Shown: positions 1 to 64,000 of the stretch, piece by piece
Layout: each line of letters begins with the position of its first letter
Position numbering within the stretch: position 1 is the first letter of the stretch
From: Rhodospirillaceae bacterium
GTDB lineage: Bacteria > Pseudomonadota > Alphaproteobacteria > UBA8366 > Aestuariispiraceae
Reading direction: 5' to 3'
Assembly: GCA_002709955.1 (NCBI GenBank)
Contig: PAQY01000016.1
Span: 124,001-188,000, forward strand
Length of the DNA stretch: 64,000 bases
Program-made: the position numbers and the translations under genes
Notes under the pieces: generated by a model
Told to the model about the DNA's origin: nothing
What the model saw: only the letters and a program-made list of their open reading frames with translations
Database searches by the model: none

Positions 1-2
1 TT

Positions 3-950
3 GAATGTCCGGCGCGCGTCGACCGAATTTTAACCCGTGTGCAGCAAGTCAATCTGGGACCGGTGCAAGAACCGGATGACTTTGGGCTGGACCCGGTCCG
101 GCGCATTCACGATGGAGAATTTCTGGCATTTCTGGCGGGCTGCTGGGATGAATGGCAGGCGGCAGGCTTTGAAGGGGAAGCCATCGCGACCTCTTGGCCG
201 GCGCGACGTATGCGCGTGAAACCGCCAAGCTTCATCGATGGCAAGATCGGGTACTATTGCCTGGCGTCTGAAACCGCGATCAGCAATGGCACCTGGGAGG
301 CAGCCCAGGCCAGCGCCAATGTCGCCCTGACGGCGCAGGCCGCGATTGCGAAAGGGGCCCAGTCGGCATTTGCCCTGTGCCGCCCGCCGGGCCACCATGC
401 AGCGGCCGATATGTTCGGCGGCTATTGCTTCATCAATAATGCCGCCGTTGCCGCACAGGCTTTCCTGGATCAGGGGGCGTCGCGCGTTGCCATTCTGGAT
501 GTGGATTTCCATCATGGTAATGGCACCCAGGATATATTCTATGGTCGCGATGATGTGTTCTTTCAGTCCCTGCATGGCAGGCCCGAAGACGCCTTCCCGT
601 ATTTCCTGGGCTATGCCGACGAGAAAGGAGCCGCAGCGGGGGAAGGGTTTACGGAAAATTACCCCCTGCCCCCCGGTACCGCGTTTGACGTCTGGGGCGA
701 TGCCCTGGCGACATCCATCAAACGCATCCATGATTATGGTCCCGATGCGGTGGTGATTTCGCTGGGCGTGGATACGTTCAAGGACGATCCGATCTCTTTC
801 TTCAAACTGGAAAGCGATGACTACAAATCCTATGGCCGGATGATCGCCGGGCTGAACCGTCCAACCCTGTTTGTCATGGAAGGCGGGTATGCCGTCGACG
901 AAATCGGCATCAATGCTGTGAATGTGTTGATGGGATATGAAGATCGATGA
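3..950 (+). CDS. Acetylpolyamine amidohydrolase (class II HDAC family), 5' truncated by window edge
   Basis: Zinc hydrolase that removes acetyl groups from acetylated polyamines or related amines. The family signatures are clear: RPPGHHA near base 381, DVDFHHGNGTQ about 40 codons later with the metal-binding Asp/His, and LGVDTFKDDP near the C-terminus. The GTG at 39 is not the real start: the frame is open back to base 3 and reads ECPARVDRIL, the usual HDAC N-terminal E-x-P-x-R region, so the true start lies off the window. The stop overlaps the start of aguB by 4 bases (ATGA), so the two are translationally coupled in a polyamine operon. The DIFYGRDDVFF and LHGRPEDAFPYF segments fit the polyamine branch better than the acetoin (AcuC) branch. 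Substrate is inferred from family and neighbour. Confidence 0.88.
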   Translation, partial: ECPARVDRILTRVQQVNLGPVQEPDDFGLDPVRRIHDGEFLAFLAGCWDEWQAAGFEGEAIATSWPARRMRVKPPSFIDGKIGYYCLASETAISNGTWEAAQASANVALTAQAAIAKGAQSAFALCRPPGHHAAADMFGGYCFINNAAVAAQAFLDQGASRVAILDVDFHHGNGTQDIFYGRDDVFFQSLHGRPEDAFPYFLGYADEKGAAAGEGFTENYPLPPGTAFDVWGDALATSIKRIHDYGPDAVVISLGVDTFKDDPISFFKLESDDYKSYGRMIAGLNRPTLFVMEGGYAVDEIGINAVNVLMGYEDR

Positions 951-1825
951 GCCAGCCACGCATGCTGACCGTTGCTGCGACTCAATTCGCCTGCAGTTGG
1001 GACATTGAGGATAACCTGAACCAGGCGGAAGCATTGGTGCGTCAGGCCGCCGCGAAAGGGGCCGGGTTGGTCCTGTTACAGGAACTATTTGAAACCCCGT
1101 ATTTCTGTCCGGATCAGAAAGCCAAATATCTGGAATTGGCCCAGCCGATGGAGGGGAACCCTCTGATCGCGCGGTTCTCTGCCCTGGCACAGGAATTAGG
1201 TGTGGTGCTGCCCATCAGTTTCTTTGAACGCGCGAATAATGCGTTTTTTAACTCCATCGCGATTGCCGATGCGGATGGAAAAATTCTGGGCCTGTATCGC
1301 AAAAGCCATATCCCAAACAATCCAGGCTATCAGGAAAAATACTATTTCAGCCCCGGCGATACCGGGTTCAAGGTCTGGGATACTGCCGTGGGGCGCATCG
1401 GGGTTGGTATCTGCTGGGATCAGTGGTTCCCGGAATGCGCCCGGATCATGGCGCTGCAAGGGGCGGAGGTGCTGTTATACCCGACAGCGATTGGCAGCGA
1501 GCCGTCCGATCCGGGTTATAATTCCAAACGCCACTGGCAACGCACCATGCAGGGCCATGCTGCCGCCAATATCATGCCCCTGCTGGCCAGCAACCGCATT
1601 GGGGTGGAACAGCATGACGCGGCGGATATGACATTCTATGGCGGGTCCTTTATCGCAGACCCAACGGGGGAGATGGTTGCAGAAGCGGACTCTGAAACCC
1701 AAGGACTGATTACTGCTACGTTTGATTTGGATGCGATCCGCTCCATGCGGGCATCCTGGGGCGTATTCCGGGACCGGCGCACGGACCTCTACGGCCCCTT
1801 GAAGTCTCTAACAGGTATGCCCTAG
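947..1825 (+). CDS. aguB: N-carbamoylputrescine amidase
   Basis: Nitrilase-superfamily enzyme of 292 residues that hydrolyses N-carbamoylputrescine to putrescine, CO2 and ammonia, the last step of the agmatine route to polyamines. The Glu-Lys-Cys triad is visible as E46 (LLQELFETPYF), K119 (YRKSHIPN) and C156 (GICWDQWFPE). The long conserved blocks (GYQEKYYFSPGD, LLYPTAIGSEP, HAAANIMPLLASNR) are typical of the AguB subfamily rather than general nitrilases. The start overlaps the stop of the acetylpolyamine amidohydrolase gene. The 3' end overlaps, tail to tail, the stop of the lipoprotein gene on the other strand, leaving no room for a terminator. Confidence 0.93.
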   Translation: MSQPRMLTVAATQFACSWDIEDNLNQAEALVRQAAAKGAGLVLLQELFETPYFCPDQKAKYLELAQPMEGNPLIARFSALAQELGVVLPISFFERANNAFFNSIAIADADGKILGLYRKSHIPNNPGYQEKYYFSPGDTGFKVWDTAVGRIGVGICWDQWFPECARIMALQGAEVLLYPTAIGSEPSDPGYNSKRHWQRTMQGHAAANIMPLLASNRIGVEQHDAADMTFYGGSFIADPTGEMVAEADSETQGLITATFDLDAIRSMRASWGVFRDRRTDLYGPLKSLTGMP

Positions 1826-2400
1826 CGCAGGAAGGCACCAAAGAACTGGTTCAGCCCGCCTTCCAGCTGTTTGTTCAGGTCAACCGCTATTTCTTCCGTC
1901 ATTTTGTACCAGACGCCTTCACGCTCGTTCAGGGTGATGTCTTCGGCAACGGTGCGTTTGCGCTCCACCGTTGTGGCAGATGCCGCTGTGGTCCCCGCAT
2001 CCGGGTTCTGGGCGCTCATCTCCACCACCAGATGCGCGTCGTATCGCTGGGCCTGATCCACTGTCACCAGGCCGGTCAGGCCGGTTGATGTTTTCAGGGG
2101 CACTTCAACAACGCTGGCATCCTTGATGGTGAAAATCAATTCACCACTGCTGCCGACCGGCTCCAGGCGGTCCTTGGCCCATTGTGCCGCCATCTGCATG
2201 GGGGGCACGGGGAATTCGCCGTCGACATTCGGGGGCGTGGTTTGGTTCTGATAGGCCTCAACCACCGTGATCTTGGCGACATCCAGTTTGATCTTTGGAA
2301 GATGGGCAAAGGTGATGTCTGCATAGCGCGGAACTGAGACCGGCGTTGTGCATGCCGCCAACAGTCCTGCCATCAAAATTAAAAAGCCACGCCGTATCAT
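1822..2400 (-). CDS. Hypothetical lipoprotein with LAAC lipobox
   Basis: Protein of about 192 residues with a short basic N-terminus, a hydrophobic stretch and the lipobox LLAAC, so it is probably lipid-anchored on the periplasmic side after signal peptidase II cleavage. The remainder is soluble with no motif that I recognise. The ATG at 2400 is preferred over 2406 because AAAGGA sits about seven bases before it, whereas it abuts the earlier ATG. It is convergent with aguB and overlaps its stop. Function unknown. Confidence 0.75.
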   Translation of the reverse strand: MIRRGFLILMAGLLAACTTPVSVPRYADITFAHLPKIKLDVAKITVVEAYQNQTTPPNVDGEFPVPPMQMAAQWAKDRLEPVGSSGELIFTIKDASVVEVPLKTSTGLTGLVTVDQAQRYDAHLVVEMSAQNPDAGTTAASATTVERKRTVAEDITLNEREGVWYKMTEEIAVDLNKQLEGGLNQFFGAFLR

Positions 2401-2485
2401 TGCCATTTCCTTTATTTGCCGCGTTCCGTCTTGGTCTCATGATTCTGGTGAATGCCGCAATCATCCCTAATCAATGCGGCGACAG

Positions 2486-3430
2486 TTAGGCAGATATATG
2501 GCCCAGATCGGCATCCGTGAAGACTTCTGTGCGGGAACAGAATTCGCATGTTACTTCGAATGTCCCATCGTCTGTTTTTAAGTCTTCCATCGATGCCGGT
2601 TCCAGGGATTTCAGCACATGTTCGATCTTTTCGCGCGAACAACGGCATTCTTCGGTGATGGATCGTGCCGGGAAGACCCGCACACCGTCTTCATGGAACA
2701 GGCGGAACAGCAATTCATTGGGAATCAGGTCCGGGTCCAGCATTTCTTCCGGCTTGGCGGATTTCAACAGGACCATGGCGCGTTGCCACGCATCTTGATC
2801 GGCATAACCGATGCTTTTATCGCCGCCTTCTTCCGGCAGGCGCTGAACCAGCAGGGCGGCAGCCCCCATCCTACCATCCGGGCGTCGTCCTGAAGACAGA
2901 TTCACCGCAGAGGCGAACTGGTCTGATTGTTCAAAATAGCGCTGTACGCATTCTGCAACCGTCGCCCCTTCCAGCGCAACAATCCCTTGATAGCGTTCCA
3001 TGTCAGCGCCCTGATCCACGGTAAAGGCCATATAGCCAGCCCCTAACAATTTTGGGATCGGGGCGGCAATGGCTTCGTGCAGGGGCGGTACCTCGCCCTT
3101 GATCTGGGCATAGCCCCGCATTTTTCCGTCGCTGGTCACATCCGCGACCATCATCGGTACCGGTCCATCACCCTTGGTTTGTAAGGTAAAAACGCCATCA
3201 AACTTCAAGGCGGCGGCCAGACCGGCACATAAGGCCAGCATTTCCGCCAGCATATACTGCACGGCATCGGGATAGCCGTGGCGCGACAGGATCGCATCGA
3301 CCGATGGGCCCAGCTTGACCATGCGCCCATGCAGCCCGGTTTTATCAATCATATAGGGCTGGATACAATCGTCGGTCGGGCCACCGGTATCCAGGCTGTT
3401 TGGATCAGTCATATGTATAGGATCGGCCAT
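2486..3430 (-). CDS. hslO: Redox-regulated chaperone Hsp33
   Basis: Cytosolic holdase chaperone of 314 residues that is activated by oxidation. The four zinc-binding cysteines of the C-terminal switch are present as CxC (C262, C264) and CxxC (C295, C298), with REKIEHVLKSL between them as in the family. The body carries the standard Hsp33 blocks (TLQTKGDGPVPMMVADV, GYMAFTVDQGADMERYQGIV). A GAAGG ribosome site lies in front of the chosen ATG. It lies downstream of argF on the same strand with a gap of about 40 bases, so co-transcription with argD-argF is likely. This argD-argF-hslO order is, from memory, common in Alphaproteobacteria. Confidence 0.95.
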   Translation of the reverse strand: MADPIHMTDPNSLDTGGPTDDCIQPYMIDKTGLHGRMVKLGPSVDAILSRHGYPDAVQYMLAEMLALCAGLAAALKFDGVFTLQTKGDGPVPMMVADVTSDGKMRGYAQIKGEVPPLHEAIAAPIPKLLGAGYMAFTVDQGADMERYQGIVALEGATVAECVQRYFEQSDQFASAVNLSSGRRPDGRMGAAALLVQRLPEEGGDKSIGYADQDAWQRAMVLLKSAKPEEMLDPDLIPNELLFRLFHEDGVRVFPARSITEECRCSREKIEHVLKSLEPASMEDLKTDDGTFEVTCEFCSRTEVFTDADLGHISA

Positions 3431-3469
3431 GATGGCTTACCTTCTTTCTTATGCTTAAGAGTTTGGTGC

Positions 3470-4384
3470 TCAGATCTTGTTCAGGCACCACAGCAAGATG
3501 CCCTTTTGGGCATGCAGGCGATTTTCAGCTTCATCCCAGATCACCGATTGCGGGCCGTCAATGACGCCTTCTGTCGCCTCTTCGCCACGGTGGGCGGGCA
3601 GACAATGCATGAAGATCGCATCGGGGGCGGCCTTGGCCATCAGGGCCTCGTCCACCTGAAAGGGTTTAAGCTGATTGTGGCGCACAGGTGCGTCGGTATC
3701 GCCCATGGAGACCCAGACATCCGTCACAACACAATCGGCACCGGCGACGGCATGATCGGCATTATGCAGGATTTCCAGCTCGCATCCTTGTTCGATGGCC
3801 CAATCTACCACATCGCGGGGCGGTTGAAGCTCCTCCGGGCAGGCGACGCGCAGTTTGAACCGGAACCGGGCGGCGGCATGAATCCAACTGGTGGCCATAT
3901 TATTGCCGTCACCCGCCCAGGCGACAGTCTTGCCCGTGATCGGACCGCGATGCTGTTCATAGGTCATGACATCGGCCATCAACTGACAGGGATGGGTGCG
4001 GTCTGTCAGGCCATTAATAACTGGAACCGTCGCGTATTCCGCCAGTTCCAGCAGCTTTTCTTCGGCGGTTGTACGGATCATGATGGCATCGACATAGCGG
4101 GACAGGACGCGGGCGGTATCGGCAATCGTCTCCCCCCGGCCCAATTGCGTTTCCGCTGGGGTCATGACGACAACATCGCCGCCCAATTGCTTCATACCGA
4201 CGTCAAAGCTGATCCGCGTGCGGGTCGAGGGCTTTTCAAAGATACAGGCCAGGACCTTCCCCGCCAAAGGTTTGGCAGCGGACGGGGCTGGATTGCGCAC
4301 GGCGTTTCCGCCATCCAGCATGACCCGCAAGGTTGCTTCGTCAAAGTGGTCCAGATCCAGAAAATGTTTAGGCTGCATCATCAT
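3470..4384 (-). CDS. argF: Ornithine carbamoyltransferase
   Basis: Transfers the carbamoyl group of carbamoyl phosphate to ornithine, giving citrulline in arginine synthesis. The carbamoyl-phosphate site STRTR (53-57), HPCQ (131-134) and the ornithine-loop HCLPAHRG with Cys near 261 are all present; length 304 residues is normal. Three adjacent ATG codons (4384, 4381, 4378) follow GGAG; spacing slightly favours the last. The 5' end overlaps the 3' end of argD by 17 bases, so the pair is coupled. Carbamoyl phosphate would come from the CarB encoded at 47.4 kb. Confidence 0.97.
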
Positions 4385-5570
4385 TACTCCAGGCTCCGGC
4401 CACCGTATCGATCAGGGCAATGGCCTCATCGATCTGTGCTTCAGTCACGATCAGCGGGGGCAGCAGTCGAATGACATTTTCCCCAGCCCCAACGGTCAGC
4501 AGTCCAGCCTCCCGCAAGGCATCGATGACTTTCAGGTTGCTGACATCGGGCTGACAGACCAGGCCTTGCATCAGGCCTGCACCGCGTGCGGCTGCAAAGA
4601 CTGTGGGGTGACGGGCAACCAGGTCTTCCAGGCGGGACCAGAAATATTGGCCCGTCTTTTCAACACCCTCCAGGAATCCGGGGGCCTGGATGACATCCAT
4701 CACCGCATTGCCCACCGCCATTGCCAGCGGATTGCCGCCAAATGTCGTGCCATGGGTTCCAGGCGTCAGACCCTGGGCCGCCGCTTCCGTTGACAGAATG
4801 GCCCCCATGGGAAAGCCGCCGCCAATACCTTTAGCCGTTGCGATGGCGTCTGGTTTGATATCAGCCCATTCATGGGCCCACATCTTGCCGGTTCGACCAT
4901 TGCCGGACTGAACCTCGTCCAGGATCAACAGCAGGCCGTATTCGTCCGCCGTTTGGCGCAATTGCTTCAGATAATCCAGCGTTGCCGGGCGAATGCCGCC
5001 TTCGCCCTGAACCGGCTCCAGCAGGATCGCACCGGTTTCGGGCGTAATGGCATCGCGCAGCATGTTCATATTGCCAAATGGAACATTGTCGAAGCCTTCG
5101 ACCTTGGGGCCGAAACCATCCATGTATTTCTTGTTGTTGGCCGCAGCAATCGTCGCCAAAGAGCGCCCATGGAACGCACCATCCACGGTGATTACGCGAT
5201 ACCGTTCCGGATGGCCGGAAACAGAGTGATAGCGGCGGGCCAGCTTGATCAGCCCTTCCAGCGCTTCAACCCCGGAATTGGTGAAAAAGACGCGATCGGC
5301 GAAGGAGGATTCCGTCAGCCGCTTGGCCAGACGCTCCCCTTCCGGAATTGTGTACAGGTTCGATGTATGCCACAGCTTTGCCGCCTGATCCTGCAAGGCC
5401 TTCACCAGATGCGGATGGGCATGGCCCAGGCTGTTGACGGCGATCCCGGCATAGAAATCGAGGTATCGTCGCCCCGTCGTATCCCACAGATAGACGCCCT
5501 CCCCACGCTCCATCGCAATCGGCGACCGGGCATAGGTGTTCATCACTGCGGATTGGGTCGGGTCAGACAT
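4368..5570 (-). CDS. argD: Acetylornithine aminotransferase
   Basis: Class III PLP aminotransferase of 400 residues converting N-acetylglutamate semialdehyde to N-acetylornithine; such enzymes often also serve the DAP branch of lysine synthesis. The PLP lysine is K247 in [13 protein letters not shown], and the cofactor-binding Asp is in [15 protein letters not shown]. First gene of an argD-argF-hslO run on this strand. The 155-base leader upstream holds two hairpins, annotated separately. Confidence 0.95.
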
Positions 5571-5599
5571 CTCCTCGTTCTCACTTTCTGCTAAGGGTG

Positions 5600-5658
5600 G
5601 CTTCGCCGGGTCCTGCCTAGCGAAGCAAAGGCGGGAAAGTGCCGCCCGGGCGACTTTC
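5600..5658 (-). other. Two hairpins between the UDG-family gene and argD
   Basis: The first has 7-base perfect arms, GCTTCGC at 5600-5606 and GCGAAGC at 5620-5626. The second spans 5635-5658 with arms GAAAGT/ACTTTC around a GCCCGGGC core. Neither is followed by a clear T-run on the minus strand, so they could be a weak terminator of the upstream gene, an argD leader structure or an operator. No known riboswitch is recognised. Confidence 0.35.
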
Positions 5659-5725
5659 TGTCAATGAGATAGAGGCCCATCCTTCCGGATAGTGCGGTTA
5701 TAATCACCAAAACTTGGGAGCAACG

Positions 5726-6307
5726 TCAGATTTCAAGGATACGCTGAACCCGTTCGCGTAATTGGGGCAGCACGTCCGTATCAAACCAGGGGTTCTTGCG
5801 CTGCCACGCGACGGTGCGCCAGGATGGATGGGGCAGGGGCAGAATTCCCGCCTTCAGGTGGTGCTGAAAATCCCATACGGCCTGTGTCATTGTTTGTTTC
5901 TGTCCCAGATACCGCCGTTGGGCGTAACTGCCAACCAACAGGGTCAGGCTCAGATGCGGCAGATGCGCGCGCAGCCGGTCATGCCAGGTCGGTGCACATT
6001 CCGGGCGCGGCGGCATATCGCCCCCCTTTGGATTGCGCCCCGGATAGCAAAATCCCATCGGCATGATGGCAATCTTTCGGTCATCATAAAATAGGTCTGG
6101 GTCGATCTGCATCCAGTCGCGAAGACGCTGCCCCGATGGATCATTCCAGGGAATGCCTGTTTCATGAACTTTTGTGCCCGGTGCCTGTCCGATAATCAAA
6201 AGACGCGCAGATTGTGTCATACGCACAACCGGTCGCGGCCCAAGGGGCAGTTGGTCGGCACATAAGGTACAGGCGCGAACCTCTTTCAGCAGGGCATTCA
6301 GGCTCAT
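5726..6307 (-). CDS. Uracil-DNA glycosylase superfamily protein
   Basis: Protein of 193 residues with the superfamily nucleotide-binding motif GQAPG (40-44), the following HETGIPWNDPSG loop and the C-terminal LPHPSW motif. This fits the small UDG-like family of COG1573 rather than classic Ung. Two N-terminal cysteines (CTLC) occur where 4Fe-4S members carry cluster ligands, but a complete four-Cys set is not evident. Likely role is excision of uracil or damaged bases. Its start overlaps the sirtuin gene's stop by 4 bases, so the two are translated together. Confidence 0.8.
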   Translation of the reverse strand: MSLNALLKEVRACTLCADQLPLGPRPVVRMTQSARLLIIGQAPGTKVHETGIPWNDPSGQRLRDWMQIDPDLFYDDRKIAIMPMGFCYPGRNPKGGDMPPRPECAPTWHDRLRAHLPHLSLTLLVGSYAQRRYLGQKQTMTQAVWDFQHHLKAGILPLPHPSWRTVAWQRKNPWFDTDVLPQLRERVQRILEI

Positions 6308-7032
6308 GCTGTATAGCGCAATATCTGATCCACGACCTGGGGCACCATTTCGGTGGCGGGGCCATAGACACCATCATCAAACAGGCTGGCCCCTTCTGAC
6401 GGTTCCAGGCTGATTTCGACCGTTTGCGCCGTCCCGGCCTGGCGGACGGTTCGCACAAATCCAGCCGCCGGATAAACATTGCCAGACGTCCCGATAGACA
6501 GGAACAGGCCGCATCGCCCCAGCGCCTCAGTGATCGTTTCCATCATGAAAGGCATTTCGCCAAACCAGACGACATGGGGCCGCATCCCGCCCTTGCGACC
6601 ACAGGACGCGCAACTGGTCTGGACCGTCAAATTCATATCCCAAAAGGAAACGGAATTGCAGGTGCTGCAGCGGGCCTTCAGTAATTCACCATGCATATGG
6701 ATCAGATTGCGGCTGCCGGCGCGTTCATGCAGGTCGTCGATATTCTGGGTGACCACCAAGACCTCTGCGGGCCATTCCCGCTCCAGCCGCGCCAGGGCCT
6801 CATGGGCCGCATTCGGTTTGATGGCGGGATCCAACAGCGCGCGTCGCCGGGTGTTGTAGAATTCATGAACACGCTCCGGATCGGCCTTAAAGGCTTCGGG
6901 CGTGGCGACATCTTCAATGCGCACCGTCGCCCATATGCCGTCCGCATCGCGAAAGGTCGACAGGCCGGATTCTTTCGATATGCCGGCCCCGGTCAAAATC
7001 ACAATTGGAAAGGCGCTGTTGCTTTCTGTCAT
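6304..7032 (-). CDS. cobB: NAD-dependent protein deacylase, sirtuin class III
   Basis: Sir2-family enzyme of 242 residues that removes acyl groups from lysines using NAD. Visible: GAGIS (15-19), FRD (27-29), the QNID NAD pocket (Q96-D99), catalytic His in HMHGELL (H114), and zinc cysteines C122, C125, C141, C144. Y59 and R62 form the Y-x-x-R pair that marks class III sirtuins, which prefer succinyl or malonyl groups over acetyl, so desuccinylase activity is predicted. It is divergent from the phosphatase gene at 7082 with a short shared promoter region. Confidence 0.93.
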   Translation of the reverse strand: MTESNSAFPIVILTGAGISKESGLSTFRDADGIWATVRIEDVATPEAFKADPERVHEFYNTRRRALLDPAIKPNAAHEALARLEREWPAEVLVVTQNIDDLHERAGSRNLIHMHGELLKARCSTCNSVSFWDMNLTVQTSCASCGRKGGMRPHVVWFGEMPFMMETITEALGRCGLFLSIGTSGNVYPAAGFVRTVRQAGTAQTVEISLEPSEGASLFDDGVYGPATEMVPQVVDQILRYTA

Positions 7033-7081
7033 CGTGAGATCATGATATCCAAGGTTCGTATGTCTTACGAGAGGCGATTCG

Positions 7082-7567
7082 ATGACAAAAACAAAGCCCT
7101 GCCGTGTCCTGATGGTGTGTACCGGAAATATCTGTCGTTCCCCCAGTGCGGAGGTCGTATTGCGCCATATGGCTGGGGATGCGGGCTTGAGCGATTGGAT
7201 ATCAGTGGACAGCGCCGGTACAGCCGACTGGCATACGGGTGAGTCCCCCAGCCGACTTGCCGTTGTTGCCGGGCAGGCGCGGGGCTATGATTTCACCGGC
7301 GTCAGGGCCAGACCCCTGGAAGCCAAAGATTATCAGGAATTCGATCTGATCCTGCCGATGGATGAAGGGCATCATGCCATATTAACAAAGGCCTGTCCGG
7401 CTGATGCGCGCAACAAAATCAAGATGTTCCTGGAAATGGCACCCCAGGCCGGTCGGGTGGATGTGCCCGATCCTTACTATGGTGACATCACCGATTATGA
7501 ATATGCGCTGGATCTGATCGAGATGGGATGCCGTGGCTGGATAAACCATCTGCAGGAGACTGCGTGA
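7082..7567 (+). CDS. Low-molecular-weight protein tyrosine phosphatase family
   Basis: Small cytosolic phosphatase of 161 residues. The P-loop C-x5-R is CTGNICR (C13-R19) followed by SPSAE, and the general-acid Asp lies in DVPDPYYGD near the C-terminus. The stop overlaps the GTG start of the fructosamine-kinase-like gene. In other bacteria LMW-PTP genes sit beside fructosamine kinases, and eukaryotic LMW-PTP-A dephosphorylates ribulosamine-5-phosphates. A role in protein or metabolite deglycation is therefore as plausible as tyrosine-phosphate signalling. Confidence 0.9.
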   Translation: MTKTKPCRVLMVCTGNICRSPSAEVVLRHMAGDAGLSDWISVDSAGTADWHTGESPSRLAVVAGQARGYDFTGVRARPLEAKDYQEFDLILPMDEGHHAILTKACPADARNKIKMFLEMAPQAGRVDVPDPYYGDITDYEYALDLIEMGCRGWINHLQETA

Positions 7568-8460
7568 CCCCTGAGTTACGACACAGGATTGAAACCGCGC
7601 TGGGCACCAGGGTCCGGCGCAGCCTGCCCTTAAGGGGCGGAAACATCGCCCAGGCCACCCGCATTGAAACCGATGATGGGCGGAATTTGGTCGTCAAGCA
7701 TATGGTGCCGCGTCCGCAATCGCCCCATCCTATCTTTGGTACTCTGCCAAAGGCGACGCTGAAGGATGAGGCCTTTATGCTGGACCGGTTGCGTCAAACC
7801 GGTGCGGTCCCGGTTCCAGAAGTGGTCCATGTCACGCCAGATTTATTGATTCTGACCTTCATTGACTGTGATCAGGACGCCTTGTCGAATACGGGACAGG
7901 CTGCGCTGGCCGATGTTCTTACCGCATTGCATGCCCATACCGCGCCGCGCTTTGGCTTCGACAGGCCAACACCGATTGGCCCGGTTCAGCGCCCCAATGC
8001 CTGGAGTACGGATTGGGTCGCATTCCTGCGCGATCAACGGTTGATGTTCTTCGGGCATTTGGCACAGCAGGCGGGACGGTTGCCCGATGGCTGCTTCGCC
8101 GGACTTGAAAAGCTGTGCGCCAATCTGGATCGCTGGATCCCAACGGACCAGACACCCAGCCTGATCCATGGGGATCTGTGGATCGGAAATATCCTGTTCC
8201 GACAACAGCGCCTGGCGGCCCTGATCGATCCCGCCACCTATTATGCCGATGCAGAGATTGAATTGGCCTTCCTGCCACTGTTCAGCGGTGTGGGGTCTGC
8301 CTTTTTTGAACGATATCATGCGCATCGACCCATCAACCCCCTGTTTTTTGAAGAACGCCAAATGCTGTATCAATTGGAGCCATTATTGGCCCATGCTATA
8401 TTCTTTGGGGGCGGCTATGGCGCGCGCGTCCATCAGATTGTCCGGTATTACGGGGGGTAA
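7564..8460 (+). CDS. Fructosamine/ribulosamine kinase family protein
   Basis: About 298 residues of protein-kinase-like fold (fructosamine-3-kinase family), predicted to phosphorylate ketoamine sugars on glycated amines so they break down. The kinase HGD motif is in LIHGDLWIGNILF and the metal Asp in ALIDPATYYADAEIE; the GGNIAQATRI and VVKHM segments form the N-lobe nucleotide site. The open frame extends back to 7528, but GTG at 7564 is chosen because AGGAG lies seven bases upstream and it overlaps the phosphatase stop (GTGA), as expected for coupled genes. Confidence 0.9.
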   Translation: MTPELRHRIETALGTRVRRSLPLRGGNIAQATRIETDDGRNLVVKHMVPRPQSPHPIFGTLPKATLKDEAFMLDRLRQTGAVPVPEVVHVTPDLLILTFIDCDQDALSNTGQAALADVLTALHAHTAPRFGFDRPTPIGPVQRPNAWSTDWVAFLRDQRLMFFGHLAQQAGRLPDGCFAGLEKLCANLDRWIPTDQTPSLIHGDLWIGNILFRQQRLAALIDPATYYADAEIELAFLPLFSGVGSAFFERYHAHRPINPLFFEERQMLYQLEPLLAHAIFFGGGYGARVHQIVRYYGG

Positions 8461-8468
8461 GCAGGCGC

Positions 8469-9371
8469 TTGATCTTATCCAAACTCAAAAAGCCATCGAT
8501 CCGGTTCATCGCGATAGGGGCCAGCGCATTTGCCGCCCTGATGATCGCCATTGCCTTGATCTTGTATCCGACTGTGCCGCCGCTGGGCGCGGGCAGTCGT
8601 TTTATGGTGCATCAACCAGACGGCGTCACGCCAGGGCATCCTTTCGCCTTTCGGGATCCGGATCGTTATGCACTGATTATTTATGTCAATGGCTCGACGG
8701 CAGAATCCAAGCCGGATCCCTGCAATACCAGCAGGCCTGGACTCAATATTCCAAAGACGGCGACAGATTTGGTGGGGCAACGCATCGGGGGGTATGAAAT
8801 TCTGCTATATGCTTTCTGCACCCCAACGAAGATTGGCGGGTTTAATCAGCCCGAAAGTGATGGTATCCCCAAGGTGATCCGCCGCGCGGATGAGCTTCAA
8901 GCCCTGCTGGCCTATATTGCCCGGACTGGATTCCCGCCGGAACGCACCTTCGTCATGGGGCAATCAGCAGGGGGCTGGGCCGGTCTGCTGGTGCAGCGAC
9001 GGGGTCAGACACCATTCGCCGGTCTGGTCGCATTCGCCCCGGCTTTTGCTGGGCATACCGGTCGCCGCAAAGATGTCTGGCAGCAGGAGCGGGACCGCCA
9101 GGCAGCCTTTATCGCCCAGGCCCCCCGGTTGAATGCGCTGGTCTATGGATTTGAACAGGATCGGTTCGAGCCGCCCCAGGTGATGGAGTGGTTGCGTGCT
9201 GTGCCAGGGGTTACCTATGTCACGCTATCGGGTCGATCCCTCTATGGCATGGATTGCGACAACAAGGCTCCCCACGTGACCGTCTTTAAAGACTGCTTCC
9301 GGTATTTTCAGCAGCGCCGGATATTGGATTATCTGGCCGCGCAGCTACCCGCCGCAGTTCCACAGATGTAG
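8469..9371 (+). CDS. Membrane-anchored alpha/beta-hydrolase-like protein
   Basis: Protein of 300 residues starting at TTG, with a ribosome site (GGGGGG) overlapping the previous gene's end. A single hydrophobic segment near residues 12-33 probably anchors or exports it. The nucleophile elbow is GQSAGG within FVMGQSAGGWAG, and a C-terminal His lies in APHVTVF, consistent with a serine hydrolase or esterase. Substrate unknown. It follows the deglycation pair closely and may be co-transcribed, but no functional link is visible. Confidence 0.65.
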   Translation: MILSKLKKPSIRFIAIGASAFAALMIAIALILYPTVPPLGAGSRFMVHQPDGVTPGHPFAFRDPDRYALIIYVNGSTAESKPDPCNTSRPGLNIPKTATDLVGQRIGGYEILLYAFCTPTKIGGFNQPESDGIPKVIRRADELQALLAYIARTGFPPERTFVMGQSAGGWAGLLVQRRGQTPFAGLVAFAPAFAGHTGRRKDVWQQERDRQAAFIAQAPRLNALVYGFEQDRFEPPQVMEWLRAVPGVTYVTLSGRSLYGMDCDNKAPHVTVFKDCFRYFQQRRILDYLAAQLPAAVPQM

Positions 9372-9396
9372 TTTCTTGATCCAAAATCCAGGATGA

Positions 9397-10275
9397 TTAT
9401 GGCCAGGTTGCCAGCGGGGGCAGGGACATCAGAACCGCATCAGGATTGCCCCCTGTCATCAGGCCGAATCGGGTTCCGCGGTCATAGACCAGATTGAATT
9501 CGGCATACAGGCCGCGCTTTTCCAATTGCCAGGCGCGGTCCGCATCGGTCCAGGGTTCACCCAGATGCCGTCGCACCAGGGCCGGATAAATATCCAGGAA
9601 GCATTTCCCGACATCCTGCACAAAGGCAAAATCGCCATCCCAGTCGCCGGAATCCAGGTAATCAAAGAAGATCCCCCCGACGCCGCGCGCCTGATTGCGG
9701 TGCTTGATATAGAAATATTCGTCACACCATTCCTTGTATCGCGGGTAATTCGCACAGGAATGGGCATCGCATGTGGCCTTCAACGCGGCATGAAAATCCG
9801 CTGTATCCTGTGGAATTTCGACCATCGGGTTCAAATCCGTGCCGCCGCCGAACCAGTTTTTAGACGTGACGATCATGCGCGTATTCATATGGATCGCAGG
9901 CACTTTGGGGGAGCGCATATGCGCCACAAGGGAAATGCCGCCAGCCCAGAATTTCCCGTCACTTTCCTTTGCGCCTGGGATTTCGGTGCGGAATTGTTCG
10001 GAAAAGGTACCGTGGACTTCAGAAATATTGACCCCGACCTTTTCAAAGACGCGACCATTTCGCATCACAGACATGACGCCGCCGCCCCCCTGAGAGTCCG
10101 ATTCATCGGGGCGCTGCCACGCCTTGCGCTCAAATGTTGTGGCTGGCAGGTCGGCATGGGGCAAGCCGGATGGCAGTTCCGTTTCAATCTGTTCGAACGT
10201 GGCACAGATTTGATCCCGAAGACTGCGGAACCAGTCCGTAGCCTTGGTTTTCCGGCTTTCCAACGCCTCAGTCAT
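9397..10275 (-). CDS. hemF: Oxygen-dependent coproporphyrinogen III oxidase
   Basis: Cytosolic haem-synthesis enzyme of 292 residues that oxidatively decarboxylates coproporphyrinogen III to protoporphyrinogen IX using O2. Family blocks are clear: GGGVMSVMRNGRVFEKVGVN, NTRMIVTSKNWFGGGTDLNP, YKEWCDEYFYIKHRNQARG and EFNLVYDRGTRFGLMTGG. The frame is open 16 codons further, but ATG at 10275 has AAGGGAGAG just upstream and begins the conserved region. Its presence shows that the cell can make haem aerobically. Confidence 0.96.
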   Translation of the reverse strand: MTEALESRKTKATDWFRSLRDQICATFEQIETELPSGLPHADLPATTFERKAWQRPDESDSQGGGGVMSVMRNGRVFEKVGVNISEVHGTFSEQFRTEIPGAKESDGKFWAGGISLVAHMRSPKVPAIHMNTRMIVTSKNWFGGGTDLNPMVEIPQDTADFHAALKATCDAHSCANYPRYKEWCDEYFYIKHRNQARGVGGIFFDYLDSGDWDGDFAFVQDVGKCFLDIYPALVRRHLGEPWTDADRAWQLEKRGLYAEFNLVYDRGTRFGLMTGGNPDAVLMSLPPLATWP

Positions 10276-10349
10276 GCGCAACTCTCCCTTTCTGTCCTGA
10301 TTGTTCAGGCTGTTTTGTGTCAATGTTACGTTACATACAATGACCCGCC

Positions 10350-10817
10350 CTATTGGGGAAGTCCATCGGTTACGCGCAAGGCTTCGGCCAATATCATACC
10401 GGCAGACATCGCAACATTCAGTGATCGTGCGTCAGGCACCATTGGAATGCGCACGCGCGCACCAGCGGCACTGTGGACATCTGGGGGAACCCCGGCCCCT
10501 TCTGATCCAAACAGTAAGATGTCATTGGTATGATATGCGAACTGATAGGCGGATACGGACCCCTTGGTCGTTGCCAGCACAAGGCGTTCCGGTCTGGCCG
10601 CCCGAAAGGCATCCCAATTGGCGTGGCGCGTCAGATGGGCGCTGGCGATATAGTCCATGCCCGCGCGGCGCAGTTTGGCGTCTGTCCAGACAAAGCCACA
10701 GGGTTCTATCACCTCAAGCGGTACACCAAAACAGGCACATAGCCGCAAAATCGCCCCGGCATTCTGGGGAATATCAGGCTGGAACAAGGCAACGCGCAAG
10801 GGCATGTTTCGGGGCAC
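10350..10817 (-). CDS. trmL: tRNA (cytidine/uridine-34 2'-O)-methyltransferase
   Basis: SPOUT-class methyltransferase of about 152-155 residues that methylates the wobble ribose of some leucine tRNAs. The family N-terminus is LRVALFQPDIPQNAGAILR, and the trefoil-knot SAM site is formed by LLFGSEGAGVP and IPMVPDARSLNVAMSAGM. The start is either GTG at 10817 or ATG at 10805; the latter matches the usual family N-terminus better. Upstream of hemF on the same strand, about 75 bases away. Confidence 0.93.
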   Translation of the reverse strand: MPRNMPLRVALFQPDIPQNAGAILRLCACFGVPLEVIEPCGFVWTDAKLRRAGMDYIASAHLTRHANWDAFRAARPERLVLATTKGSVSAYQFAYHTNDILLFGSEGAGVPPDVHSAAGARVRIPMVPDARSLNVAMSAGMILAEALRVTDGLPQ

Positions 10818-11104
10818 CTGGATAGTGACAGAGGGGTCAATAGGGACTGCATTCGCGCAAGCCTGTCAATTGTGACCATGCGACACTTTCAATCCGGGAA
10901 ACAATACAGTATACGAAGCCATGGCTGGGGGTTTGAGCCAGCAAAATCAAGGTGGATTTCAAAATTCGTGAAATCCGCTATGGTTTGTGTTGCGGCAGGT
11001 TGTCGCAAACAGGCTCGATATTCCTGGCGAAGGTTCTATTGTTGACACTGGGCGTTAAGGATGTTGGCGCTCACAGGCTCTTAAGGGTTTCGAGGGGAAT
11101 CGAA
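10818..11104 (+). promoter_or_regulatory. petABC upstream region with 8-bp-arm palindrome
   Basis: About 290 bases between the divergent trmL and petA genes without a supported gene. It contains a palindrome with perfect 8-base arms, GGATTTCA at 10954-10961 and TGAAATCC at 10969-10976, separated by 7 bases. A TTGACA hexamer at 11042-11047 could be a -35 element, but no good -10 follows at 17 bases. GAGGGG just before 11105 is the ribosome site. Regulatory use is inference. Confidence 0.35.
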
Positions 11105-11656
11105 ATGGCGGAAGCGACGCAGCCGAATTCGGATCACGAAGAAGATTCGGGACGGCGGGACTTTTTGAATTATCTGGCCATCGGTGTTGGCGCAGTCGGC
11201 GCGGCATCCTTTGCCTGGCCGATCATCAACAGCATGAACCCATCAAAAGATGTCTTGGCATTGGCCTCTATTGAGGTTGATCTGAGCCAGATTGATGTGG
11301 GCTCCGCCATTAAGGTTGTATGGCGCGGTAAGCCTGTGTTCATCCGCCATCGAACCGAAAAAGAAATTGAAGAAGCCAAAGCTGTTGATATCAGCACGCT
11401 GATTGATCCAGAAACAGACGCGGATCGTGTTCAAAATGCGGATTGGCTGATCATTGTTGGCGTGTGCACCCATCTGGGCTGTATCCCAATGGGGACGGCA
11501 GATGGCGAACCACGCGGCGAGTACGATGGCTGGTTCTGCCCGTGCCATGGATCGCACTATGATTCTTCGGGTCGCATCCGCAAAGGTCCGTCACCGACCA
11601 ATCTGCTGGTCCCGACATATACATTCCTGACCGATTCCACTGTAAGAATCGGGTAA
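11105..11656 (+). CDS. petA: Ubiquinol-cytochrome c reductase Rieske iron-sulfur subunit
   Basis: Carries the 2Fe-2S cluster of the bc1 complex and moves one electron from ubiquinol to cytochrome c1. The 183-residue protein has a Tat-type N-terminal anchor ([20 protein letters not shown]) that also serves as membrane helix. Cluster ligands are in [10 protein letters not shown] and [15 protein letters not shown]. The open frame reaches back 51 codons, but those residues resemble no Rieske N-terminus; ATG at 11105 has GAGGGG upstream and fits the family. First gene of petABC; 14 bases separate it from petB. Confidence 0.97.
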
Positions 11657-11670
11657 CGGAGGCTTCTGAA

Positions 11671-12987
11671 ATGAGCAATCATCCCGCCCCTAATTTTAAG
11701 AACCCGGTGATCCGGTGGGTCGATTCCCGCCTTCCCGTGTTCTCTTATGTGCATGCCGAATATGGCGTGTTCCCGATGCCGAAGAACCTGAACTATTTCT
11801 GGAATTTCGGTGCGCTGGCAATGGTCGTGTTGATGGTGATGATCCTGACCGGGATCATGCTGGCCATGCAATACACGCCCAATGTTGACCTGGCCTTCAA
11901 TTCCGTTGAACGCATTATGCGCGATGTGAATTCAGGCTGGCTGCTGCGCTATATCCACATGAATGGCGCGTCGATGTTCTTTATCGTCGTGTATATCCAC
12001 ATTTTCCGCGGCATGTATTACGGGTCTTACAAGAATCCGCGCGAATTGCTTTGGATTTTGGGTGTTGTCATCCTGGTTCTGATGATGGCGACCGCTTTCA
12101 TGGGCTATGTGCTTCCTTGGGGCCAGATGAGCTTCTGGGGTGCAACGGTCATCACCAACCTGTTTTCCGCCTTCCCGTTGATTGGGGAATCGATTGTGCA
12201 GTGGTTGTGGGGTGGCTTTTCAGTCGACAATCCCACACTGAACCGCTTCTTTGCGCTGCATTATCTGCTGCCCTTCATCATCATTGCCGTGGTCGCCTTG
12301 CATGTAGTTGCACTGCATGTCGTCAAATCGAACAACCCGGATGGGATTGAAGTTCGCGGTCCACAGGATACGGTGCCGTTCCATCCGTATTTCACGGCCA
12401 AGGATTCACTTGGGCTGGCCGTATTCCTGTTTATCTTCGCCTTCTTTGTGTTCTTCGCGCCAAACTATATGGGTCACCCCGATAACTATATCGAGGCGAA
12501 CCCGCTGGTGACCCCGCCGCATATCGTGCCTGAATGGTACTTCTTGCCGTATTACGCCATCCTGCGGTCCTTTGTGGACGGCTGGTGGATCTACGAGATC
12601 TTCTTTGGCTGGTGGTCTGAAGCCAAGCTGGCTGGTGTTCTGGCCATGTTCGGGTCGTTGATTATCGTTGCCGTGTTGCCCTGGCTGGATACGTCCAAGG
12701 TGCGCAGCTGTCGCTATCGCCCGATCTATAAATGGGCAGTGATCCTGTTCCTGATCAATTTCATCATTCTGGGCTGGGTCGGTGGCAAGCCGGCGGAAGA
12801 GCCCTATGTGACGATCGCTCAGGGCGCGACCATGTATTACTTCTTCCACTTCCTGATCCTCACCCCGTTGATCGGATGGATTGAACGCCCCAAGCCGCTG
12901 CCTGCCAGCATCTCTGAACCTGTACTGAAAGCCGGAAGCGGTGCCCAGTTTGCAGGTGCCTCTGCCGCGAAGATGGAGAAGTCCTGA
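11671..12987 (+). CDS. petB: Cytochrome b of the bc1 complex
   Basis: Integral membrane subunit of 438 residues with two b-type haems and the Qo and Qi quinone sites. Haem-ligand histidines are in the helices containing [19 protein letters not shown] and [21 protein letters not shown]. The Qo motif PEWY appears as [15 protein letters not shown]. The polypeptide is the single-chain mitochondrial/alphaproteobacterial form rather than the split b6/IV form. Its stop shares one base with the petC start. Confidence 0.98.
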
Positions 12988-13889
12988 TGCGTAAATTCGG
13001 ATTATCAATTGCTGCCGCAGCGCTGTTGACACTGGGTGTCAGCAGCCAGGCATCGGCCGCTACGGGCGCACATCCGCCAACAACGGATTACAGCTTCACC
13101 GGCTTCTTCGGCTCTTTTGATCGGGCGGAATTGCAGCGGGGCCTGCAGGTCTACAAGCAGGTCTGTGCCGCCTGTCACGGTATGGATTTGGTTCACTATC
13201 GTGATTTGGTGGATTTGGGATATTCCGAAGACCAGATCAAATCTTTTGCGGCAACGTTCCAGGTCACCGATGGACCCAATGATGATGGCGACATGTTTGA
13301 TCGTCCTGCAGAGGCGTCAGACGCCTTCATCAGCCCGTTCAGCAACGATAAAATTGCGGCAGCCAGCAATGGGGGCGTCGTGCCGCCAGATCTGTCGCTG
13401 ATCGTGAAAAGCCGCGCCAATGGTTATGGCGGCATTGGGCAGAACTTCCTGGCGATGCTGCAAATCAAAGGCTATGCCAGTGGCACGGACTATGTCTCCC
13501 ATCTGGTTGGGACCGGCTATATAGAAGAGCCAACCTTGGAAGATAAGATGGTGTGCATGCCGCAAAATGCGGGTGAGACGGATGCGGCTTACAAAACCCG
13601 TATCGAGGAGCATCAAGCCCCCCCAGGAACCTATTTCAACAAATGGTTCGCAGGGTGCTATTTCAAGATGCCCCAGCCGCTGTATGAAGACTCAATTGAA
13701 TATGAAGACGGCACCCCCGCCACAAAGGAACAAATGGCCCATGATGTTGCCGTGTTCCTGACTTGGGCGTCAGAGCCGGCTTTCGAAACCCGCAAAGAAA
13801 CCGGCATCAAAGTGCTGTTGTTCCTGGCGGTCTTCACCGGGCTGATGATTGCGGTGAAACGCAATGTCTGGCGGAATGTGAAACACTGA
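12987..13889 (+). CDS. petC: Cytochrome c1
   Basis: Third subunit of the bc1 complex, 300 residues. It has a Sec signal peptide (about residues 1-25, ending near SSQASA), one haem c motif CAACH in VCAACHGMDLVHYRDL, and a single C-terminal anchor helix (VLLFLAVFTGLMIAVKRNVW). The haem accepts electrons from the Rieske protein and passes them to soluble or membrane cytochrome c. It ends the petABC operon, which is closed by a strong terminator 25 bases downstream. Confidence 0.97.
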   Translation: MRKFGLSIAAAALLTLGVSSQASAATGAHPPTTDYSFTGFFGSFDRAELQRGLQVYKQVCAACHGMDLVHYRDLVDLGYSEDQIKSFAATFQVTDGPNDDGDMFDRPAEASDAFISPFSNDKIAAASNGGVVPPDLSLIVKSRANGYGGIGQNFLAMLQIKGYASGTDYVSHLVGTGYIEEPTLEDKMVCMPQNAGETDAAYKTRIEEHQAPPGTYFNKWFAGCYFKMPQPLYEDSIEYEDGTPATKEQMAHDVAVFLTWASEPAFETRKETGIKVLLFLAVFTGLMIAVKRNVWRNVKH

Positions 13890-13914
13890 AATCGCGTTTC
13901 ATGATGAATGATGG

Positions 13915-13942
13915 AAAAGCCCGCGCCTTGGCGCGGGCTTTT
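13915..13942 (+). terminator. Rho-independent terminator of petABC
   Basis: A 12-base perfect stem AAAAGCCCGCGC (13915-13926) and GCGCGGGCTTTT (13931-13942) with loop CTTG. The A/T ends make it usable on either strand, so it may also terminate leftward transcripts. Confidence 0.92.
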
Positions 13943-13947
13943 CTCAT

Positions 13948-14092
13948 TAGTGTGGTGCGCGGTTATTTGGAATCCCCAGGATCCCTTTATCGGACTGTCG
14001 GCTAGGAGAGAGCGTGCAGGCGATGTGGTTCATCGTCAAGAGCTCTCGACGCCGTCCGACAGGTCGATCCCAAATAACCGCGTACCACACTA
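13948..14092. mobile_element. Putative MITE: ~141-bp palindromic element with 23-bp inverted ends
   Basis: Between the convergent petC and exonuclease genes lies a long imperfect hairpin. The outer arms 13948-13970 and 14070-14092 match at 22 of 23 positions. Inner segments also pair: CTGTCGG with CCGACAG, GAGAGC with GCTCTC, and a central CGATG/CATCG hairpin with loop TGGTT. Both ends carry TA just outside GTGTGG...CCACAC, which would be the target duplication of an IS630/Tc1-like element. It has no coding potential. Alternatives are a repeat-family RNA hairpin or a bidirectional terminator. Confidence 0.55.
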
Positions 14093-14100
14093 GGCATGAA

Positions 14101-14715
14101 TTACAGAACGCCGCGGCTTCTTAAGACCCGCAGCGTTGACAGGATTGCCAGTGAATCATCCATGGCATCATGGGCCTTGCCGTCCGGTTCCAGGCCCACG
14201 AGCTTGGGTAATTGATTGGAATGGCTGGTCGCGAATTCAGGGCCTACCCGCCGCCCCAGAACCCCTGAAATCTCGGCAAAGCGTGTCCATTTCGGCGGTT
14301 TGACGCCGTGCAATTTGCAATTTTCCACCAGAACATCGGGGTCGCCCGAATAGGACAGGATGGCGCGGGCCCCCTCACAGAAATCCATGAAAACATCCAA
14401 AGCTTCTTCAAAATCGAAGCCTTCGGTATCAATGGCATCCTGATCAATACCCGTCAGGGTGATGATATAGTCGGATAGCTGGGGGTTTTTGACGGGTGTC
14501 ACCAACATGACCAGACGCCCGACCTCTGTCAGTTTGGCATCGTCCTTCACCCGCACAGCGCCGATCTGTATGATTTCCCGGGCTTCCCAGGGTTCGGACC
14601 AGCCCCGTTCCAGGCTGCCTTCCCACGCGGTGAATTCCAGGTCAAAAATGACAATGTCGCCGCCCTTTTGATTCGGGTCGAACGGGTCTTGCGGGTGTGT
14701 TGTGGTATCGTTCAT
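14101..14715 (-). CDS. DEDDh 3'-5' exonuclease family protein
   Basis: Exonuclease of 204 residues of the RNase T/DnaQ fold, closest in pattern to the KapD/ERI1-like group. The four acidic residues and catalytic His are visible: FDLEFTAWEG (D and E), SYSGDPDVLVEN (D) and HDAMDDSLAI (H and D). Substrate, RNA or DNA, cannot be told from sequence. The start overlaps the MocR regulator's stop by 4 bases, so it is translated with it; the reason for that pairing is not obvious. Confidence 0.85.
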   Translation of the reverse strand: MNDTTTHPQDPFDPNQKGGDIVIFDLEFTAWEGSLERGWSEPWEAREIIQIGAVRVKDDAKLTEVGRLVMLVTPVKNPQLSDYIITLTGIDQDAIDTEGFDFEEALDVFMDFCEGARAILSYSGDPDVLVENCKLHGVKPPKWTRFAEISGVLGRRVGPEFATSHSNQLPKLVGLEPDGKAHDAMDDSLAILSTLRVLRSRGVL

Positions 14716-16205
14716 AGGTCCAATGCACGCATCAATCGGTTAACAGCTTCCGGCATCGCATCGATTGGCACTGCGGAAAATCCCAACAGTAAACCCCGGT
14801 CTGTGGTTTCGTCGGCATAGTAGGCGCTTAACGCCGATACAGCCACCCCCAGTTCAGCCGCGCGGCTCTGAATTTCGCGGTCGCTCTTGCCCGGCGCAAT
14901 ATCAGGTGTAAACCGCGCCAGCAGGTGCATTCCCGCCTCTGACGGGGCAATGATAATCCTGTCCCCCAAGCGGTCTTTCAGCATCGCATCCAGGGCGGCC
15001 CGGCGTTCCGCATACAGCCGCCGCATGCGCCGCAAATGGGCGGCAAAATGCCCTTCCTCGATAAAGGCGGCCAGGGCGGGCTGCGCGATGGTGGAGGGAT
15101 GATCGTCCAGCGCAGCGCGGGCCAGTCGGAACGGGTCTGCCAAATCTGCGGGCACCACCAGATAGCCGATGCGCAAGGATGGAAACATGACCTTAGAGAA
15201 GGACCCCGCATAAACAACCCGTCCATCGCGATCCAGCCCCTGCAATGCAGAAAGCGGCCGACCTGAATAGCGATATTCGCTGTCATAGTCGTCTTCCAGC
15301 ACCCAGCCATCGGTGCGTTGCGCCCAGTCCAACAGCTTCAAGCGCCGGGCCAGGGTCATGGTGACGCCCAGTGGATATTGGTGGGACGGCGCAACACAGA
15401 CAAGGCGGGCACCTGGAACCTTTGCTTCGCCCGCATCGATATCGATGCCTTCCAGGTCGACCGGTGCCGTTGCGGGCCGAATCCCCGCGCCCAGTAAGGC
15501 CCCGCGCACACCTGGATAGCCAGGTTCTTCCATCAGGGCGACATCGCCTTCATCCAACAGGACATGACAGGCCAGGCCGATTGCCTGTTGAACGCCAGCG
15601 ACGATGATCACTTGTTCCGCCTCACACCGCACCCCTCTAGCCGTTGCCAGATAATCCACGATGGCTTGGCGCAGGGGAAGATAGCCCGCTGGTTCCGCCT
15701 GGGCCAGCAGCGCACGCGGTGGCCGTCGCCAGGCCTTGGTCATCAGCCGGGACCAGACATCGAACGGGAAGCTGTCCAGATCCGGAAGGCCGATGGCAAA
15801 AGCAGGCGTGCCGCGATTGCTGCGCCCCCCGCGAAGCGCCGCCAGTCTGGCCCCCCGCTGGGACAGGCCCTGTCGGCGGGGCTTTCGGGCCCCTGGATTC
15901 TGAACAACCTTGCGCAGGGACAGCGCATCTTCGGGCAACTCGTCGGAAACGAAAGACCCGGCCCCGACCTTTCCCACCAGATACCCTTCGGCAAAAAGCT
16001 GATCAAAAGCCCCGGTCACCGTGTTGCGGGAAATTGCCAGTTCCCGCGATAAGGTCCGGCTGGATGGCAGGCGCGATCCGGCCTTCAGGCGCCCATCCAG
16101 GATCAGCGCCCGCATCTGGTCATATAGCTGACGGTGCATAGGCTCCGCCGCGTGACGGTCCAGGGATAGGGGAAGGACGGTGCCATCTGAAACACGCCGT
16201 GCCAT
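14712..16205 (-). CDS. MocR/PdxR-type regulator (GntR HTH fused to aminotransferase domain)
   Basis: Protein of 497 residues with an N-terminal winged helix (about 20-90; GSRLPSSRTLSRELAISRNT) and a fold-type I aminotransferase-like domain. The PLP lysine is in VYAGSFSKVMFPSLRIGYL. Such proteins sense PLP or an amino compound and often control vitamin B6 or GABA/taurine genes. It is divergent from a GNAT and a pyridoxamine-oxidase-like gene with a 116-base intergenic region between them, and these are its likely targets. Confidence 0.93.
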   Translation of the reverse strand: MARRVSDGTVLPLSLDRHAAEPMHRQLYDQMRALILDGRLKAGSRLPSSRTLSRELAISRNTVTGAFDQLFAEGYLVGKVGAGSFVSDELPEDALSLRKVVQNPGARKPRRQGLSQRGARLAALRGGRSNRGTPAFAIGLPDLDSFPFDVWSRLMTKAWRRPPRALLAQAEPAGYLPLRQAIVDYLATARGVRCEAEQVIIVAGVQQAIGLACHVLLDEGDVALMEEPGYPGVRGALLGAGIRPATAPVDLEGIDIDAGEAKVPGARLVCVAPSHQYPLGVTMTLARRLKLLDWAQRTDGWVLEDDYDSEYRYSGRPLSALQGLDRDGRVVYAGSFSKVMFPSLRIGYLVVPADLADPFRLARAALDDHPSTIAQPALAAFIEEGHFAAHLRRMRRLYAERRAALDAMLKDRLGDRIIIAPSEAGMHLLARFTPDIAPGKSDREIQSRAAELGVAVSALSAYYADETTDRGLLLGFSAVPIDAMPEAVNRLMRALDL

Positions 16206-16321
16206 TGCCGGATGCCCGAATTGTTAAGTGGACCCAAACAATCTTCTATTTCGGCCCTTACAGGCAAGCCATTTATCGATCATATAGGTGATTGTTCTGA
16301 TGTCTTATAAGGATTTACCCA
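16206..16321. promoter_or_regulatory. Divergent promoter region, MocR regulator / GNAT
   Basis: A 116-base AT-richer spacer between two divergently transcribed genes, where a MocR-type autoregulator would be expected to bind. No clear direct repeat pair could be assigned by eye. Confidence 0.4.
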
Positions 16322-16771
16322 ATGACCGACCTGATCATCCGCCCGATCACCGCTGACGACTATAAGGGCTGGGACCCGCTATATCTGGGCTATGCGGAAT
16401 TTTACAAAGTCGCCAGCAGTGTGGAAAAGCGCCGCATCGTGTTTGAGTGGATTCTGGACCCCAACCATGTGGTTGAGGGACTGGTGATAGAACGGCAGGG
16501 TCGCCTGATCGGGCTGGCCCATTATCGCGAAATGCCAAGGCCTCTGCACGGCATGATGATGGGGTTCCTGGATGACCTTTTCATCGCTCCCGACGCACGG
16601 GGCGGGGGTGTCGGATTGATCATGTTTGAGCATCTGAAACAAATCTGTCGGGATCGGGGCTGGACAGTGATGCGGTGGCTGACCCAGGATCACAATTACC
16701 GTGCCCGGGCGCTGTATGATCAGATCGGTGCGAAATCACAGATGAATCTGTATGAAATGACTGTTGAGTGA
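16322..16771 (+). CDS. GNAT-family N-acetyltransferase
   Basis: Acetyl-CoA-dependent transferase of 149 residues. The acetyl-CoA pyrophosphate loop is in APDARGGGVGLIMFEHL and the C-terminal RARALYDQIGAKSQM is typical of the fold. Substrate unknown. It begins a two-gene unit with the flavin-binding protein 12 bases downstream and lies divergent to a MocR-type regulator, hinting at an amine substrate or B6-linked control. Confidence 0.88.
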   Translation: MTDLIIRPITADDYKGWDPLYLGYAEFYKVASSVEKRRIVFEWILDPNHVVEGLVIERQGRLIGLAHYREMPRPLHGMMMGFLDDLFIAPDARGGGVGLIMFEHLKQICRDRGWTVMRWLTQDHNYRARALYDQIGAKSQMNLYEMTVE

Positions 16772-16783
16772 GGAAGACTCCAA

Positions 16784-17437
16784 ATGACGGACAGTTCGGA
16801 CGCTTTCATTCCAACGGATCGGTCCAGAATTCGCCGATCCCATGAAAAGGCGCGATATGACAAGGAAACCGTCTATGCCATCGTGGATGCAACGCCGCTG
16901 TGTCATGTCGGCTACAGCATTTCGGGCCAGCCCTATGTGACGCCAACGCTGCATTGGCGGGTGGGTGATATTCTGTATTGGCATGGTTCATCCGCCAGCC
17001 GGATGTTGAAGCCAACGAAGAAAGGGCTTCCGGCCTGTGTGACCGTCACTCATTTCGATGGGTTCGTGCTGGCCCGGACCTCTTTCGAACACACCGCCAA
17101 CTTCCGCACCGCCATGCTGTACGGCACCGCCAAGGCGATGACGGACAGGGATGCGAAGGAAGAGGCCTTGCGGGTCATGATGGAGGGATTGTTTCCGGGC
17201 CGCTGGGCTGACTTGCGCGCCAGCACAAATCAGGAGTTGAAGGCGACAACTGTCGTTGAAATGCCAATCGATGATGCCGCCGCCAAGGTCCGAACCGGCC
17301 CACCGGACGATCCTGAGGAAGATTATGCAACAGAACGGGTCTGGGCAGGGGTTTTACCGCGTCAAGAAATCTGGGATGCGCCAGTAGATGATCCCAGATT
17401 GTTACCTGGGGTGACAGTACCGGATTATCTGAAATAA
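16784..17437 (+). CDS. Pyridoxamine 5'-phosphate oxidase-like flavin-binding protein
   Basis: Protein of 217 residues in the FMN-binding split-barrel superfamily (Pyridox_ox_2 type). The conserved early block runs YDKETVYAIVDATPLCHVGY, followed by PYVTPTLHWRVGDILYWHGS. It lacks the classic PdxH substrate motifs, so activity on pyridoxamine phosphate is not assured; some relatives bind FMN, haem or F420. Position opposite a MocR regulator supports a B6-related or regulator-controlled oxidoreductase role. Confidence 0.85.
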   Translation: MTDSSDAFIPTDRSRIRRSHEKARYDKETVYAIVDATPLCHVGYSISGQPYVTPTLHWRVGDILYWHGSSASRMLKPTKKGLPACVTVTHFDGFVLARTSFEHTANFRTAMLYGTAKAMTDRDAKEEALRVMMEGLFPGRWADLRASTNQELKATTVVEMPIDDAAAKVRTGPPDDPEEDYATERVWAGVLPRQEIWDAPVDDPRLLPGVTVPDYLK

Positions 17438-17444
17438 GTTCTGG

Positions 17445-17717
17445 TTAGAAATCAAAGCAACGGCCAGCTTTTTCCCAATCGCCATAGCGGGTGGGTTCCA
17501 GGCCTTTTGGGCCGCCGACTTCTTTTTCGACATCGCCCTTGGCTTCGGCCTCTTTGCGCCAGCGTTCGCCTGCGGCCTCCGCCTTTAATTCTGCCAGGCG
17601 ACGTTCGTCGACGCCTTTCAGGTCGTCCTGTGTGACGCCTTCGGGCAGGTCCATCGGGGCGGGTTTCTTTGCCGCCGATGGTTTTGAGGTTTTGAATAGG
17701 CCGGATAGTTTGCTCAT
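17445..17717 (-). CDS. Succinate dehydrogenase assembly factor 4 family (DUF1674)
   Basis: Small protein of about 90 residues ending with the diagnostic block PTRYGDWEKAGRCFDF. In eukaryotes SDHAF4 binds flavinated SdhA and aids complex II assembly; alphaproteobacterial members are presumed to do the same. The middle is charged and Lys/Glu-rich. ATG at 17717 is chosen over an upstream extension of 25 residues because the longer N-terminus is arginine-rich and unlike the family. Divergent from htpX. Confidence 0.88.
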   Translation of the reverse strand: MSKLSGLFKTSKPSAAKKPAPMDLPEGVTQDDLKGVDERRLAELKAEAAGERWRKEAEAKGDVEKEVGGPKGLEPTRYGDWEKAGRCFDF

Positions 17718-17845
17718 ACCCCCAGATATAGGCGAAAAACGGCGCAGGGCAAGGGTATTGCGGCCCCGCGACCTATCTTGATCTGACGCCACAACATCCC
17801 ATCTTTAGAGGGGTTCCACACTTTGTAGGATAGGAAAAGACACCA

Positions 17846-18793
17846 ATGAACACGATGCGCACGGCGCTGTTGATGGCCGCGATGACGGCCCTGCTGGGTG
17901 TGTGCGGCTATCTGATCGGCGGGCAGGGCGTGATGCTGTTCGCGCTGGCCTTTGCCGGGATCAGCAACATGATCGCCTTCTGGAACGCTGATAAGATCGT
18001 GCTGCGCATGCATAATGCGAAACAGGTCGATCAGCATTCTGCGCCCCAACTTTACAATACGGTGGCGGAACTGGCACAGCGTGCGGATCTGCCCATGCCC
18101 AAGGTCTATATCATCGATACGGAACAACCCAATGCATTTGCGACCGGGCGCAACCCGGATAATGCGGCCGTTGCGGCCACCAGTGGCCTGATTCGCCTGC
18201 TGTCCCCCGAAGAACTGGCAGGCGTCATGGCCCATGAACTGGCCCATGTGAAGAATCGCGACACGCTGACCATGACGGTGACGGCAACCATTGCCGGTGC
18301 GGTTTCCGCCCTGGGCAGTATGGCGATGTTTGGCAGCCTGTTTGGCGGCAATCGCAACAGCCCGCTTGGTGGATTGGGCGCGCTGATCGTGATGCTGGTC
18401 GGGCCAATTGCAGCGGCCATGGTCCAGATGGCAATCTCCCGGACGCGCGAATATTCTGCGGACCGCATGGGGGGCGAAATCTGTGGCAACCCGCTTTGGC
18501 TGGCCTCCGCGCTTGGTAAATTACACACCGGCGCGGCGCGCATTGATAATGAGGCGGCGGAACGCAACCCGGCCACGGCGCATATGTTTATCATCAATCC
18601 CTTGCATGCACGTCGCATGGATGGGCTGTTTACGACCCACCCCGCGACGGAAAACCGCATCGCCGCCCTGCAGGAATTGGCGCGGGAAATGGGCGTTGAA
18701 TCCTCGTCCCAGCGCGCTTCCGCTCCCCAGGTTCAGCCAACGCGAAAATCCCGTATTCCCGTGACGGAAAAGCGCGGGCCCTGGGGTCGGTAA
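17846..18793 (+). CDS. htpX: Membrane zinc metalloprotease HtpX
   Basis: M48 protease of 315 residues in the inner membrane that degrades misfolded membrane proteins. Two N-terminal hydrophobic segments (about residues 5-50) precede the HExxH motif in [13 protein letters not shown], and a second membrane pair lies around 150-195. The third zinc ligand Glu is in [10 protein letters not shown]. The C-terminal tail is short and basic. Confidence 0.95.
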
Positions 18794-18844
18794 GAACAGC
18801 ATAATGGTTTCGCCAGGCATGTCACTGGAAGCATCCTTTTTGCT

Positions 18845-18911
18845 TAAAATCCCACCTGGATGTCGCAAAGCAGGTGATTTTAGCCCCATCCAAGCTTGAC
18901 CGCCCGGATGG
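18845..18911 (+). other. Two consecutive hairpins upstream of etfBA
   Basis: The first pairs TAAAATC..ACCT at 18845-18857 with AGGTGATTTTA at 18872-18882, with a two-base bulge. The second pairs CCATCC at 18886-18891 with GGATGG at 18906-18911. They lie 70-140 bases before etfB and would be in its leader if transcription starts upstream. No T-run follows, so neither is a convincing terminator of htpX. Confidence 0.35.
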
Positions 18912-18983
18912 AGACACCTACACATTCCCGCTAAGTTTTGTGGGGGAAGCCCTCTGTAATTTTCAAAAAAGGAGCACGCGGAT

Positions 18984-19736
18984 ATGAAGGTCTTGGTGCC
19001 GGTCAAACGCGTCGTTGATTATAACGTCAAAATTCGTGTCAAAGCGGATCAGACGGGTGTTGAAACGGCGAATGTGAAAATGTCGATGAACCCGTTCGAT
19101 GAAATTGCTGTCGAACAGGCTGTGCGTATGAAAGAAGCCGGTCAGGCTGATGAAATCATCGCTGTCTCCATCGGCCCGCAACAGAGCCAAGAAACGATCC
19201 GCACGGCACTGGCCATGGGCGCAGATCGCGGCATCCTGGTTCAGCATGATGGCGAAATACAGCCGCTGGCCGTTGCCAAGCTGTTGAAGGCCATTGTGGA
19301 TGCGGAAGGCCCGGGCATCGTGTTATGCGGCAAGCAGGCGATTGATGATGACGCCAATCAGACCGCACAGATGCTCTCAGCCCTGTTGGGCTGGTCCCAG
19401 GCGACCTTTGTGTCCAAGCTGGAAATCGGCGATGGCGAAGCAACTGCGACGCGCGAAGTCGATGGCGGTCTGGAAACCATCAAGGTCAAACTTCCGGCTG
19501 TATGCTCGGTTGATCTGCGTTTGAACGAGCCGCGCTATGCCTCGCTGCCCAATATCATGAAGGCGAAGAAGAAGCCGATCGACATGAAGACCCCGGCAGA
19601 TTTCGGTGTTGATCCGACCCCGCGTCTGACCACGCTGAAAGTCGTTGAGCCGCCACCGCGTCAAGCCGGTGTGAAGGTTGCAGACGTGGCCGAACTGGTC
19701 TCGAAGCTGCGCAACGAAGCAAAAGTCATCAGCTAA
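18984..19736 (+). CDS. etfB: Electron transfer flavoprotein beta subunit
   Basis: Partner of EtfA in the heterodimer that collects electrons from acyl-CoA and other flavin dehydrogenases and passes them to ETF:quinone oxidoreductase. The 250-residue sequence is typical from its first residues ([19 protein letters not shown]) through the AMP-binding region [17 protein letters not shown] and the recognition loop near [19 protein letters not shown] precedes the ATG. etfA follows after 23 bases. Confidence 0.97.
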
Positions 19737-19759
19737 CCCGCACCTTAAGGAGAATGAAG

Positions 19760-20692
19760 ATGAGCAATTTGGTCATCGCCGAACATGATGGTGCGGAAAT
19801 CAAGCCGCATACCTTAAACACCATTGCTGCTGCTAAGGCTGCGGGCGGGGACATTCATGTCGCCGTGATCGGGTCGGGCTGTCAGGCCGCTGCCGATGCC
19901 GCTGCGAAGATTGCAGGCGTTTCCAAGGTTCTGTTGGTCGACAGCGCCGAATATGAAAACCAGATGGCCGAAGCGGTTGCCCCGGCGATTGTGAAACTGG
20001 CCGATGGGTACAGCGCGGTTTTCGCCCCGGCCAATACCTTCGGTAAAAATGTGATGCCCCGCGTTGCGGCCCTGATGGACATTCAGCAATTGTCTGAAGT
20101 TTCGGCAGTTCTGGGCGACAAGACCTTTGAGCGTCCCATCTATGCCGGGAATGCCATCGCAACGGTCAAATCTGCGGAAGCGACCGATATCGTAACCGTC
20201 CGTATGACCTCGTTCGAACCAGTTGAAGCAGAAGGCGGGGCCGCCAGCATCGAAACCGTGTCTGGCACCGGTGCACAGGATCTGTCCAGTTTCGTAGGTC
20301 AGTCCGTGGTCAGCAGCGACCGTCCTGAATTGACCTCTGCCAAGATTGTTATCTCTGGCGGGCGCGGCATGCAGAATGGTGAAAACTTCGGCATGCTGGA
20401 AAAGGTCGCAGACAAGCTGGGGGCCGCTGTTGGTGCGTCCCGTGCCGCTGTTGATGCGGGCTTTGTGCCAAACGATTATCAGGTCGGTCAGACCGGTAAG
20501 GTCGTGGCACCGGACCTGTATATTGCCGTGGGTATTTCCGGTGCCATTCAGCACCTGGCGGGTATGAAGGATTCCAAAGTGATCGTTGCGATCAACAAGG
20601 ATGACGAAGCCCCGATCTTCCAGGTCGCTGATTATGGTCTGGTTGCGGATCTGTTCGACGCCGTGCCTGCCCTGGAAAAAGAACTGGGTTAA
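19760..20692 (+). CDS. etfA: Electron transfer flavoprotein alpha subunit
   Basis: FAD-binding subunit of ETF, 310 residues. The FAD domain signature is in the C-terminal half: [44 protein letters not shown] and [12 protein letters not shown] at 19760 is preferred over 19754 because AAGGAG at 19747-19752 gives seven bases of spacing. It is followed by a strong terminator, so etfBA is a closed unit. Likely serves the acyl-CoA and dimethylglycine/sarcosine-type dehydrogenases of the cell. Confidence 0.97.
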
Positions 20693-20716
20693 ACCGCAGT
20701 TCACTATGGTGCAAAG

Positions 20717-20750
20717 CGCCCCTTGCAGACCCTCTGCAGGGGGCGTTTTC
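20717..20750 (+). terminator. Rho-independent terminator of etfBA
   Basis: A 12-base stem with one G-T pair: left arm 20718-20729 (CGCCCCTTGCAG), loop of five bases, right arm 20735-20746 (CTGCAGGGGGCG), then four T. It separates etfBA from the tsa genes. Confidence 0.9.
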
Positions 20751-20837
20751 TTTGGCGTGCTTGACAATTTTCACCTTGAAACGCTACAGCAACGGCGCAT
20801 TTACCCTAATGTGCAATCAGATCAGAAGGCTTGTCCC

Positions 20838-21293
20838 ATGCATCGCATCGTCAAACACTGCCACGGCGTCGCAGAAACGATGGCGTTGGGGCGGACGCTT
20901 GGTCAGGGTGTTCCGGCAGGAACGGTGATCTGTCTGCAGGGGGAGATGGGCGCGGGCAAGACCCATTTCGTCAAAGGACTGGCCGAAGGGCTGGGGGTAG
21001 CAGAACAGGACCATGTGATCAGCCCGACCTATGACCTGGTGCATGAACATGGCGATCCCTGCCGGCTGGTGCATATCGATTTATATCGCATTGCTGTCCC
21101 CGGCGCAGAAGACGTTGAATGGTTGCTGGGATATCTGAATGAAGCCGACACGATAAAGGCCATCGAATGGCCAGAGCGGATTTCCGATGTCATGCCGCAA
21201 GAGGCCCTGACAATTGATATCGCCTTTGGTGCCGATGAAGGCGACCGCATCATCACCCTCAGTGCGGCCCAGCCGTTCGCCTTTGACCTGTAA
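20838..21293 (+). CDS. tsaE: tRNA t6A modification ATPase TsaE
   Basis: ATPase of about 151 residues needed for multi-turnover of the bacterial TsaBD complex making N6-threonylcarbamoyladenosine at position 37 of ANN-decoding tRNAs. Walker A is GEMGAGKTHFVKG, followed by SPTYDLVHEH, HIDLYR and IEWPERI, all family signatures. The long open frame starting inside etfA is rejected: ATG at 20838 begins the homologous region. First of four adjacent t6A genes (E-B-D-C). Confidence 0.92.
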   Translation: MHRIVKHCHGVAETMALGRTLGQGVPAGTVICLQGEMGAGKTHFVKGLAEGLGVAEQDHVISPTYDLVHEHGDPCRLVHIDLYRIAVPGAEDVEWLLGYLNEADTIKAIEWPERISDVMPQEALTIDIAFGADEGDRIITLSAAQPFAFDL

Positions 21294-21309
21294 AAGTGTC
21301 TGATATCTT

Positions 21310-21927
21310 ATGCGAAAAATTCTAATCTCTGCCATATCGTCCCGTGTCTATGTCGCGGCCATCCAGGACCAGCAGGTCGTCTTTCTGGAGGCGGAAAACG
21401 CTGCCCGCACGACATCCAGCTTTATGGCAAGGCATACCGCCCGCGCGCTGCACGTCATGGGGGGTGTTGACGCGCTGGGGGTGCTGGTGGGGCCGGGATC
21501 CTGGACCGGGGCGCGTATCACGATTGCGACGGCAAAGGGGCTGGCCCTGGCGACCCAGTGTCCGGTGACGATGATTCCAACCCATGATCTGGTTTGGGCC
21601 GCGCGGGGGCCTGGGTCATCGGGCCGGGTGGTGATCTGGGCGGCAGAGCGGGAACCCTGGCACGCCACCTATCAGAATGGTGCGCGTATTGCCGCAGTCG
21701 AACCGATTGAGATTGGCAGTTGGACCTTGCAGCAGGTAACTGAAGGCAAGTTTGATCGCAAAACCCATGTGCTTTTTGATGTGGGGCGGGACGCGCCCCT
21801 GCTGGAAGAACCATTCCAGGCAGACCTGATGCTGCGGGCCTTTGATATCGCGACGACGGCGGATGGCGCGGTTGGCGCGGACGGATTGAAAACACCCTTC
21901 ATGCCATCCTATCCCCCGAAACAATAA
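21310..21927 (+). CDS. tsaB: t6A complex scaffold protein TsaB
   Basis: Inactive ASKHA-fold partner that dimerises with TsaD. The best match is GPGSWTGARITIATAKGLALA, the TsaB form of a GPGSFTGLRIG block. The N-terminal phosphate-1 motif is degenerate (ILISAISSRVYVAAI in place of LAIDTS...), and at 205 residues it is somewhat short. It has no RimI fused or adjacent, unlike many Alphaproteobacteria. Sixteen bases separate it from tsaE and 20 from tsaD. Identification rests on one strong motif plus position. Confidence 0.85.
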   Translation: MRKILISAISSRVYVAAIQDQQVVFLEAENAARTTSSFMARHTARALHVMGGVDALGVLVGPGSWTGARITIATAKGLALATQCPVTMIPTHDLVWAARGPGSSGRVVIWAAEREPWHATYQNGARIAAVEPIEIGSWTLQQVTEGKFDRKTHVLFDVGRDAPLLEEPFQADLMLRAFDIATTADGAVGADGLKTPFMPSYPPKQ

Positions 21928-21947
21928 GGCGGTGAGGGACTATTTCC

Positions 21948-22994
21948 ATGAGCCATATATCAACCAATTCGCAACCGATCATCCTGGGCGTAGAGACCGC
22001 CTGTGATGATTGCGCCATTGCAATAGCGCGCGGGCCGGAAATTGTTACGCATAAGGTCGTGACCGAAAGCCTGATGCATCAGAAATATGGTGGTATCGTG
22101 CCGGAATTGGCGGCGCGTCAGCAATTGGCCTTCATTGATCGCCTGTATCTGGAAGTCCTGGAGGAAGCGGGGATCGCGCCGGACGATATCGATTTTGTCG
22201 CGGTGAATAACAAACATGGGCTGATCCGCTCCGTTTCTGTCGGTGTCGCCTTTGCCAATGGCGTGGCGGCCGGATTGGGAAAACCCCTGATCTCCGTCCA
22301 TCATGTTGAGGCACATTTGATGTCGCCGGAAATCGGCAGCGATGCCCTGATAGAGCCCAGCCTGTGCCTGGCGGTTGCGGGGGGCCATAACCTGTTGGTC
22401 GATATCGAAGCCTTCGGGAAGTACCGCATCATCGGGCGCACGGTGGATGATTGCGCGGGGGAAGCGTTTGACAAGGTTGCCATTGAATTGGGACTGGGAT
22501 TTCCGGGCGGCCCCCTGATCGATGCCCTCAGCAAGACCGGCAGGCGCGATGCCTTCGCCTTTCCCAGGCCAATGATTCATGAAAAAGGCCTGAATTTCAG
22601 CTTCAGCGGCTTGAAAACGGCCGTGCGCTTTATGGTCCAGAAAATGAAACCGGAAGAGGTAAAAGCCCAACAGGCAGACCTTGCCGCCAGCTTTCAGGGC
22701 GCTATTGTTGATGTTCTGGTGGCGAAATCCCGCCAGGCCCTGATTGAAACCGGGCGCAAGCGGTTGACCGCTGCGGGTGGCGTTGCGGCGAATTCTGAAT
22801 TGCGTGATGCCCTGGCGGAAATGTGCACCGATATCGGGGTCAGTTTTGTGCCCGCCCCGCGAACCTATTGCGGGGATAACGCCGCGATGGTCGCCTATGC
22901 GGCAGGGCTGCTGCTGCGGTCGGACCGGGCAGAGACAGGCTATTGGGATGCAACGCCCAGCGCTGTTCTGGGCGAGTATCGGGAGCGCTATTAA
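21948..22994 (+). CDS. tsaD: tRNA threonylcarbamoyltransferase TsaD, divergent
   Basis: Catalytic t6A transferase, 348 residues. Present: ETACDDCAIAI near the N-terminus, YGGIVPELAAR, metal ligands in HHVEAH (H119, H123), DDCAGEAFDKVA, GLGFPGGP, FSFSGLKTAV, AAGGVAANSELR and CGDNAAMVAYAAG. Odd: the segment that normally reads close to T-x-GPGL-x-G is VNNKHGLIRSVSVG (from residue 86), losing the Gly-Pro-Gly. The SGGH block is AGGH. These changes point to a divergent subfamily. The ligands needed for catalysis look intact, so it is probably active. Confidence 0.92.
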   Translation: MSHISTNSQPIILGVETACDDCAIAIARGPEIVTHKVVTESLMHQKYGGIVPELAARQQLAFIDRLYLEVLEEAGIAPDDIDFVAVNNKHGLIRSVSVGVAFANGVAAGLGKPLISVHHVEAHLMSPEIGSDALIEPSLCLAVAGGHNLLVDIEAFGKYRIIGRTVDDCAGEAFDKVAIELGLGFPGGPLIDALSKTGRRDAFAFPRPMIHEKGLNFSFSGLKTAVRFMVQKMKPEEVKAQQADLAASFQGAIVDVLVAKSRQALIETGRKRLTAAGGVAANSELRDALAEMCTDIGVSFVPAPRTYCGDNAAMVAYAAGLLLRSDRAETGYWDATPSAVLGEYRERY

Positions 22995-22996
22995 CC

Positions 22997-23623
22997 ATGG
23001 GCACCGTCTGGCTGAATGAATTGTCCCTTACGGATGCGGTTGAAAGCAGTGTTGATGCCCTGTCTGCAGGAAAGATCCTGTTATATCCAACAGACACGAC
23101 CTTTGCCCTGGGCGTTGATGCCCTGAACCCCGCAGCAATCGATGCTTTATTTGCCGCAAAGCGACGGTCACAGGCGAAATCCCTGTCGGTCTGTTTCGCC
23201 TCTGCAGATCACGCCCTTCTGGAAGTTGAAGAATCCCCGTTGGTTTGGCGGTTGGCTGAAAGCCTTCTGCCGGGCCCAGTGACTATATTGGCGCGGCGCA
23301 AGGGGGATCGCTATCATGCGCTGGCACCAACATCCGACTTGTTGGGCTTTCGGGTGCCGGATCATCCCTTCTGTCTGGCCTTGGCGGCTGCGTTTGAACG
23401 CCCTTTTACGGCGACCAGTGCGAATCTAAGCGGCGGACCAGAGGCTGTGACGGGAGAGGCTGCACTGGCCTTGGCAGCGGAAATTGGTCCAGACCTGCTG
23501 TTTAGCGTCTTGGAGGAAAAGACGCGCTATGCCATGCCCAGCACAATCATTGACGCCAGCGGGACAGAGGCCAAAGTGCTGCGCCCTGGGCCCATATCGG
23601 AAACAGAGGTCCTGGCAGTATGA
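22997..23623 (+). CDS. tsaC: L-threonylcarbamoyladenylate synthase (Sua5/YrdC family)
   Basis: Makes threonylcarbamoyl-AMP from threonine, bicarbonate and ATP, the donor used by TsaD. YrdC-fold signatures are YPTDTTFALGVDAL, SANLSGGPEAVTG and PSTIIDASG. The usual K-x-RP...NPL segment reads KRRSQAKSLSV, so the Arg-Pro is not conserved. About 208 residues, without the C-terminal Sua5 domain. ATG at 22997 is two bases after the tsaD stop; the earlier in-frame start lies inside tsaD and is rejected. The stop overlaps the flavoprotein start by 4 bases. Confidence 0.88.
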   Translation: MGTVWLNELSLTDAVESSVDALSAGKILLYPTDTTFALGVDALNPAAIDALFAAKRRSQAKSLSVCFASADHALLEVEESPLVWRLAESLLPGPVTILARRKGDRYHALAPTSDLLGFRVPDHPFCLALAAAFERPFTATSANLSGGPEAVTGEAALALAAEIGPDLLFSVLEEKTRYAMPSTIIDASGTEAKVLRPGPISETEVLAV

Positions 23624-24828
23624 ACAAGTCCGCCGTTGTCATTGGCGGCGGTCCAGCCGGGTTAATGGCCGCGGAAATACTGTTGAACAATGGTATTGGC
23701 GTGGATCTGTATGACGCAATGCCGTCCCTGGGTCGAAAATTCCTGATGGCGGGAAAAAGCGGCCTGAACCTGACGCATAGCGAATCGATGCCTCAGTTCG
23801 TGGGGCGACTTGGCGATAAGGCGGCTGTTCTGGCCCCGGCTTTGGCTGCCTTTGATAATCAGGCCATGCGGGATTGGGCGCAGGGATTGGGGGTGGAAAC
23901 CTTCGTGGGCTCTTCCGGTCGTGTATTTCCAAAGGAAATGAAGGCCGCGCCATTGCTGCGCGCCTGGCTGTCGCGCTTGCGGGCTGCGGGCTTGAAAACC
24001 CATACACGACATCGCTGGGTGGGGTGGTCCGCATCGGGGGAATTGTGCTTTCAGACCCCGGCTGGGCAAATCGTCAAATCTGCTGAGGCTGTGGTCCTGG
24101 CGCTGGGGGGGGCCAGTTGGCCGCAATTGGGCAGTGATGGTTCCTGGCGGCCCTGGCTGATGGAAAAGGGTGTCGATGTCACCCCGTTTCGGCCATCGAA
24201 TTCCGGCTTTGATGTCCGGTGGAGCGACCATTTCAAAAACCGATTTGCGGGAGAGGCCGTCAAACCCGTCATCCTTTCTGCGGGGGATATCACGCGGCCG
24301 GGCGAATTTGTCGTGACCGAAACCGGCTTGGAAGGCAGCGGGATTTACGCCGTCTCCGCCCCTTTGCGTGACGAAATCGCAGCAACGGGTGGCGCGGTCC
24401 TGACCCTGGATTTGACCCCGGATCGCAGCGTGCAACGCTTGGCCGCTGATTTAGGGCGCAGCACCGGCAGTGGCTCCTTTGCCAATCATCTGCGAAAGGC
24501 AACAGGTCTGACCGGTGTGAAAGCCAATCTTCTGCGGGAATGCGTGCCTGCCGATATGTTCAAGCATCCCGCCATGCTGGCCAGCTGGATCAAGGCCTTG
24601 CCCGTGCCGATCCAATGCCCGCGTCCCCTGGCAGAGGCGATCAGCACAGCGGGCGGGCTTTCATTTGATGCCCTGACCGGGCAAAGCCAGATCACAGCGC
24701 TGCCCGGCGTTTTTGCCACAGGCGAAATGCTGGATTGGGAAGCCCCAACCGGAGGCTATCTGCTGACAACCTGCATGGCCCATGGCCGCGCGACCGGAGT
24801 GGAAGTGGTTCAGTATTTAAAGGGCTGA
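23620..24828 (+). CDS. HI0933/BaiN-type FAD-dependent oxidoreductase (TIGR03862-like)
   Basis: Flavoprotein of 402 residues. The Rossmann motif GGGPAGLMAAE is at the N-terminus, followed by the family hallmark GRKFLMAGKSGLNLTH. FATGEMLDWEAPTGGYLLTTCMAHGR near the end is the second FAD contact block. Relatives have been linked to bile-acid dehydroxylation and to rRNA dihydrouridine formation; the role here is unknown. Start overlaps tsaC's stop by 4 bases, so it is the last gene of the tsa run, which makes an RNA-modification role worth considering. Confidence 0.9.
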   Translation: MNKSAVVIGGGPAGLMAAEILLNNGIGVDLYDAMPSLGRKFLMAGKSGLNLTHSESMPQFVGRLGDKAAVLAPALAAFDNQAMRDWAQGLGVETFVGSSGRVFPKEMKAAPLLRAWLSRLRAAGLKTHTRHRWVGWSASGELCFQTPAGQIVKSAEAVVLALGGASWPQLGSDGSWRPWLMEKGVDVTPFRPSNSGFDVRWSDHFKNRFAGEAVKPVILSAGDITRPGEFVVTETGLEGSGIYAVSAPLRDEIAATGGAVLTLDLTPDRSVQRLAADLGRSTGSGSFANHLRKATGLTGVKANLLRECVPADMFKHPAMLASWIKALPVPIQCPRPLAEAISTAGGLSFDALTGQSQITALPGVFATGEMLDWEAPTGGYLLTTCMAHGRATGVEVVQYLKG

Positions 24829-24841
24829 AGACTGCTTTAGA

Positions 24842-25465
24842 TCAAGAGTTCGCCTCAACATGCGCCTTAAAGGCATCGCGATCCGTCACCCTGCGCGGTC
24901 GTTTCAAAAACGCCAGAACTTCATCGACCTCGTCCTGGGTTCCACAGAATTTGGCATCAATAATACTGTCAAAAGGCATCCGGTCAGCGGCTCTTGGACC
25001 CATATTTGCACCTACCCGCGCGACAATGCAGGGTAAAGCACCTAGCTTGTATAATGCATACCATCCCCCATTTGGGGCCCCCATGTAACCGAATTTATGG
25101 CGGTCCACTAATTCGGTGCCGCTAAGATTTTTGGATATTGCCCATCGCAGGAATTCGTCCTCGTCGTAAATGGTTAAGGCTGATTGCTCTGAGAAGAAGA
25201 CGTAGTACCCACCAAGATACTGACCAAAGAAACTGCCGCTTCTTGACATTAACAGCCGCTCTTGCGGGTGCTGATTGTCTCTCATTGTCTGTGTGTATTG
25301 CGTTGAATTGCGAATAATCGGGGCGGGCAGCCAAACGATTGCCTCTGCTAAAGTTTTTTCTCGCACGGGGGCTAATTTTATAGGGGTGCCGCTGGCATCC
25401 CTATCATCTGATTGGCAGGCGACGAGCGCGAAGATGGCAAAGGATATAATGGCGGCTTTCAGCAT
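24842..25465 (-). CDS. Hypothetical lipoprotein
   Basis: Protein of 207 residues with a hydrophobic N-terminus ending in lipobox ALVAC, so probably a lipoprotein. The body has no recognised motif; aromatic-rich segments (GQYLGGYYVFFSEQ, GAPNGGWYALYKLG) suggest a compact globular domain. The coding region is AT-richer than its neighbours by eye. It converges on the flavoprotein gene with a 13-base gap. Function unknown. Confidence 0.65.
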   Translation of the reverse strand: MLKAAIISFAIFALVACQSDDRDASGTPIKLAPVREKTLAEAIVWLPAPIIRNSTQYTQTMRDNQHPQERLLMSRSGSFFGQYLGGYYVFFSEQSALTIYDEDEFLRWAISKNLSGTELVDRHKFGYMGAPNGGWYALYKLGALPCIVARVGANMGPRAADRMPFDSIIDAKFCGTQDEVDEVLAFLKRPRRVTDRDAFKAHVEANS

Positions 25466-25670
25466 GGAAAAATTCCTACAGTAGAATTAAAATCTTTGAT
25501 TGTATTTTCAATGCGTTTTTTCGTGTTAGGCAAGATTAAAATGTATCCATTCGGAAGTTTGAAAGGGGTGTTCGCCCATGATCTTTCTATGACTGCCCCA
25601 AATTAATGTTGCACCGCACAATATGAATGCGTCTAGTCTGGCTCGTTGTGATTACAAGGGAGTCAGCGTG

Positions 25671-26438
25671 ATGACAGGTATCTTGCAGGGAAAAAAGGGT
25701 TTGGTGGTCGGGATCGCGAATGATCAATCCATCGCCTATGGCTGTGCCCAGGCATTCCGGGCGGAAGGGGCTGATCTGGCGCTGACCTATGTGAATGAAA
25801 AGGCAAAACCCTATGTCGCACCGTTAAGGGAGCACTTGGGAGCAGAGATTTTTGAGCCCTGTGATGTGCGTGAACCCGGACAGATTGAGGCCCTGTTTGC
25901 CAGGATTACACAGGTTTGGGGAAAGCTGGATTTCCTGCTGCATTCTGTCGCCTTTGCGCCGCGAGAGGATTTGCATGGCCGCGTCATTGATTGCTCTCAG
26001 GATGGGTTTGATATGGCGATGAATGTGTCCTGTCATTCCTTCCTGCGCATGGCCCATTATGCCGAACCTTTGATGGCAGACGGTGGTGCGCTGATGACGA
26101 TGAGTTATTATGGCGCCGAGAAAGTCGTCGATCGCTATAACCTGATGGGGCCTGTAAAGGCGGCCCTGGAAGCCAGTGTGCGCTATATGGCAACTGAATT
26201 AGGCCCGCAGGGCATTCGGGTTTATGCGCTGTCCCCGGGGCCGGTGCCGACACGCGCTGCGTCGGGCATCGATCGCTTTGATGAGTTGATGGAAGCCGCT
26301 GCAGCGCGTGCGCCTCGCCATGCGCTGGTCACGATTGATCAGGTTGGTGCTTTGGCGGCGTTTTTAGCGTCTGATAAGGCAACGGGAATGACCGGCAATG
26401 TTGTCTATGTGGACAATGGATACAATATTCGCGGTTAA
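25671..26438 (+). CDS. fabI: Enoyl-ACP reductase (NADH)
   Basis: Reduces the trans-2 double bond of enoyl-ACP in type II fatty acid synthesis. Over 255 residues, Y146, Y156 and K163 occur at the same numbers as in E. coli FabI, in MSYYGAEKVVDRYNLMGPVK. The NAD site is VVGIANDQSIAYG. The segment HSVAFAP has Ala where E. coli has the triclosan-contacting Gly93, a common alphaproteobacterial variant as far as I recall. ATG at 25671 with AAGGGAG upstream is chosen over the ATG at 25623. Likely monocistronic. Confidence 0.95.
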   Translation: MTGILQGKKGLVVGIANDQSIAYGCAQAFRAEGADLALTYVNEKAKPYVAPLREHLGAEIFEPCDVREPGQIEALFARITQVWGKLDFLLHSVAFAPREDLHGRVIDCSQDGFDMAMNVSCHSFLRMAHYAEPLMADGGALMTMSYYGAEKVVDRYNLMGPVKAALEASVRYMATELGPQGIRVYALSPGPVPTRAASGIDRFDELMEAAAARAPRHALVTIDQVGALAAFLASDKATGMTGNVVYVDNGYNIRG

Positions 26439-26524
26439 AGGTTTGAGATATCAGTCCTAAAGTAGCACCGGATCAGGCATCAGGGGATCTTGGCTTGATC
26501 ACCGGGGGCAGTTTGGGGTATCGC

Positions 26525-26570
26525 AAAGGACGACATCGCTTTCAATATCGTGCTTCACGCGCGTCCTTTT
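26525..26570 (+). terminator. Possible terminator hairpin after fabI
   Basis: Eight-base perfect arms AAAGGACG (26525-26532) and CGTCCTTT (26562-26569) with a 29-base loop and four T at the right arm's end. The loop is long, so support is weak. Confidence 0.3.
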
Positions 26571-26618
26571 GGAGCCCCCTTCTGGGAAGCGATTTTTACC
26601 CTTGCTGGAAAGTGACCC

Positions 26619-27917
26619 TTGATTTCAGAATCCCGTGATAACGGCCTGGATGCCACGAACCGGACCTGGTTGTTCTTTATTGCGGCGGTTTGTCTGGGGG
26701 CGGCTGTGCCTGCATTGATCATCGGCAAGGCAGCCATGGCACCCTTTTTTGGGTTCGGCGTTCTGTGTGCGGGGATCGGGCTGATCCAATCATCAAGGTC
26801 GGGTCGGGATCGTTCTTGGGTTTTGGCGGGTTTGACGGCGCCACTGGCCTGGGCTGCATATCTGTTTATCGGATGCCTTGTGTTGAGCGCGGTTCTGTCC
26901 GACCATTCTGGAAAAGCGCTTGGTATTCCTGTGCGTGTTGCCTTGACATTGGGGGCGGGGTTCCTGTGTTTTCAGCTCTTTTCCCGATCGCCTTTGGCCC
27001 TGACCCTTGCCTGTAAGACACTTGTTATCACCAGCGTTATTGCCCTATCGATCGTTGTCTTTAGTCAATATTTACCGGATTTGATTGACCTTGTCCGACG
27101 ACAGCTAGGGCTTGCGACCCCGTTTGATGCCCCCAGAGCGTATAAGATGTTTGCCTCTGCCACGATTTGTCTGTTGCCGATCGTGCTTTGGGCCGGGCAG
27201 CGATTGGGCTCGGTTTGGATGGGACTTGGCCTGGTCACAGTGCCGCTGACCGCATTGGTAATCTATGGCAATGGCATCGAAACCAGCCAGTCGGCCATTT
27301 CAGGGATCCTGGGGGGCAGTTTGTTGTTGGTGCTGGTCCTCATTGGCCTGCGCCTGAAAGCAGGGCAGCGCCGGGCGCTGATTGCGGGGGTCGTCCTTCT
27401 GGCGATGGCGGTTGGGGCCTATATCTTAACCCATGTGCCATCGCCGCCGGTGGTGGAAAATCAACCCCCCGCCCTGCCCTTGCCAGACTGGCACCGACAG
27501 GTCATCTGGGGCTTCACATGGGATGTTTTTCTGAACAACCCCATATTTGGCGTTGGCCCCAATACGGTCAATAGGGTGCCCGGTGCCAGTGAGATCGTAC
27601 CAGGATTGAATCAGGAATATATCCCGGCCCATCCGCATAATTTCATTCTGGAAATTGCGTCTGAAAGTGGCGTGGTTGGTTTGTTGGCGCTGATCGCCGT
27701 GCTGGTCATTCTGTTGAAAATGCTGTTCCAGATCGCCGCCAGCAGCATTTCAGTCGCCAATAGGTCTCGCCCAGCGGCTTATGCCGGTATTTTCCTGATG
27801 GGGGCATTCTGGACCAGTTCCCTGTCGAATTTCTCCATCTGGTCGGCCTGGTGGTTGGCCAGTTTTGTGCTGTTGATCAGCCTCCCCCTGGCTGCCGCCC
27901 GGTCTCGTCACGGATGA
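26619..27917 (+). CDS. O-antigen ligase / Wzy-like membrane protein
   Basis: Polytopic membrane protein of 432 residues with about ten hydrophobic helices. The loop with HPHNFILEIASESGVVG and the preceding GVGPNTVNRVPG are the Wzy_C signature of O-antigen ligases and polymerases. These join or polymerise undecaprenyl-linked glycans at the periplasmic face. No other polysaccharide genes are nearby, so its glycan partner is encoded elsewhere. Start is TTG at 26619, preceded by GGAAAG. Confidence 0.82.
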   Translation: MISESRDNGLDATNRTWLFFIAAVCLGAAVPALIIGKAAMAPFFGFGVLCAGIGLIQSSRSGRDRSWVLAGLTAPLAWAAYLFIGCLVLSAVLSDHSGKALGIPVRVALTLGAGFLCFQLFSRSPLALTLACKTLVITSVIALSIVVFSQYLPDLIDLVRRQLGLATPFDAPRAYKMFASATICLLPIVLWAGQRLGSVWMGLGLVTVPLTALVIYGNGIETSQSAISGILGGSLLLVLVLIGLRLKAGQRRALIAGVVLLAMAVGAYILTHVPSPPVVENQPPALPLPDWHRQVIWGFTWDVFLNNPIFGVGPNTVNRVPGASEIVPGLNQEYIPAHPHNFILEIASESGVVGLLALIAVLVILLKMLFQIAASSISVANRSRPAAYAGIFLMGAFWTSSLSNFSIWSAWWLASFVLLISLPLAAARSRHG

Positions 27918-28065
27918 ACCGGCCCGGCATGCTCATTCCGGGCGTGTCCAATATCGACCATTAAAATGTCCATTCCGGGGCTAACGGCGCAGGCCAGCAG
28001 ACTCGTTTGATGGCGGTTGCCAGGGGTTCGCCTATTTTGCATGCACTGTTGGGGGAGATACGACT

Positions 28066-29610
28066 ATGCGTCCCGCACTGAAAGTTCTGGATGGCCAAAG
28101 CTATGATGTTATCGTCATAGGGGCGGGTGCGGTCGGGTGTTCTTCGGCACAGCATTTGGCGGCGCTTGGCTATAAGGTGCTGTTACTGGACAAAAGTGAC
28201 ATTGCCAGCGGCACGTCCAGCCGATCCAGCCGGTTGCTGTATTGTGGGCTTGCCTATTTTTCCCCGGATTTCCCACTGTGGCAGTATATCCTGCATCCGC
28301 GTGAGCTTTTTCAGCGGGTTAAGACTGCGCGGCTGGCGATGAAGTGCCGCACCGAATTGGTAAAGACCATGCCGGAAAGACTGCGCCACGCCACATTCTT
28401 TTTTCCCGTGTTTCGCGGGGGGGCGTTTCCGGGATGGAAGGTTGATCTGGGATATCGCGCACTTGGCCTGTTTGGCAGTCGCGACGCCCCGCTGGCCTAT
28501 CGCCGTGTGTCCGCAGAAAAGGCGGCAGAAGAATTTCCGCTTATTCGTTTTATGGATCGCACGCGCCTGACCTCTACGGCGGTGTTTCGGGAATATTCCT
28601 ATTTCTGGCCGGAACGCATTTTGTCGGATACCGCGCTGGATGCTGAACGCCTGGGCGCGACGCTGCGCACCTATTGTGCTGTTAGAAATTTGCAGCATGA
28701 CAAGGACACCGGTTGGACCCTGGACCTGGAGGAATCAGCGCCCGGGCAGAACGGGACAGCACAGGTACATAGCCGGATGGTGATCAACGCCACGGGTCCC
28801 TGGATTGATCGATTGATCGGGCGGGTCAGCAATCAGGCGCGACGCCGCCTGACCGGGTTAAAGGGCGTCAACCTGTTGGTGCGCCTGCCAGATGCGTTTA
28901 AAGGTCATGGTCTTGAGACGATCAGTTCCCTGAAACATCCATTCTATATGTTTCCTTGGGGGGATCATCATTACTTTGGCCCGACCGATACCGTGTTTGA
29001 GGGAGACCCCGATACCGTCCGCGTTGAAGCCGATGAGGTGGACTATCTGCTGGGGGAGGCGAACAGACTGTTTCCCAGCCTGAACCTGACGGAAAAGGAT
29101 GTGGTTTATCGCTGGTCCGGGGTGCGTCCGCGCACAAATTCCGACAATCATTCCGGGTCCAAGGCATTGACGATCCATGACCTGGCAGAGGACGGGCTGC
29201 CTGATATGCTGGCGGTCACGGGCACACCGATCATGGTGCATCGCCATGCAGGCAGAGAGATCGCCAAGCGCGTCAAAAAGCGGTTGCACCCCACAGGCAC
29301 CCCCCAGGCGTTAAGCTATGCCGCGCGGCTTATGCCCGCAGATATTCGAACCGAGTCCGGCGTGTCAGAGGCTGAGATTCTGCATGCGGTGCGCACCGAA
29401 CATGTCGTGACATTGACGGATCTGATCATGCGGCGGCTGCCAACCGGATGGAAGCCGGATATGGGATTTGATGATGTGGAGCGGATCTGTGCCATCGCCG
29501 CCACCGAATTGAACTGGAGCCCCGCGCGTCAGAAGCAGGAATGTGAAGCCTATCGCGCCCAGTGCCTGGAGAATTTTGAACCGCGATTATCGGCAGATCC
29601 ACAATCCTGA
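28066..29610 (+). CDS. GlpD-like FAD-dependent glycerol-3-phosphate dehydrogenase
   Basis: FAD oxidoreductase of 514 residues. The dinucleotide motif DVIVIGAGAVGCSSAQHLA is followed by the GlpD-type DIASGTSSRSSRLLYCGL, close to the family's GTSS-x-S-x-LIHGGLRYL. Further blocks are VINATGPWIDRL, FPWGDHHYFGPTDT, YRWSGVRPR and a C-terminal all-helical domain (HVVTLTDLIMRRL). It would pass electrons from glycerol-3-phosphate or a related polyol phosphate to quinone. Some active-site residues differ from E. coli GlpD, so the substrate is uncertain; no glycerol kinase or transporter is nearby. Confidence 0.8.
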   Translation: MRPALKVLDGQSYDVIVIGAGAVGCSSAQHLAALGYKVLLLDKSDIASGTSSRSSRLLYCGLAYFSPDFPLWQYILHPRELFQRVKTARLAMKCRTELVKTMPERLRHATFFFPVFRGGAFPGWKVDLGYRALGLFGSRDAPLAYRRVSAEKAAEEFPLIRFMDRTRLTSTAVFREYSYFWPERILSDTALDAERLGATLRTYCAVRNLQHDKDTGWTLDLEESAPGQNGTAQVHSRMVINATGPWIDRLIGRVSNQARRRLTGLKGVNLLVRLPDAFKGHGLETISSLKHPFYMFPWGDHHYFGPTDTVFEGDPDTVRVEADEVDYLLGEANRLFPSLNLTEKDVVYRWSGVRPRTNSDNHSGSKALTIHDLAEDGLPDMLAVTGTPIMVHRHAGREIAKRVKKRLHPTGTPQALSYAARLMPADIRTESGVSEAEILHAVRTEHVVTLTDLIMRRLPTGWKPDMGFDDVERICAIAATELNWSPARQKQECEAYRAQCLENFEPRLSADPQS

Positions 29611-29665
29611 CCCCTGACCTGATCCTTGGCCTGCTGGCATGCCCTATGACAAAGACCGTTGACTC

Positions 29666-30628
29666 ATGAAGCTAGACTTTATCGATGCCGCCGCAATTCA
29701 CACTCTGCTGGATTGGCCGTACCTGATCGACTCAATGCGCCAGGCCCATCGGGAGGTGGTGCCAATGATCGGTCGTCTGGCATTGGAAAGCCCCCATCCT
29801 GATCGCCAGTCTGATCTGTTGATTGCTGCCCCTGCCTGGATACCCGGTCAGGATCTGGGCTGTAAGCTGATTACGTCCTTCCCGGACAATGTTGCCCGGC
29901 ATGGGGTGCCAACGGTCAATTCCATCTATGCCGTGTTTGATCCACAGACAGGGCGGCCCCGCGCTATTCTGGATGGGGAGGCGATGATCTTTCGCAAAAC
30001 TGCGGCGACATCCGCCCTGGGGGCGGATTATCTGGCGGCACCTGACGCGAAATTCATGCTGATGGTCGGGGCAGGGGCCCTGGCCCCATATGTCATTCAG
30101 GCCATGCGCGCGGTTCGGCCAGGACTGGAAGAAGTGCGCATTTGGAATCGCACCCCCGAAAAAGCGCAACACCTGGCCCAGCGCATGGACAGTCCGCAAT
30201 GCAAAGTCGTTGCGGTACAGAATCGCGATTCATCCCTGGAATGGGCAGATATCGTTGTTGCTGCGACCATGTCGGATACACCGATTATTGCGGGATCGGC
30301 GCTTCGAGATGGGGCGCATGTGAATTTGATCGGGTCCTTCACGGCGGCGATGCGGGAAGGCGATGATGCCCTGTTGACCCGGTCGGATCTGTATATCGAT
30401 CACCGTGCGCGGGCGGCGGGAAATGGTGAGTTTAAAGCGGCGCTGGAAAGCGGATTGATATCACAGGATGATTTGTTGGGAGATCTGTTTGATATCGTCA
30501 AATTGACCCCATCCAGCGCCGAATCCGGATGTCTGGCGAATCCGGGTGGTGTAACCCTGTTCAAGAATGCGGGGGCATCCCATCTGGACCTGTTCACGGC
30601 GCGCGCGCTGATGGCGCGATATGCTTGA
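29666..30628 (+). CDS. Ornithine cyclodeaminase / mu-crystallin family protein
   Basis: NAD(P)-dependent protein of 320 residues. Family features are GCKLITSFPDN, the Lys-containing IFRKTAATSALGADYLA, the Rossmann motif MVGAGALAPYVIQAM, and IWNRTPEKAQHLA. Members act as ornithine cyclodeaminase, alanine dehydrogenase, ketimine reductase or pyrroline-2-carboxylate reductase; sequence alone does not decide. It follows the GlpD-like gene after 55 bases and converges on the GlxA-type regulator of the catabolic block. Proximity to that block and to amine genes would fit a cyclic-imine reductase. Confidence 0.85.
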   Translation: MKLDFIDAAAIHTLLDWPYLIDSMRQAHREVVPMIGRLALESPHPDRQSDLLIAAPAWIPGQDLGCKLITSFPDNVARHGVPTVNSIYAVFDPQTGRPRAILDGEAMIFRKTAATSALGADYLAAPDAKFMLMVGAGALAPYVIQAMRAVRPGLEEVRIWNRTPEKAQHLAQRMDSPQCKVVAVQNRDSSLEWADIVVAATMSDTPIIAGSALRDGAHVNLIGSFTAAMREGDDALLTRSDLYIDHRARAAGNGEFKAALESGLISQDDLLGDLFDIVKLTPSSAESGCLANPGGVTLFKNAGASHLDLFTARALMARYA

Positions 30629-30644
30629 CAGAAATTGTGTGCCG

Positions 30645-31670
30645 TCAGATCAGGCGGATCGGGTCCATCTGTTGTTGATTGGGATGAAGGTCCTGCAGCG
30701 GTGAAAAGGTTGAATTCAGCCCTTTGATATCAGCCGTGATCCGATCGTGGCTGGGTGTAGAGCCAAAGGTTTCACGATAGCGGCGCAGAAAGTGGGAATA
30801 GGACCCAAAGCCGCATCGCGTCGAAATGGTTGCCAAATCAATCTTGGTTGCCTTGATCAGCTTGCGGGCACGGGCCAGGCGGATCAGGCGATAATGTTCT
30901 GCTGCCGTACAATGCATCGATTGCAGGAAAACTCGATCCAGTTGCCGCCGGGACAGTCTCAGTTTCGTCGCGATATCCTCCACCAGCAAGGGGGGGTCTA
31001 AATGCTGCTCCATGATTTTGCAGCAATTCCGAACCGCCAAGGGCAGGCCGCTATGGCTTGACGTAAACATATCGTCCAGGAATGTCGCACTTTCACGCCG
31101 ATACGGATGGATCAGCATATTGGCGACGCGCGCCTCAACATCCGGTCCCAATTGTTCCCGAATAAGGGCCAGCATCATGTCCAGACAGGCGGTACCCCCG
31201 GCGGCGGTCATGCGGGTCGGGCTGAAGGTAAAGACCTGGCGGATGAAACTGACATCGGGAAACAGCTGTGCAAATAGCGGGAAATTGTTGAAATGGGCCG
31301 TGACGGAATGGCCATTCAGCACGCCCGCGCGGGCCAGATGATAGACGCCGCTTTCAATGGACCCCAGCCGCATCCCATGGCGGTCAAAGCGCCGGATCAA
31401 GTGTTGGGTCGTGTCCCGCAAATACTGGTCATGATGAAAACTGCAGCACACGATCAGGTTGTCAGCATCATGTTGTGTTGAGACATGACCATGGGTCGCC
31501 ACAACCGGCATCCCCCCGGAAGACGGCACGATGTCCTTGTCATCGTGAACGATGCGAACATCGAATTTCGGTTCAGTGAACAGGGAATTGGCAACACGCA
31601 ACGCCTCAATCGCATTCGTGAATCCCAAAAGCTGGAATTCTGGAAACAGCAGAAAGGCGATCTTGTACAA
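30645..31670 (-). CDS. GlxA-type AraC regulator (DJ-1/PfpI domain plus HTH)
   Basis: Protein of 341 residues: an N-terminal amidotransferase-like ligand domain (about 1-190) and a C-terminal AraC double helix-turn-helix (about 210-310; LLVEDIATKLRLSRRQLDRVF and CGFGSYSHFLRRYRETFG). The nucleophile-elbow region reads GSIESGVYHLARAG without Cys, so the first domain is sensory, not catalytic. Such regulators often control catabolism of betaines, carnitine or arginine. It is the last gene of a leftward run headed by the flavin oxidoreductase gene and is probably its activator. Confidence 0.88.
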   Translation of the reverse strand: MYKIAFLLFPEFQLLGFTNAIEALRVANSLFTEPKFDVRIVHDDKDIVPSSGGMPVVATHGHVSTQHDADNLIVCCSFHHDQYLRDTTQHLIRRFDRHGMRLGSIESGVYHLARAGVLNGHSVTAHFNNFPLFAQLFPDVSFIRQVFTFSPTRMTAAGGTACLDMMLALIREQLGPDVEARVANMLIHPYRRESATFLDDMFTSSHSGLPLAVRNCCKIMEQHLDPPLLVEDIATKLRLSRRQLDRVFLQSMHCTAAEHYRLIRLARARKLIKATKIDLATISTRCGFGSYSHFLRRYRETFGSTPSHDRITADIKGLNSTFSPLQDLHPNQQQMDPIRLI

Positions 31671-31680
31671 GCCGGTCTCC

Positions 31681-32847
31681 CTAAAGGTTGATTTCCTGAA
31701 ACAGGCTGTCGCTTAAGGCGTCGTGGTCCAGTTCCACACCATAACCCGGCGCATCGCTGATGGGCATCGCGCCATTTGTGACGGTGGCTTCCACAGGATT
31801 TTTAAGGACTTGGCGGTATCCGTCAATGCGGTCCCAATAGGGGAAGTGTTCCTGGAAGTAAAAGTTGGGAATGGAGGCACTGAAATGCATGCCAATTGCG
31901 GTGGATAGCGGGCTTGCGCAGATATGGGGTTGCACCTTCAGGCTATAGGCCTCCCCCATCGCTGCAATTTTCCGCGCTTCCAGAATGCCGCCTGTATTGC
32001 CGATATCGGGCTGCAATATATCGACGCACCGGCTTTCCAGCAGGTTTCGGAATCCATAGCGGGTGTACAGTCTTTCCCCAACCGCCAGGCGCTGGGGAAT
32101 GGCATCGGCAATCTTTCGTAAGGTCTGAATGTCCCCTGGCTCGCAGGGTTCTTCGACGAATGACAGGCCGTAGCGATCTGCCTCCCGGCAGAAGCGGATC
32201 GTATCATCCGGTGCCAGGGCAGATGCCAGATCGACCATGATCTCGACATCATCGCCAACGGCGGATCGCACCGCCGCCAGATTCTTAAGGGCGCGTGGCA
32301 CAATATCGGGGGCATCTGTCCCACGCCGGACCGGATGCTTCAGCCGACCGGTCGGCAGGATGGTGACGAAAGGATAGAATTTGATCGCCTTGTACCCATC
32401 CCGAACCGTGGCTTCGGCCATTCCGGGCAGGTCATCATCACTTTTCGCGCCAAAATACCAGCCATTGGAATAACAGCGCAGCGTATCGCGAACGCGCCCG
32501 CCCAGCAGCTCATAGACTGGGACATTCAGGGCCCGTGACTTAATGTCGATAAGCGCCTGTTCGACAGCGCTGAGACCTGCAAAAAAGAACGGCCCACCGC
32601 CTTTTGCCCAAAAGCTGGTATCGTAAATTTCTGTCCAGATGCGTTCTGTCGGCATTGGGTCAATCCCGCCGGACAGGTGTTTCTGGACCATTTCCTGGAT
32701 CATTGGGGCCGCTGTGGCGCTTCCCAGGCCATAGGCAACGCCTGCCTCTCCCAATCCGGTTACGCCGGAATCTGTTGTCAGTTCCAAAAGAACCGGGCTT
32801 AACCCACCGCTGTTGAATTGCCAGATACGCGCTTTTGTCAGTTTCAT
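31681..32847 (-). CDS. Mandelate racemase/muconate lactonizing enzyme family protein
   Basis: Enolase-superfamily enzyme of 388 residues. The three metal-binding acids appear as D in EIMVDLAS, E in LSFVEEPCEPGD and E in AVGERLYTR, and the catalytic His in KVQPHICASPLS. The N-terminal base site reads GYKAIKFYP, so the second Lys of a K-x-K pair is Tyr, which suggests a dehydratase or unusual epimerase rather than MLE. The open frame continues 81 codons upstream into non-homologous sequence; ATG at 32847 starts with the family-typical MKLTKARIW. It ends 10 bases before the GlxA-type gene's start. Confidence 0.88.
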   Translation of the reverse strand: MKLTKARIWQFNSGGLSPVLLELTTDSGVTGLGEAGVAYGLGSATAAPMIQEMVQKHLSGGIDPMPTERIWTEIYDTSFWAKGGGPFFFAGLSAVEQALIDIKSRALNVPVYELLGGRVRDTLRCYSNGWYFGAKSDDDLPGMAEATVRDGYKAIKFYPFVTILPTGRLKHPVRRGTDAPDIVPRALKNLAAVRSAVGDDVEIMVDLASALAPDDTIRFCREADRYGLSFVEEPCEPGDIQTLRKIADAIPQRLAVGERLYTRYGFRNLLESRCVDILQPDIGNTGGILEARKIAAMGEAYSLKVQPHICASPLSTAIGMHFSASIPNFYFQEHFPYWDRIDGYRQVLKNPVEATVTNGAMPISDAPGYGVELDHDALSDSLFQEINL

Positions 32848-32878
32848 TCTTGCACCTTTATTGGTTGGCCTGTTGGCG

Positions 32879-34900
32879 TCAGATGGCCCGGCTGATCCGG
32901 TTTGCTTCCAGGATGGCGGCATAGATATCCCGCGATGATACGGCGTCCCCGATGCGGAACAGATCAAAACCTGATTTTTCTGTTGGTTCTGGCATACGGA
33001 TCGACGCAAGATCTTCAGGATCATGGACGCCCGAATTGCGGGATTCATTGCGCAAATCCTGGAACACAGAATCAATCGGTATTGTCCCATGATCCAGGAT
33101 CAATCGGTCACATTCTATGGTGCTTTCCTCCTCCGTCAGTTCATTCTGGAAAATCGCTGCAATGCGATTGCCGCGCTTTTCCGTTGCGATCAGCCGCTGA
33201 TCGGGAATGATGGTCACCCCTGCCTTATACAGGCTTTTCATCACATGGGGACGCTCCAGATAGCTCATTTCCTTACCGAATTGCTCGTCTGGGGTGACAA
33301 CTGTCAGGCGTTGTCCAGCCTCTGCCAGCATTTCCGCGACGCTGGCCCCGGTAATGGTGCCCAGGGCATCGTATAGCAGGATATCGCCTGATCCTTCGCG
33401 TGTGTCTTCCAACAGGTCCCAAACGGTCTCAGGCGGTACGTCTGCTTTGACCGCATCTTCCATCGCATCCGGAATGCCGCCTGTTGCAACGATCACCACA
33501 TCCGGGTCGGTCGCGCGGATGTCTTCGGCTTCTGCGAAGGTGTTGTAGTGAATTTCAACGCCCAGCTTTTCCAGTTCGGAAACGCGCCAGTCGATGATGC
33601 CGATCAGGTCGCGACGGCGTGGCGCGCGTGTTGCCAACAGTAATTGTCCCCCCGCTTTCGCGCCTGCTTCGAATATCGTCACCTTATGACCCCGCGCGGC
33701 GGCGACGCGCGCCGCTTCCAGACCGCCTGGGCCTGCGCCGATTACGGTCACGCGACGGGGCGTTTCCGTTGGTGTCAGGTCGATTGGCATGATGGTTTCA
33801 TTGCCAATGGAGGGATTATGGATGCACCGCCGATGCCAGGAGCAATAGGTCGCCCCGACACAGGGTCGAATGCGGTCTTCCTGCCCCGCAGCCAGTTTTT
33901 TGCCAATCTGGGGGTCGGCAATATGGGCGCGGGTCATGCCGACCATATCCAGCAACCCGTCTGTGATGGCATAGCGGGCGGTTGCCATATCGTTGATCCG
34001 CGCGGCATGGAAGATCGGCTTGGACAGCATGCCCTTCATCGCGGCCACATGGCGCAATTGCGGGGCCAGTCCGACATGCATGCCGGGCATATAATTTGCC
34101 AGTCCCAAATGCGTATCAATCCGCCCAAAGGTCAGGTTGAAGAAATCGACCAATCCACTGCGGTCATATAATTGCGCGATTTCAGCATAATCAGCAGAGG
34201 TCATCCCCTCTTCCCGACCTTCACCGACAGCCATGCGCAGGCCGACGGGATAATCATCGCCAACCTGGCGGCGCACTTCTTCCAGGGCCATAATGCCAAA
34301 GCGACATCGGTTTTCCAGCGATCCGCCGAATTCATCTTCCCGCTTGTTGATTTCCGGCGACCAGAATTGACCGATCAGATGGTTATGAACATGCAGTTCC
34401 AGACCATCCAACCCGCCTTCTTTACAGCGTCGGGCGGCCTGACCAAAGTCATGAACCACACGCTGGATATCCGCATGGTCCATCGCGCGGGTGAAGCCCC
34501 GGTGGGACGGTTCGCGAAAGCGGGATGGGGCGATTGTTGGCAGCCAGCGGTCCGCGCGCCAGTGGCTGCGCCCGCCCAGATGCGTTAGTTGACACATGAC
34601 CGCTGCGCCGTGCCGGTGGACCCGTTTCGCCATGCCTTCCAGGAATGGAATGACCGCATCCGTGCCCAGATTCAACTGATTAAAGACCGATCCGGAATCT
34701 GGCGATACGTTGGACGATCCGCCAAACATGGTCAGCCCGATACCGCCCCGGGCCTTTTCTTCATGATAGGCCTGGTAAGCATCGGCGGGCATACCGTCCT
34801 TGCCATACCCGATTGCGTGGCTGGTGCTCATGATACGATTGCGGAAAACAAGCTGCTTTAATTGAAAGGGCTGTAGCAGCGGATCCTGATTGGCGTCCAA
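32879..34900 (-). CDS. NADH:flavin oxidoreductase with Fe-S and NAD(P) domains (TMADH/dienoyl-CoA-reductase type)
   Basis: About 673 residues. The N-terminal FMN TIM barrel (to about 340) has the block HNHLIGQFWSPEINKR followed by DEFGGSLENR. An Fe-S loop CVGATYC...C replaces the usual C-x2-C-x2-C pattern at one position, as I recall for N-methylproline-demethylase-like members. A C-terminal dinucleotide domain starts VTVIGAGPGGLEAARVAAA. Possible substrates are N-methylated amines or enoyl-CoAs. TTG at 34900 is preferred as start: GGAG lies seven bases before it and the protein then begins DANQDPLLQPFQLK as in homologues. Thirty-one bases separate it from the enolase-family gene. Confidence 0.86.
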   Translation of the reverse strand: MDANQDPLLQPFQLKQLVFRNRIMSTSHAIGYGKDGMPADAYQAYHEEKARGGIGLTMFGGSSNVSPDSGSVFNQLNLGTDAVIPFLEGMAKRVHRHGAAVMCQLTHLGGRSHWRADRWLPTIAPSRFREPSHRGFTRAMDHADIQRVVHDFGQAARRCKEGGLDGLELHVHNHLIGQFWSPEINKREDEFGGSLENRCRFGIMALEEVRRQVGDDYPVGLRMAVGEGREEGMTSADYAEIAQLYDRSGLVDFFNLTFGRIDTHLGLANYMPGMHVGLAPQLRHVAAMKGMLSKPIFHAARINDMATARYAITDGLLDMVGMTRAHIADPQIGKKLAAGQEDRIRPCVGATYCSWHRRCIHNPSIGNETIMPIDLTPTETPRRVTVIGAGPGGLEAARVAAARGHKVTIFEAGAKAGGQLLLATRAPRRRDLIGIIDWRVSELEKLGVEIHYNTFAEAEDIRATDPDVVIVATGGIPDAMEDAVKADVPPETVWDLLEDTREGSGDILLYDALGTITGASVAEMLAEAGQRLTVVTPDEQFGKEMSYLERPHVMKSLYKAGVTIIPDQRLIATEKRGNRIAAIFQNELTEEESTIECDRLILDHGTIPIDSVFQDLRNESRNSGVHDPEDLASIRMPEPTEKSGFDLFRIGDAVSSRDIYAAILEANRISRAI

Positions 34901-35190
34901 GGAACGTCTCCATGGCTGAAAGATAGAGGGGATGGGTGGCATTATCATTCTAGTTTGAGGCTGAGCGTCCAGCAGGATGCGGGCTGCTGCTACGCCTAAA
35001 TTGGACATAGTATATGCCTATTTTAGACATTTCTGTCCATTTTGTGTTGGTTCTGGTGCAGCACGGTCGCCCGAGGACCTGCCATGTTGCATAAGGGTTC
35101 ATCCGCGTGAAGAATGGGCGGAGAGACACCAGACACGATCAGGAGATGTGATGCGGTCGCACTGTACCCTTTTGCATGGGATGGATTTGA
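34901..35190. promoter_or_regulatory. Divergent control region with TGGACA/TGTCCA inverted repeat
   Basis: A 290-base region between the flavin oxidoreductase and racemase genes, transcribed apart. It holds an inverted repeat with arms 34998-35007 and 35034-35043 (core TGGACA...TGTCCA) around an AT-rich centre that also contains TATATGC, a heptamer shared with the palindrome upstream of dctP. No convincing gene is present. It probably contains both promoters and the binding site of a local regulator. Confidence 0.4.
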
Positions 35191-36366
35191 ATGCCTGATC
35201 GCGCAGGCCCATTAAGCGGCGTTAAAATTGTTGAACTGACAGGCATTGGTCCGGTCCCCTATGCCGCGATGATTATGGCAGATTTGGGGGCTGAGGTTAT
35301 CCGTATCGACCGACCGGGGGGGTATCCGGCCCCAGATCCATTGCTGGATTTTGCGGCCATGGACCGCGCATCAATCTTTTACCGGTCGCGCCCCATGATC
35401 CGGGTGGATTTGAAAAGTCAGGCGGGGAAGGACCTGGTGATGCGCCTGATCGGTACAGCCGATGCGGCGATAGAGGGATACCGCCCTGGAACGATGGAGC
35501 GTCTGGGGCTGGGCCCGGAACCATGCCATGCGTTGAATCCGGCGCTGGCCTATATCCGTGTGACGGGTTGGGGACAGTCGGGCCCAATGGCCCAAATGGC
35601 CGGGCATGATATGAATTATATCGGCGTGTCTGGCGCGCTGTCCCTGTTCGCACGCAATGGGGCGCCGGTACAGGGCATTCCACCCCTGATCGGGGATATG
35701 GCGGGTGGGGCGCTGTTTGCGGTGATTGGTTGCCTGTCAGCGGTTCTGCATGCCCGCAGTACCGGTCAGGGTCAGGTCGTGGACGCCAGTATTGTTGATG
35801 GATCGGCCAATCTGTTCACGTTGTTATCGGCCCTGGCGGCGATGGGGCTGCATGATATCCAGGCGGGGGGCAATGTGCTGGATGGTGGTCGGCATTATTA
35901 CCGGACCTATATCTGCGCCGATGGGAAACCCCTGGCGGTGGGTGCCATTGAACCCGCCTTCCGCAAGGTTCTGCTGGAGCGACTGGACCTTGCCAAAGAT
36001 CCCAGATTTTGGTCCGGCACCGCTGATGATGAGGCGTATTGTACCGCAACCCTGTCTGCCCGATTTGCCAGTCAGAACAGGAGCTATTGGATCGACCTGT
36101 TTGATGGAAGCGACGGCTGTGTGACACCGGTTCTGACCCTGGAAGAAGCACCCACACAGGCCCATAATGTGGCCCGCCAGGTTTTTTGCGATGTCGATGG
36201 TGTTGTTCAGGCCGCCCCCGCGCCCCGGTTTGATAAGACACCAGGCGCGATTTCTGTAAGTCCGACTGCGGCCAGCATCAGTGATCCTGTCGCCTTGCGC
36301 AGTTGGGGCATTTCGGAAGCGGAAATAGAAACCCTGATCGCCCAGGGTGACCCCAAAGGGCTCTAA
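35191..36366 (+). CDS. Alpha-methylacyl-CoA racemase (CaiB/BaiF family)
   Basis: Protein of 391 residues of CoA-transferase family III, but with racemase-type active-site residues: His and Asp in GHDMNYIGVSGAL, Asp in IGDMAGGALFA, and Glu in VGAIEPAF. These match the His/Asp/Glu set of alpha-methylacyl-CoA racemase, which inverts the 2-methyl centre of acyl-CoAs. The CoA-transferase catalytic Asp context is not evident. It is the only rightward gene in this catabolic block and converges with marR, overlapping it by 4 bases. Confidence 0.85.
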   Translation: MPDRAGPLSGVKIVELTGIGPVPYAAMIMADLGAEVIRIDRPGGYPAPDPLLDFAAMDRASIFYRSRPMIRVDLKSQAGKDLVMRLIGTADAAIEGYRPGTMERLGLGPEPCHALNPALAYIRVTGWGQSGPMAQMAGHDMNYIGVSGALSLFARNGAPVQGIPPLIGDMAGGALFAVIGCLSAVLHARSTGQGQVVDASIVDGSANLFTLLSALAAMGLHDIQAGGNVLDGGRHYYRTYICADGKPLAVGAIEPAFRKVLLERLDLAKDPRFWSGTADDEAYCTATLSARFASQNRSYWIDLFDGSDGCVTPVLTLEEAPTQAHNVARQVFCDVDGVVQAAPAPRFDKTPGAISVSPTAASISDPVALRSWGISEAEIETLIAQGDPKGL

Positions 36367-36869
36367 GCACTGTTCTTGGGCAGGGGATAGGTTTCAATAT
36401 TATAGCGCATTTTGGCAATCAGGCTTTCCAGAATGGCTTTTTCCGAGCCTGACAGGCCGATCAGGGCGCGTTCCGAATGGGATAAGGTGATTTTTTGCAC
36501 AATATCATATTTCTCCCGCCCTTCCTCCGTCATGGAAATGGATCGCACGCGGCCGTCTTCGTCGATGCGATCGCGCCGCACCAGACCATCTTCTTCCATC
36601 CGCGTGATCAGACGGCTGACAGTGGATTGCTCGATCATGGCATATTCAACCAATTCATTGATTGAGGCGGTTTCATTCACATCCAGCACCGCCAGGATGC
36701 GCCAGTTGGAAATTGTCAGGCCAAGCTTGCGTAAATCCTGATTCAGCAATTGATTAAGGCGGAATGTCAGGCAATTCATCAAATAGGGTAGAATCCGCTC
36801 AAGCACGACATCTGGCTTTTGCGGTATGGTGCCCGGCAGGGATATTTCTGACTCTGTTTTAATGGCCAT
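36363..36869 (-). CDS. MarR-family transcriptional regulator
   Basis: Winged-helix regulator of 168 residues. The DNA-binding region reads SINELVEYAMIEQSTVSRLI followed by RMEEDGLVRR, and the wing RDRIDEDGRVRSISMTEEG is typical. MarR proteins usually repress nearby genes and are released by aromatic or acyl-CoA ligands. It is the last gene after iorB (about 90 bases) on this strand, so it probably controls the iorAB/TRAP unit or the racemase. A palindrome upstream of dctP is a candidate site. Confidence 0.9.
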   Translation of the reverse strand: MAIKTESEISLPGTIPQKPDVVLERILPYLMNCLTFRLNQLLNQDLRKLGLTISNWRILAVLDVNETASINELVEYAMIEQSTVSRLITRMEEDGLVRRDRIDEDGRVRSISMTEEGREKYDIVQKITLSHSERALIGLSGSEKAILESLIAKMRYNIETYPLPKNSA

Positions 36870-36957
36870 AGGGTAAGCAATCCTGACTGAATGCGATGGT
36901 GTCGATCACATCGCCTTTGGCTTTCATTTGCAAGGCTGACGGACCACTAAATTTACT

Positions 36958-38562
36958 CTACGCGCTGGCCGCCTTGGGCGTGTCATCGATAAAGGAATGG
37001 ATTGTTGCCAGGGCCCCGTCCAGGGCCTCCCCCTTTTCATCCAACAAGGCCGCTTCCCGCAAACGACGCAGCCAATCTGCGGCATCTGACCGCCCTGCGA
37101 CAAGGTCTCCCCCAGCGAGCACACGGTCAAATTTGGACAGGCCACGGATGTGGGTATCGCTATATCCTTTGATCAGCCGTCGGCACAGAACAATTTCCAC
37201 CGCCAGGGCGTAATCTGTGGTCAGGGCCTTCTGGGCGCGGGCTTGCCATTCCAGCCAATGGGCGCGTTCGATATGGTGGCGCAGCAGCGCACGCCGCCAA
37301 CGACGCAGGCCTGATACCAGATACAGGCTCAGAAACGGCAGAATCGCATCGGTACGCACCCGCCGTCCCCGATTGACCATGCGGTCCAACAGCCTGACCA
37401 GCTTGGGACGTGATTCGACAAAGCGACCGATGCGATGCGGCATCAGACCACAGAATTCCGTCGCGCGGGGATGCATGAATTCAGTGATTTGCATCACTGT
37501 TTCTGCATCGACATCCATTTCCCGACGGACCCGCTGAAACCGGGTTCCACGGGTCTTTAAATCGGCAACCCGGATAACATCGTCATAGGCCATTGCATTT
37601 GCCAGATATTTCGCCAGTTCTTTTGTATAGCGGAAGTGCTGGGCCTCTCCCCCCGCCTGTTGATCTGCGATTGCAGCTTTTTCCAACTGGTCCAGGTATT
37701 CGCCGCCATAGGCCAGATCCTGAAAATCAATGACCTTATTCAGTCCCCGCGCGGCAATTTCCTGGGCCGGTTGCGGCAGGGATTGAATACGCTTTACCAG
37801 TGAATTGTATTTACCGACAAGAACCTTCGGACCGGCAAGGTCCGTGGGCACGGTGATGCTGTCTGTCGGGGCGATCTGGTCGGTATTTTGGGCGGGTTCC
37901 TGGGTTTTGGCCTGATCCAGGGCACGGTCAAAGGCTTTCAGACTGGCAGAAACGCCACGGCCAGAGGCGCGGATGGTTTCGCGATAGCTCTCTGCTGGGA
38001 AGGGCAGGGCCCCGGACCCCGCCAATGCACCCAGCAAGCAGGACGAAATATGGCTTTTCGTCTCTGTCGCGATCTTATCCATGGCAAAGCAGATAAAGGA
38101 CTTCGCGGCTTCCTGCCCCGCTGCCAGGACGACGGCACTATCGGCGCGCCCATCGCCGGGCACAATTTTCTCAGAAACAGCAAACATGCGGTGGCTGGAT
38201 GAAATCAGCGTGGTGCGGTCTGCCGTCACCAGACCCCGATTGATCGCGCGCCCAGCTTCCATGATTTCTGCGGCAATCAGGATATCGACATCGCCGGGTG
38301 CAGGCATCAGGGCAAAGACAGGATCCCGGTCCGATGCCGCCATCATTTCCACATAATAAATCGTCGCACCGGTGCGTTGCGCCACGCCGGGAACAGAGGT
38401 TGCCTGGGCATGATAACCATTGCGCTCTGCCACATCGACAATCCAGTCAGACAGCACGCCCCCGCCCTGACCACCAACCGCCAGGATCGCCAGCTTGATG
38501 ATATTCTTTGTCTGATCCTGCCCGGCGACGGCTTGAAAGGTATTTTCAGAACTGCTCATCAC
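36958..38562 (-). CDS. iorB: Indolepyruvate-type 2-oxoacid:ferredoxin oxidoreductase, beta subunit with long C-terminal domain
   Basis: Protein of 534 residues. The first ~200 match IorB (gamma-type domain): LAVGGQGGGVLSDWIVDVAE and SVPGVAQRTGATIYYVEM. The remaining ~300 resemble the DUF6537 domain seen in large fused indolepyruvate oxidoreductases (TKELAKYLANAMAYDDVIRVA, RRWRRALLRHHIERAHWL). With IorA it would oxidatively decarboxylate a 2-oxoacid to acyl-CoA, reducing ferredoxin. The start overlaps the iorA stop by 4 bases. The extra domain makes it far longer than the ~200-residue archaeal IorB. Confidence 0.87.
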   Translation of the reverse strand: MMSSSENTFQAVAGQDQTKNIIKLAILAVGGQGGGVLSDWIVDVAERNGYHAQATSVPGVAQRTGATIYYVEMMAASDRDPVFALMPAPGDVDILIAAEIMEAGRAINRGLVTADRTTLISSSHRMFAVSEKIVPGDGRADSAVVLAAGQEAAKSFICFAMDKIATETKSHISSCLLGALAGSGALPFPAESYRETIRASGRGVSASLKAFDRALDQAKTQEPAQNTDQIAPTDSITVPTDLAGPKVLVGKYNSLVKRIQSLPQPAQEIAARGLNKVIDFQDLAYGGEYLDQLEKAAIADQQAGGEAQHFRYTKELAKYLANAMAYDDVIRVADLKTRGTRFQRVRREMDVDAETVMQITEFMHPRATEFCGLMPHRIGRFVESRPKLVRLLDRMVNRGRRVRTDAILPFLSLYLVSGLRRWRRALLRHHIERAHWLEWQARAQKALTTDYALAVEIVLCRRLIKGYSDTHIRGLSKFDRVLAGGDLVAGRSDAADWLRRLREAALLDEKGEALDGALATIHSFIDDTPKAASA

Positions 38563-40712
38563 GCGGCCTCTCCAAAGGTCAGTCGGTTCTTGGCGCGCCG
38601 GTTTTGCAATGCCCCAATGATCCGCTGGCTGAACCGCGCCATGGCTCGTTCAAAGCGCCCTGAATTATGAACAATATCGGCGCGATAGAAGGATGGGCAC
38701 AGGACGGCGGCATCGGCCACTTCCCCGCAATTTCCGCAACCCACACAGGATTCATCGATGCTGGCGACGGGATCGTCCCGCAACGGATCCTCCAGGCTTT
38801 TCATGCCCAGGGACGGACAGCCCGACAGGCGCATACAGGCATGGTCACCGGTGCACACATCCTCATCCACCCCAAAACGGGGCTTCACAACCCGTTTGCC
38901 ATCCCCTATGGCTTTCGCCTGGATGGGGCGTTCGCGACGCTGTTTGTTCAACATGCATTCAGACGATGCGACGATAACCTTGGGTCCGGTCTCCGTCGTT
39001 GTCAGGGCCTCTTTCAGGGTATCGCGGACTTTCGTGACATCATAGGTCCGGTCGATCTGGCGCACCCATTTCACCCCAACGCCTTTCAGCGCGTCTGCAA
39101 TGGGATGTTGCGTTGATTTGGTAGGATTATCGGCGCGGGACGACAGAATGTCCTGCCCACCGGTCGCGGCAGAATAATAGTTATCAACGATCATGATCAC
39201 GTTGTCAGATTTGTTATAGACCGCATTGCCAATGCTGGACGTCAGCCCATTGTGCCAGAATCCGCCATCGCCGATGATCGAAATCGCGCGCTTATCGCCA
39301 CCGCCATCAAAGGCCCCGTTCGAAGCTGGGCCCAGGCCAAAGCCCATTGTTGTGCCGCCAATTTCAAACGGGGGCATGATGGAAAACAAGTGACACCCGA
39401 TATCCGCGGCGATCTGGTGCGGGCCAGTTTCCTGTTCGACCAGTTTCATCGCGGCAAAAATCGGGCGTTCCGGGCACCCGGTACAGAATCCAGGCGGGCG
39501 CGCCGGGACCGTTTTCACCAGATCATCAAAGGTCTTGTCTTCCACAGGTTTGTTCGGCGCACGATGGCGCGCGGGCAGCATCGCGGGGTCAGCATCGCGC
39601 AGGAAATTCGTGATGCCATCCACCATGACTGCGCCGGTATATTCGCCAGCAGGGGGCAGATAATCTTTGCCGGACAGAGAGACCTTGTGGCGTGCCTTAT
39701 ACAGCATCGCGCCAAAGGCCTGTTCGATATAATTCGGCTGACCTTCTTCAACCAGCAGAACCGATTCCTTGCCTTCACAGAATTCCAGGAATTCAGAATC
39801 GATCAGCGGGTAGGTAACATTCAGCACATACAGTGGTATGGCACTGTCGCCATGCACATTGGCCAGACCCAGACGCTGTAAGGCGCGAATGACGGTGTTA
39901 TACATCCCGCCCTGCAGGATGATCCCTGTCTTGCCGGTCTTGGGACCAAACATCTCATTTAGCTTATGGTCGCGAATGAAGTTTACGGCGGCGGGCCAGC
40001 GGGTTTTCACCTTTTCCTGTTCATGGGTAAAGGCAGCGGGCGGCAATACGATGCGATCCGTCTTGCGTTGCGGGTTCTTCAAGGCATCGCGCACGGTCAG
40101 TGGTGGCGCCTTGTTGTCTTTTGCTGTGAAGACGCCATGCACATGACAGGCGCGAATGCGCACTTCCAACATGACAGGGGTGTTGCTGGCCTCTGACAAT
40201 TCAAAGCCATCCTGCACGGCCTTCACCAGGCTGGGAAGATTTGGGCGCGGATCCAACAGCCATATCTGGGATTTCATGGCAAAGGCGTGGCTGCGTTCCT
40301 GCATGATGGAGGAACCTTCGCCATAGTCTTCCCCAACGATGACCAGCGCACCGCCTGTCACCCCACCGGATGCCAGATTGGCCAGCGCGTCAGACGCGAC
40401 ATTGGTGCCAACGGTGGATTTGAAGGCAACCGCGCCGCGAATGGGATAATGGACAGACGCCGCAAGCATTGCCGCAGCGGAGGCTTCAGTCGCATTCGCT
40501 TCATACCGGACGCCCAGTTCCCCCAGGATTTCCTGCGCGTCGGCCAGAACGTCCATCAGGTGCGAAATCGGCGCGCCCTGATAACCACCAACATAGCCGA
40601 CACCGGATTCCAGCAACGCCTTGGTGATTGCCAGAATGCCTTCCCCCCGAAATTCCTCGCCAGCACCGATCTTCAGCTGTTGGACTTCTTTCTTGAATGA
40701 TCTTTCTGCCAT
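38559..40712 (-). CDS. iorA: Indolepyruvate-type 2-oxoacid:ferredoxin oxidoreductase, alpha subunit
   Basis: TPP- and Fe-S-containing subunit of 717 residues. An N-terminal pyrimidine-binding domain (YEANATEASAAAML) is followed by a TPP domain with SIIGDGGFWHNGLTSSIGNA and IMIVDNYYSAATGG. The C-terminal ferredoxin domain has one complete cluster motif, C656-x2-C659-x2-C662-x9-C672P, and one incomplete one, C620-x5-C626-x5-C632P, lacking a cysteine. I recall other proteobacterial relatives with the same CTGDH variation. Substrate is probably an aryl- or branched pyruvate. Twenty-four bases separate its start from the dctM stop, consistent with one transcript. Confidence 0.9.
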   Translation of the reverse strand: MAERSFKKEVQQLKIGAGEEFRGEGILAITKALLESGVGYVGGYQGAPISHLMDVLADAQEILGELGVRYEANATEASAAAMLAASVHYPIRGAVAFKSTVGTNVASDALANLASGGVTGGALVIVGEDYGEGSSIMQERSHAFAMKSQIWLLDPRPNLPSLVKAVQDGFELSEASNTPVMLEVRIRACHVHGVFTAKDNKAPPLTVRDALKNPQRKTDRIVLPPAAFTHEQEKVKTRWPAAVNFIRDHKLNEMFGPKTGKTGIILQGGMYNTVIRALQRLGLANVHGDSAIPLYVLNVTYPLIDSEFLEFCEGKESVLLVEEGQPNYIEQAFGAMLYKARHKVSLSGKDYLPPAGEYTGAVMVDGITNFLRDADPAMLPARHRAPNKPVEDKTFDDLVKTVPARPPGFCTGCPERPIFAAMKLVEQETGPHQIAADIGCHLFSIMPPFEIGGTTMGFGLGPASNGAFDGGGDKRAISIIGDGGFWHNGLTSSIGNAVYNKSDNVIMIVDNYYSAATGGQDILSSRADNPTKSTQHPIADALKGVGVKWVRQIDRTYDVTKVRDTLKEALTTTETGPKVIVASSECMLNKQRRERPIQAKAIGDGKRVVKPRFGVDEDVCTGDHACMRLSGCPSLGMKSLEDPLRDDPVASIDESCVGCGNCGEVADAAVLCPSFYRADIVHNSGRFERAMARFSQRIIGALQNRRAKNRLTFGEAA

Positions 40713-40736
40713 GGCGTGAACTCCTTCAACAAACGT

Positions 40737-42053
40737 CTATTTACTGATCAATTCAGGCAACCATGTCCCCAATGCGGGGATTGCAACGACCAGGGTAAGC
40801 ACGAACAGCTTGATGACCAGAAATGGCGCGACCGCCGCATAGATCTGTTTCATCCGGACCGTACTGGGCGCAACGCCCCGCATGACAAACAACAGCAGAC
40901 CAAAAGGTGGCGTCAGCAATGCGATTTCCATGGTCAGCAGATAGACAACCCCCAGCACCAGTTCATCAATGCCCATCGCGCGGGCCAGCGGGATGAAAAT
41001 AGGGATCGTCACCATCAGCATGCTGACCTGATCGATAAAGCATCCCAGGAACAACAGCAGCAGAATCATGCCGATCAGCACCTGCAAAGCCGTCAAGTCC
41101 CAGCCATTGATCAAATTGATCAGGCCGCTTGTTGCCCCGCTGAAGGACAGGATTTGACTGAAGGTCTGGCTGGCGGCGATGATGAACATAATCATAACGG
41201 TCAGCTTTACTGTTTCCATCAAGGCGGCCCCCAGATTGGCCAGGCTTAGGGACCGATAGGCCATGCTGGCCAATACAGCCGCCAGACATCCAAGCGCCGC
41301 CGCATCGGTGGGGGAGGCAATGCCGATCAACAGGCTGCCGATCACCACAAAGAAAATGCCAGACAGGGGCAGAACATAAATGCAGAAGGGTTTCCACCGC
41401 TCCCACAGGGTCATGGCGGGTGGGTCATCAGACGGGGCAAGGTCCGGTCGCAGGATCGAAATCGTAACGATCAGGATAACGAACAGAACCGATAGCAGGA
41501 TGGCTGGCAGAATGCCCGCCACCAGCAGCTTTGAAATCGAAATGCCTGCCAGGCTGCCCAGCAGAACTGCCAGCGCAGAAGGGGGAATCAGCATCGCAAT
41601 CGCGCCAGAGGCCATGATCGGCCCCATGGCAAGCGTTGGATGATACCCTTTCTTCAACATGCTGGGCATCAGGGTGGATCCCAGCATTGCCGTATTGGCA
41701 ATCGTTGACCCGGACAGGGCGGAAAAGATTGTTCCACCGAAAACCGTCACTACGGCCAACCGCCCAGGTACTCTCATAACAATGCGCTCTATCGCGTCGA
41801 TCGCGCGGTGGGCGACCCGGGACTGAAACAGTATCTCCCCCATCAGGATGAACAATGGGATGGGCGCTAATTGAAAATTGGAAACGGAGCTGGTTGCATT
41901 GCGGGCCATCTGAACCAGGCCGTTGGTGCCGCCCAGAATGAAGTATGCACCAATGACATTGACGGTGATAAAGGCAAAAGCGACCGGCAGTCCAATCGCC
42001 AGCAGAAAAACCAATCCGCCCAGCATCAGTGTTAAGATGAGCATCCAATCCAT
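40737..42053 (-). CDS. dctM: TRAP transporter large permease DctM
   Basis: Main membrane subunit of 438 residues and about twelve helices in the inner membrane. Typical segments are FGGTIFSALSGSTIANTAMLG, GYHPTLAMGPIMASGAIAML and IPPSALAVLLGSLAGIS. The frame stays open 104 codons further into dctQ in another register; ATG at 42053, two bases after the dctQ stop, is the real start. Works with DctP and DctQ to import an organic acid using the sodium gradient. Confidence 0.95.
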   Translation of the reverse strand: MDWMLILTLMLGGLVFLLAIGLPVAFAFITVNVIGAYFILGGTNGLVQMARNATSSVSNFQLAPIPLFILMGEILFQSRVAHRAIDAIERIVMRVPGRLAVVTVFGGTIFSALSGSTIANTAMLGSTLMPSMLKKGYHPTLAMGPIMASGAIAMLIPPSALAVLLGSLAGISISKLLVAGILPAILLSVLFVILIVTISILRPDLAPSDDPPAMTLWERWKPFCIYVLPLSGIFFVVIGSLLIGIASPTDAAALGCLAAVLASMAYRSLSLANLGAALMETVKLTVMIMFIIAASQTFSQILSFSGATSGLINLINGWDLTALQVLIGMILLLLFLGCFIDQVSMLMVTIPIFIPLARAMGIDELVLGVVYLLTMEIALLTPPFGLLLFVMRGVAPSTVRMKQIYAAVAPFLVIKLFVLTLVVAIPALGTWLPELISK

Positions 42054-42055
42054 GC

Positions 42056-42556
42056 TTAAAGTCCCGTCTGAAGGCGGTCTAGGGCGGGGCTGCGAAGGGC
42101 CTGGCGAATAAATTCTATGGCCAGCAAGACACCGGACACAGAGGCAGGAATCATCACAAGCCATTCCGGGAAAACAAGGATCCCCTGAATCATCGATCCG
42201 CGACCAAAGGCGATCAACAGCGCTTGAAACGATGACCAGGCCAACACACCGGACATAACAGCCCCCAACCCCATCGTTACGACGTGCAGCGGGCGTTGAA
42301 TGCGGGGTGTTAAACTGGCTGTGACGATATCGACTGCGACATGGGCATTCTTTTTCAACACCCATGGCGCGGCCAAAAAGGTTGCCGCCATCAATCCCAC
42401 TTCGATGCCATCTGCCATGCCAAAAATGTTGGTGGTGAAAACCGATACCAGCACGACATTGATCACCAGGGCTGTGGTGATTGCGGCCAGCACCGCGCCT
42501 GCCAACATGGCAAGCGCGGTTACTAACCCACTATAGGCTTTTTCAAGAACAGGCAT
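42056..42556 (-). CDS. dctQ: TRAP transporter small permease DctQ
   Basis: Membrane subunit of 166 residues with four predicted helices and the family segment APWVLKKNAHVAVDIVTASL. Forms the transmembrane part with DctM, two bases away, and follows dctP by 12 bases. Confidence 0.93.
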   Translation of the reverse strand: MPVLEKAYSGLVTALAMLAGAVLAAITTALVINVVLVSVFTTNIFGMADGIEVGLMAATFLAAPWVLKKNAHVAVDIVTASLTPRIQRPLHVVTMGLGAVMSGVLAWSSFQALLIAFGRGSMIQGILVFPEWLVMIPASVSGVLLAIEFIRQALRSPALDRLQTGL

Positions 42557-42568
42557 TGTAAGCCCGCG

Positions 42569-43540
42569 TTACTGCATGCAGCTGCGCAGAGACGCTGCGG
42601 CATCCGCATCGATCTCAGCGACTTTATCCCAGCCCGCAGTCTGGGCGGTTTCCAGCCATTTTGTGCGCTCGTCCCCGTCCAGGGTGATCACCTGGATGCC
42701 AGCGGCTTCCTGCTTTTTGGCTTCTTCAGCATTGATGGCGACATTGTTCGCGTTCAAAGCTTCGGTATAGGCAATGCCTTCTTCCAACAGGGCGCGCTGT
42801 TCGTCACTCAGGCCTTTCCATTTATCCAGGTTGACCAGAATTTCGACATCCACCTGATAGAAGCCCGGATCGACGCGATATTTCGTTTGTTCATCCCAAC
42901 CCAGATCCAGGACACCTTGAATCGGCCAGCCATAGCCATCAATCGTGCCGCGTTCCAGGGCGGTATAGACATCACCCGGAGGGGTCCGGATCAGATTCGC
43001 GCCCAGGGTCTGGAACATCGCCTGATAAACCGGTGTGGTGCGAATGGTCAGCCCGGACAGGTCTGCACCCGTAATTGGCTTGGTCAGATACAGGTGGAAA
43101 TTCACATGATCGCCGGTGCGTCCCAGATATTTTACATTCATCTGGGATTGGTGCATGGCGTCGACCTTGTCATAGCAGCCATTGGCGCGCTGGTCCTGAA
43201 TGGTGTTTTCAGCCAGCTTCAGCGCATCCCCCATCGGCAGGATATTGGTATAAAATGCTGCGGTCACATTGGCGATGTCGACAACGCCTGATGATACCGC
43301 ATTGCCCACTTCAAAGGGGGGCATGGCTTCGGGGCCACCGACTGTTTGAATTTGCAATACGCCTTTGCCGTTTTCATTGATCCACTCAACGAAGGCTTCG
43401 TAAGGCCGTGAAAAGGTGGTTCCCAGCGCAAAGGCGGTGGTTCCGCGCAAGGTGACTTCTTCTGCCACAGCAGGTCCGGCGGAAAAACTTGCAGCCAAAA
43501 GGACCGCAACGGAGGCGGCCTGTGCAATCGTCTTCTTCAT
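42569..43540 (-). CDS. dctP: TRAP transporter substrate-binding protein DctP
   Basis: Periplasmic binding protein of 323 residues with a Sec signal peptide (about 1-26, cleavage after PAVA). The DctP fold signatures are GLTIRTTPVYQAMF, with the Arg that binds the ligand carboxylate, and GDVYTALERGTIDG. An Arg here implies a carboxylate ligand, consistent with uptake of the acid that the neighbouring enzymes process. A cysteine pair (in NGCYDKV and SLRSCMQ) may form a disulfide. First gene of the dctPQM-iorAB-marR run, with a strong palindrome 75-100 bases upstream. Confidence 0.94.
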   Translation of the reverse strand: MKKTIAQAASVAVLLAASFSAGPAVAEEVTLRGTTAFALGTTFSRPYEAFVEWINENGKGVLQIQTVGGPEAMPPFEVGNAVSSGVVDIANVTAAFYTNILPMGDALKLAENTIQDQRANGCYDKVDAMHQSQMNVKYLGRTGDHVNFHLYLTKPITGADLSGLTIRTTPVYQAMFQTLGANLIRTPPGDVYTALERGTIDGYGWPIQGVLDLGWDEQTKYRVDPGFYQVDVEILVNLDKWKGLSDEQRALLEEGIAYTEALNANNVAINAEEAKKQEAAGIQVITLDGDERTKWLETAQTAGWDKVAEIDADAAASLRSCMQ

Positions 43541-43763
43541 GGTTCACTCCCTAAAGATGGTTGTACTCTGCTTTCGGGGTCCCGCCCCGAGCCGAGTTTT
43601 TAGCAGCTTGAGTCAAACTATATCCATTTGCATATAGTTTCTTAAGTGGAAGATTCGGTCAATAGGGAATTTCTGAACGAAAGAAGCATGCCAAAAAGGA
43701 TCGGATATTGATGAAAAATATCCAATAAATTCAAATGGGGGTATCTCGGTCTATCAGGGGGAA
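43541..43763 (-). promoter_or_regulatory. dctP upstream region with 26-bp perfect-arm palindrome
   Basis: AAACTATAT (43615-43623) and ATATAGTTT (43632-43640) form perfect 9-base arms around an 8-base spacer, 75 bases before dctP. A short hairpin TCGGGG/CCCCGA (43574-43590) lies between it and the start. Arm size and spacing suit a dimeric regulator such as the MarR protein encoded downstream. The hairpin would be in the leader. Confidence 0.5.
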
Positions 43764-44525
43764 TCAGTCCAGCAGAATGCCAGATGCCATGAAGCCACCA
43801 TCGACGTTAAGGATATGTCCGTTGATAAAGGCAGCATCGTCCGATGCCAGGAAGCAAACCGCAGAGGCAACTTCTGTTGGTTGTGCATATCGTTTGATCG
43901 GCATTTGGTCGTACCAACGTTGACGATCCTGTGGTCCATGCACGTCAAGGATCATGGGGGTATCAACCGGCGGCGGGGCAACAGCATTCGCGGTCACGCC
44001 ATGCTTACCAAGTTCTGCGGCCAACAGTTTCGTTAACATATCGACAGCGCCCTTGGTGCAGGAATAGGCACCGCGTCCCGTATTGGCGATTTGTCCATTT
44101 ACGGAGCTTAGGGTGATTATTCGTCCCCAGCCGCGCGATACCATCTGGCGACCGGCGCGTTGGCAACAATGAAAGGTTCCTGTCAGGTTGACCGCAAGGA
44201 TGTTGTTCCAATCATCGACATCGAAATCCAGGATCGGTGCGGCCTTCACGATCGCCGCGGAAGTCACCAGAATATCGACGCCGCCGCATGACTCCAAATG
44301 ATCGAATGCCGCGTCGACCTGACCGCGATCCCTGACATCAAACGCCTGCCAATCAACGCTGTAGCCCTTGGCAGTCATTGCCTGCGCAACACGGTTGCAG
44401 TCTTCTTCTTTCAAATCTGCGATTGTCACATGGGCACCCGACTGTGCCAGGCCTTCAACACAGGCCATGCCGATCCCACCGGTGCCCCCCGTTACCAAAG
44501 CGCGCTTACCCGTCAATTGAACCAT
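43764..44525 (-). CDS. Short-chain dehydrogenase/reductase
   Basis: Classical SDR of 253 residues. Cofactor motif TGGTGGIG lies in the first 20 residues, NAG-equivalent region reads VTSAAIV, and the catalytic Ser-Tyr-Lys are in TLSSVNGQIANTGRGAYSCTKG. An Asp after the second strand (IADLKEED) suggests NAD preference. It probably oxidises a hydroxy acid to the 2-oxo acid used by IorAB, or acts on a beta-hydroxyacyl-CoA. ATG at 44525 with AAGGA upstream is chosen over a 27-residue extension. It lies upstream of dctP with a 223-base gap. Confidence 0.92.
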   Translation of the reverse strand: MVQLTGKRALVTGGTGGIGMACVEGLAQSGAHVTIADLKEEDCNRVAQAMTAKGYSVDWQAFDVRDRGQVDAAFDHLESCGGVDILVTSAAIVKAAPILDFDVDDWNNILAVNLTGTFHCCQRAGRQMVSRGWGRIITLSSVNGQIANTGRGAYSCTKGAVDMLTKLLAAELGKHGVTANAVAPPPVDTPMILDVHGPQDRQRWYDQMPIKRYAQPTEVASAVCFLASDDAAFINGHILNVDGGFMASGILLD

Positions 44526-44743
44526 GGTTTGAATTCCTTGATCTGAATTATGATAGCGCGGGTGTCTTGCAACGCGGGTGAATGGCTGACGCCTATACTC
44601 GCCCACTACTAGAAAGCCTCAGTGTCCAGGTCAAGCACTCACGGTCAAGGGTGCCTGAACGCATCCGTCTTGATCAAGCGACAGTATAAAGGTTTATAGG
44701 GAAGAGGCCCTCAGGGCGTATTTGACGTGTCAGAAAGAATGTC

Positions 44744-45253
44744 ATGCCAATTGCCGTAACAGCAAAACTGGATCAAGCCTTGTCCGATCCCGTCGAGAGG
44801 CTGTCTCGTGCTATAGAGGCACGCTATCCGGATTTCGTCCCACAGCCTGATTACCAGCCCCATATCACTTTGGCGGTAATGAGTGAGGACGTGCCATCCG
44901 ACGAATTGATCAAACTTTTGCGCAAAGTTACCCTTGGCGTGGATAGATTTCCCGTTGTGACGTCGCATCTGGGTATTTTCCCTGGGCAGCCTAGTTATAT
45001 TTTTCTGGTCCCTGTTGTGACAAAGCCCCTTTTGGAACTCCACGCGATGGTTGCCGCTGCGCTTCCAGCGGGCGTAATGCATCCGCATTATGAAATCGGC
45101 AGTTGGGTTCCGCACATCACTCTGGCAGCGGTCAATCAGACGCTTGATGGCACCATTGCCAATGGCCTGGATAATTTTCAGACATATCGCGGTCACGTGA
45201 CAGATATCGAAGTCGTGCGCTTTCCGCCGGTGCAAGTTTTGGCCAGGCTGTAG
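44744..45253 (+). CDS. 2H phosphoesterase (2'-5' RNA ligase/LigT-like)
   Basis: Protein of 169 residues with both HxT motifs of the 2H superfamily, PHITLAVMS (about 43-51) and PHITLAAVN (about 124-132). The family acts on 2',3'-cyclic phosphates of RNA or cyclic nucleotides. It lacks the exact spacing and extra blocks of ThpR/LigT that would specify tRNA splicing substrates, so the substrate is open. Single gene, divergent from the SDR gene. Confidence 0.82.
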   Translation: MPIAVTAKLDQALSDPVERLSRAIEARYPDFVPQPDYQPHITLAVMSEDVPSDELIKLLRKVTLGVDRFPVVTSHLGIFPGQPSYIFLVPVVTKPLLELHAMVAAALPAGVMHPHYEIGSWVPHITLAAVNQTLDGTIANGLDNFQTYRGHVTDIEVVRFPPVQVLARL

Positions 45254-45376
45254 GGACCATGAAGGATCTATTGTTTTGAAGAGCGACTTGGTGTGGCGCG
45301 CCAAGACATTTGCCGCAGCGATGGATGGGAATAGCCGCTGACCTGCGCAGTGCCCCGCCATAAAGTCTATGATTTC

Positions 45377-45856
45377 TTAGGGGGCGCGTTGTTCGGAATA
45401 GACCAGGATTTGTGAAACCGTGGTTCCATCCTTCGACAAGGGAACAAACAGCGCCATTTCCTCAACAGGGACGCCCTTTATGTTCACATTCTTAATCTTT
45501 CGAAACAAAGGTTCCTTTTTATCCTGAACTAGTTTGTAATTTGCCAAGGCCCGCTCTTTGGCATTGGGGTAGGCACCCTCTTCAACCCATAATCCCGTTG
45601 GATTGGCATTGCGGGACAGAACCTCCCATTGCCCTACAACCCGGTAACGAAAACTTCGTTCGCCTGTATCGGTTCGTGAAACGACATCGATTAACAGTAT
45701 TCCAGGCAGGTGATGGGGAATATCCATAGGGTCAAAATCAATGCGGCGCGGCATTATCCTATCGCCCCGGATTTTGCACCAATAAGCGTAAAACTCCTGC
45801 ATTCGTTTTGGGGTGTTTCCCAGAATATCCGGGTCAAATTGGGAAAAGGATGTCAT
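45377..45856 (-). CDS. PAS_5-type domain protein, copy 1
   Basis: Cytosolic protein of about 159 residues consisting of a single PAS_5-like domain (RRIDFDPMDIPHHLPGILLI, RSFRYRVVGQWEVL). Such proteins are common in Alphaproteobacteria; the family lacks an output domain and the ligand is unknown. ATG at 45856 is chosen because its N-terminus then aligns residue for residue with the paralogue immediately upstream, whereas a longer TTG start does not. Confidence 0.78.
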   Translation of the reverse strand: MTSFSQFDPDILGNTPKRMQEFYAYWCKIRGDRIMPRRIDFDPMDIPHHLPGILLIDVVSRTDTGERSFRYRVVGQWEVLSRNANPTGLWVEEGAYPNAKERALANYKLVQDKKEPLFRKIKNVNIKGVPVEEMALFVPLSKDGTTVSQILVYSEQRAP

Positions 45857-45942
45857 GAATGGCACAGCTCTTATCAACAAACGGCCACGGTATCAGGATA
45901 GTTGCTGTTTGGATATCTGAAACTACGCATCCCTTTGAATCA

Positions 45943-46425
45943 TCAAAGGCTTGGCTTCTCATCTGAAAAGACGAGGATTTGCGATACGTCGGTTCCATTA
46001 TTGGAAAGAGGCACAAACAGACAGAATTCTTCAATTCTGACATCGTATAGGGTTTTATATGATATTGGTTTCAAGAATGGACGTTTTTTGGTGCGGACAA
46101 ATTCGTATCCATCCAATGCATGCTGGGCGGTTCTTCCGACATACGCGTCCTGAACTAACTTGCCTGCAGGATTGAAACCTCGCGCCTCTATTTCTCGATC
46201 CCCGGCCAAACGATATCGGAATATCCCAAACCCGGCTTCAGTCTCACCAAGGACATCAACCAAAAGAATCCCAGGAAGGTGACCGGGAATTGCCATAGGG
46301 TCAAAGTCACTGCGTCGGGGAATTTTTTGATCGCCGCAGATGTGCAGCCAATAGTCATAAAACGACTGAACCCGGCGTGTGGTTCGCTCCAGGTCACTTC
46401 GGTCAAATGCATGAACATCATCCAT
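45943..46425 (-). CDS. PAS_5-type domain protein, copy 2
   Basis: Protein of 160 residues, clearly paralogous to its downstream neighbour: both share EFYAYW/SFYDYW, PRR-DFDPM-IP-HLPGILL-DV, a central FRYR and the ending PLS--GT-VSQILV. The two copies diverge at about half of positions, so the duplication is old. They are likely co-transcribed (87-base gap). Sensory or adaptor role is inferred only from the PAS fold. Confidence 0.78.
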   Translation of the reverse strand: MDDVHAFDRSDLERTTRRVQSFYDYWLHICGDQKIPRRSDFDPMAIPGHLPGILLVDVLGETEAGFGIFRYRLAGDREIEARGFNPAGKLVQDAYVGRTAQHALDGYEFVRTKKRPFLKPISYKTLYDVRIEEFCLFVPLSNNGTDVSQILVFSDEKPSL

Positions 46426-46544
46426 GGCCGTCGCTTTTCATTCTAATCCAAATCAGATTATGGCGATTCAGATCATATGACAGTTATTGCAGGTTTGCTT
46501 CGGGATGTATCTGGAAATCGGTCATTTTACCAATCGCCTGCGTC

Positions 46545-46745
46545 TTAAGCCCTGGGATCCCGATAGTCCTGTACAGCATCATCGTGGCCCGATGTGTGCG
46601 ATTTGCGGATCAGGATCATCAGCGCGATGTAAAGGCCAAAGACCCCGATCAATGCCAGGACAATTGCGATATAGCCGTGAATGGACAGGTTATACCCGAA
46701 CAGGTCATTCAGCCAGCCGCTGACAGGGGCAAAGAATTCGTTCAT
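46545..46745 (-). CDS. Small single-helix membrane protein
   Basis: Predicted protein of 66 residues (MNEFFAPVSGWL start) with one hydrophobic helix (YIAIVLALIGVFGLYIALMIL) followed by a basic/His-rich tail, giving a cytosolic C-terminus. An alternative ATG lies two codons earlier. Same strand as greA and about 40 bases from it. Codon use and position look genuine, but I recognise no family. Confidence 0.55.
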   Translation of the reverse strand: MNEFFAPVSGWLNDLFGYNLSIHGYIAIVLALIGVFGLYIALMILIRKSHTSGHDDAVQDYRDPRA

Positions 46746-46783
46746 GAACATCTTTCACTTTATGGGGCCCTATTCAATCAGGG

Positions 46784-47257
46784 TCATTTGAACGTGACGC
46801 TGACGACTTCATAGTCACGGGTGCCACCGGGGCTGTTGACTTCAAACACATCGCCAACGGCCTTTCCGATCATGGCACGGGCCATGGGGCTGGTTACAGA
46901 AATCATGCGTTTCGTCAGGTCCGCTTCGAATTCACCGACGATCTGATAGGTGGATTCTTCATCTGTCTCGCAGTCAGCAATAACCACGGTTGCGCCGAAT
47001 TTCACGCTGTCCCCGCTCAGTTTTGCAGGATCGATGACTTCTGCACGGCTGGATTGGTCTTCCAATTCCGCGATACGGCCTTCTACGAAGCTCTGGCGTT
47101 CGCGGGCGGCATGATATTCTGCGTTTTCCGACAGATCGCCGTGTTCGCGCGCTTCCGCAATCGCCTGGATAATAGCCGGACGTTCGGTTCCTTTCAGGAA
47201 CTTCAGTTCTGACGTCATCGCGTCATAGCCTTGCAACGTCATTGGGACCTTTTGCAT
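46784..47257 (-). CDS. greA: Transcription elongation factor GreA
   Basis: RNA polymerase secondary-channel factor of 157 residues that stimulates transcript cleavage. The coiled-coil tip acids are in EHGDLSENAEYHAARE; the C-terminal domain has GDSVKFGATVVI and SPMARAMIGKAVGD. MQKVPMT matches the common alphaproteobacterial N-terminus, supporting the ATG at 47257. It lies downstream of carB on the same strand, a frequent carB-greA linkage. Confidence 0.97.
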   Translation of the reverse strand: MQKVPMTLQGYDAMTSELKFLKGTERPAIIQAIAEAREHGDLSENAEYHAARERQSFVEGRIAELEDQSSRAEVIDPAKLSGDSVKFGATVVIADCETDEESTYQIVGEFEADLTKRMISVTSPMARAMIGKAVGDVFEVNSPGGTRDYEVVSVTFK

Positions 47258-47420
47258 CGTATCAATCCATCATCTCTTTGGCCCAGGGAGTTTCAGCACC
47301 CTTGGAGGCCTTTATCTCACACCAAAATCTTCAGGCATTGGTGAAATGCCCGTCGACATTGCTGTATCCATCAGGGACGCCGTTTCAGAATGCCCCGCCG
47401 CTCAATTCGATCAATTCCGA

Positions 47421-50400
47421 TCAAGCCGAACCTTGAAAGTACGATTGAAGGGGCGCGACTTCAAGGGTTCCTTGCTTCAACGTCTGAATTGCCAGTGCCG
47501 CAGCCTTCACACCCGCAACCGTCGTATAATAGGGAACCTTCATGTTCAGGGCTGCCTGACGCAGAGAAAAGCTGTCTTCCAGGGCTTTTCGTCCCTCTGT
47601 CGTGTTGAAGATTACCTGCACATCGCCGTTGATTATGGCATCAACAATATGCGGCTGACCTTCCAGTACTTTGTTGATCTGGCGGACCGGCAGGCCGTTT
47701 TCTTCCAAATAGCGCGCCGTACCGCCGGTCGCGACGATGGATAATCCACAATCGACCATCATCTGGGCCGGGGCCAGGATTGACGGCTTATCACTGTCTT
47801 TGACCGAAATGAACACTGTTCCGGTGACAGGCAAGTCTGCCCCACAGGCAAATTGCGCCTTGGCAAAGGCATGGGCGAAATCGACATCCAGCCCCATGAC
47901 TTCCCCGGTTGATTTCATTTCCGGCCCCAGGATCACATCTACGCCAGGGAAACGGGCGAAGGGGAAAACCGCCTCTTTCACGGCGATATGATTGCCCAGA
48001 GCATGAGAAACCAGATCGAAATCCTTCAGCTTCTCCCCAGCCATCAATCGGGCTGCAATCTTGGCGATGGGCACGCCGGTCGCCTTTGCCACGAAGGGCA
48101 CGGTGCGGCTGGCGCGGGGGTTTACCTCCAGAATATAGACGGTTGTGCCCTGAACGGCATATTGCACATTCATCAGACCGACCACTTTCAGCGCCTTTGC
48201 CAGGGCATGGGTCTGCTGTTTCATGTCTTCCACCACCGCATCGGGCAGGGAATAGGGCGGCAACGAACAAGCGCTGTCGCCGGAATGAATGCCAGCCTCT
48301 TCAATATGTTCCATGACACCGGCGACATGCACATCATCACCGTCGCACAAGGCATCGACGTCCACTTCAATCGCGTCACGCAGATAGTAATCGATCAGCA
48401 CGGGGCTCTTGCCAGATACAATCACGGCGGATGTGATGTAACGGCGCAATTCCGCCTCGTCATGGACGATTTCCATCGCGCGGCCGCCCAGCACATAGGA
48501 CGGGCGAATCACGACCGGATACCCGATGCGGGTGGCGATGGCGATGGCCTGATCAGCAGAGGTTGCGATCCCATTGGGTGGCTGGCGCAGGTCCAGATCC
48601 TGCAACAGGCGCTGGAATCGTTCCCGGTCTTCCGCCAGATCAATCGCATCGGGCGATGTGCCCAGGATGGGAATGCCCGCCTGTTCCAGCGGCCCGGCCA
48701 GTTTTAAGGGGGTTTGGCCGCCAAATTGGACGATGACACCCATAACCTGCCCCTTGGTCTGTTCCTTGCGGACCAGTTCGATCACGTCTTCCCCGGTCAA
48801 CGGCTCAAAATACAGACGGTCGGAGGTATCATAATCGGTGGAAACGGTTTCAGGGTTACAATTGACCATGATCGTTTCATATCCTGCATCCGACAGGGCA
48901 TAGCAGGCATGGACACAGCAATAGTCAAATTCGATCCCCTGGCCGATGCGGTTTGGCCCGCCGCCCAGGATGATCACTTTCTTGCGGTCGGTGACGTCTG
49001 CCTCGCATTCCGGCTCGTTCAGGCCATCGCCTTCATAGCAGGAATACATATACGGGGTCGCGCTGGGAAATTCGCCTGCACAGGTGTCGATCCGCTTATA
49101 GACCGGGCGGACATTCAGCGCATGGCGCGCCTCGGTCACAGCCGCTTCTTCCTGACCCGTCAGCTCCGCCAGACGCATGTCGGAAAAGCCCAGCTTTTTA
49201 AGGCGTAGCATGCCCAGCCGATCTTGTGGCAGGCCATTTTCGCGCACAGACGTTTCCGCCTTCACGATGCTTTCAATCTGGGCCAGGAACCAGGGGTCCA
49301 CCTTGTTGGCGGCGTGAATTTCAGCCACCGTCATGCCCAAGCGGAAGGCCTGGGCGATTTTCAGGATGCGGTCGGGCAGGGGCTTGGAAATCGCCGCGCG
49401 CCAGGCATCCTTGTCGTCGCCGATATCAATCTCATTCAGGCCGGTCAGGCCGGTTTCCATGGACCGCAGGGCCTTTTGCAGGCTCTCTGCGAAAGTCCGT
49501 CCAATCGACATTGCCTCACCAACGGATTTCATCGATGTGGTCAGTGTCGGATCCGCACCCGCGAATTTCTCAAAGGTGAAGCGCGGCATCTTGGTGACGA
49601 CATAGTCGATGCTGGGTTCGAAACTGGCCGGCGTCACCTGGGTGATGTCATTGTCCAATTCGTCCAGCGTATAGCCAACTGCCAGCTTGGCGGCGACCTT
49701 GGCAATCGGGAAGCCGGTTGCTTTCGATGCCAGCGCAGAGGAGCGCGAAACCCGGGGGTTCATCTCAATCACTACCAAACGGCCATCGACCGGATTGACC
49801 GCAAACTGAACATTGGATCCACCGGTATCGACACCGATTTCCCGCAGGCAGTTGATCGACGCATTGCGCATGATCTGATATTCTTTGTCGGTCAGCGTCA
49901 GGGCCGGGGCGACCGTGATCGAATCACCGGTATGGATGCCCATCGGATCAAAATTTTCGATGGCGCAAATGATGATGCAATTGTCGTCCTTGTCGCGGAC
50001 GACTTCCATCTCGAACTCTTTCCAGCCCAGCACCGATTCTTCGACCAGCACCGTATGAACGGGCGATGCAGCCAGGCCACCTTTCACTAATTTCTGGAAT
50101 TCATCCTTATTATAGGCAATGCCGCCGCCGGTGCCGCCCATGGTAAAAGACGGGCGGATGATGGCGGGCAGTTTCACCATGTCCAGGGCGACCATGGCTT
50201 CTTCCATGGTGCTGACTTGCTGGCTGCGCGGGCTTTCCAGGCCAATCTTGTCCATTGCATCGCGGAACCGAAGGCGATCTTCCGCCTTGTCGATGACATC
50301 GGCATTGGCCCCGATCATCTCCACATCCAGCAAATCCAGGACGCCGCGCCGCTCAAGCTCCAGCGCACAGTTCAGGGCCGTCTGGCCCCCCATTGTGGGC

Positions 50401-50678
50401 AGCAGAACCAGCTTTTCATTGGGGCGCTCCGCGCGTTCGCGTTTCAGGATCTTGGCAACCATATCGGCGGTGATCGGCTCGATATAGGTGGCATCCGCTG
50501 TTTGCGGATCGGTCATGATCGTCGCTGGGTTCGAATTGACCAGAACGACACGATACCCTTCCTGCTTCAGGGCCTTACAGGCCTGGGTGCCGGAATAGTC
50601 AAACTCACAGGCCTGACCAATGACAATGGGGCCAGCCCCAATGATCATGACGGTATCAATATCAGTACGTTTTGGCAT
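47421..50678 (-). CDS. carB: Carbamoyl-phosphate synthase large subunit
   Basis: Synthesises carbamoyl phosphate from glutamine-derived ammonia, bicarbonate and two ATP. The 1085-residue chain shows the usual tandem halves: ATP-grasp 1 ([18 protein letters not shown]), oligomerisation region, second dinucleotide-like start ([19 protein letters not shown]), ATP-grasp 2 ([13 protein letters not shown]) and the C-terminal allosteric domain ([17 protein letters not shown]). carA is not upstream; an unrelated divergent gene is there, so the small subunit is encoded elsewhere. Product feeds argF (3.5 kb) and pyrimidine synthesis. Confidence 0.98.
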
Positions 50679-50886
50679 GGGCGGACGCGCCTCCGGTTCA
50701 TCGAAGCGTTACGGTATAGTGCGACCCTGGGGGCTAGGCGCGTTGCATACACGATGCGAACCGGCTTTGAAAGCACCGGATTGGGATTTCCAAAGTGAAT
50801 TATGAAATGTTGAAAAAACGCACTCTATGATCGTGTTTTATTCTTTGATATGCTGCTTCGGTGTAGAGGCAAGAAGTGGTTGAACG

Positions 50887-51957
50887 ATGTTGAAAAGTGC
50901 CGCAGTGGGGCAGACTTCTGTTGTGGTGGTTTTCTGTGGCTTCATTTTGGGGGCTGCTATATCGCGGGCGGCGGAAACGCCAATTGTGGATCGAGCTTGG
51001 CATTACTCTTTTATGGATGTATGGCTTCGCAATAATTTAGCCGCACCTGAGGCAATCGAGCCTGCAAAGCTTCGCCTTTCCGGGTTTCCGGTCTGCACGG
51101 ATCCGCCACAGGCACCTTGTCGTGATATCGCAAAAACCGATGCGATTTCTGCCACTGCGTCACAATGGTGGGCTCGATTCGACCGCAAGGCCTTTATGGA
51201 TCTTCGTGAGAAGGCCTCAAGTGAGGCAGAGGCTTCTTTGGTCGACCAATATCTAGCCTATGCCGATGCACTTCAAGCGGAAGCCATCGCGCTGGAAAAG
51301 CATGGGGCGCCTGAAGTCCCGACGGCGCAAGATGTTTTGCGGTTTTCAATACTAACATTCGCGATCATACAAATTCGCATGAATCAAAAAATAATGCAGC
51401 GAGGTGGATGGGAGGACGATTACCCGCAAAATCTAATAGACAAATCCGATGTATTTCAAATTCTTATATTCACGAATGAATTTCAATTGTATCAAGTGAT
51501 TAGCGCGCGCCTGGCTGGTGCCTGCGCACTATATACCGAGCGGGTACAGGATTTATTGTGCGATTCGGTGATCAGATATGATGAGACGATGGTTGCGTCT
51601 TTCGAACGGTATACACATCAAGTGCAAGAAAATGCGGAAACCTCTGTCGAAATACTTCGCCATACAAAGAAAGTTCTCGCAGAAGCAGACGAACACGAAA
51701 GACGCTACTGGCAGAATAACATTCTGGGTACAAGCTATTATCCCATGGTCTCAGGTCTTTATGATATCACCCGGACGGATATCACTGTTTTTAAAGATAG
51801 GCTCGAGACAATTGTAGGCATCGGCTCTCGATCTAGCGAAGAGACCGATCACCGTATTCGGTTCGAGGAAGAACAGTACGGAGATTTGGAAAAATACTGG
51901 AAAGTTGAGCATGGGTTTTGGCCCGATAGAACGGAAGCGATACTGGCAAAGGAGTAG
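50887..51957 (+). CDS. Hypothetical exported protein, AT-rich
   Basis: Protein of 356 residues with an N-terminal hydrophobic segment (VVVVFCGFILGAAISRAAE) that looks like a signal peptide. The mature part is largely helical by appearance, with charged coiled stretches (about 225-275, HTKKVLAEADEHERRYW). Four cysteines (in CTDPPQAPC, CALY and LLCDS) could form disulfides in the periplasm. The coding region is visibly AT-richer than carB and arsC beside it, which may mean recent acquisition. No family recognised. Confidence 0.68.
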   Translation: MLKSAAVGQTSVVVVFCGFILGAAISRAAETPIVDRAWHYSFMDVWLRNNLAAPEAIEPAKLRLSGFPVCTDPPQAPCRDIAKTDAISATASQWWARFDRKAFMDLREKASSEAEASLVDQYLAYADALQAEAIALEKHGAPEVPTAQDVLRFSILTFAIIQIRMNQKIMQRGGWEDDYPQNLIDKSDVFQILIFTNEFQLYQVISARLAGACALYTERVQDLLCDSVIRYDETMVASFERYTHQVQENAETSVEILRHTKKVLAEADEHERRYWQNNILGTSYYPMVSGLYDITRTDITVFKDRLETIVGIGSRSSEETDHRIRFEEEQYGDLEKYWKVEHGFWPDRTEAILAKE

Positions 51958-51979
51958 CGCGTCCGTCTCCTGTTACCAA

Positions 51980-52327
51980 TTACAAAATCTCCAAAACACT
52001 TTCCGGTGGGCGACCGATGCGGGCTTTGGGGCCTTTGATGACGATGGGGCGTTCGATCAGGATGGGGGCGTCGGCCATAGCCTGAATCAGGGTCGCCTCG
52101 TCCGTCACGTCTTTCAGATTTTGCTCCTTATAAGCGCTCTCTCCCTTGCGCATCAGGTCGCGGGCGGTGTCCAGGCCCAGCTTGGCGATGATCTCCTTAA
52201 TCGTTACCGCATCTGGTGGGGTTTCCAGATACAGAACCACATCCGGCGTGACGCCGTTTTCTTCCAACAGGGCCAGCGTCTGGCGTGATTTTGAGCAACG
52301 GGGATTGTGATAAATCGTGACGGACAT
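51980..52327 (-). CDS. arsC: ArsC-family arsenate reductase (glutaredoxin-dependent type)
   Basis: Thioredoxin-fold protein of 115 residues with the catalytic Cys in YHNPRCSKSRQTL. The arginines that bind oxyanion are present as LMRKGE, IERPIV and IGRPPE, which supports real arsenate reductase activity rather than a Spx/YffB-like role. No arsenic regulator or efflux gene is adjacent, so the symbol is tentative. Confidence 0.82.
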   Translation of the reverse strand: MSVTIYHNPRCSKSRQTLALLEENGVTPDVVLYLETPPDAVTIKEIIAKLGLDTARDLMRKGESAYKEQNLKDVTDEATLIQAMADAPILIERPIVIKGPKARIGRPPESVLEIL

Positions 52328-52434
52328 AGGGTTCCTCGCTTATGACTTGTTTCTTCCGGCAGTGTCGCGAGGATGGCGCTGCTAATCAAGACAGGCTTTT
52401 TGAAACAAGATGGACTTTTACAAAGGGGCTTCGT

Positions 52435-53691
52435 GTGTCGGGTGAAACTGATTTGGATTTGGTGATCGTTGGTGCCGGTGCGGCGGGTATCGGGGCTGGT
52501 CTGGTTGCCCGCGCGGCGGGATTGAAATTTCGGATTTTGGAAGCATCGGACCGCGTCGGGGGTCGGGCGCATACGATATCCAGGGGCGGCGTGACCTATG
52601 ACTTAGGGTGCCATTACCTGCACCATGCGTCGCGCAATCCATTTGCCGCAACCGCCCTGTCGCGCGGTCAGGAGGTTTCCATCAACCTGACCCATGATGC
52701 GCTGCCTGAAGCCTATTACCGAAACGGTGTGCGCCAGGATGAGGCGACCCGCCAGGCCTGTTCCAAATACTATCAGGTCAGCGACAATGCCTATGAGATT
52801 GCAGAGGCCGATGTTGCGGGCAGTACGGTGATCGATACGACATCGCCCTTTTATGACGTCTATACCGGCTGGTGCGAGGCGATGAATGGCGTGCCGCCGA
52901 CGCGGGTCTCCACCCATGATATTCAGCGCTATAAGGCAACCGCTGAGGATTGGCCGGTGAAGGATGGCTATGGTGCCCTGATCGCCAGCTTTGCAGAGGG
53001 ATTGCCCGTCACCTTCGATTGCCCGGTTCACGCCATCGACCGGACGGGGTCGTCCGTGACCGTCGACTGTGCGGAAGGCACCCTGCGCACCAAAACCGTG
53101 GTCGTGACGGTATCCCCGGCAGTTCTGAAATCAGGATCGATCCACTTCACACCCACCTTGCCTGCTGCTGTGGAAAAGGCGCTGGTGGATGTACCGATGG
53201 GCCTGGCGGAACGGATCGCCCTGTTCACCGATGGTCTGATCCTGCCCCCGGGGGAGCGGATTTCCGCCCATACCATCCCCAAGGCGGGCAAGATGCTGAT
53301 CGTCAAAGTCCATGAATTTGGTAAGCCGATTGTGGAAGGGTATATCGCAGGCGATCTGGCGCGTGAACTGACCGATGCCGGGGGGCGCGCGGCCCTGATC
53401 GACTATACAGAAACCGCCGCGGTTGAGATGTTCGGCAGTGCCCTGCGGTCAAAAGTCCTGGATCGTGTGTCCAGTTGCTGGTCGACCGACCCGTTGATTT
53501 TGGGCGGGTATTCTGCGGCCCTGCCAGGGCGCTCTGCCTCGCGGGCGGGCCTGTCAGAACGGTTTGACGAACGCCTTGTCCTGGCGGGGGAGGCGTGCTC
53601 TCCCGATCAACAGACCACGGCGCATGGGGCTTACTTTTCTGGCGTGCGGGCTGTATCGCATCTGGTTCAGGATGGCTTGAAGGCGGACTGA
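52435..53691 (+). CDS. FAD-dependent amine oxidase family protein
   Basis: Flavoprotein of about 418 residues. FAD motif DLVIVGAGAAGIGAGLVARA, then ILEASDRVGGRAHTI, and the C-terminal GEACSPDQQTTAHGAYFSG contact. Members oxidise amines, polyamines or carotenoid-like substrates; the substrate here is not evident. GTG at 52435 with AAGGGG upstream is preferred to an earlier ATG, which would add 31 residues unlike the family. Followed after 33 bases by an EamA transporter gene. Confidence 0.87.
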   Translation: MSGETDLDLVIVGAGAAGIGAGLVARAAGLKFRILEASDRVGGRAHTISRGGVTYDLGCHYLHHASRNPFAATALSRGQEVSINLTHDALPEAYYRNGVRQDEATRQACSKYYQVSDNAYEIAEADVAGSTVIDTTSPFYDVYTGWCEAMNGVPPTRVSTHDIQRYKATAEDWPVKDGYGALIASFAEGLPVTFDCPVHAIDRTGSSVTVDCAEGTLRTKTVVVTVSPAVLKSGSIHFTPTLPAAVEKALVDVPMGLAERIALFTDGLILPPGERISAHTIPKAGKMLIVKVHEFGKPIVEGYIAGDLARELTDAGGRAALIDYTETAAVEMFGSALRSKVLDRVSSCWSTDPLILGGYSAALPGRSASRAGLSERFDERLVLAGEACSPDQQTTAHGAYFSGVRAVSHLVQDGLKAD

Positions 53692-53724
53692 GTTTTCTTC
53701 TCCCCAAATAGTATTGGATAGATC

Positions 53725-54633
53725 ATGCCAAACCCGACAGACATACGCCGATCCAACCTGATTGGGATGGGATGGATGTTCCTGGCGGGGTTGTGCTTCT
53801 CTAGCATGCATGCCTCGATCCGTTATGTGGGGCAGGATTTGCACCCGTTTGAGATTGCGTTCTTTCGCAATTTGTTTGGCCTCTTGGCCTTGTCGCCGCT
53901 GTTCCTACGGTATGGATTCGCGCCATTGAAAGCGACCCGTCCTGGATTGCTGACGATCCGGGCGATTTTGAATTTGGGCGCAATGTTGGCCTTTTTCAGT
54001 GCGTTGACCCTGGCCCCATTGGCGGATGTCGCGGCGTTGGGCTTTACCGCGCCGATTTTTGCCACCGCGCTGGCCATTCCGTTCCTAGGGGAAACGGTCG
54101 GTTGGCGGCGCACGGCGGCCATTGCCGTTGGTTTTCTGGGGGCGATGATCATTATCCGCCCAGGGTTTTCTGAAATTGATTTGGGGCACGGGCTGGTCCT
54201 GGTGTCGTCCCTGTTGTGGGCGGTCGCGATGCTGGTGATCAAACAGATATCAAAGACGGACAGTTCACTGACCATCACGCTGTATATGGGGATTATGTTG
54301 ACGCCCCTTTCGTTGCCCTTCGCGATGGCAGTCTGGATCTGGCCGGAACCGCATCATTGGGTCTGGCTGGTGGGCATCGGCATATTAGGCGGCCTGGCCC
54401 AATTGGGGCTGACAGAGGCCCTGCGCCGGGGGGAAACCGCCGTCGTCATGCCGATGGATTTCTTTAAGCTGCTATGGGCCGCCCTGTTGGGCTTTTTCAT
54501 CTTCGGGCAACAGCCGGGGCTGTACACCGTGTTGGGTGGCCTGGTGATTTTTGCGGCTGCAACATATATTGCCCTGCGGGAAACCCGGTTGAGAAAGCCA
54601 TTGCCCGCAACGTCCCGCAGCAATCCTACATAG
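53725..54633 (+). CDS. EamA/DMT-family transporter
   Basis: Inner-membrane protein of 302 residues with ten predicted helices in two repeated EamA halves (FEIAFFRNLFGLLALSPLF in the first; GLTEALRRGETAVVMPMDF in the second). Members export amino acids, nucleosides or metabolites, or import S-adenosylmethionine-like compounds. Substrate not inferable. Likely co-transcribed with the amine oxidase. Confidence 0.9.
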   Translation: MPNPTDIRRSNLIGMGWMFLAGLCFSSMHASIRYVGQDLHPFEIAFFRNLFGLLALSPLFLRYGFAPLKATRPGLLTIRAILNLGAMLAFFSALTLAPLADVAALGFTAPIFATALAIPFLGETVGWRRTAAIAVGFLGAMIIIRPGFSEIDLGHGLVLVSSLLWAVAMLVIKQISKTDSSLTITLYMGIMLTPLSLPFAMAVWIWPEPHHWVWLVGIGILGGLAQLGLTEALRRGETAVVMPMDFFKLLWAALLGFFIFGQQPGLYTVLGGLVIFAAATYIALRETRLRKPLPATSRSNPT

Positions 54634-54769
54634 CCAATAAAACAATACGGCAAAAACAAGCAATTTATGTCGTAGATAGCACACTGATCTGCTGCCAATA
54701 GCAGATGCTTGTCGCTGGAAGAGCAGAGTGAACCGCTCATGTATTTATTGCTGTGGGAGATATAGCGTC

Positions 54770-56308
54770 ATGACCAGAGTTTCCAGCCGCCAAGCAATGC
54801 GCGACCGGCGTGGCAAATCTGCTGGGATCAAACAGCTTCCCTGGACCAAGACTCTGCGCAATCCCTATCCGCCAATGTGTCCTCTTTCCGACGATCAGGT
54901 GGAAGCAATCCACGAGGCCAGCCTGGACGTGATCGAACAGCATGGGCTGGAAGTGAACGGAGAGGAAGCCCTGGACTATTATGCCAAGGCTGGCGCGGAG
55001 GTTGATCGCGCGACGGAAATGGTGCGCATGGACCGCGCCCTTGTGATGCAATTGATGAGCACCGCGCCAGAGGTTTTCACCCTGACGCCCCGCAATTCGG
55101 ATCATACGATTTATGTCGGACAGGATCACATTAACTTTGGTATGGTATCAGGCCCGCCCAATGTGCATGACGCAATCAATGGCCGCCGTGCCGGGAATTT
55201 TGCGGATTATGTGAAACTGGCCAAATTTGCCCAGTTCTTTAACTGCATCCGGTTCTTAGGGAATCAGGCGGTTGCGCCAACAGACCTGCCTGCCAATACC
55301 CGCCATATGGACTCAACCCGCGCCAATATTATGTATACGGACAAGGCTTTCAATCATCTGTTGATCGGGGCCGGACGGGCGTTGGATTCCTGTGAAATCG
55401 TTGCCCGCGCCAGCGGCAAGACGCTGGATCAGATTGCTGAACAGACGGCCTGTATCGGCAATATCAATGTCAACAGTCCCCGCAAGTTGGACGAACATAT
55501 GGCAACCGGCCTGATTCAGATGGCAAAGCTGAACCAGGCAACCATTGTCACGCCCTTTACCCTGATGGGGGCCATGACGCCGGTCACGATGGGTGCGGCC
55601 CTGGTGCAACAGAATGCAGAAGCCCTGTTCGCCATGTGCCTGACCCAGATCGTGCGCCCTGGATCGCCGGTCGTCTATGGCGGGTTTACGTCCAATGTAG
55701 ATATGAAGTCGGGCGCGCCAGCATTTGGCACCCCGGAAAATGCCAAGGCCAATCTGGCCGGTGGGCAATTGGCCCGGCGGTATAAGGTTCCCTATCGCAC
55801 CAGCGCCTGTAATGCGTCCAATGCGGTAGATGCCCAGGCGACCTATGAAACCATGATGGCGATGTTCGGGGCGGTGATGGGGAATGGCAATTTCATCTAT
55901 CACGCGGCCGGATGGCTGGAAGGGGGGCTGGTTGCGTCCTTTGAGAAGCTGATCGTCGATGTGGAGATTATCCAGCACATGATCGGTCTGATGGCCCCAA
56001 TTGATACATCCGTTGACGAATTGGGTGTGGACGCAATTGGTGGGGTCGCACCGGGGGGTCATTTCTTCGGCGCTGAACACACCATGGCGCGATATCAGAC
56101 TGCGTTTTATGCGCCCCTGCTGTCTGATTGGACCAATAGCGAGAATTGGGAAATTGCGGGGGCCAAGACCGCCACCCACCGCGCCACCGATATGTGGCAA
56201 TTGGTATTGGAGGAATATCAGCAACCGGCGTTGGACCCTGCCTGTCTGGAATCAGTTGATGCCTATATTGCCAAGCGCAAGGAATCCATTGGTGCCGGTG
56301 AACCATAG
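54770..56308 (+). CDS. Trimethylamine methyltransferase (MttB) superfamily protein, non-pyrrolysine
   Basis: TIM-barrel methyltransferase family member of 512 residues (LNEHGL-like VIEQHGLEVNGEEAL, HTIYVGQDHINFGMVSGPPN, VTPFTLMGAMTPVTMGAAL, GAEHTMARY). No in-frame TAG is present, so it belongs to the non-pyrrolysine branch that includes glycine-betaine methyltransferase MtgB. It would transfer a methyl group from a quaternary amine to a corrinoid protein, but no corrinoid partner is encoded in this window. ATG at 54770 with GGGAGA upstream is chosen over 54728. The gene downstream is a GbdR-like regulator, supporting a betaine-type substrate. Confidence 0.88.
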   Translation: MTRVSSRQAMRDRRGKSAGIKQLPWTKTLRNPYPPMCPLSDDQVEAIHEASLDVIEQHGLEVNGEEALDYYAKAGAEVDRATEMVRMDRALVMQLMSTAPEVFTLTPRNSDHTIYVGQDHINFGMVSGPPNVHDAINGRRAGNFADYVKLAKFAQFFNCIRFLGNQAVAPTDLPANTRHMDSTRANIMYTDKAFNHLLIGAGRALDSCEIVARASGKTLDQIAEQTACIGNINVNSPRKLDEHMATGLIQMAKLNQATIVTPFTLMGAMTPVTMGAALVQQNAEALFAMCLTQIVRPGSPVVYGGFTSNVDMKSGAPAFGTPENAKANLAGGQLARRYKVPYRTSACNASNAVDAQATYETMMAMFGAVMGNGNFIYHAAGWLEGGLVASFEKLIVDVEIIQHMIGLMAPIDTSVDELGVDAIGGVAPGGHFFGAEHTMARYQTAFYAPLLSDWTNSENWEIAGAKTATHRATDMWQLVLEEYQQPALDPACLESVDAYIAKRKESIGAGEP

Positions 56309-56403
56309 GATCGGGTGTCGCTTTTTAGCCTCACACGGCGGTAATTGAATATTATTGTGAAACTCGCGCTTTTTCTTTCGGTATAAGGCAGTATTTTATC
56401 GTC

Positions 56404-57369
56404 ATGAAAATGCGCGCGACGGGTGATCCTGAACAATTTGGCTTTTTGCTGCTGCCCAGCTTCTCGATGATGGCATTTGCCTCAGCGGTAGAGCCGCTGC
56501 GCGCAGCCAATACGATTGCGGGTCGCAAGCTGTATGAATGGACGATGATTTCAATGGATGGCCAGGCTGTGCCAGCGTCCAACTCAATCGATATCATGCC
56601 CAATACGTCCGTCGCGACAGAGAAGCATTTTGATTATCTGTTTGTTGTGGGCGGAACAGGCGCGGAGAAAATCCGCGATCCCCGCGCCCTGAATTTTGTG
56701 CGCAAGCTGACACGGGTTGGCACCGTGATCGGGGCGGTGTCGACTGCGCCTTATCTGCTGGCCTATGCCGGTCTGCTGGATAACAGGCGCTGCACCATCC
56801 ATTGGGAATATCTGGACAGCTTTCGGGAGGATTTTCCCCATCTGGATATTACCGAAGAACTGTTCGAAATCGATGGTCAGATCATCACCTGTTCTGGGGG
56901 AACCGCGTCGATCGATTTGCTGTTGCATCTGATCAGCCATTCCCATGGGCATGATCTGGCGACCCATGTATCGGAATGGTTCCTGCACAAACAGATCCGC
57001 GAACAGTCGGAACATCAGCGCATGGCATTGCGCTTCCGCGTCGGGGTCAGCCATCCGAAGTTGTTGAGCGCGATCCAGTTCATGGAAGAGAATCTGGAAA
57101 CCCCGCTGGAGCGGGAGGAAATTGCAGAAGTCGTCGGCCTGTCGACCCGCCAGTTGGAGCGGTTGTTCCGCAAATACCTGAATTCGACACCGCGCAAATA
57201 TTATTTTGGATTGCGCATGCAGCGTGCGCGCATCCTGTTGCGCCAGACCAGCATGTCTGTCCTGGATGTGGCTTTGGCCAGCGGTTTCGTCTCTGCCAGC
57301 CATTTTGCGAAATGTTACCGGGAATTCTTCGGTCACTCACCCCGCCGCGACCGGGCACCGGAAGCTTGA
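56404..57369 (+). CDS. GbdR/CdhR-like AraC regulator with DJ-1/PfpI domain
   Basis: Protein of 321 residues: sensory PfpI-like domain (about 1-190; PSFSMMAFASAVEPLRAANTI, IGAVSTAPYLLAYAGLL) and AraC HTH domain (about 220-315; LEREEIAEVVGLSTRQLERLF, FVSASHFAKCYREFFGHSP). The N-terminal sequence closely resembles GbdR and CdhR, which respond to glycine betaine/dimethylglycine and carnitine. Elbow Cys is replaced by Thr/Ala, so the domain is not catalytic. It lies between the MttB-family gene and an enoyl-CoA hydratase gene and is probably their activator. Confidence 0.88.
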   Translation: MKMRATGDPEQFGFLLLPSFSMMAFASAVEPLRAANTIAGRKLYEWTMISMDGQAVPASNSIDIMPNTSVATEKHFDYLFVVGGTGAEKIRDPRALNFVRKLTRVGTVIGAVSTAPYLLAYAGLLDNRRCTIHWEYLDSFREDFPHLDITEELFEIDGQIITCSGGTASIDLLLHLISHSHGHDLATHVSEWFLHKQIREQSEHQRMALRFRVGVSHPKLLSAIQFMEENLETPLEREEIAEVVGLSTRQLERLFRKYLNSTPRKYYFGLRMQRARILLRQTSMSVLDVALASGFVSASHFAKCYREFFGHSPRRDRAPEA

Positions 57370-57381
57370 GGGAGGGACAGT

Positions 57382-58185
57382 ATGACAGACCCGTATATCC
57401 TTTACGAAAAATCCGCGGGCATTGTCACGCTGACGCTCAATCGACCCGATCAGTTGAACGCCTTTTCGGAAGGCCCGATGATTGATGCCTTCCTGGCTGT
57501 CCTGGATCAGGTGACAGCGGAAAAGGATGTGCGCTGTGTTATCCTGACCGGGGCAGGGCGTGCCTTTTCCGCCGGGGGCAATGTCAAACATATGCGCGAC
57601 AAGACCGATATGTTTGCGGGCAGCGCGGCGGATATCGAACGCGCCTATGCCCAGGGCATTCATCGGGTGCCGCCAAAGCTGTGGGGGCTGGAAATCCCCG
57701 TGATCGCCGCCGTCAATGGGCCGGCCTATGGCGCGGCGCTGGATCTGGTCTGTATGTGCGACATCCGCCTTGCCAGTGCTACGGCAAAATTCGGTGCGCC
57801 CTTCGTCAAAATCGGCATTGCGCCGGGCGATGGTGCGGCCTGGTTCCTAAGCCGGATTGTCGGCCCCTCCCATGCGGCGGAGTTGATCCTGACGGGCGAT
57901 ACGGTGGATGCCGATACGGCCAAGGCAATGGGCCTCGTCTCCCGCGTGGTTGATCCTGACGCGTTGATGAGGGAGGCGCACGCCTTGGCAGAAAAAATCG
58001 CCGCCAATGCGCCACTCGCCCTGCAATCATCCAAACGCCTGTTGCGCAAGGCCCCGCATCAGACGCTTGAAGACCATCTGTCGCTCTGTGCTTCCTATCA
58101 GGCCCTGCTGCACGGCACGGCAGATCATGCCGAAGCCGTCACCGCCCTGCTGGAAAAACGCAAACCGGTCTTTAAGGCAGAGTAA
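57382..58185 (+). CDS. Enoyl-CoA hydratase/isomerase family protein
   Basis: Crotonase-fold protein of 267 residues. The oxyanion-hole segments are AFSAGGNVKHM and NGPAYGAALDLVCMCDIR. In the catalytic region GIAPGDGAAWFLSRIVG, one of the usual two Glu residues is Asp or absent, so hydratase chemistry may be altered (isomerase or racemase-like). It is 12 bases downstream of the GbdR-like regulator. With an amine-related context, a carnitine-type (CaiD-like) substrate is possible but unproven. Confidence 0.85.
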   Translation: MTDPYILYEKSAGIVTLTLNRPDQLNAFSEGPMIDAFLAVLDQVTAEKDVRCVILTGAGRAFSAGGNVKHMRDKTDMFAGSAADIERAYAQGIHRVPPKLWGLEIPVIAAVNGPAYGAALDLVCMCDIRLASATAKFGAPFVKIGIAPGDGAAWFLSRIVGPSHAAELILTGDTVDADTAKAMGLVSRVVDPDALMREAHALAEKIAANAPLALQSSKRLLRKAPHQTLEDHLSLCASYQALLHGTADHAEAVTALLEKRKPVFKAE

Positions 58186-58191
58186 TCTTTG

Positions 58192-59004
58192 CTACCGCCC
58201 GCAGGGACCATGTTCCATTTGATAGGTGACGAGCTTCATGACGTAATCCCGTTCGTCCTCTGGCAGTTTCGTTGAGATGGCGGGCTGGATATCCTGACCT
58301 TCAATCCCCATTGCATAGGCGTTGTAGACGGACAAAATGGCTTCAGATAATCGTGGCTCAGGTCCCTCCTTTGCCGTGATGGTTCCAAATTTCCGCCACA
58401 GCGCCGGGTCACATTCGGCCTCAACTGCGGCTTTTTTGGCTGCAATCATATTTTCTGTGTAAGAGAAATAGTTGGTTAATTCAGTGTCGCTGTAGTTGGC
58501 CAAAACGGATTGGTCCGGCACAAAGGCAGTGATCTCGACAAGGGGCTGCAGGTCGTTGAGATAGGTTTGCAGTTCCGCTGCGATCTCCGCCCGTCGTTCA
58601 CAATTGCCGGCAAAGATGACAAATCGTTCTTCAAAGGTTCCGTCCAGATAAGACACTCCCAATTCACGATCGCGATATTCCGAGAAGGAAAATATGCCAT
58701 TGAAAATCATTTCATCCGTATTGTCGCCGTTGATGCCACTTTCTTTCGTTACGCCGGGTGCAAGCGCCAAATTCATCTGAAAAACGCATTGCCGGATCGT
58801 GAATTGGGGATACCAATCAAACTTCATATATGAGTCTACGTTGTGAGCGTACCGCCAGTTTATGTGCAGTTCCGGAATTTCAGCGAAGGGATTTTTATAG
58901 TCTTGGCCATGAACTGGTCTGGGACATAGCATTGCGACCACAGCGAATATTAGTGATGTGCACAAGAGCCAACGATGGGTTTGTGAAGAGGCAATTGCAA
59001 TCAT
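58192..59004 (-). CDS. Hypothetical exported protein
   Basis: Protein of about 270 residues with a clear Sec signal peptide (RWLLCTSLIFAVVAMLCPRPVHG, cleaved near residue 33). Mature region has no recognised domain; cysteines in TIRQCVF, GNCERR, EAECDP and GPCGR could form disulfides. ATG at 59004 is chosen over a GTG at 59025 that would overlap its own ribosome site. It converges on the enoyl-CoA hydratase gene with a 6-base gap. AT-richer than neighbours by eye. Confidence 0.68.
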   Translation of the reverse strand: MIAIASSQTHRWLLCTSLIFAVVAMLCPRPVHGQDYKNPFAEIPELHINWRYAHNVDSYMKFDWYPQFTIRQCVFQMNLALAPGVTKESGINGDNTDEMIFNGIFSFSEYRDRELGVSYLDGTFEERFVIFAGNCERRAEIAAELQTYLNDLQPLVEITAFVPDQSVLANYSDTELTNYFSYTENMIAAKKAAVEAECDPALWRKFGTITAKEGPEPRLSEAILSVYNAYAMGIEGQDIQPAISTKLPEDERDYVMKLVTYQMEHGPCGR

Positions 59005-59542
59005 GAGACTTTCTTTCAGTTCCACCCTTAAAAGTTGATCTTTACTTCATTTTTAACTTTCTTATCATGAGTGTAATCCTTGTTGAAAAAAAGTCTTTTA
59101 CAGTTGTTCTATAGTTACAGTGTGAGATAGGAACCTATTTTCATGCTTAAAGCATTGTATTCAAATCGAAAACTTACTGGCTTAGGGATAACTCTATGTA
59201 TCCTCTTCTCCGGTTTATGTCTCATGTTGGGGGCGGACCCGAAAGGGTTGAACTTGTAATTTCCCTTGATCGAACAGTTCTTTGATTACCTCTTCTGGCG
59301 CTTTCGTTCAGGTTTCCGAGCGCGTCGGGGCGAAAAGAGAATTATGAAAACATAAATATTAACTATTTTTTATTGTAGAATAAAACTAACAACACAAATT
59401 CTTGAGGAAAAGGCCTGGACCTCTTGCAATTCGGGCTGTGTGACCTGTATATGAGGGCAATTGAAAGCTGAGTGACGTCGTGGATGGGGATTGATATCCT
59501 GATGGAATGTCCTGGGCGGAGCGCTGGAACGGAGTGGGTAGA
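59005..59542. other. AT-rich intergenic region of about 540 bp
   Basis: The largest gap in the window. It is visibly AT-rich and contains only one plausible short gene (59143-59259). No tRNA, riboswitch or insertion-sequence ends were recognised. The AT-rich stretch 59340-59395 could carry a promoter for the reductase gene. Confidence 0.5.
59143..59259 (+). CDS. Possible 38-residue membrane microprotein
   Basis: ATG at 59143 to TAA at 59257-59259. The peptide has a basic N-terminus (MLKALYSNRKLTG), one hydrophobic helix (LGITLCILFSGLCLMLG) and a short polar tail. AGGA lies about 11 bases before the ATG. This layout fits a small single-pass membrane protein, but there is no homology evidence and a chance ORF is possible. 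Confidence 0.35.
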   Translation: MLKALYSNRKLTGLGITLCILFSGLCLMLGADPKGLNL

Positions 59543-60337
59543 ATGGAAATGAAGCCGCAGACAATTCCTGGATCGGTCAATCTGGTCACCGTGGTGGATG
59601 TGCATCACTGGACCGATACGCTGTTTTCCTTTCGGGTGACGCGGCCAGACAGCTTTCGCTTTCGCTCCGGTGAATTTGTGATGATCGGCCTGATGGTCAA
59701 TGGCAAGCCGCTGTTGCGCGCCTATTCGGTGGCCAGCCCGGCCTGGGACCATGAATTGGACTTCTATTCGATCAAAGTTCAGGACGGCCCGCTGACCAGC
59801 CGCTTGCAGAAAATCCAGGTTGGCGATGAGATCCTGTTGGGCAAGAAGCCGACGGGCACGCTGGTGCTGGACGCGCTGTTGCCGGGCAAGACGCTGTATC
59901 TGCTGTCGACCGGGACCGGCATTGCCCCCTTTGCCAGTGTGATCCGAGACCCCGACACCTATGAGCGGTTTGAGCGTGTGATCCTGACCCATACCTGCCG
60001 AACCGTGGCCGAACTGGCCTATGGCGAAAAATTGGTGGCCGATACGATCAACGATCCGCTGGTCGGGGAAATGGTTGATGGGCGCCTGATCCATTACACC
60101 AGCACAACCCGAGAAGATCACCCCCATACTGGTCGCATCACCGACCTGATTGAAAGCGGTAAATTGTTCACCGATCTGGGCCTGCCTGTTTTCAATCCTG
60201 ACAATGACCGGGTGATGATCTGTGGCTCCATGGCGATGTTGAACGACACCAAGGCCGTGGTTGAAGCCGCCGGGCTGGAAGAAGGCTCCAACGCCAAGCC
60301 GGGCCAGTTCGTGATCGAAAAGGCATTTGCCGGATAA
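59543..60337 (+). CDS. fpr: Ferredoxin-NADP(+) reductase
   Basis: FAD enzyme of 264 residues exchanging electrons between NADPH and ferredoxin/flavodoxin. FAD-binding motif RAYSVASP and NADP-binding STGTGIAPFASVIRD are present, with the C-terminal FVIEKAFAG ending in the bacterial type. ATG at 59543 after GGAGTGGG is preferred over 59507. Could recycle ferredoxin reduced by the IorAB-type enzyme at 37-40 kb. Confidence 0.95.
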   Translation: MEMKPQTIPGSVNLVTVVDVHHWTDTLFSFRVTRPDSFRFRSGEFVMIGLMVNGKPLLRAYSVASPAWDHELDFYSIKVQDGPLTSRLQKIQVGDEILLGKKPTGTLVLDALLPGKTLYLLSTGTGIAPFASVIRDPDTYERFERVILTHTCRTVAELAYGEKLVADTINDPLVGEMVDGRLIHYTSTTREDHPHTGRITDLIESGKLFTDLGLPVFNPDNDRVMICGSMAMLNDTKAVVEAAGLEEGSNAKPGQFVIEKAFAG

Positions 60338-60530
60338 ATTAGTCTCGATGCGACCTTTGCGTCATCGGATGTCGTCTTAACCGCAAAATAAGTCGCGGGG
60401 GCGCGCTCGCTGATGTCTCAATCCCCGTAGCACTATGTCTGTCCGTAACAGGGGGCCGATGGGCGATCCTGGAATGCGAGACACCGCAATTCGCGCGACG
60501 TCACGCGCAACAGAACATTGAAAGGTGGGA
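60338..60530 (+). promoter_or_regulatory. fhs leader region
   Basis: About 190 bases before fhs with several short GC-rich inverted repeats, for example GCGCG (60493-60497) and CGCGC (60504-60508) around ACGTCA. I cannot match it to a known riboswitch. AAAGGTGGG (60521-60529) is the ribosome site. Confidence 0.3.
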
Positions 60531-62204
60531 ATGAGCATGTCCGATATCGAAATCGCCCGGAAAGCCAAAATGAAGCCGATCACAGAGATCGGCGCAAAAC
60601 TGGGCATTCCTGCCGACCAACTGATGCAGTATGGACCAAACAAGGCCAAGATGAGCTTTGACTATCTGGACTCCCTGAAGGGAAAGCCCGATGGCAAGCT
60701 GATCCTGGTGACGGCAATCTCTCCCACGCCCGCTGGGGAAGGTAAGACGACGACCACGGTTGGTCTGGGCGATGGCCTGAACCGCATTGGCAAGAAGGCG
60801 ATGATCTGCCTGCGTGAACCCTCATTGGGTCCATGCTTTGGGGTTAAGGGCGGTGCTGCTGGCGGTGGCTATGCCCAGGTCGTGCCGATGGAAGACATCA
60901 ACCTGCATTTCACCGGTGACTTCCACGCCATCACTTCGGCCCACAATCTGCTGTCGGCCTTGATCGACAATCACATCTATTGGGGCAACTCCCTGGGCTT
61001 TGACGAGCGCCGCGTGGCCTGGCGTCGCGTGCTGGATATGAACGACCGCGCCCTGCGGGATATCGTCGTCTCCCTGGGCGGTGTCGCCAATGGCTTCCCG
61101 CGTCAGACCGGTTTTGACATCACGGTCGCGTCCGAAGTTATGGCGATTTTCTGTCTGGCGGATGGCCTGAAAGATCTGGAAGACCGCTTGGGCCGCATCG
61201 TGGTGGGCTATACCCGCGACCGCACGCCGATCCTGGCCCGTGATCTGAAGGCCGAAGGCCCGATGACGGTGCTGTTGAAAGACGCGCTGATGCCAAACCT
61301 GGTACAGACGCTGGAAAACAACGCGGCCTTTATCCATGGCGGCCCATTCGCCAATATCGCCCATGGCTGTAACTCCGTCTCTGCCACCAAGTCGGCCCTG
61401 AAAGTCGCCGATTATGTGGTAACCGAAGCCGGGTTTGGCGCCGATCTGGGTGCCGAGAAGTTCTTCGACATCAAATGCCGTAAGGCCGGTCTGAAGCCCG
61501 AAGCTGTTGTCATTGTTTGCACCATCCGCGCGATGAAAATGCATGGTGGCGTGGCGAAAGATGGGTTGGGCGACGAGAATGTCGCGGCTGTAAACAAGGG
61601 CCTGGTCAATCTGGGTCGCCATATCAGCAACATCAAAAAGTTTGGTGTGCCTGCCGTGGTCGCGATCAATAAATTCATCAAAGACACCCCGGCGGAAATC
61701 GCCGCGGTTCAGGAATTCGCCAAAGCCAACGGCGTCGCAGCCATCTTGTGCGAACATTGGGGCAAGGGCTCCGAAGGGACCGAAGACCTGGCCAAACATG
61801 TGGTTGGCCTGATCGACGCCGGAACCGCTAATTTCGCGCCGCTGTATCCAGATGAAATGCCCCTGTTCGACAAGATCAACACGATCTGTAAGGAAATCTA
61901 CGGTGCCGCAGAAGCAACCGCCGATAAGAAAGTCCTGGATCAGTTGAAACAGTGGGAAGAAGATGGCTATGGCAACCTGCCGGTCTGCATGGCCAAGACT
62001 CAGTACAGCTTCTCCACCGATGCGACCCTGCGCGGTGCGCCGTCCGGTCATATCGTACCGGTTCGGGAAGTGCGCCTGTCAGCCGGTGCTGGCTTCATTG
62101 TTGCCATCTGTGGCGAAGTGATGACGATGCCGGGCCTGCCACGCAAGCCGTCTTCTGAAGTCATTAAATTGAATGCTGAAGGCCAGATCGAAGGTCTGTT
62201 CTAA
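60531..62204 (+). CDS. fhs: Formate-tetrahydrofolate ligase
   Basis: ATP-dependent enzyme of 557 residues joining formate to tetrahydrofolate to give 10-formyl-THF. The P-loop is in [18 protein letters not shown], followed by [20 protein letters not shown] and [18 protein letters not shown]. Start could be GTG 60525, ATG 60531 or ATG 60537; the middle one suits AAAGGTGGG best. It links to one-carbon metabolism and would use formate from demethylation of methylated amines, though no other C1 genes adjoin. Confidence 0.97.
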
Positions 62205-62213
62205 GACCTGCGC

Positions 62214-63734
62214 CTAAAGGCTGTTGAGTATTGCGGCGACCTGATCTTCTTGTGGATCGGTCGCCGCAATCTTTTTCCAGGTCATTTCGCCCCAACCATT
62301 TTGGAATTGTTGGGCCACAACGCGGCTGGTCGCGTCGGACGCATCGCCTGTGCGCCCCGCCACGCGCGCAGCGGCGGTAGCCTGGTCCAGATCCAGCCAG
62401 ATACCGATAAAGGGTACACCAGCCTTTCGGGCAATGGCTTCAATCCGCAGGCGGCTGTCTGGATGGGTGAAGGTGGCATCTGCGATTGCACTATGGCCCT
62501 GGGTTAGGGCAAGTGCGCAAAGCCGTTCCATTTCCTCATAGGTCGCGACGCTGGCAGGTTCACGATACGCTTCGGGGGGCAATCGTTCTGTTTCATCCTT
62601 CAGACCATACAAGCGTTTGCGGATCGCATCGCTGCGCGCGATCAGGGCACCGGGGGCCGCCCCAATATGGGGGCTGAGCAACCGCGCGATGGTGGATTTT
62701 CCGCTGCCAGATGGTCCGCCAACCGCGATCAGAACGGGCGGCTTGGTGGATAAATAGCCCAATGCCTGGTTCAGGTAATCACGGGCCGTGGCGCGACGTT
62801 GTTCGGCCTTCTCATCGGGGTCAAAGGCTGCGGCGGCATAGCCAACCTTGGCCCGAACCTGCGCGCGCATGGACAGGAACAGCGGCAACAGGCTCAGCCC
62901 AGCAATATCTGCGGGCCGCCGCTCCAGATATCGGTTGAACACGATGGCTGCCCCGTCCCGACGATTATGGGCTCCCAGATCCATTAACAGGAAGGCCAGA
63001 TCATACAGGACATCTATATGGGCATAGGCGTCGTTGAACTCGATACAGTCGAACAAGGCAGGCGCACCCTGCCAGCGACAGATATTGGCCAGATGCAGAT
63101 CACCATGGCAATGGCGCACCGATCCTTCCGCCGCCCGTTGATCCAGCAGAGGGGAGACCCGCTTTATCATGTCTGTAGCCGCCGATTCTAGCTGGTGGAC
63201 AGTGTCTTGATCACAGGTCGGTTCTTGCGCCAACATGGTCAGATTGCCAGACAGTGTCTTGCCCAGCGGGGTTGAGCCGCCAGCCCCTTTCAGGGCGGGT
63301 TCGGCATCGTGAAACTCTGCAATCGTTTCCGCCACCAGGCGCAATTCGTGATCGCTGGGGGGGACGTCGGCAAAGGTGTTCTCAAACCGGGCCATTTCTA
63401 TGACTGTGTCCAGGCTGCCTGCCGGATCGGCATCCAGATCAGACAGGGCCAATCCATCCGGACCGTCGATAATGGCGCGGGTGCCGTGATACAGGTCTGG
63501 GGCCGTGCGTCGGTTCAACCGAATTTCATTGCGACAGGCCGCCCGTCGCTTTTCCATTGTGGAAAAATCCATGAAGAAATAGGCGACATCGCGCTTCAGC
63601 TTATAGGCGCGGTCGGACAATAGGAACACGATGGCCCCATGGGTTTCTATCCGTTGCGGGGTATCACCGCCATGGGTCGCCGGATCGGACAGGAAGGCAA
63701 TGATGCGGTCCTGTGGTTTTTCCGATCCTGTCAT
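62214..63734 (-). CDS. Fused aminoglycoside-phosphotransferase-like / P-loop kinase protein
   Basis: Protein of 506 residues with two domains. The first (about 1-320) is APH-like: YKLKRDVAYFF, catalytic HCHGDLHLANICRW, metal Asp in ALFDCIEFND. The second (about 330-506) is a zeta-toxin/gluconate-kinase-like P-loop domain with GGPSGSGKST and an adenylate-kinase-type lid (AGRTGDAS). This two-domain architecture is widespread in Proteobacteria; the substrate is unknown and it is not evidence of antibiotic resistance. Convergent with fhs. Confidence 0.88.
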   Translation of the reverse strand: MTGSEKPQDRIIAFLSDPATHGGDTPQRIETHGAIVFLLSDRAYKLKRDVAYFFMDFSTMEKRRAACRNEIRLNRRTAPDLYHGTRAIIDGPDGLALSDLDADPAGSLDTVIEMARFENTFADVPPSDHELRLVAETIAEFHDAEPALKGAGGSTPLGKTLSGNLTMLAQEPTCDQDTVHQLESAATDMIKRVSPLLDQRAAEGSVRHCHGDLHLANICRWQGAPALFDCIEFNDAYAHIDVLYDLAFLLMDLGAHNRRDGAAIVFNRYLERRPADIAGLSLLPLFLSMRAQVRAKVGYAAAAFDPDEKAEQRRATARDYLNQALGYLSTKPPVLIAVGGPSGSGKSTIARLLSPHIGAAPGALIARSDAIRKRLYGLKDETERLPPEAYREPASVATYEEMERLCALALTQGHSAIADATFTHPDSRLRIEAIARKAGVPFIGIWLDLDQATAAARVAGRTGDASDATSRVVAQQFQNGWGEMTWKKIAATDPQEDQVAAILNSL

Positions 63735-63737
63735 TCC

Positions 63738-64000
63738 TTAATCCCCTTTATTGCTGACACCGGCCTCTTCAAAGCTGGCCATGCCGCTGTGGCAGGCAAC
63801 GGCGGATTTCACGATGGCCAGCGCAAGGGCCGCCCCGGATCCTTCACCCAGTCGCATGCCGAAATCCAGCACGGGACGCTTTCCCAAAACCTTGCAAAGC
63901 TTTGCATGGGCGGGTTCAGCCGATAGATGCCCGACGATACAATGATCCAGGGCGTGATGATCCATTTGGAATAAGACGGCGGCGGCAACGGTGCAGGCAT
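63738..64000 (-). CDS. cobT: Nicotinate-nucleotide-dimethylbenzimidazole phosphoribosyltransferase, C-terminal part
   Basis: The visible 87 codons encode the end of CobT, which activates the lower ligand of cobalamin. The signature [16 protein letters not shown] and the near-terminal [13 protein letters not shown] are diagnostic. The frame is open to the window edge (reading [12 protein letters not shown] before MDHHALD), so the gene is cut at its 5' side; the internal ATG at 63965 is not the start. Four bases separate its stop from the upstream start of the APH/P-loop gene. Cobalamin synthesis would support a corrinoid-dependent MttB-type system. Confidence 0.93.

Follow-up and report, generated by a model that had tools for sequence, protein, structure and literature searches.

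A TA-flanked palindrome beside a cytochrome bc1 operon as the deletion derivative of a repeated element with a conserved two-hairpin core

A palindrome that follows a cytochrome bc1 operon (Rieske, cytochrome b, cytochrome c1) and is bordered on its other side by a convergent exonuclease-domain gene raises the question of whether it is a fixture of this locus, such as a structured RNA or a terminator, or a mobile element that inserted there. The palindrome was found in a stretch of 64,000 nucleotides from a Rhodospirillaceae bacterium (the window; the genome is designated G000). An earlier note on this DNA had described a palindromic element of about 141 bp with terminal repeats and TA flanks, and the analysis confirmed this description. 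The imperfect palindrome occupies positions 13948-14092 with 141 bp between the flanking TAs (13950-14090), and its two arms (13948-13974 and 14066-14092, 27 nt each) are complementary at 25 of 27 positions (93%). The RNA fold predicted for positions 13940-14100 had an energy of -82.9 kcal/mol, compared with -48.3 kcal/mol for shuffled sequences (z -8.55; 0/200 shuffles as low), and the DNA fold of 13948-14092 gave a z of -9.09. A 21-base arm pattern, searched with up to three mismatches, matched only the two arms within the window (0.01 matches expected), and no Rfam family matched the window at its gathering score. The features of the locus are collected in Table 1.

Table 1. The palindrome and its immediate surroundings, in window coordinates (contig coordinate minus 124000).
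Feature	Position	Strand	Basis or remark
Terminator-like hairpin, outside the element	13914..13943	+	after the cytochrome c1 gene; inverted repeat
Left TA	13948-13949	no strand	target-site duplication by analogy with sister copies (single TA in their empty sites)
Left terminal inverted repeat	13950..13974	+	outer part is TAGTGTGGTGCGCG, counting the TA
Hairpin 1 with conserved tip motif	13992..14065	+	R1 match, E 2.5e-14 (G000:C16:137992-138065)
Deletion junction GGTCGAT	14062..14068	no strand	single copy of the direct repeat GG[CT]CGAT; 119 bp (hairpin 2) gone
Right terminal inverted repeat	14066..14090	-	inverted-repeat search
Right TA	14091-14092	no strand	target-site duplication by analogy with sister copies

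Further copies in the genome, which the earlier note had proposed to look for, are present. Searching G000 (4.23 Mb, 24 contigs) returned 95 matching pieces, among which about 16-18 copies were recognized: 11 two-ended copies of 260-264 bp, two short copies (145 bp, which is the window copy, and 139 bp) and some three to five cut at contig ends, plus shorter remnants. Five contigs (C4, C16, C17, C19 and C22) start or stop inside element copies, making the copy number uncertain there. The exact 14-base end TAGTGTGGTGCGCG was found 30 times in G000, some of these being lone ends, versus 0 for the same pattern read backwards. Genes around 13 copies in G000 and 20 copies in the genome G022 were called with our own codon-usage script, and no preference for convergent gene ends was seen among them (4 convergent, 5 same-direction and 4 divergent in G000; 3, 11 and 6, respectively, in G022). 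None of these copies was spanned by a predicted gene (0/13 and 0/20), while one predicted gene overlaps copy L004 by 92 bases. Several copies abut genes or share a stop codon with them, as would be expected from the rarity of TA in coding sequence.

To place the insertions, the flanks of 11 G000 sites were joined in silico around one TA and used as queries against five congeners, of which three gave matches. At six of the 11 sites a congener aligned over the junction with a single TA (L007 in both G004 and G002; L020 and L011 in G004; L009, L012 and L013 in G002), with gaps of 1-3 bases beside the TA at L011, L009 and L012. Site L004 was empty in both G004 and G002, its edge differing by two bases. 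Searches of the five congeners gave no single-TA junction match at the four remaining sites: L005 matched G002 only in two parts separated by about 94 bases, L018 matched in disconnected parts, L010 matched on one flank, and L014 did not match at all. The single-TA empty sites, which the earlier note had named as something to look for, indicate that the TA was duplicated on insertion at these sister copies. Thus the element is short and multi-copy, contains no transposase gene, and has terminal inverted repeats, a target-site duplication and empty sites in relatives, all of which are features of a miniature inverted-repeat element (MITE); its TA target is that of the IS630/Tc1-mariner group.

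At the window site itself, the congener G004 carries an element of 264 bp. Compared with this element, the window copy is missing 119 bp comprising the second hairpin, and the junction falls in a GG[CT]CGAT direct repeat. The window copy therefore descends by deletion from a 264-bp element that has a conserved core. The predicted fold of the full-length copy has two arms rising from the terminal stem (z -15.1). In the congeners G002 and G003 the neighbouring genes are kept and no element lies between them, the spacer being too diverged to place the TA. The locus has a longer spacer in G005, and in G001 the neighbouring genes are apart. These observations bear on whether the palindrome might be a fixed structured RNA or a transcription terminator of this locus, as its strong fold and its position after a gene end would suggest. 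Such a reading is most improbable given the many copies in the genome, the lack of an element at the locus in G002 and G003, and the separate terminator-like hairpin that precedes the element. Copy number together with absence in congeners rules it out as the sole reading, and also excludes the case that the earlier note had set against a mobile element, namely only one copy in the genome, kept at the same place in distant relatives. A co-opted terminator role for the element is possible.

The core of the element consists of two head-to-head hairpins with one common tip motif of ~74 nt, which was modelled from 31 tips (model R1; 73 loci were given for the tip collection). Of 289 genomes sampled from the class, presumably Alphaproteobacteria, a search with R1 (Infernal's stricter filters, E limit 1e-4) found matches in 31, and 27 of 224 genera were represented, own genome and genus included. 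A search of relatives with the 264-bp copy as query matched 18 of 98 genomes, counting G000 itself, and among the matches listed outside G000, G004 and G001 neither element end was reached. The elements of these relatives have their own TA ends and are nearly the same length as the 264-bp element. Ends were sought in sets of 28, 16 and 20 loci, some of which overlap between sets, and full-size TA-bounded elements were found at 17, 7 and 17 of them, respectively, with lengths of 261-276 bp plus one of 286 bp (L185). The full-size count excludes a TA-bounded case of 185 bp (L087), and the other loci were at a contig edge, degenerate, cut by the search frame, two bases off (L078 and L134, which are the same place) or without TA (G006, G101). 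Tip pairs were head to head in 48/48 cases in the loci read, with a median spacing of 103 (range 100-120); unpaired tips lay at locus edges (10) or had room but no partner above threshold (13). Against Rfam, six loci gave six weak matches below threshold, none of them within the element. Searches of plasmids with two element types and of viral contigs with one tip pattern found no match.

The alignment of 117 distinct tips (A4) points to selection on the fold. Within it, 92.6% of cells pair and 22 of 23 pairs have changed on both sides (0/500 shuffles as high), and sliding the alignment by one column lowers pairing to 34-37%. On the sense strand, G.T outnumbers A.C by 258 to 23 in A4. A single pair position supplies 49 of these 258, the events are not independent because the rows are related, and A4 was built to fit the model, in which G.U is preferred to A.C. 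The corresponding count is 90 to 3 in A3, a MAFFT alignment made without structure and not fitted to the model, although the structure was predicted on it and its rows are likewise related. A double-stranded palindrome without strand-specific selection should have equal numbers of G.T and A.C, and the excess of G.T suggests that the core tips look selected as folded single strands, which might be RNA or single-stranded DNA. The tip loop also contains near-invariant bases, AGG opposite GAC, which, as read from the alignment, can pair as a tandem G.A enclosed by G-C pairs. The two tips being on opposite strands, one sense tip is presented whichever way the element is inserted.

The ends of the elements behave differently from the conserved inside. 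At positions 3-20 of the terminal repeats, identity was 0.97 within an element (n=23) and averaged 0.35 between elements (253 pairs), with shuffled sequences also at 0.35; these values refer to 23 chosen elements, three loci having been left out as duplicates. Some lineages nevertheless have an end type in common (e.g. G022 and G237), and two end classes were found within one genome in G007, G022 and G321. When eight end classes were placed on a tree of 36 cores, 10 rows of which were of uncertain orientation, 10 changes were required (minimum 7; shuffled mean 23.1), indicating that inheritance of the ends predominates and that some have been replaced. For none of the end classes tested do well supported branches require more than one origin.

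Matches to the IS630 family (DDE_3) occurred in G000 itself, in 6 of 13 further genomes and in 14 of another 23. The search for IS630 ends covered 34 loci, and three elements had their transposase domains checked. Using 12 blindly defined insertion sequences with ends scoring at least 17, 8 of 25 MITE end types matched IS630-family ends at p<0.05 (shuffle keeping the first five bases, uncorrected for 25 tries). Using 15 insertion sequences, 12 of 25 matched at p<0.05, again uncorrected, a result that is partly circular in that two of the 15 (L206 and L210) were re-framed by eye after their likeness to MITE ends was known. The 15 come from the 34 loci, the other 19 of which had no clear end pair or had pairs scoring 15-16. 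The best match (15/16) joins the ends of G007/G012 to an IS630-family element common to G000 and G004. None of the matching insertion sequences comes from the genome of the MITE it matches, and IS630 ends resemble one another in composition. The window element's own end type gave no significant IS630 match (11/16; p 0.20 with 15 insertion sequences, 0.14 with 12), and neither did 12 (15 insertion sequences) or 16 (12 insertion sequences) other end types.

No transposase with TAGTGTGGTGCGCG-like ends was found in IS630-family searches of the own and further genomes. Across 43 genomes of the order, the own-type end pattern had exact matches only in G000, G004 and G001, plus one lone site in G020, and reading the surroundings of five new own-type loci (L257, L259, L262, L263, L266) revealed no autonomous element. 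A single IS630-type element was found in G000 (L057 1399-2468, contig C7), with its transposase in two frames and with the ends TAGAGCATGATGATATTAGACGG and TAGAGCGTGATGATTTTAGACGG; it was rejected as the partner because these ends differ from those of the MITE. Hence the MITE reading of the earlier note stands, and its IS630/Tc1 assignment is supported by the insertion at TA and by the likeness of some sister elements' ends to IS630-family ends in other genomes; the element's own ends were matched to no transposase, and the IS630-like transposase with matching ends that the note had proposed to seek was not found in the genomes searched.

ERIC, Nezha and Correia/NEMIS, named in PMC3733652 and PMC2229807, are other MITEs. 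They too are short palindromes that often lie between genes and can fold as RNA, and by description the present element resembles them in these respects. RUP of Streptococcus pneumoniae, given as 107 bp with ends like IS630-Spn1 in PMC2229807, is likewise small, gene-less and TA-inserting with IS630-like ends; the present element differs in its 264-bp length, its two-hairpin core found across a class, its lineage-specific ends and its own partner, which the searches did not find. The IS630-family elements compared here (L057, L137, L139, L208, L218, and L206 and L210 framed by eye) share TA ends with the MITEs, and the classes TAGAG, TACCA and TAGT recur in both. In contrast to the MITEs, they carry a transposase gene and measure 1.05-1.26 kb, and on reading none was seen to have the two-hairpin core.

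Head-to-head pairs of a strand-specific hairpin are also the arrangement of REPINs, and the element could be a REP/REPIN-like unit in which two head-to-head palindromes are moved as single-stranded DNA by a RAYT (Y1), the outer repeats being incidental. Y1 proteins were found in G007 and G022, and there was no Y1 match at threshold in the other 12 of 14 host genomes searched, G000 and G004 included; mobilization by a RAYT was rejected on this distribution. Moreover, single-TA empty sites were seen, and the element has near-perfect outer repeats with a TA duplication, which to our knowledge are not REPIN features. PMC3733652 describes REP dimers inside TA-bounded palindromes in A. variabilis, a resemblance that speaks for a REP-like unit, and it gives the REP unit as 20-40 bp, with CGTC REPs predominating in alpha-Proteobacteria without known transposase. 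The unit here is a ~74-nt tip that lacks the GTAG or CGTC foot which that source places right next to a short stem, and it is enclosed by long terminal repeats, so that a REP/REPIN-like unit appears very unlikely.

The element is multi-copy, with TA duplication at sister copies, polymorphic insertion, a deletion and a conserved folded core. Judged from these sequence comparisons, it is probably a non-autonomous TA-inserting MITE that inserted at 264 bp and later underwent the 119-bp deletion, was mobilized in trans by the IS630 family and has its core kept as a fold. The 264-bp MITE would have entered a TA between the cytochrome c1 gene and the convergent exonuclease gene, moved by an IS630-family (Tc1/mariner-like) transposase recognizing its terminal repeats, and the second hairpin would then have been lost in this lineage by deletion between the short direct repeats. 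More tentatively, the core may be kept as a single-strand fold, either RNA or single-stranded DNA. Since either orientation would give one correctly folded tip, the element could be tolerable, or useful to itself, wherever it landed.

Different core lineages have unrelated ends, and it thus seems that, over time, different transposases have acted on the core. One reading, which we put forward as a possibility short of an even chance, is that the two-hairpin core is an evolving, orientation-independent RNA or single-stranded DNA module that captured several IS630-type ends in turn and spread class-wide by means of successive unrelated transposases. An ordinary MITE family whose ends diverged with their transposases, and whose core is a functionless long palindrome, would also account for the clustering of end classes on the core tree, the single origin forced for each tested class and the end type common to G022 and G237. 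This explanation seems rather unlikely, as outer ends show on average no residual similarity between elements, and the core keeps near-invariant loop bases and a sense-strand wobble excess that an unselected palindrome should not have.

A conserved structured core with exchangeable ends would be new as far as we know, its mechanism and function being what we infer from sequence. We know of no report of one MITE core with unrelated ends, and this core was described in no title or abstract opening of the open-licence literature searched, a scope mostly outside subscription journals, so that it may have been described earlier under a different name. Bacterial MITEs are commonly regarded as degenerate copies of a single insertion sequence, a picture that a conserved inside with variable ends reverses. 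The conserved inside raises the question of the core's purpose, which the sense-strand wobble excess makes testable. The elements also constitute a class-wide set of natural terminal repeats for the study of IS630-type transposase specificity.

Several end sequences in G000 were observed apart from complete copies. Lone 14-base ends without an adjoining element occur at G000:C16:68735, C1:17107, C1:114647, C2:72730, C11:159657 and C12:47693 (L049, L031, L032, L037, L047 and L048, respectively); these are possibly remnants, some keeping only the outer 14-20 bases. The first of them, L049, is common to contig PAKU01000002.1 of a MAG named Polycyclovorans (L108), whose two compared 40-base flanks are the same as in G000 and which looks like a misbinned contig. 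At L070 (G000:C4:101388-101423) there is a tandem pair of near-identical end-like motifs (CGCACCACACTA), 22 bp apart. At L072 and L071 (G000:C7:168842-168883 and C17:185727-185752), a right-end fragment abuts a second copy with the TA or its mutated form in common, an apparent insertion into the end of an older element. Finally, in L014 (G000:C22:153241-153504) the first hairpin arm seems to be turned around with respect to the ends, the match pieces being oppositely oriented.
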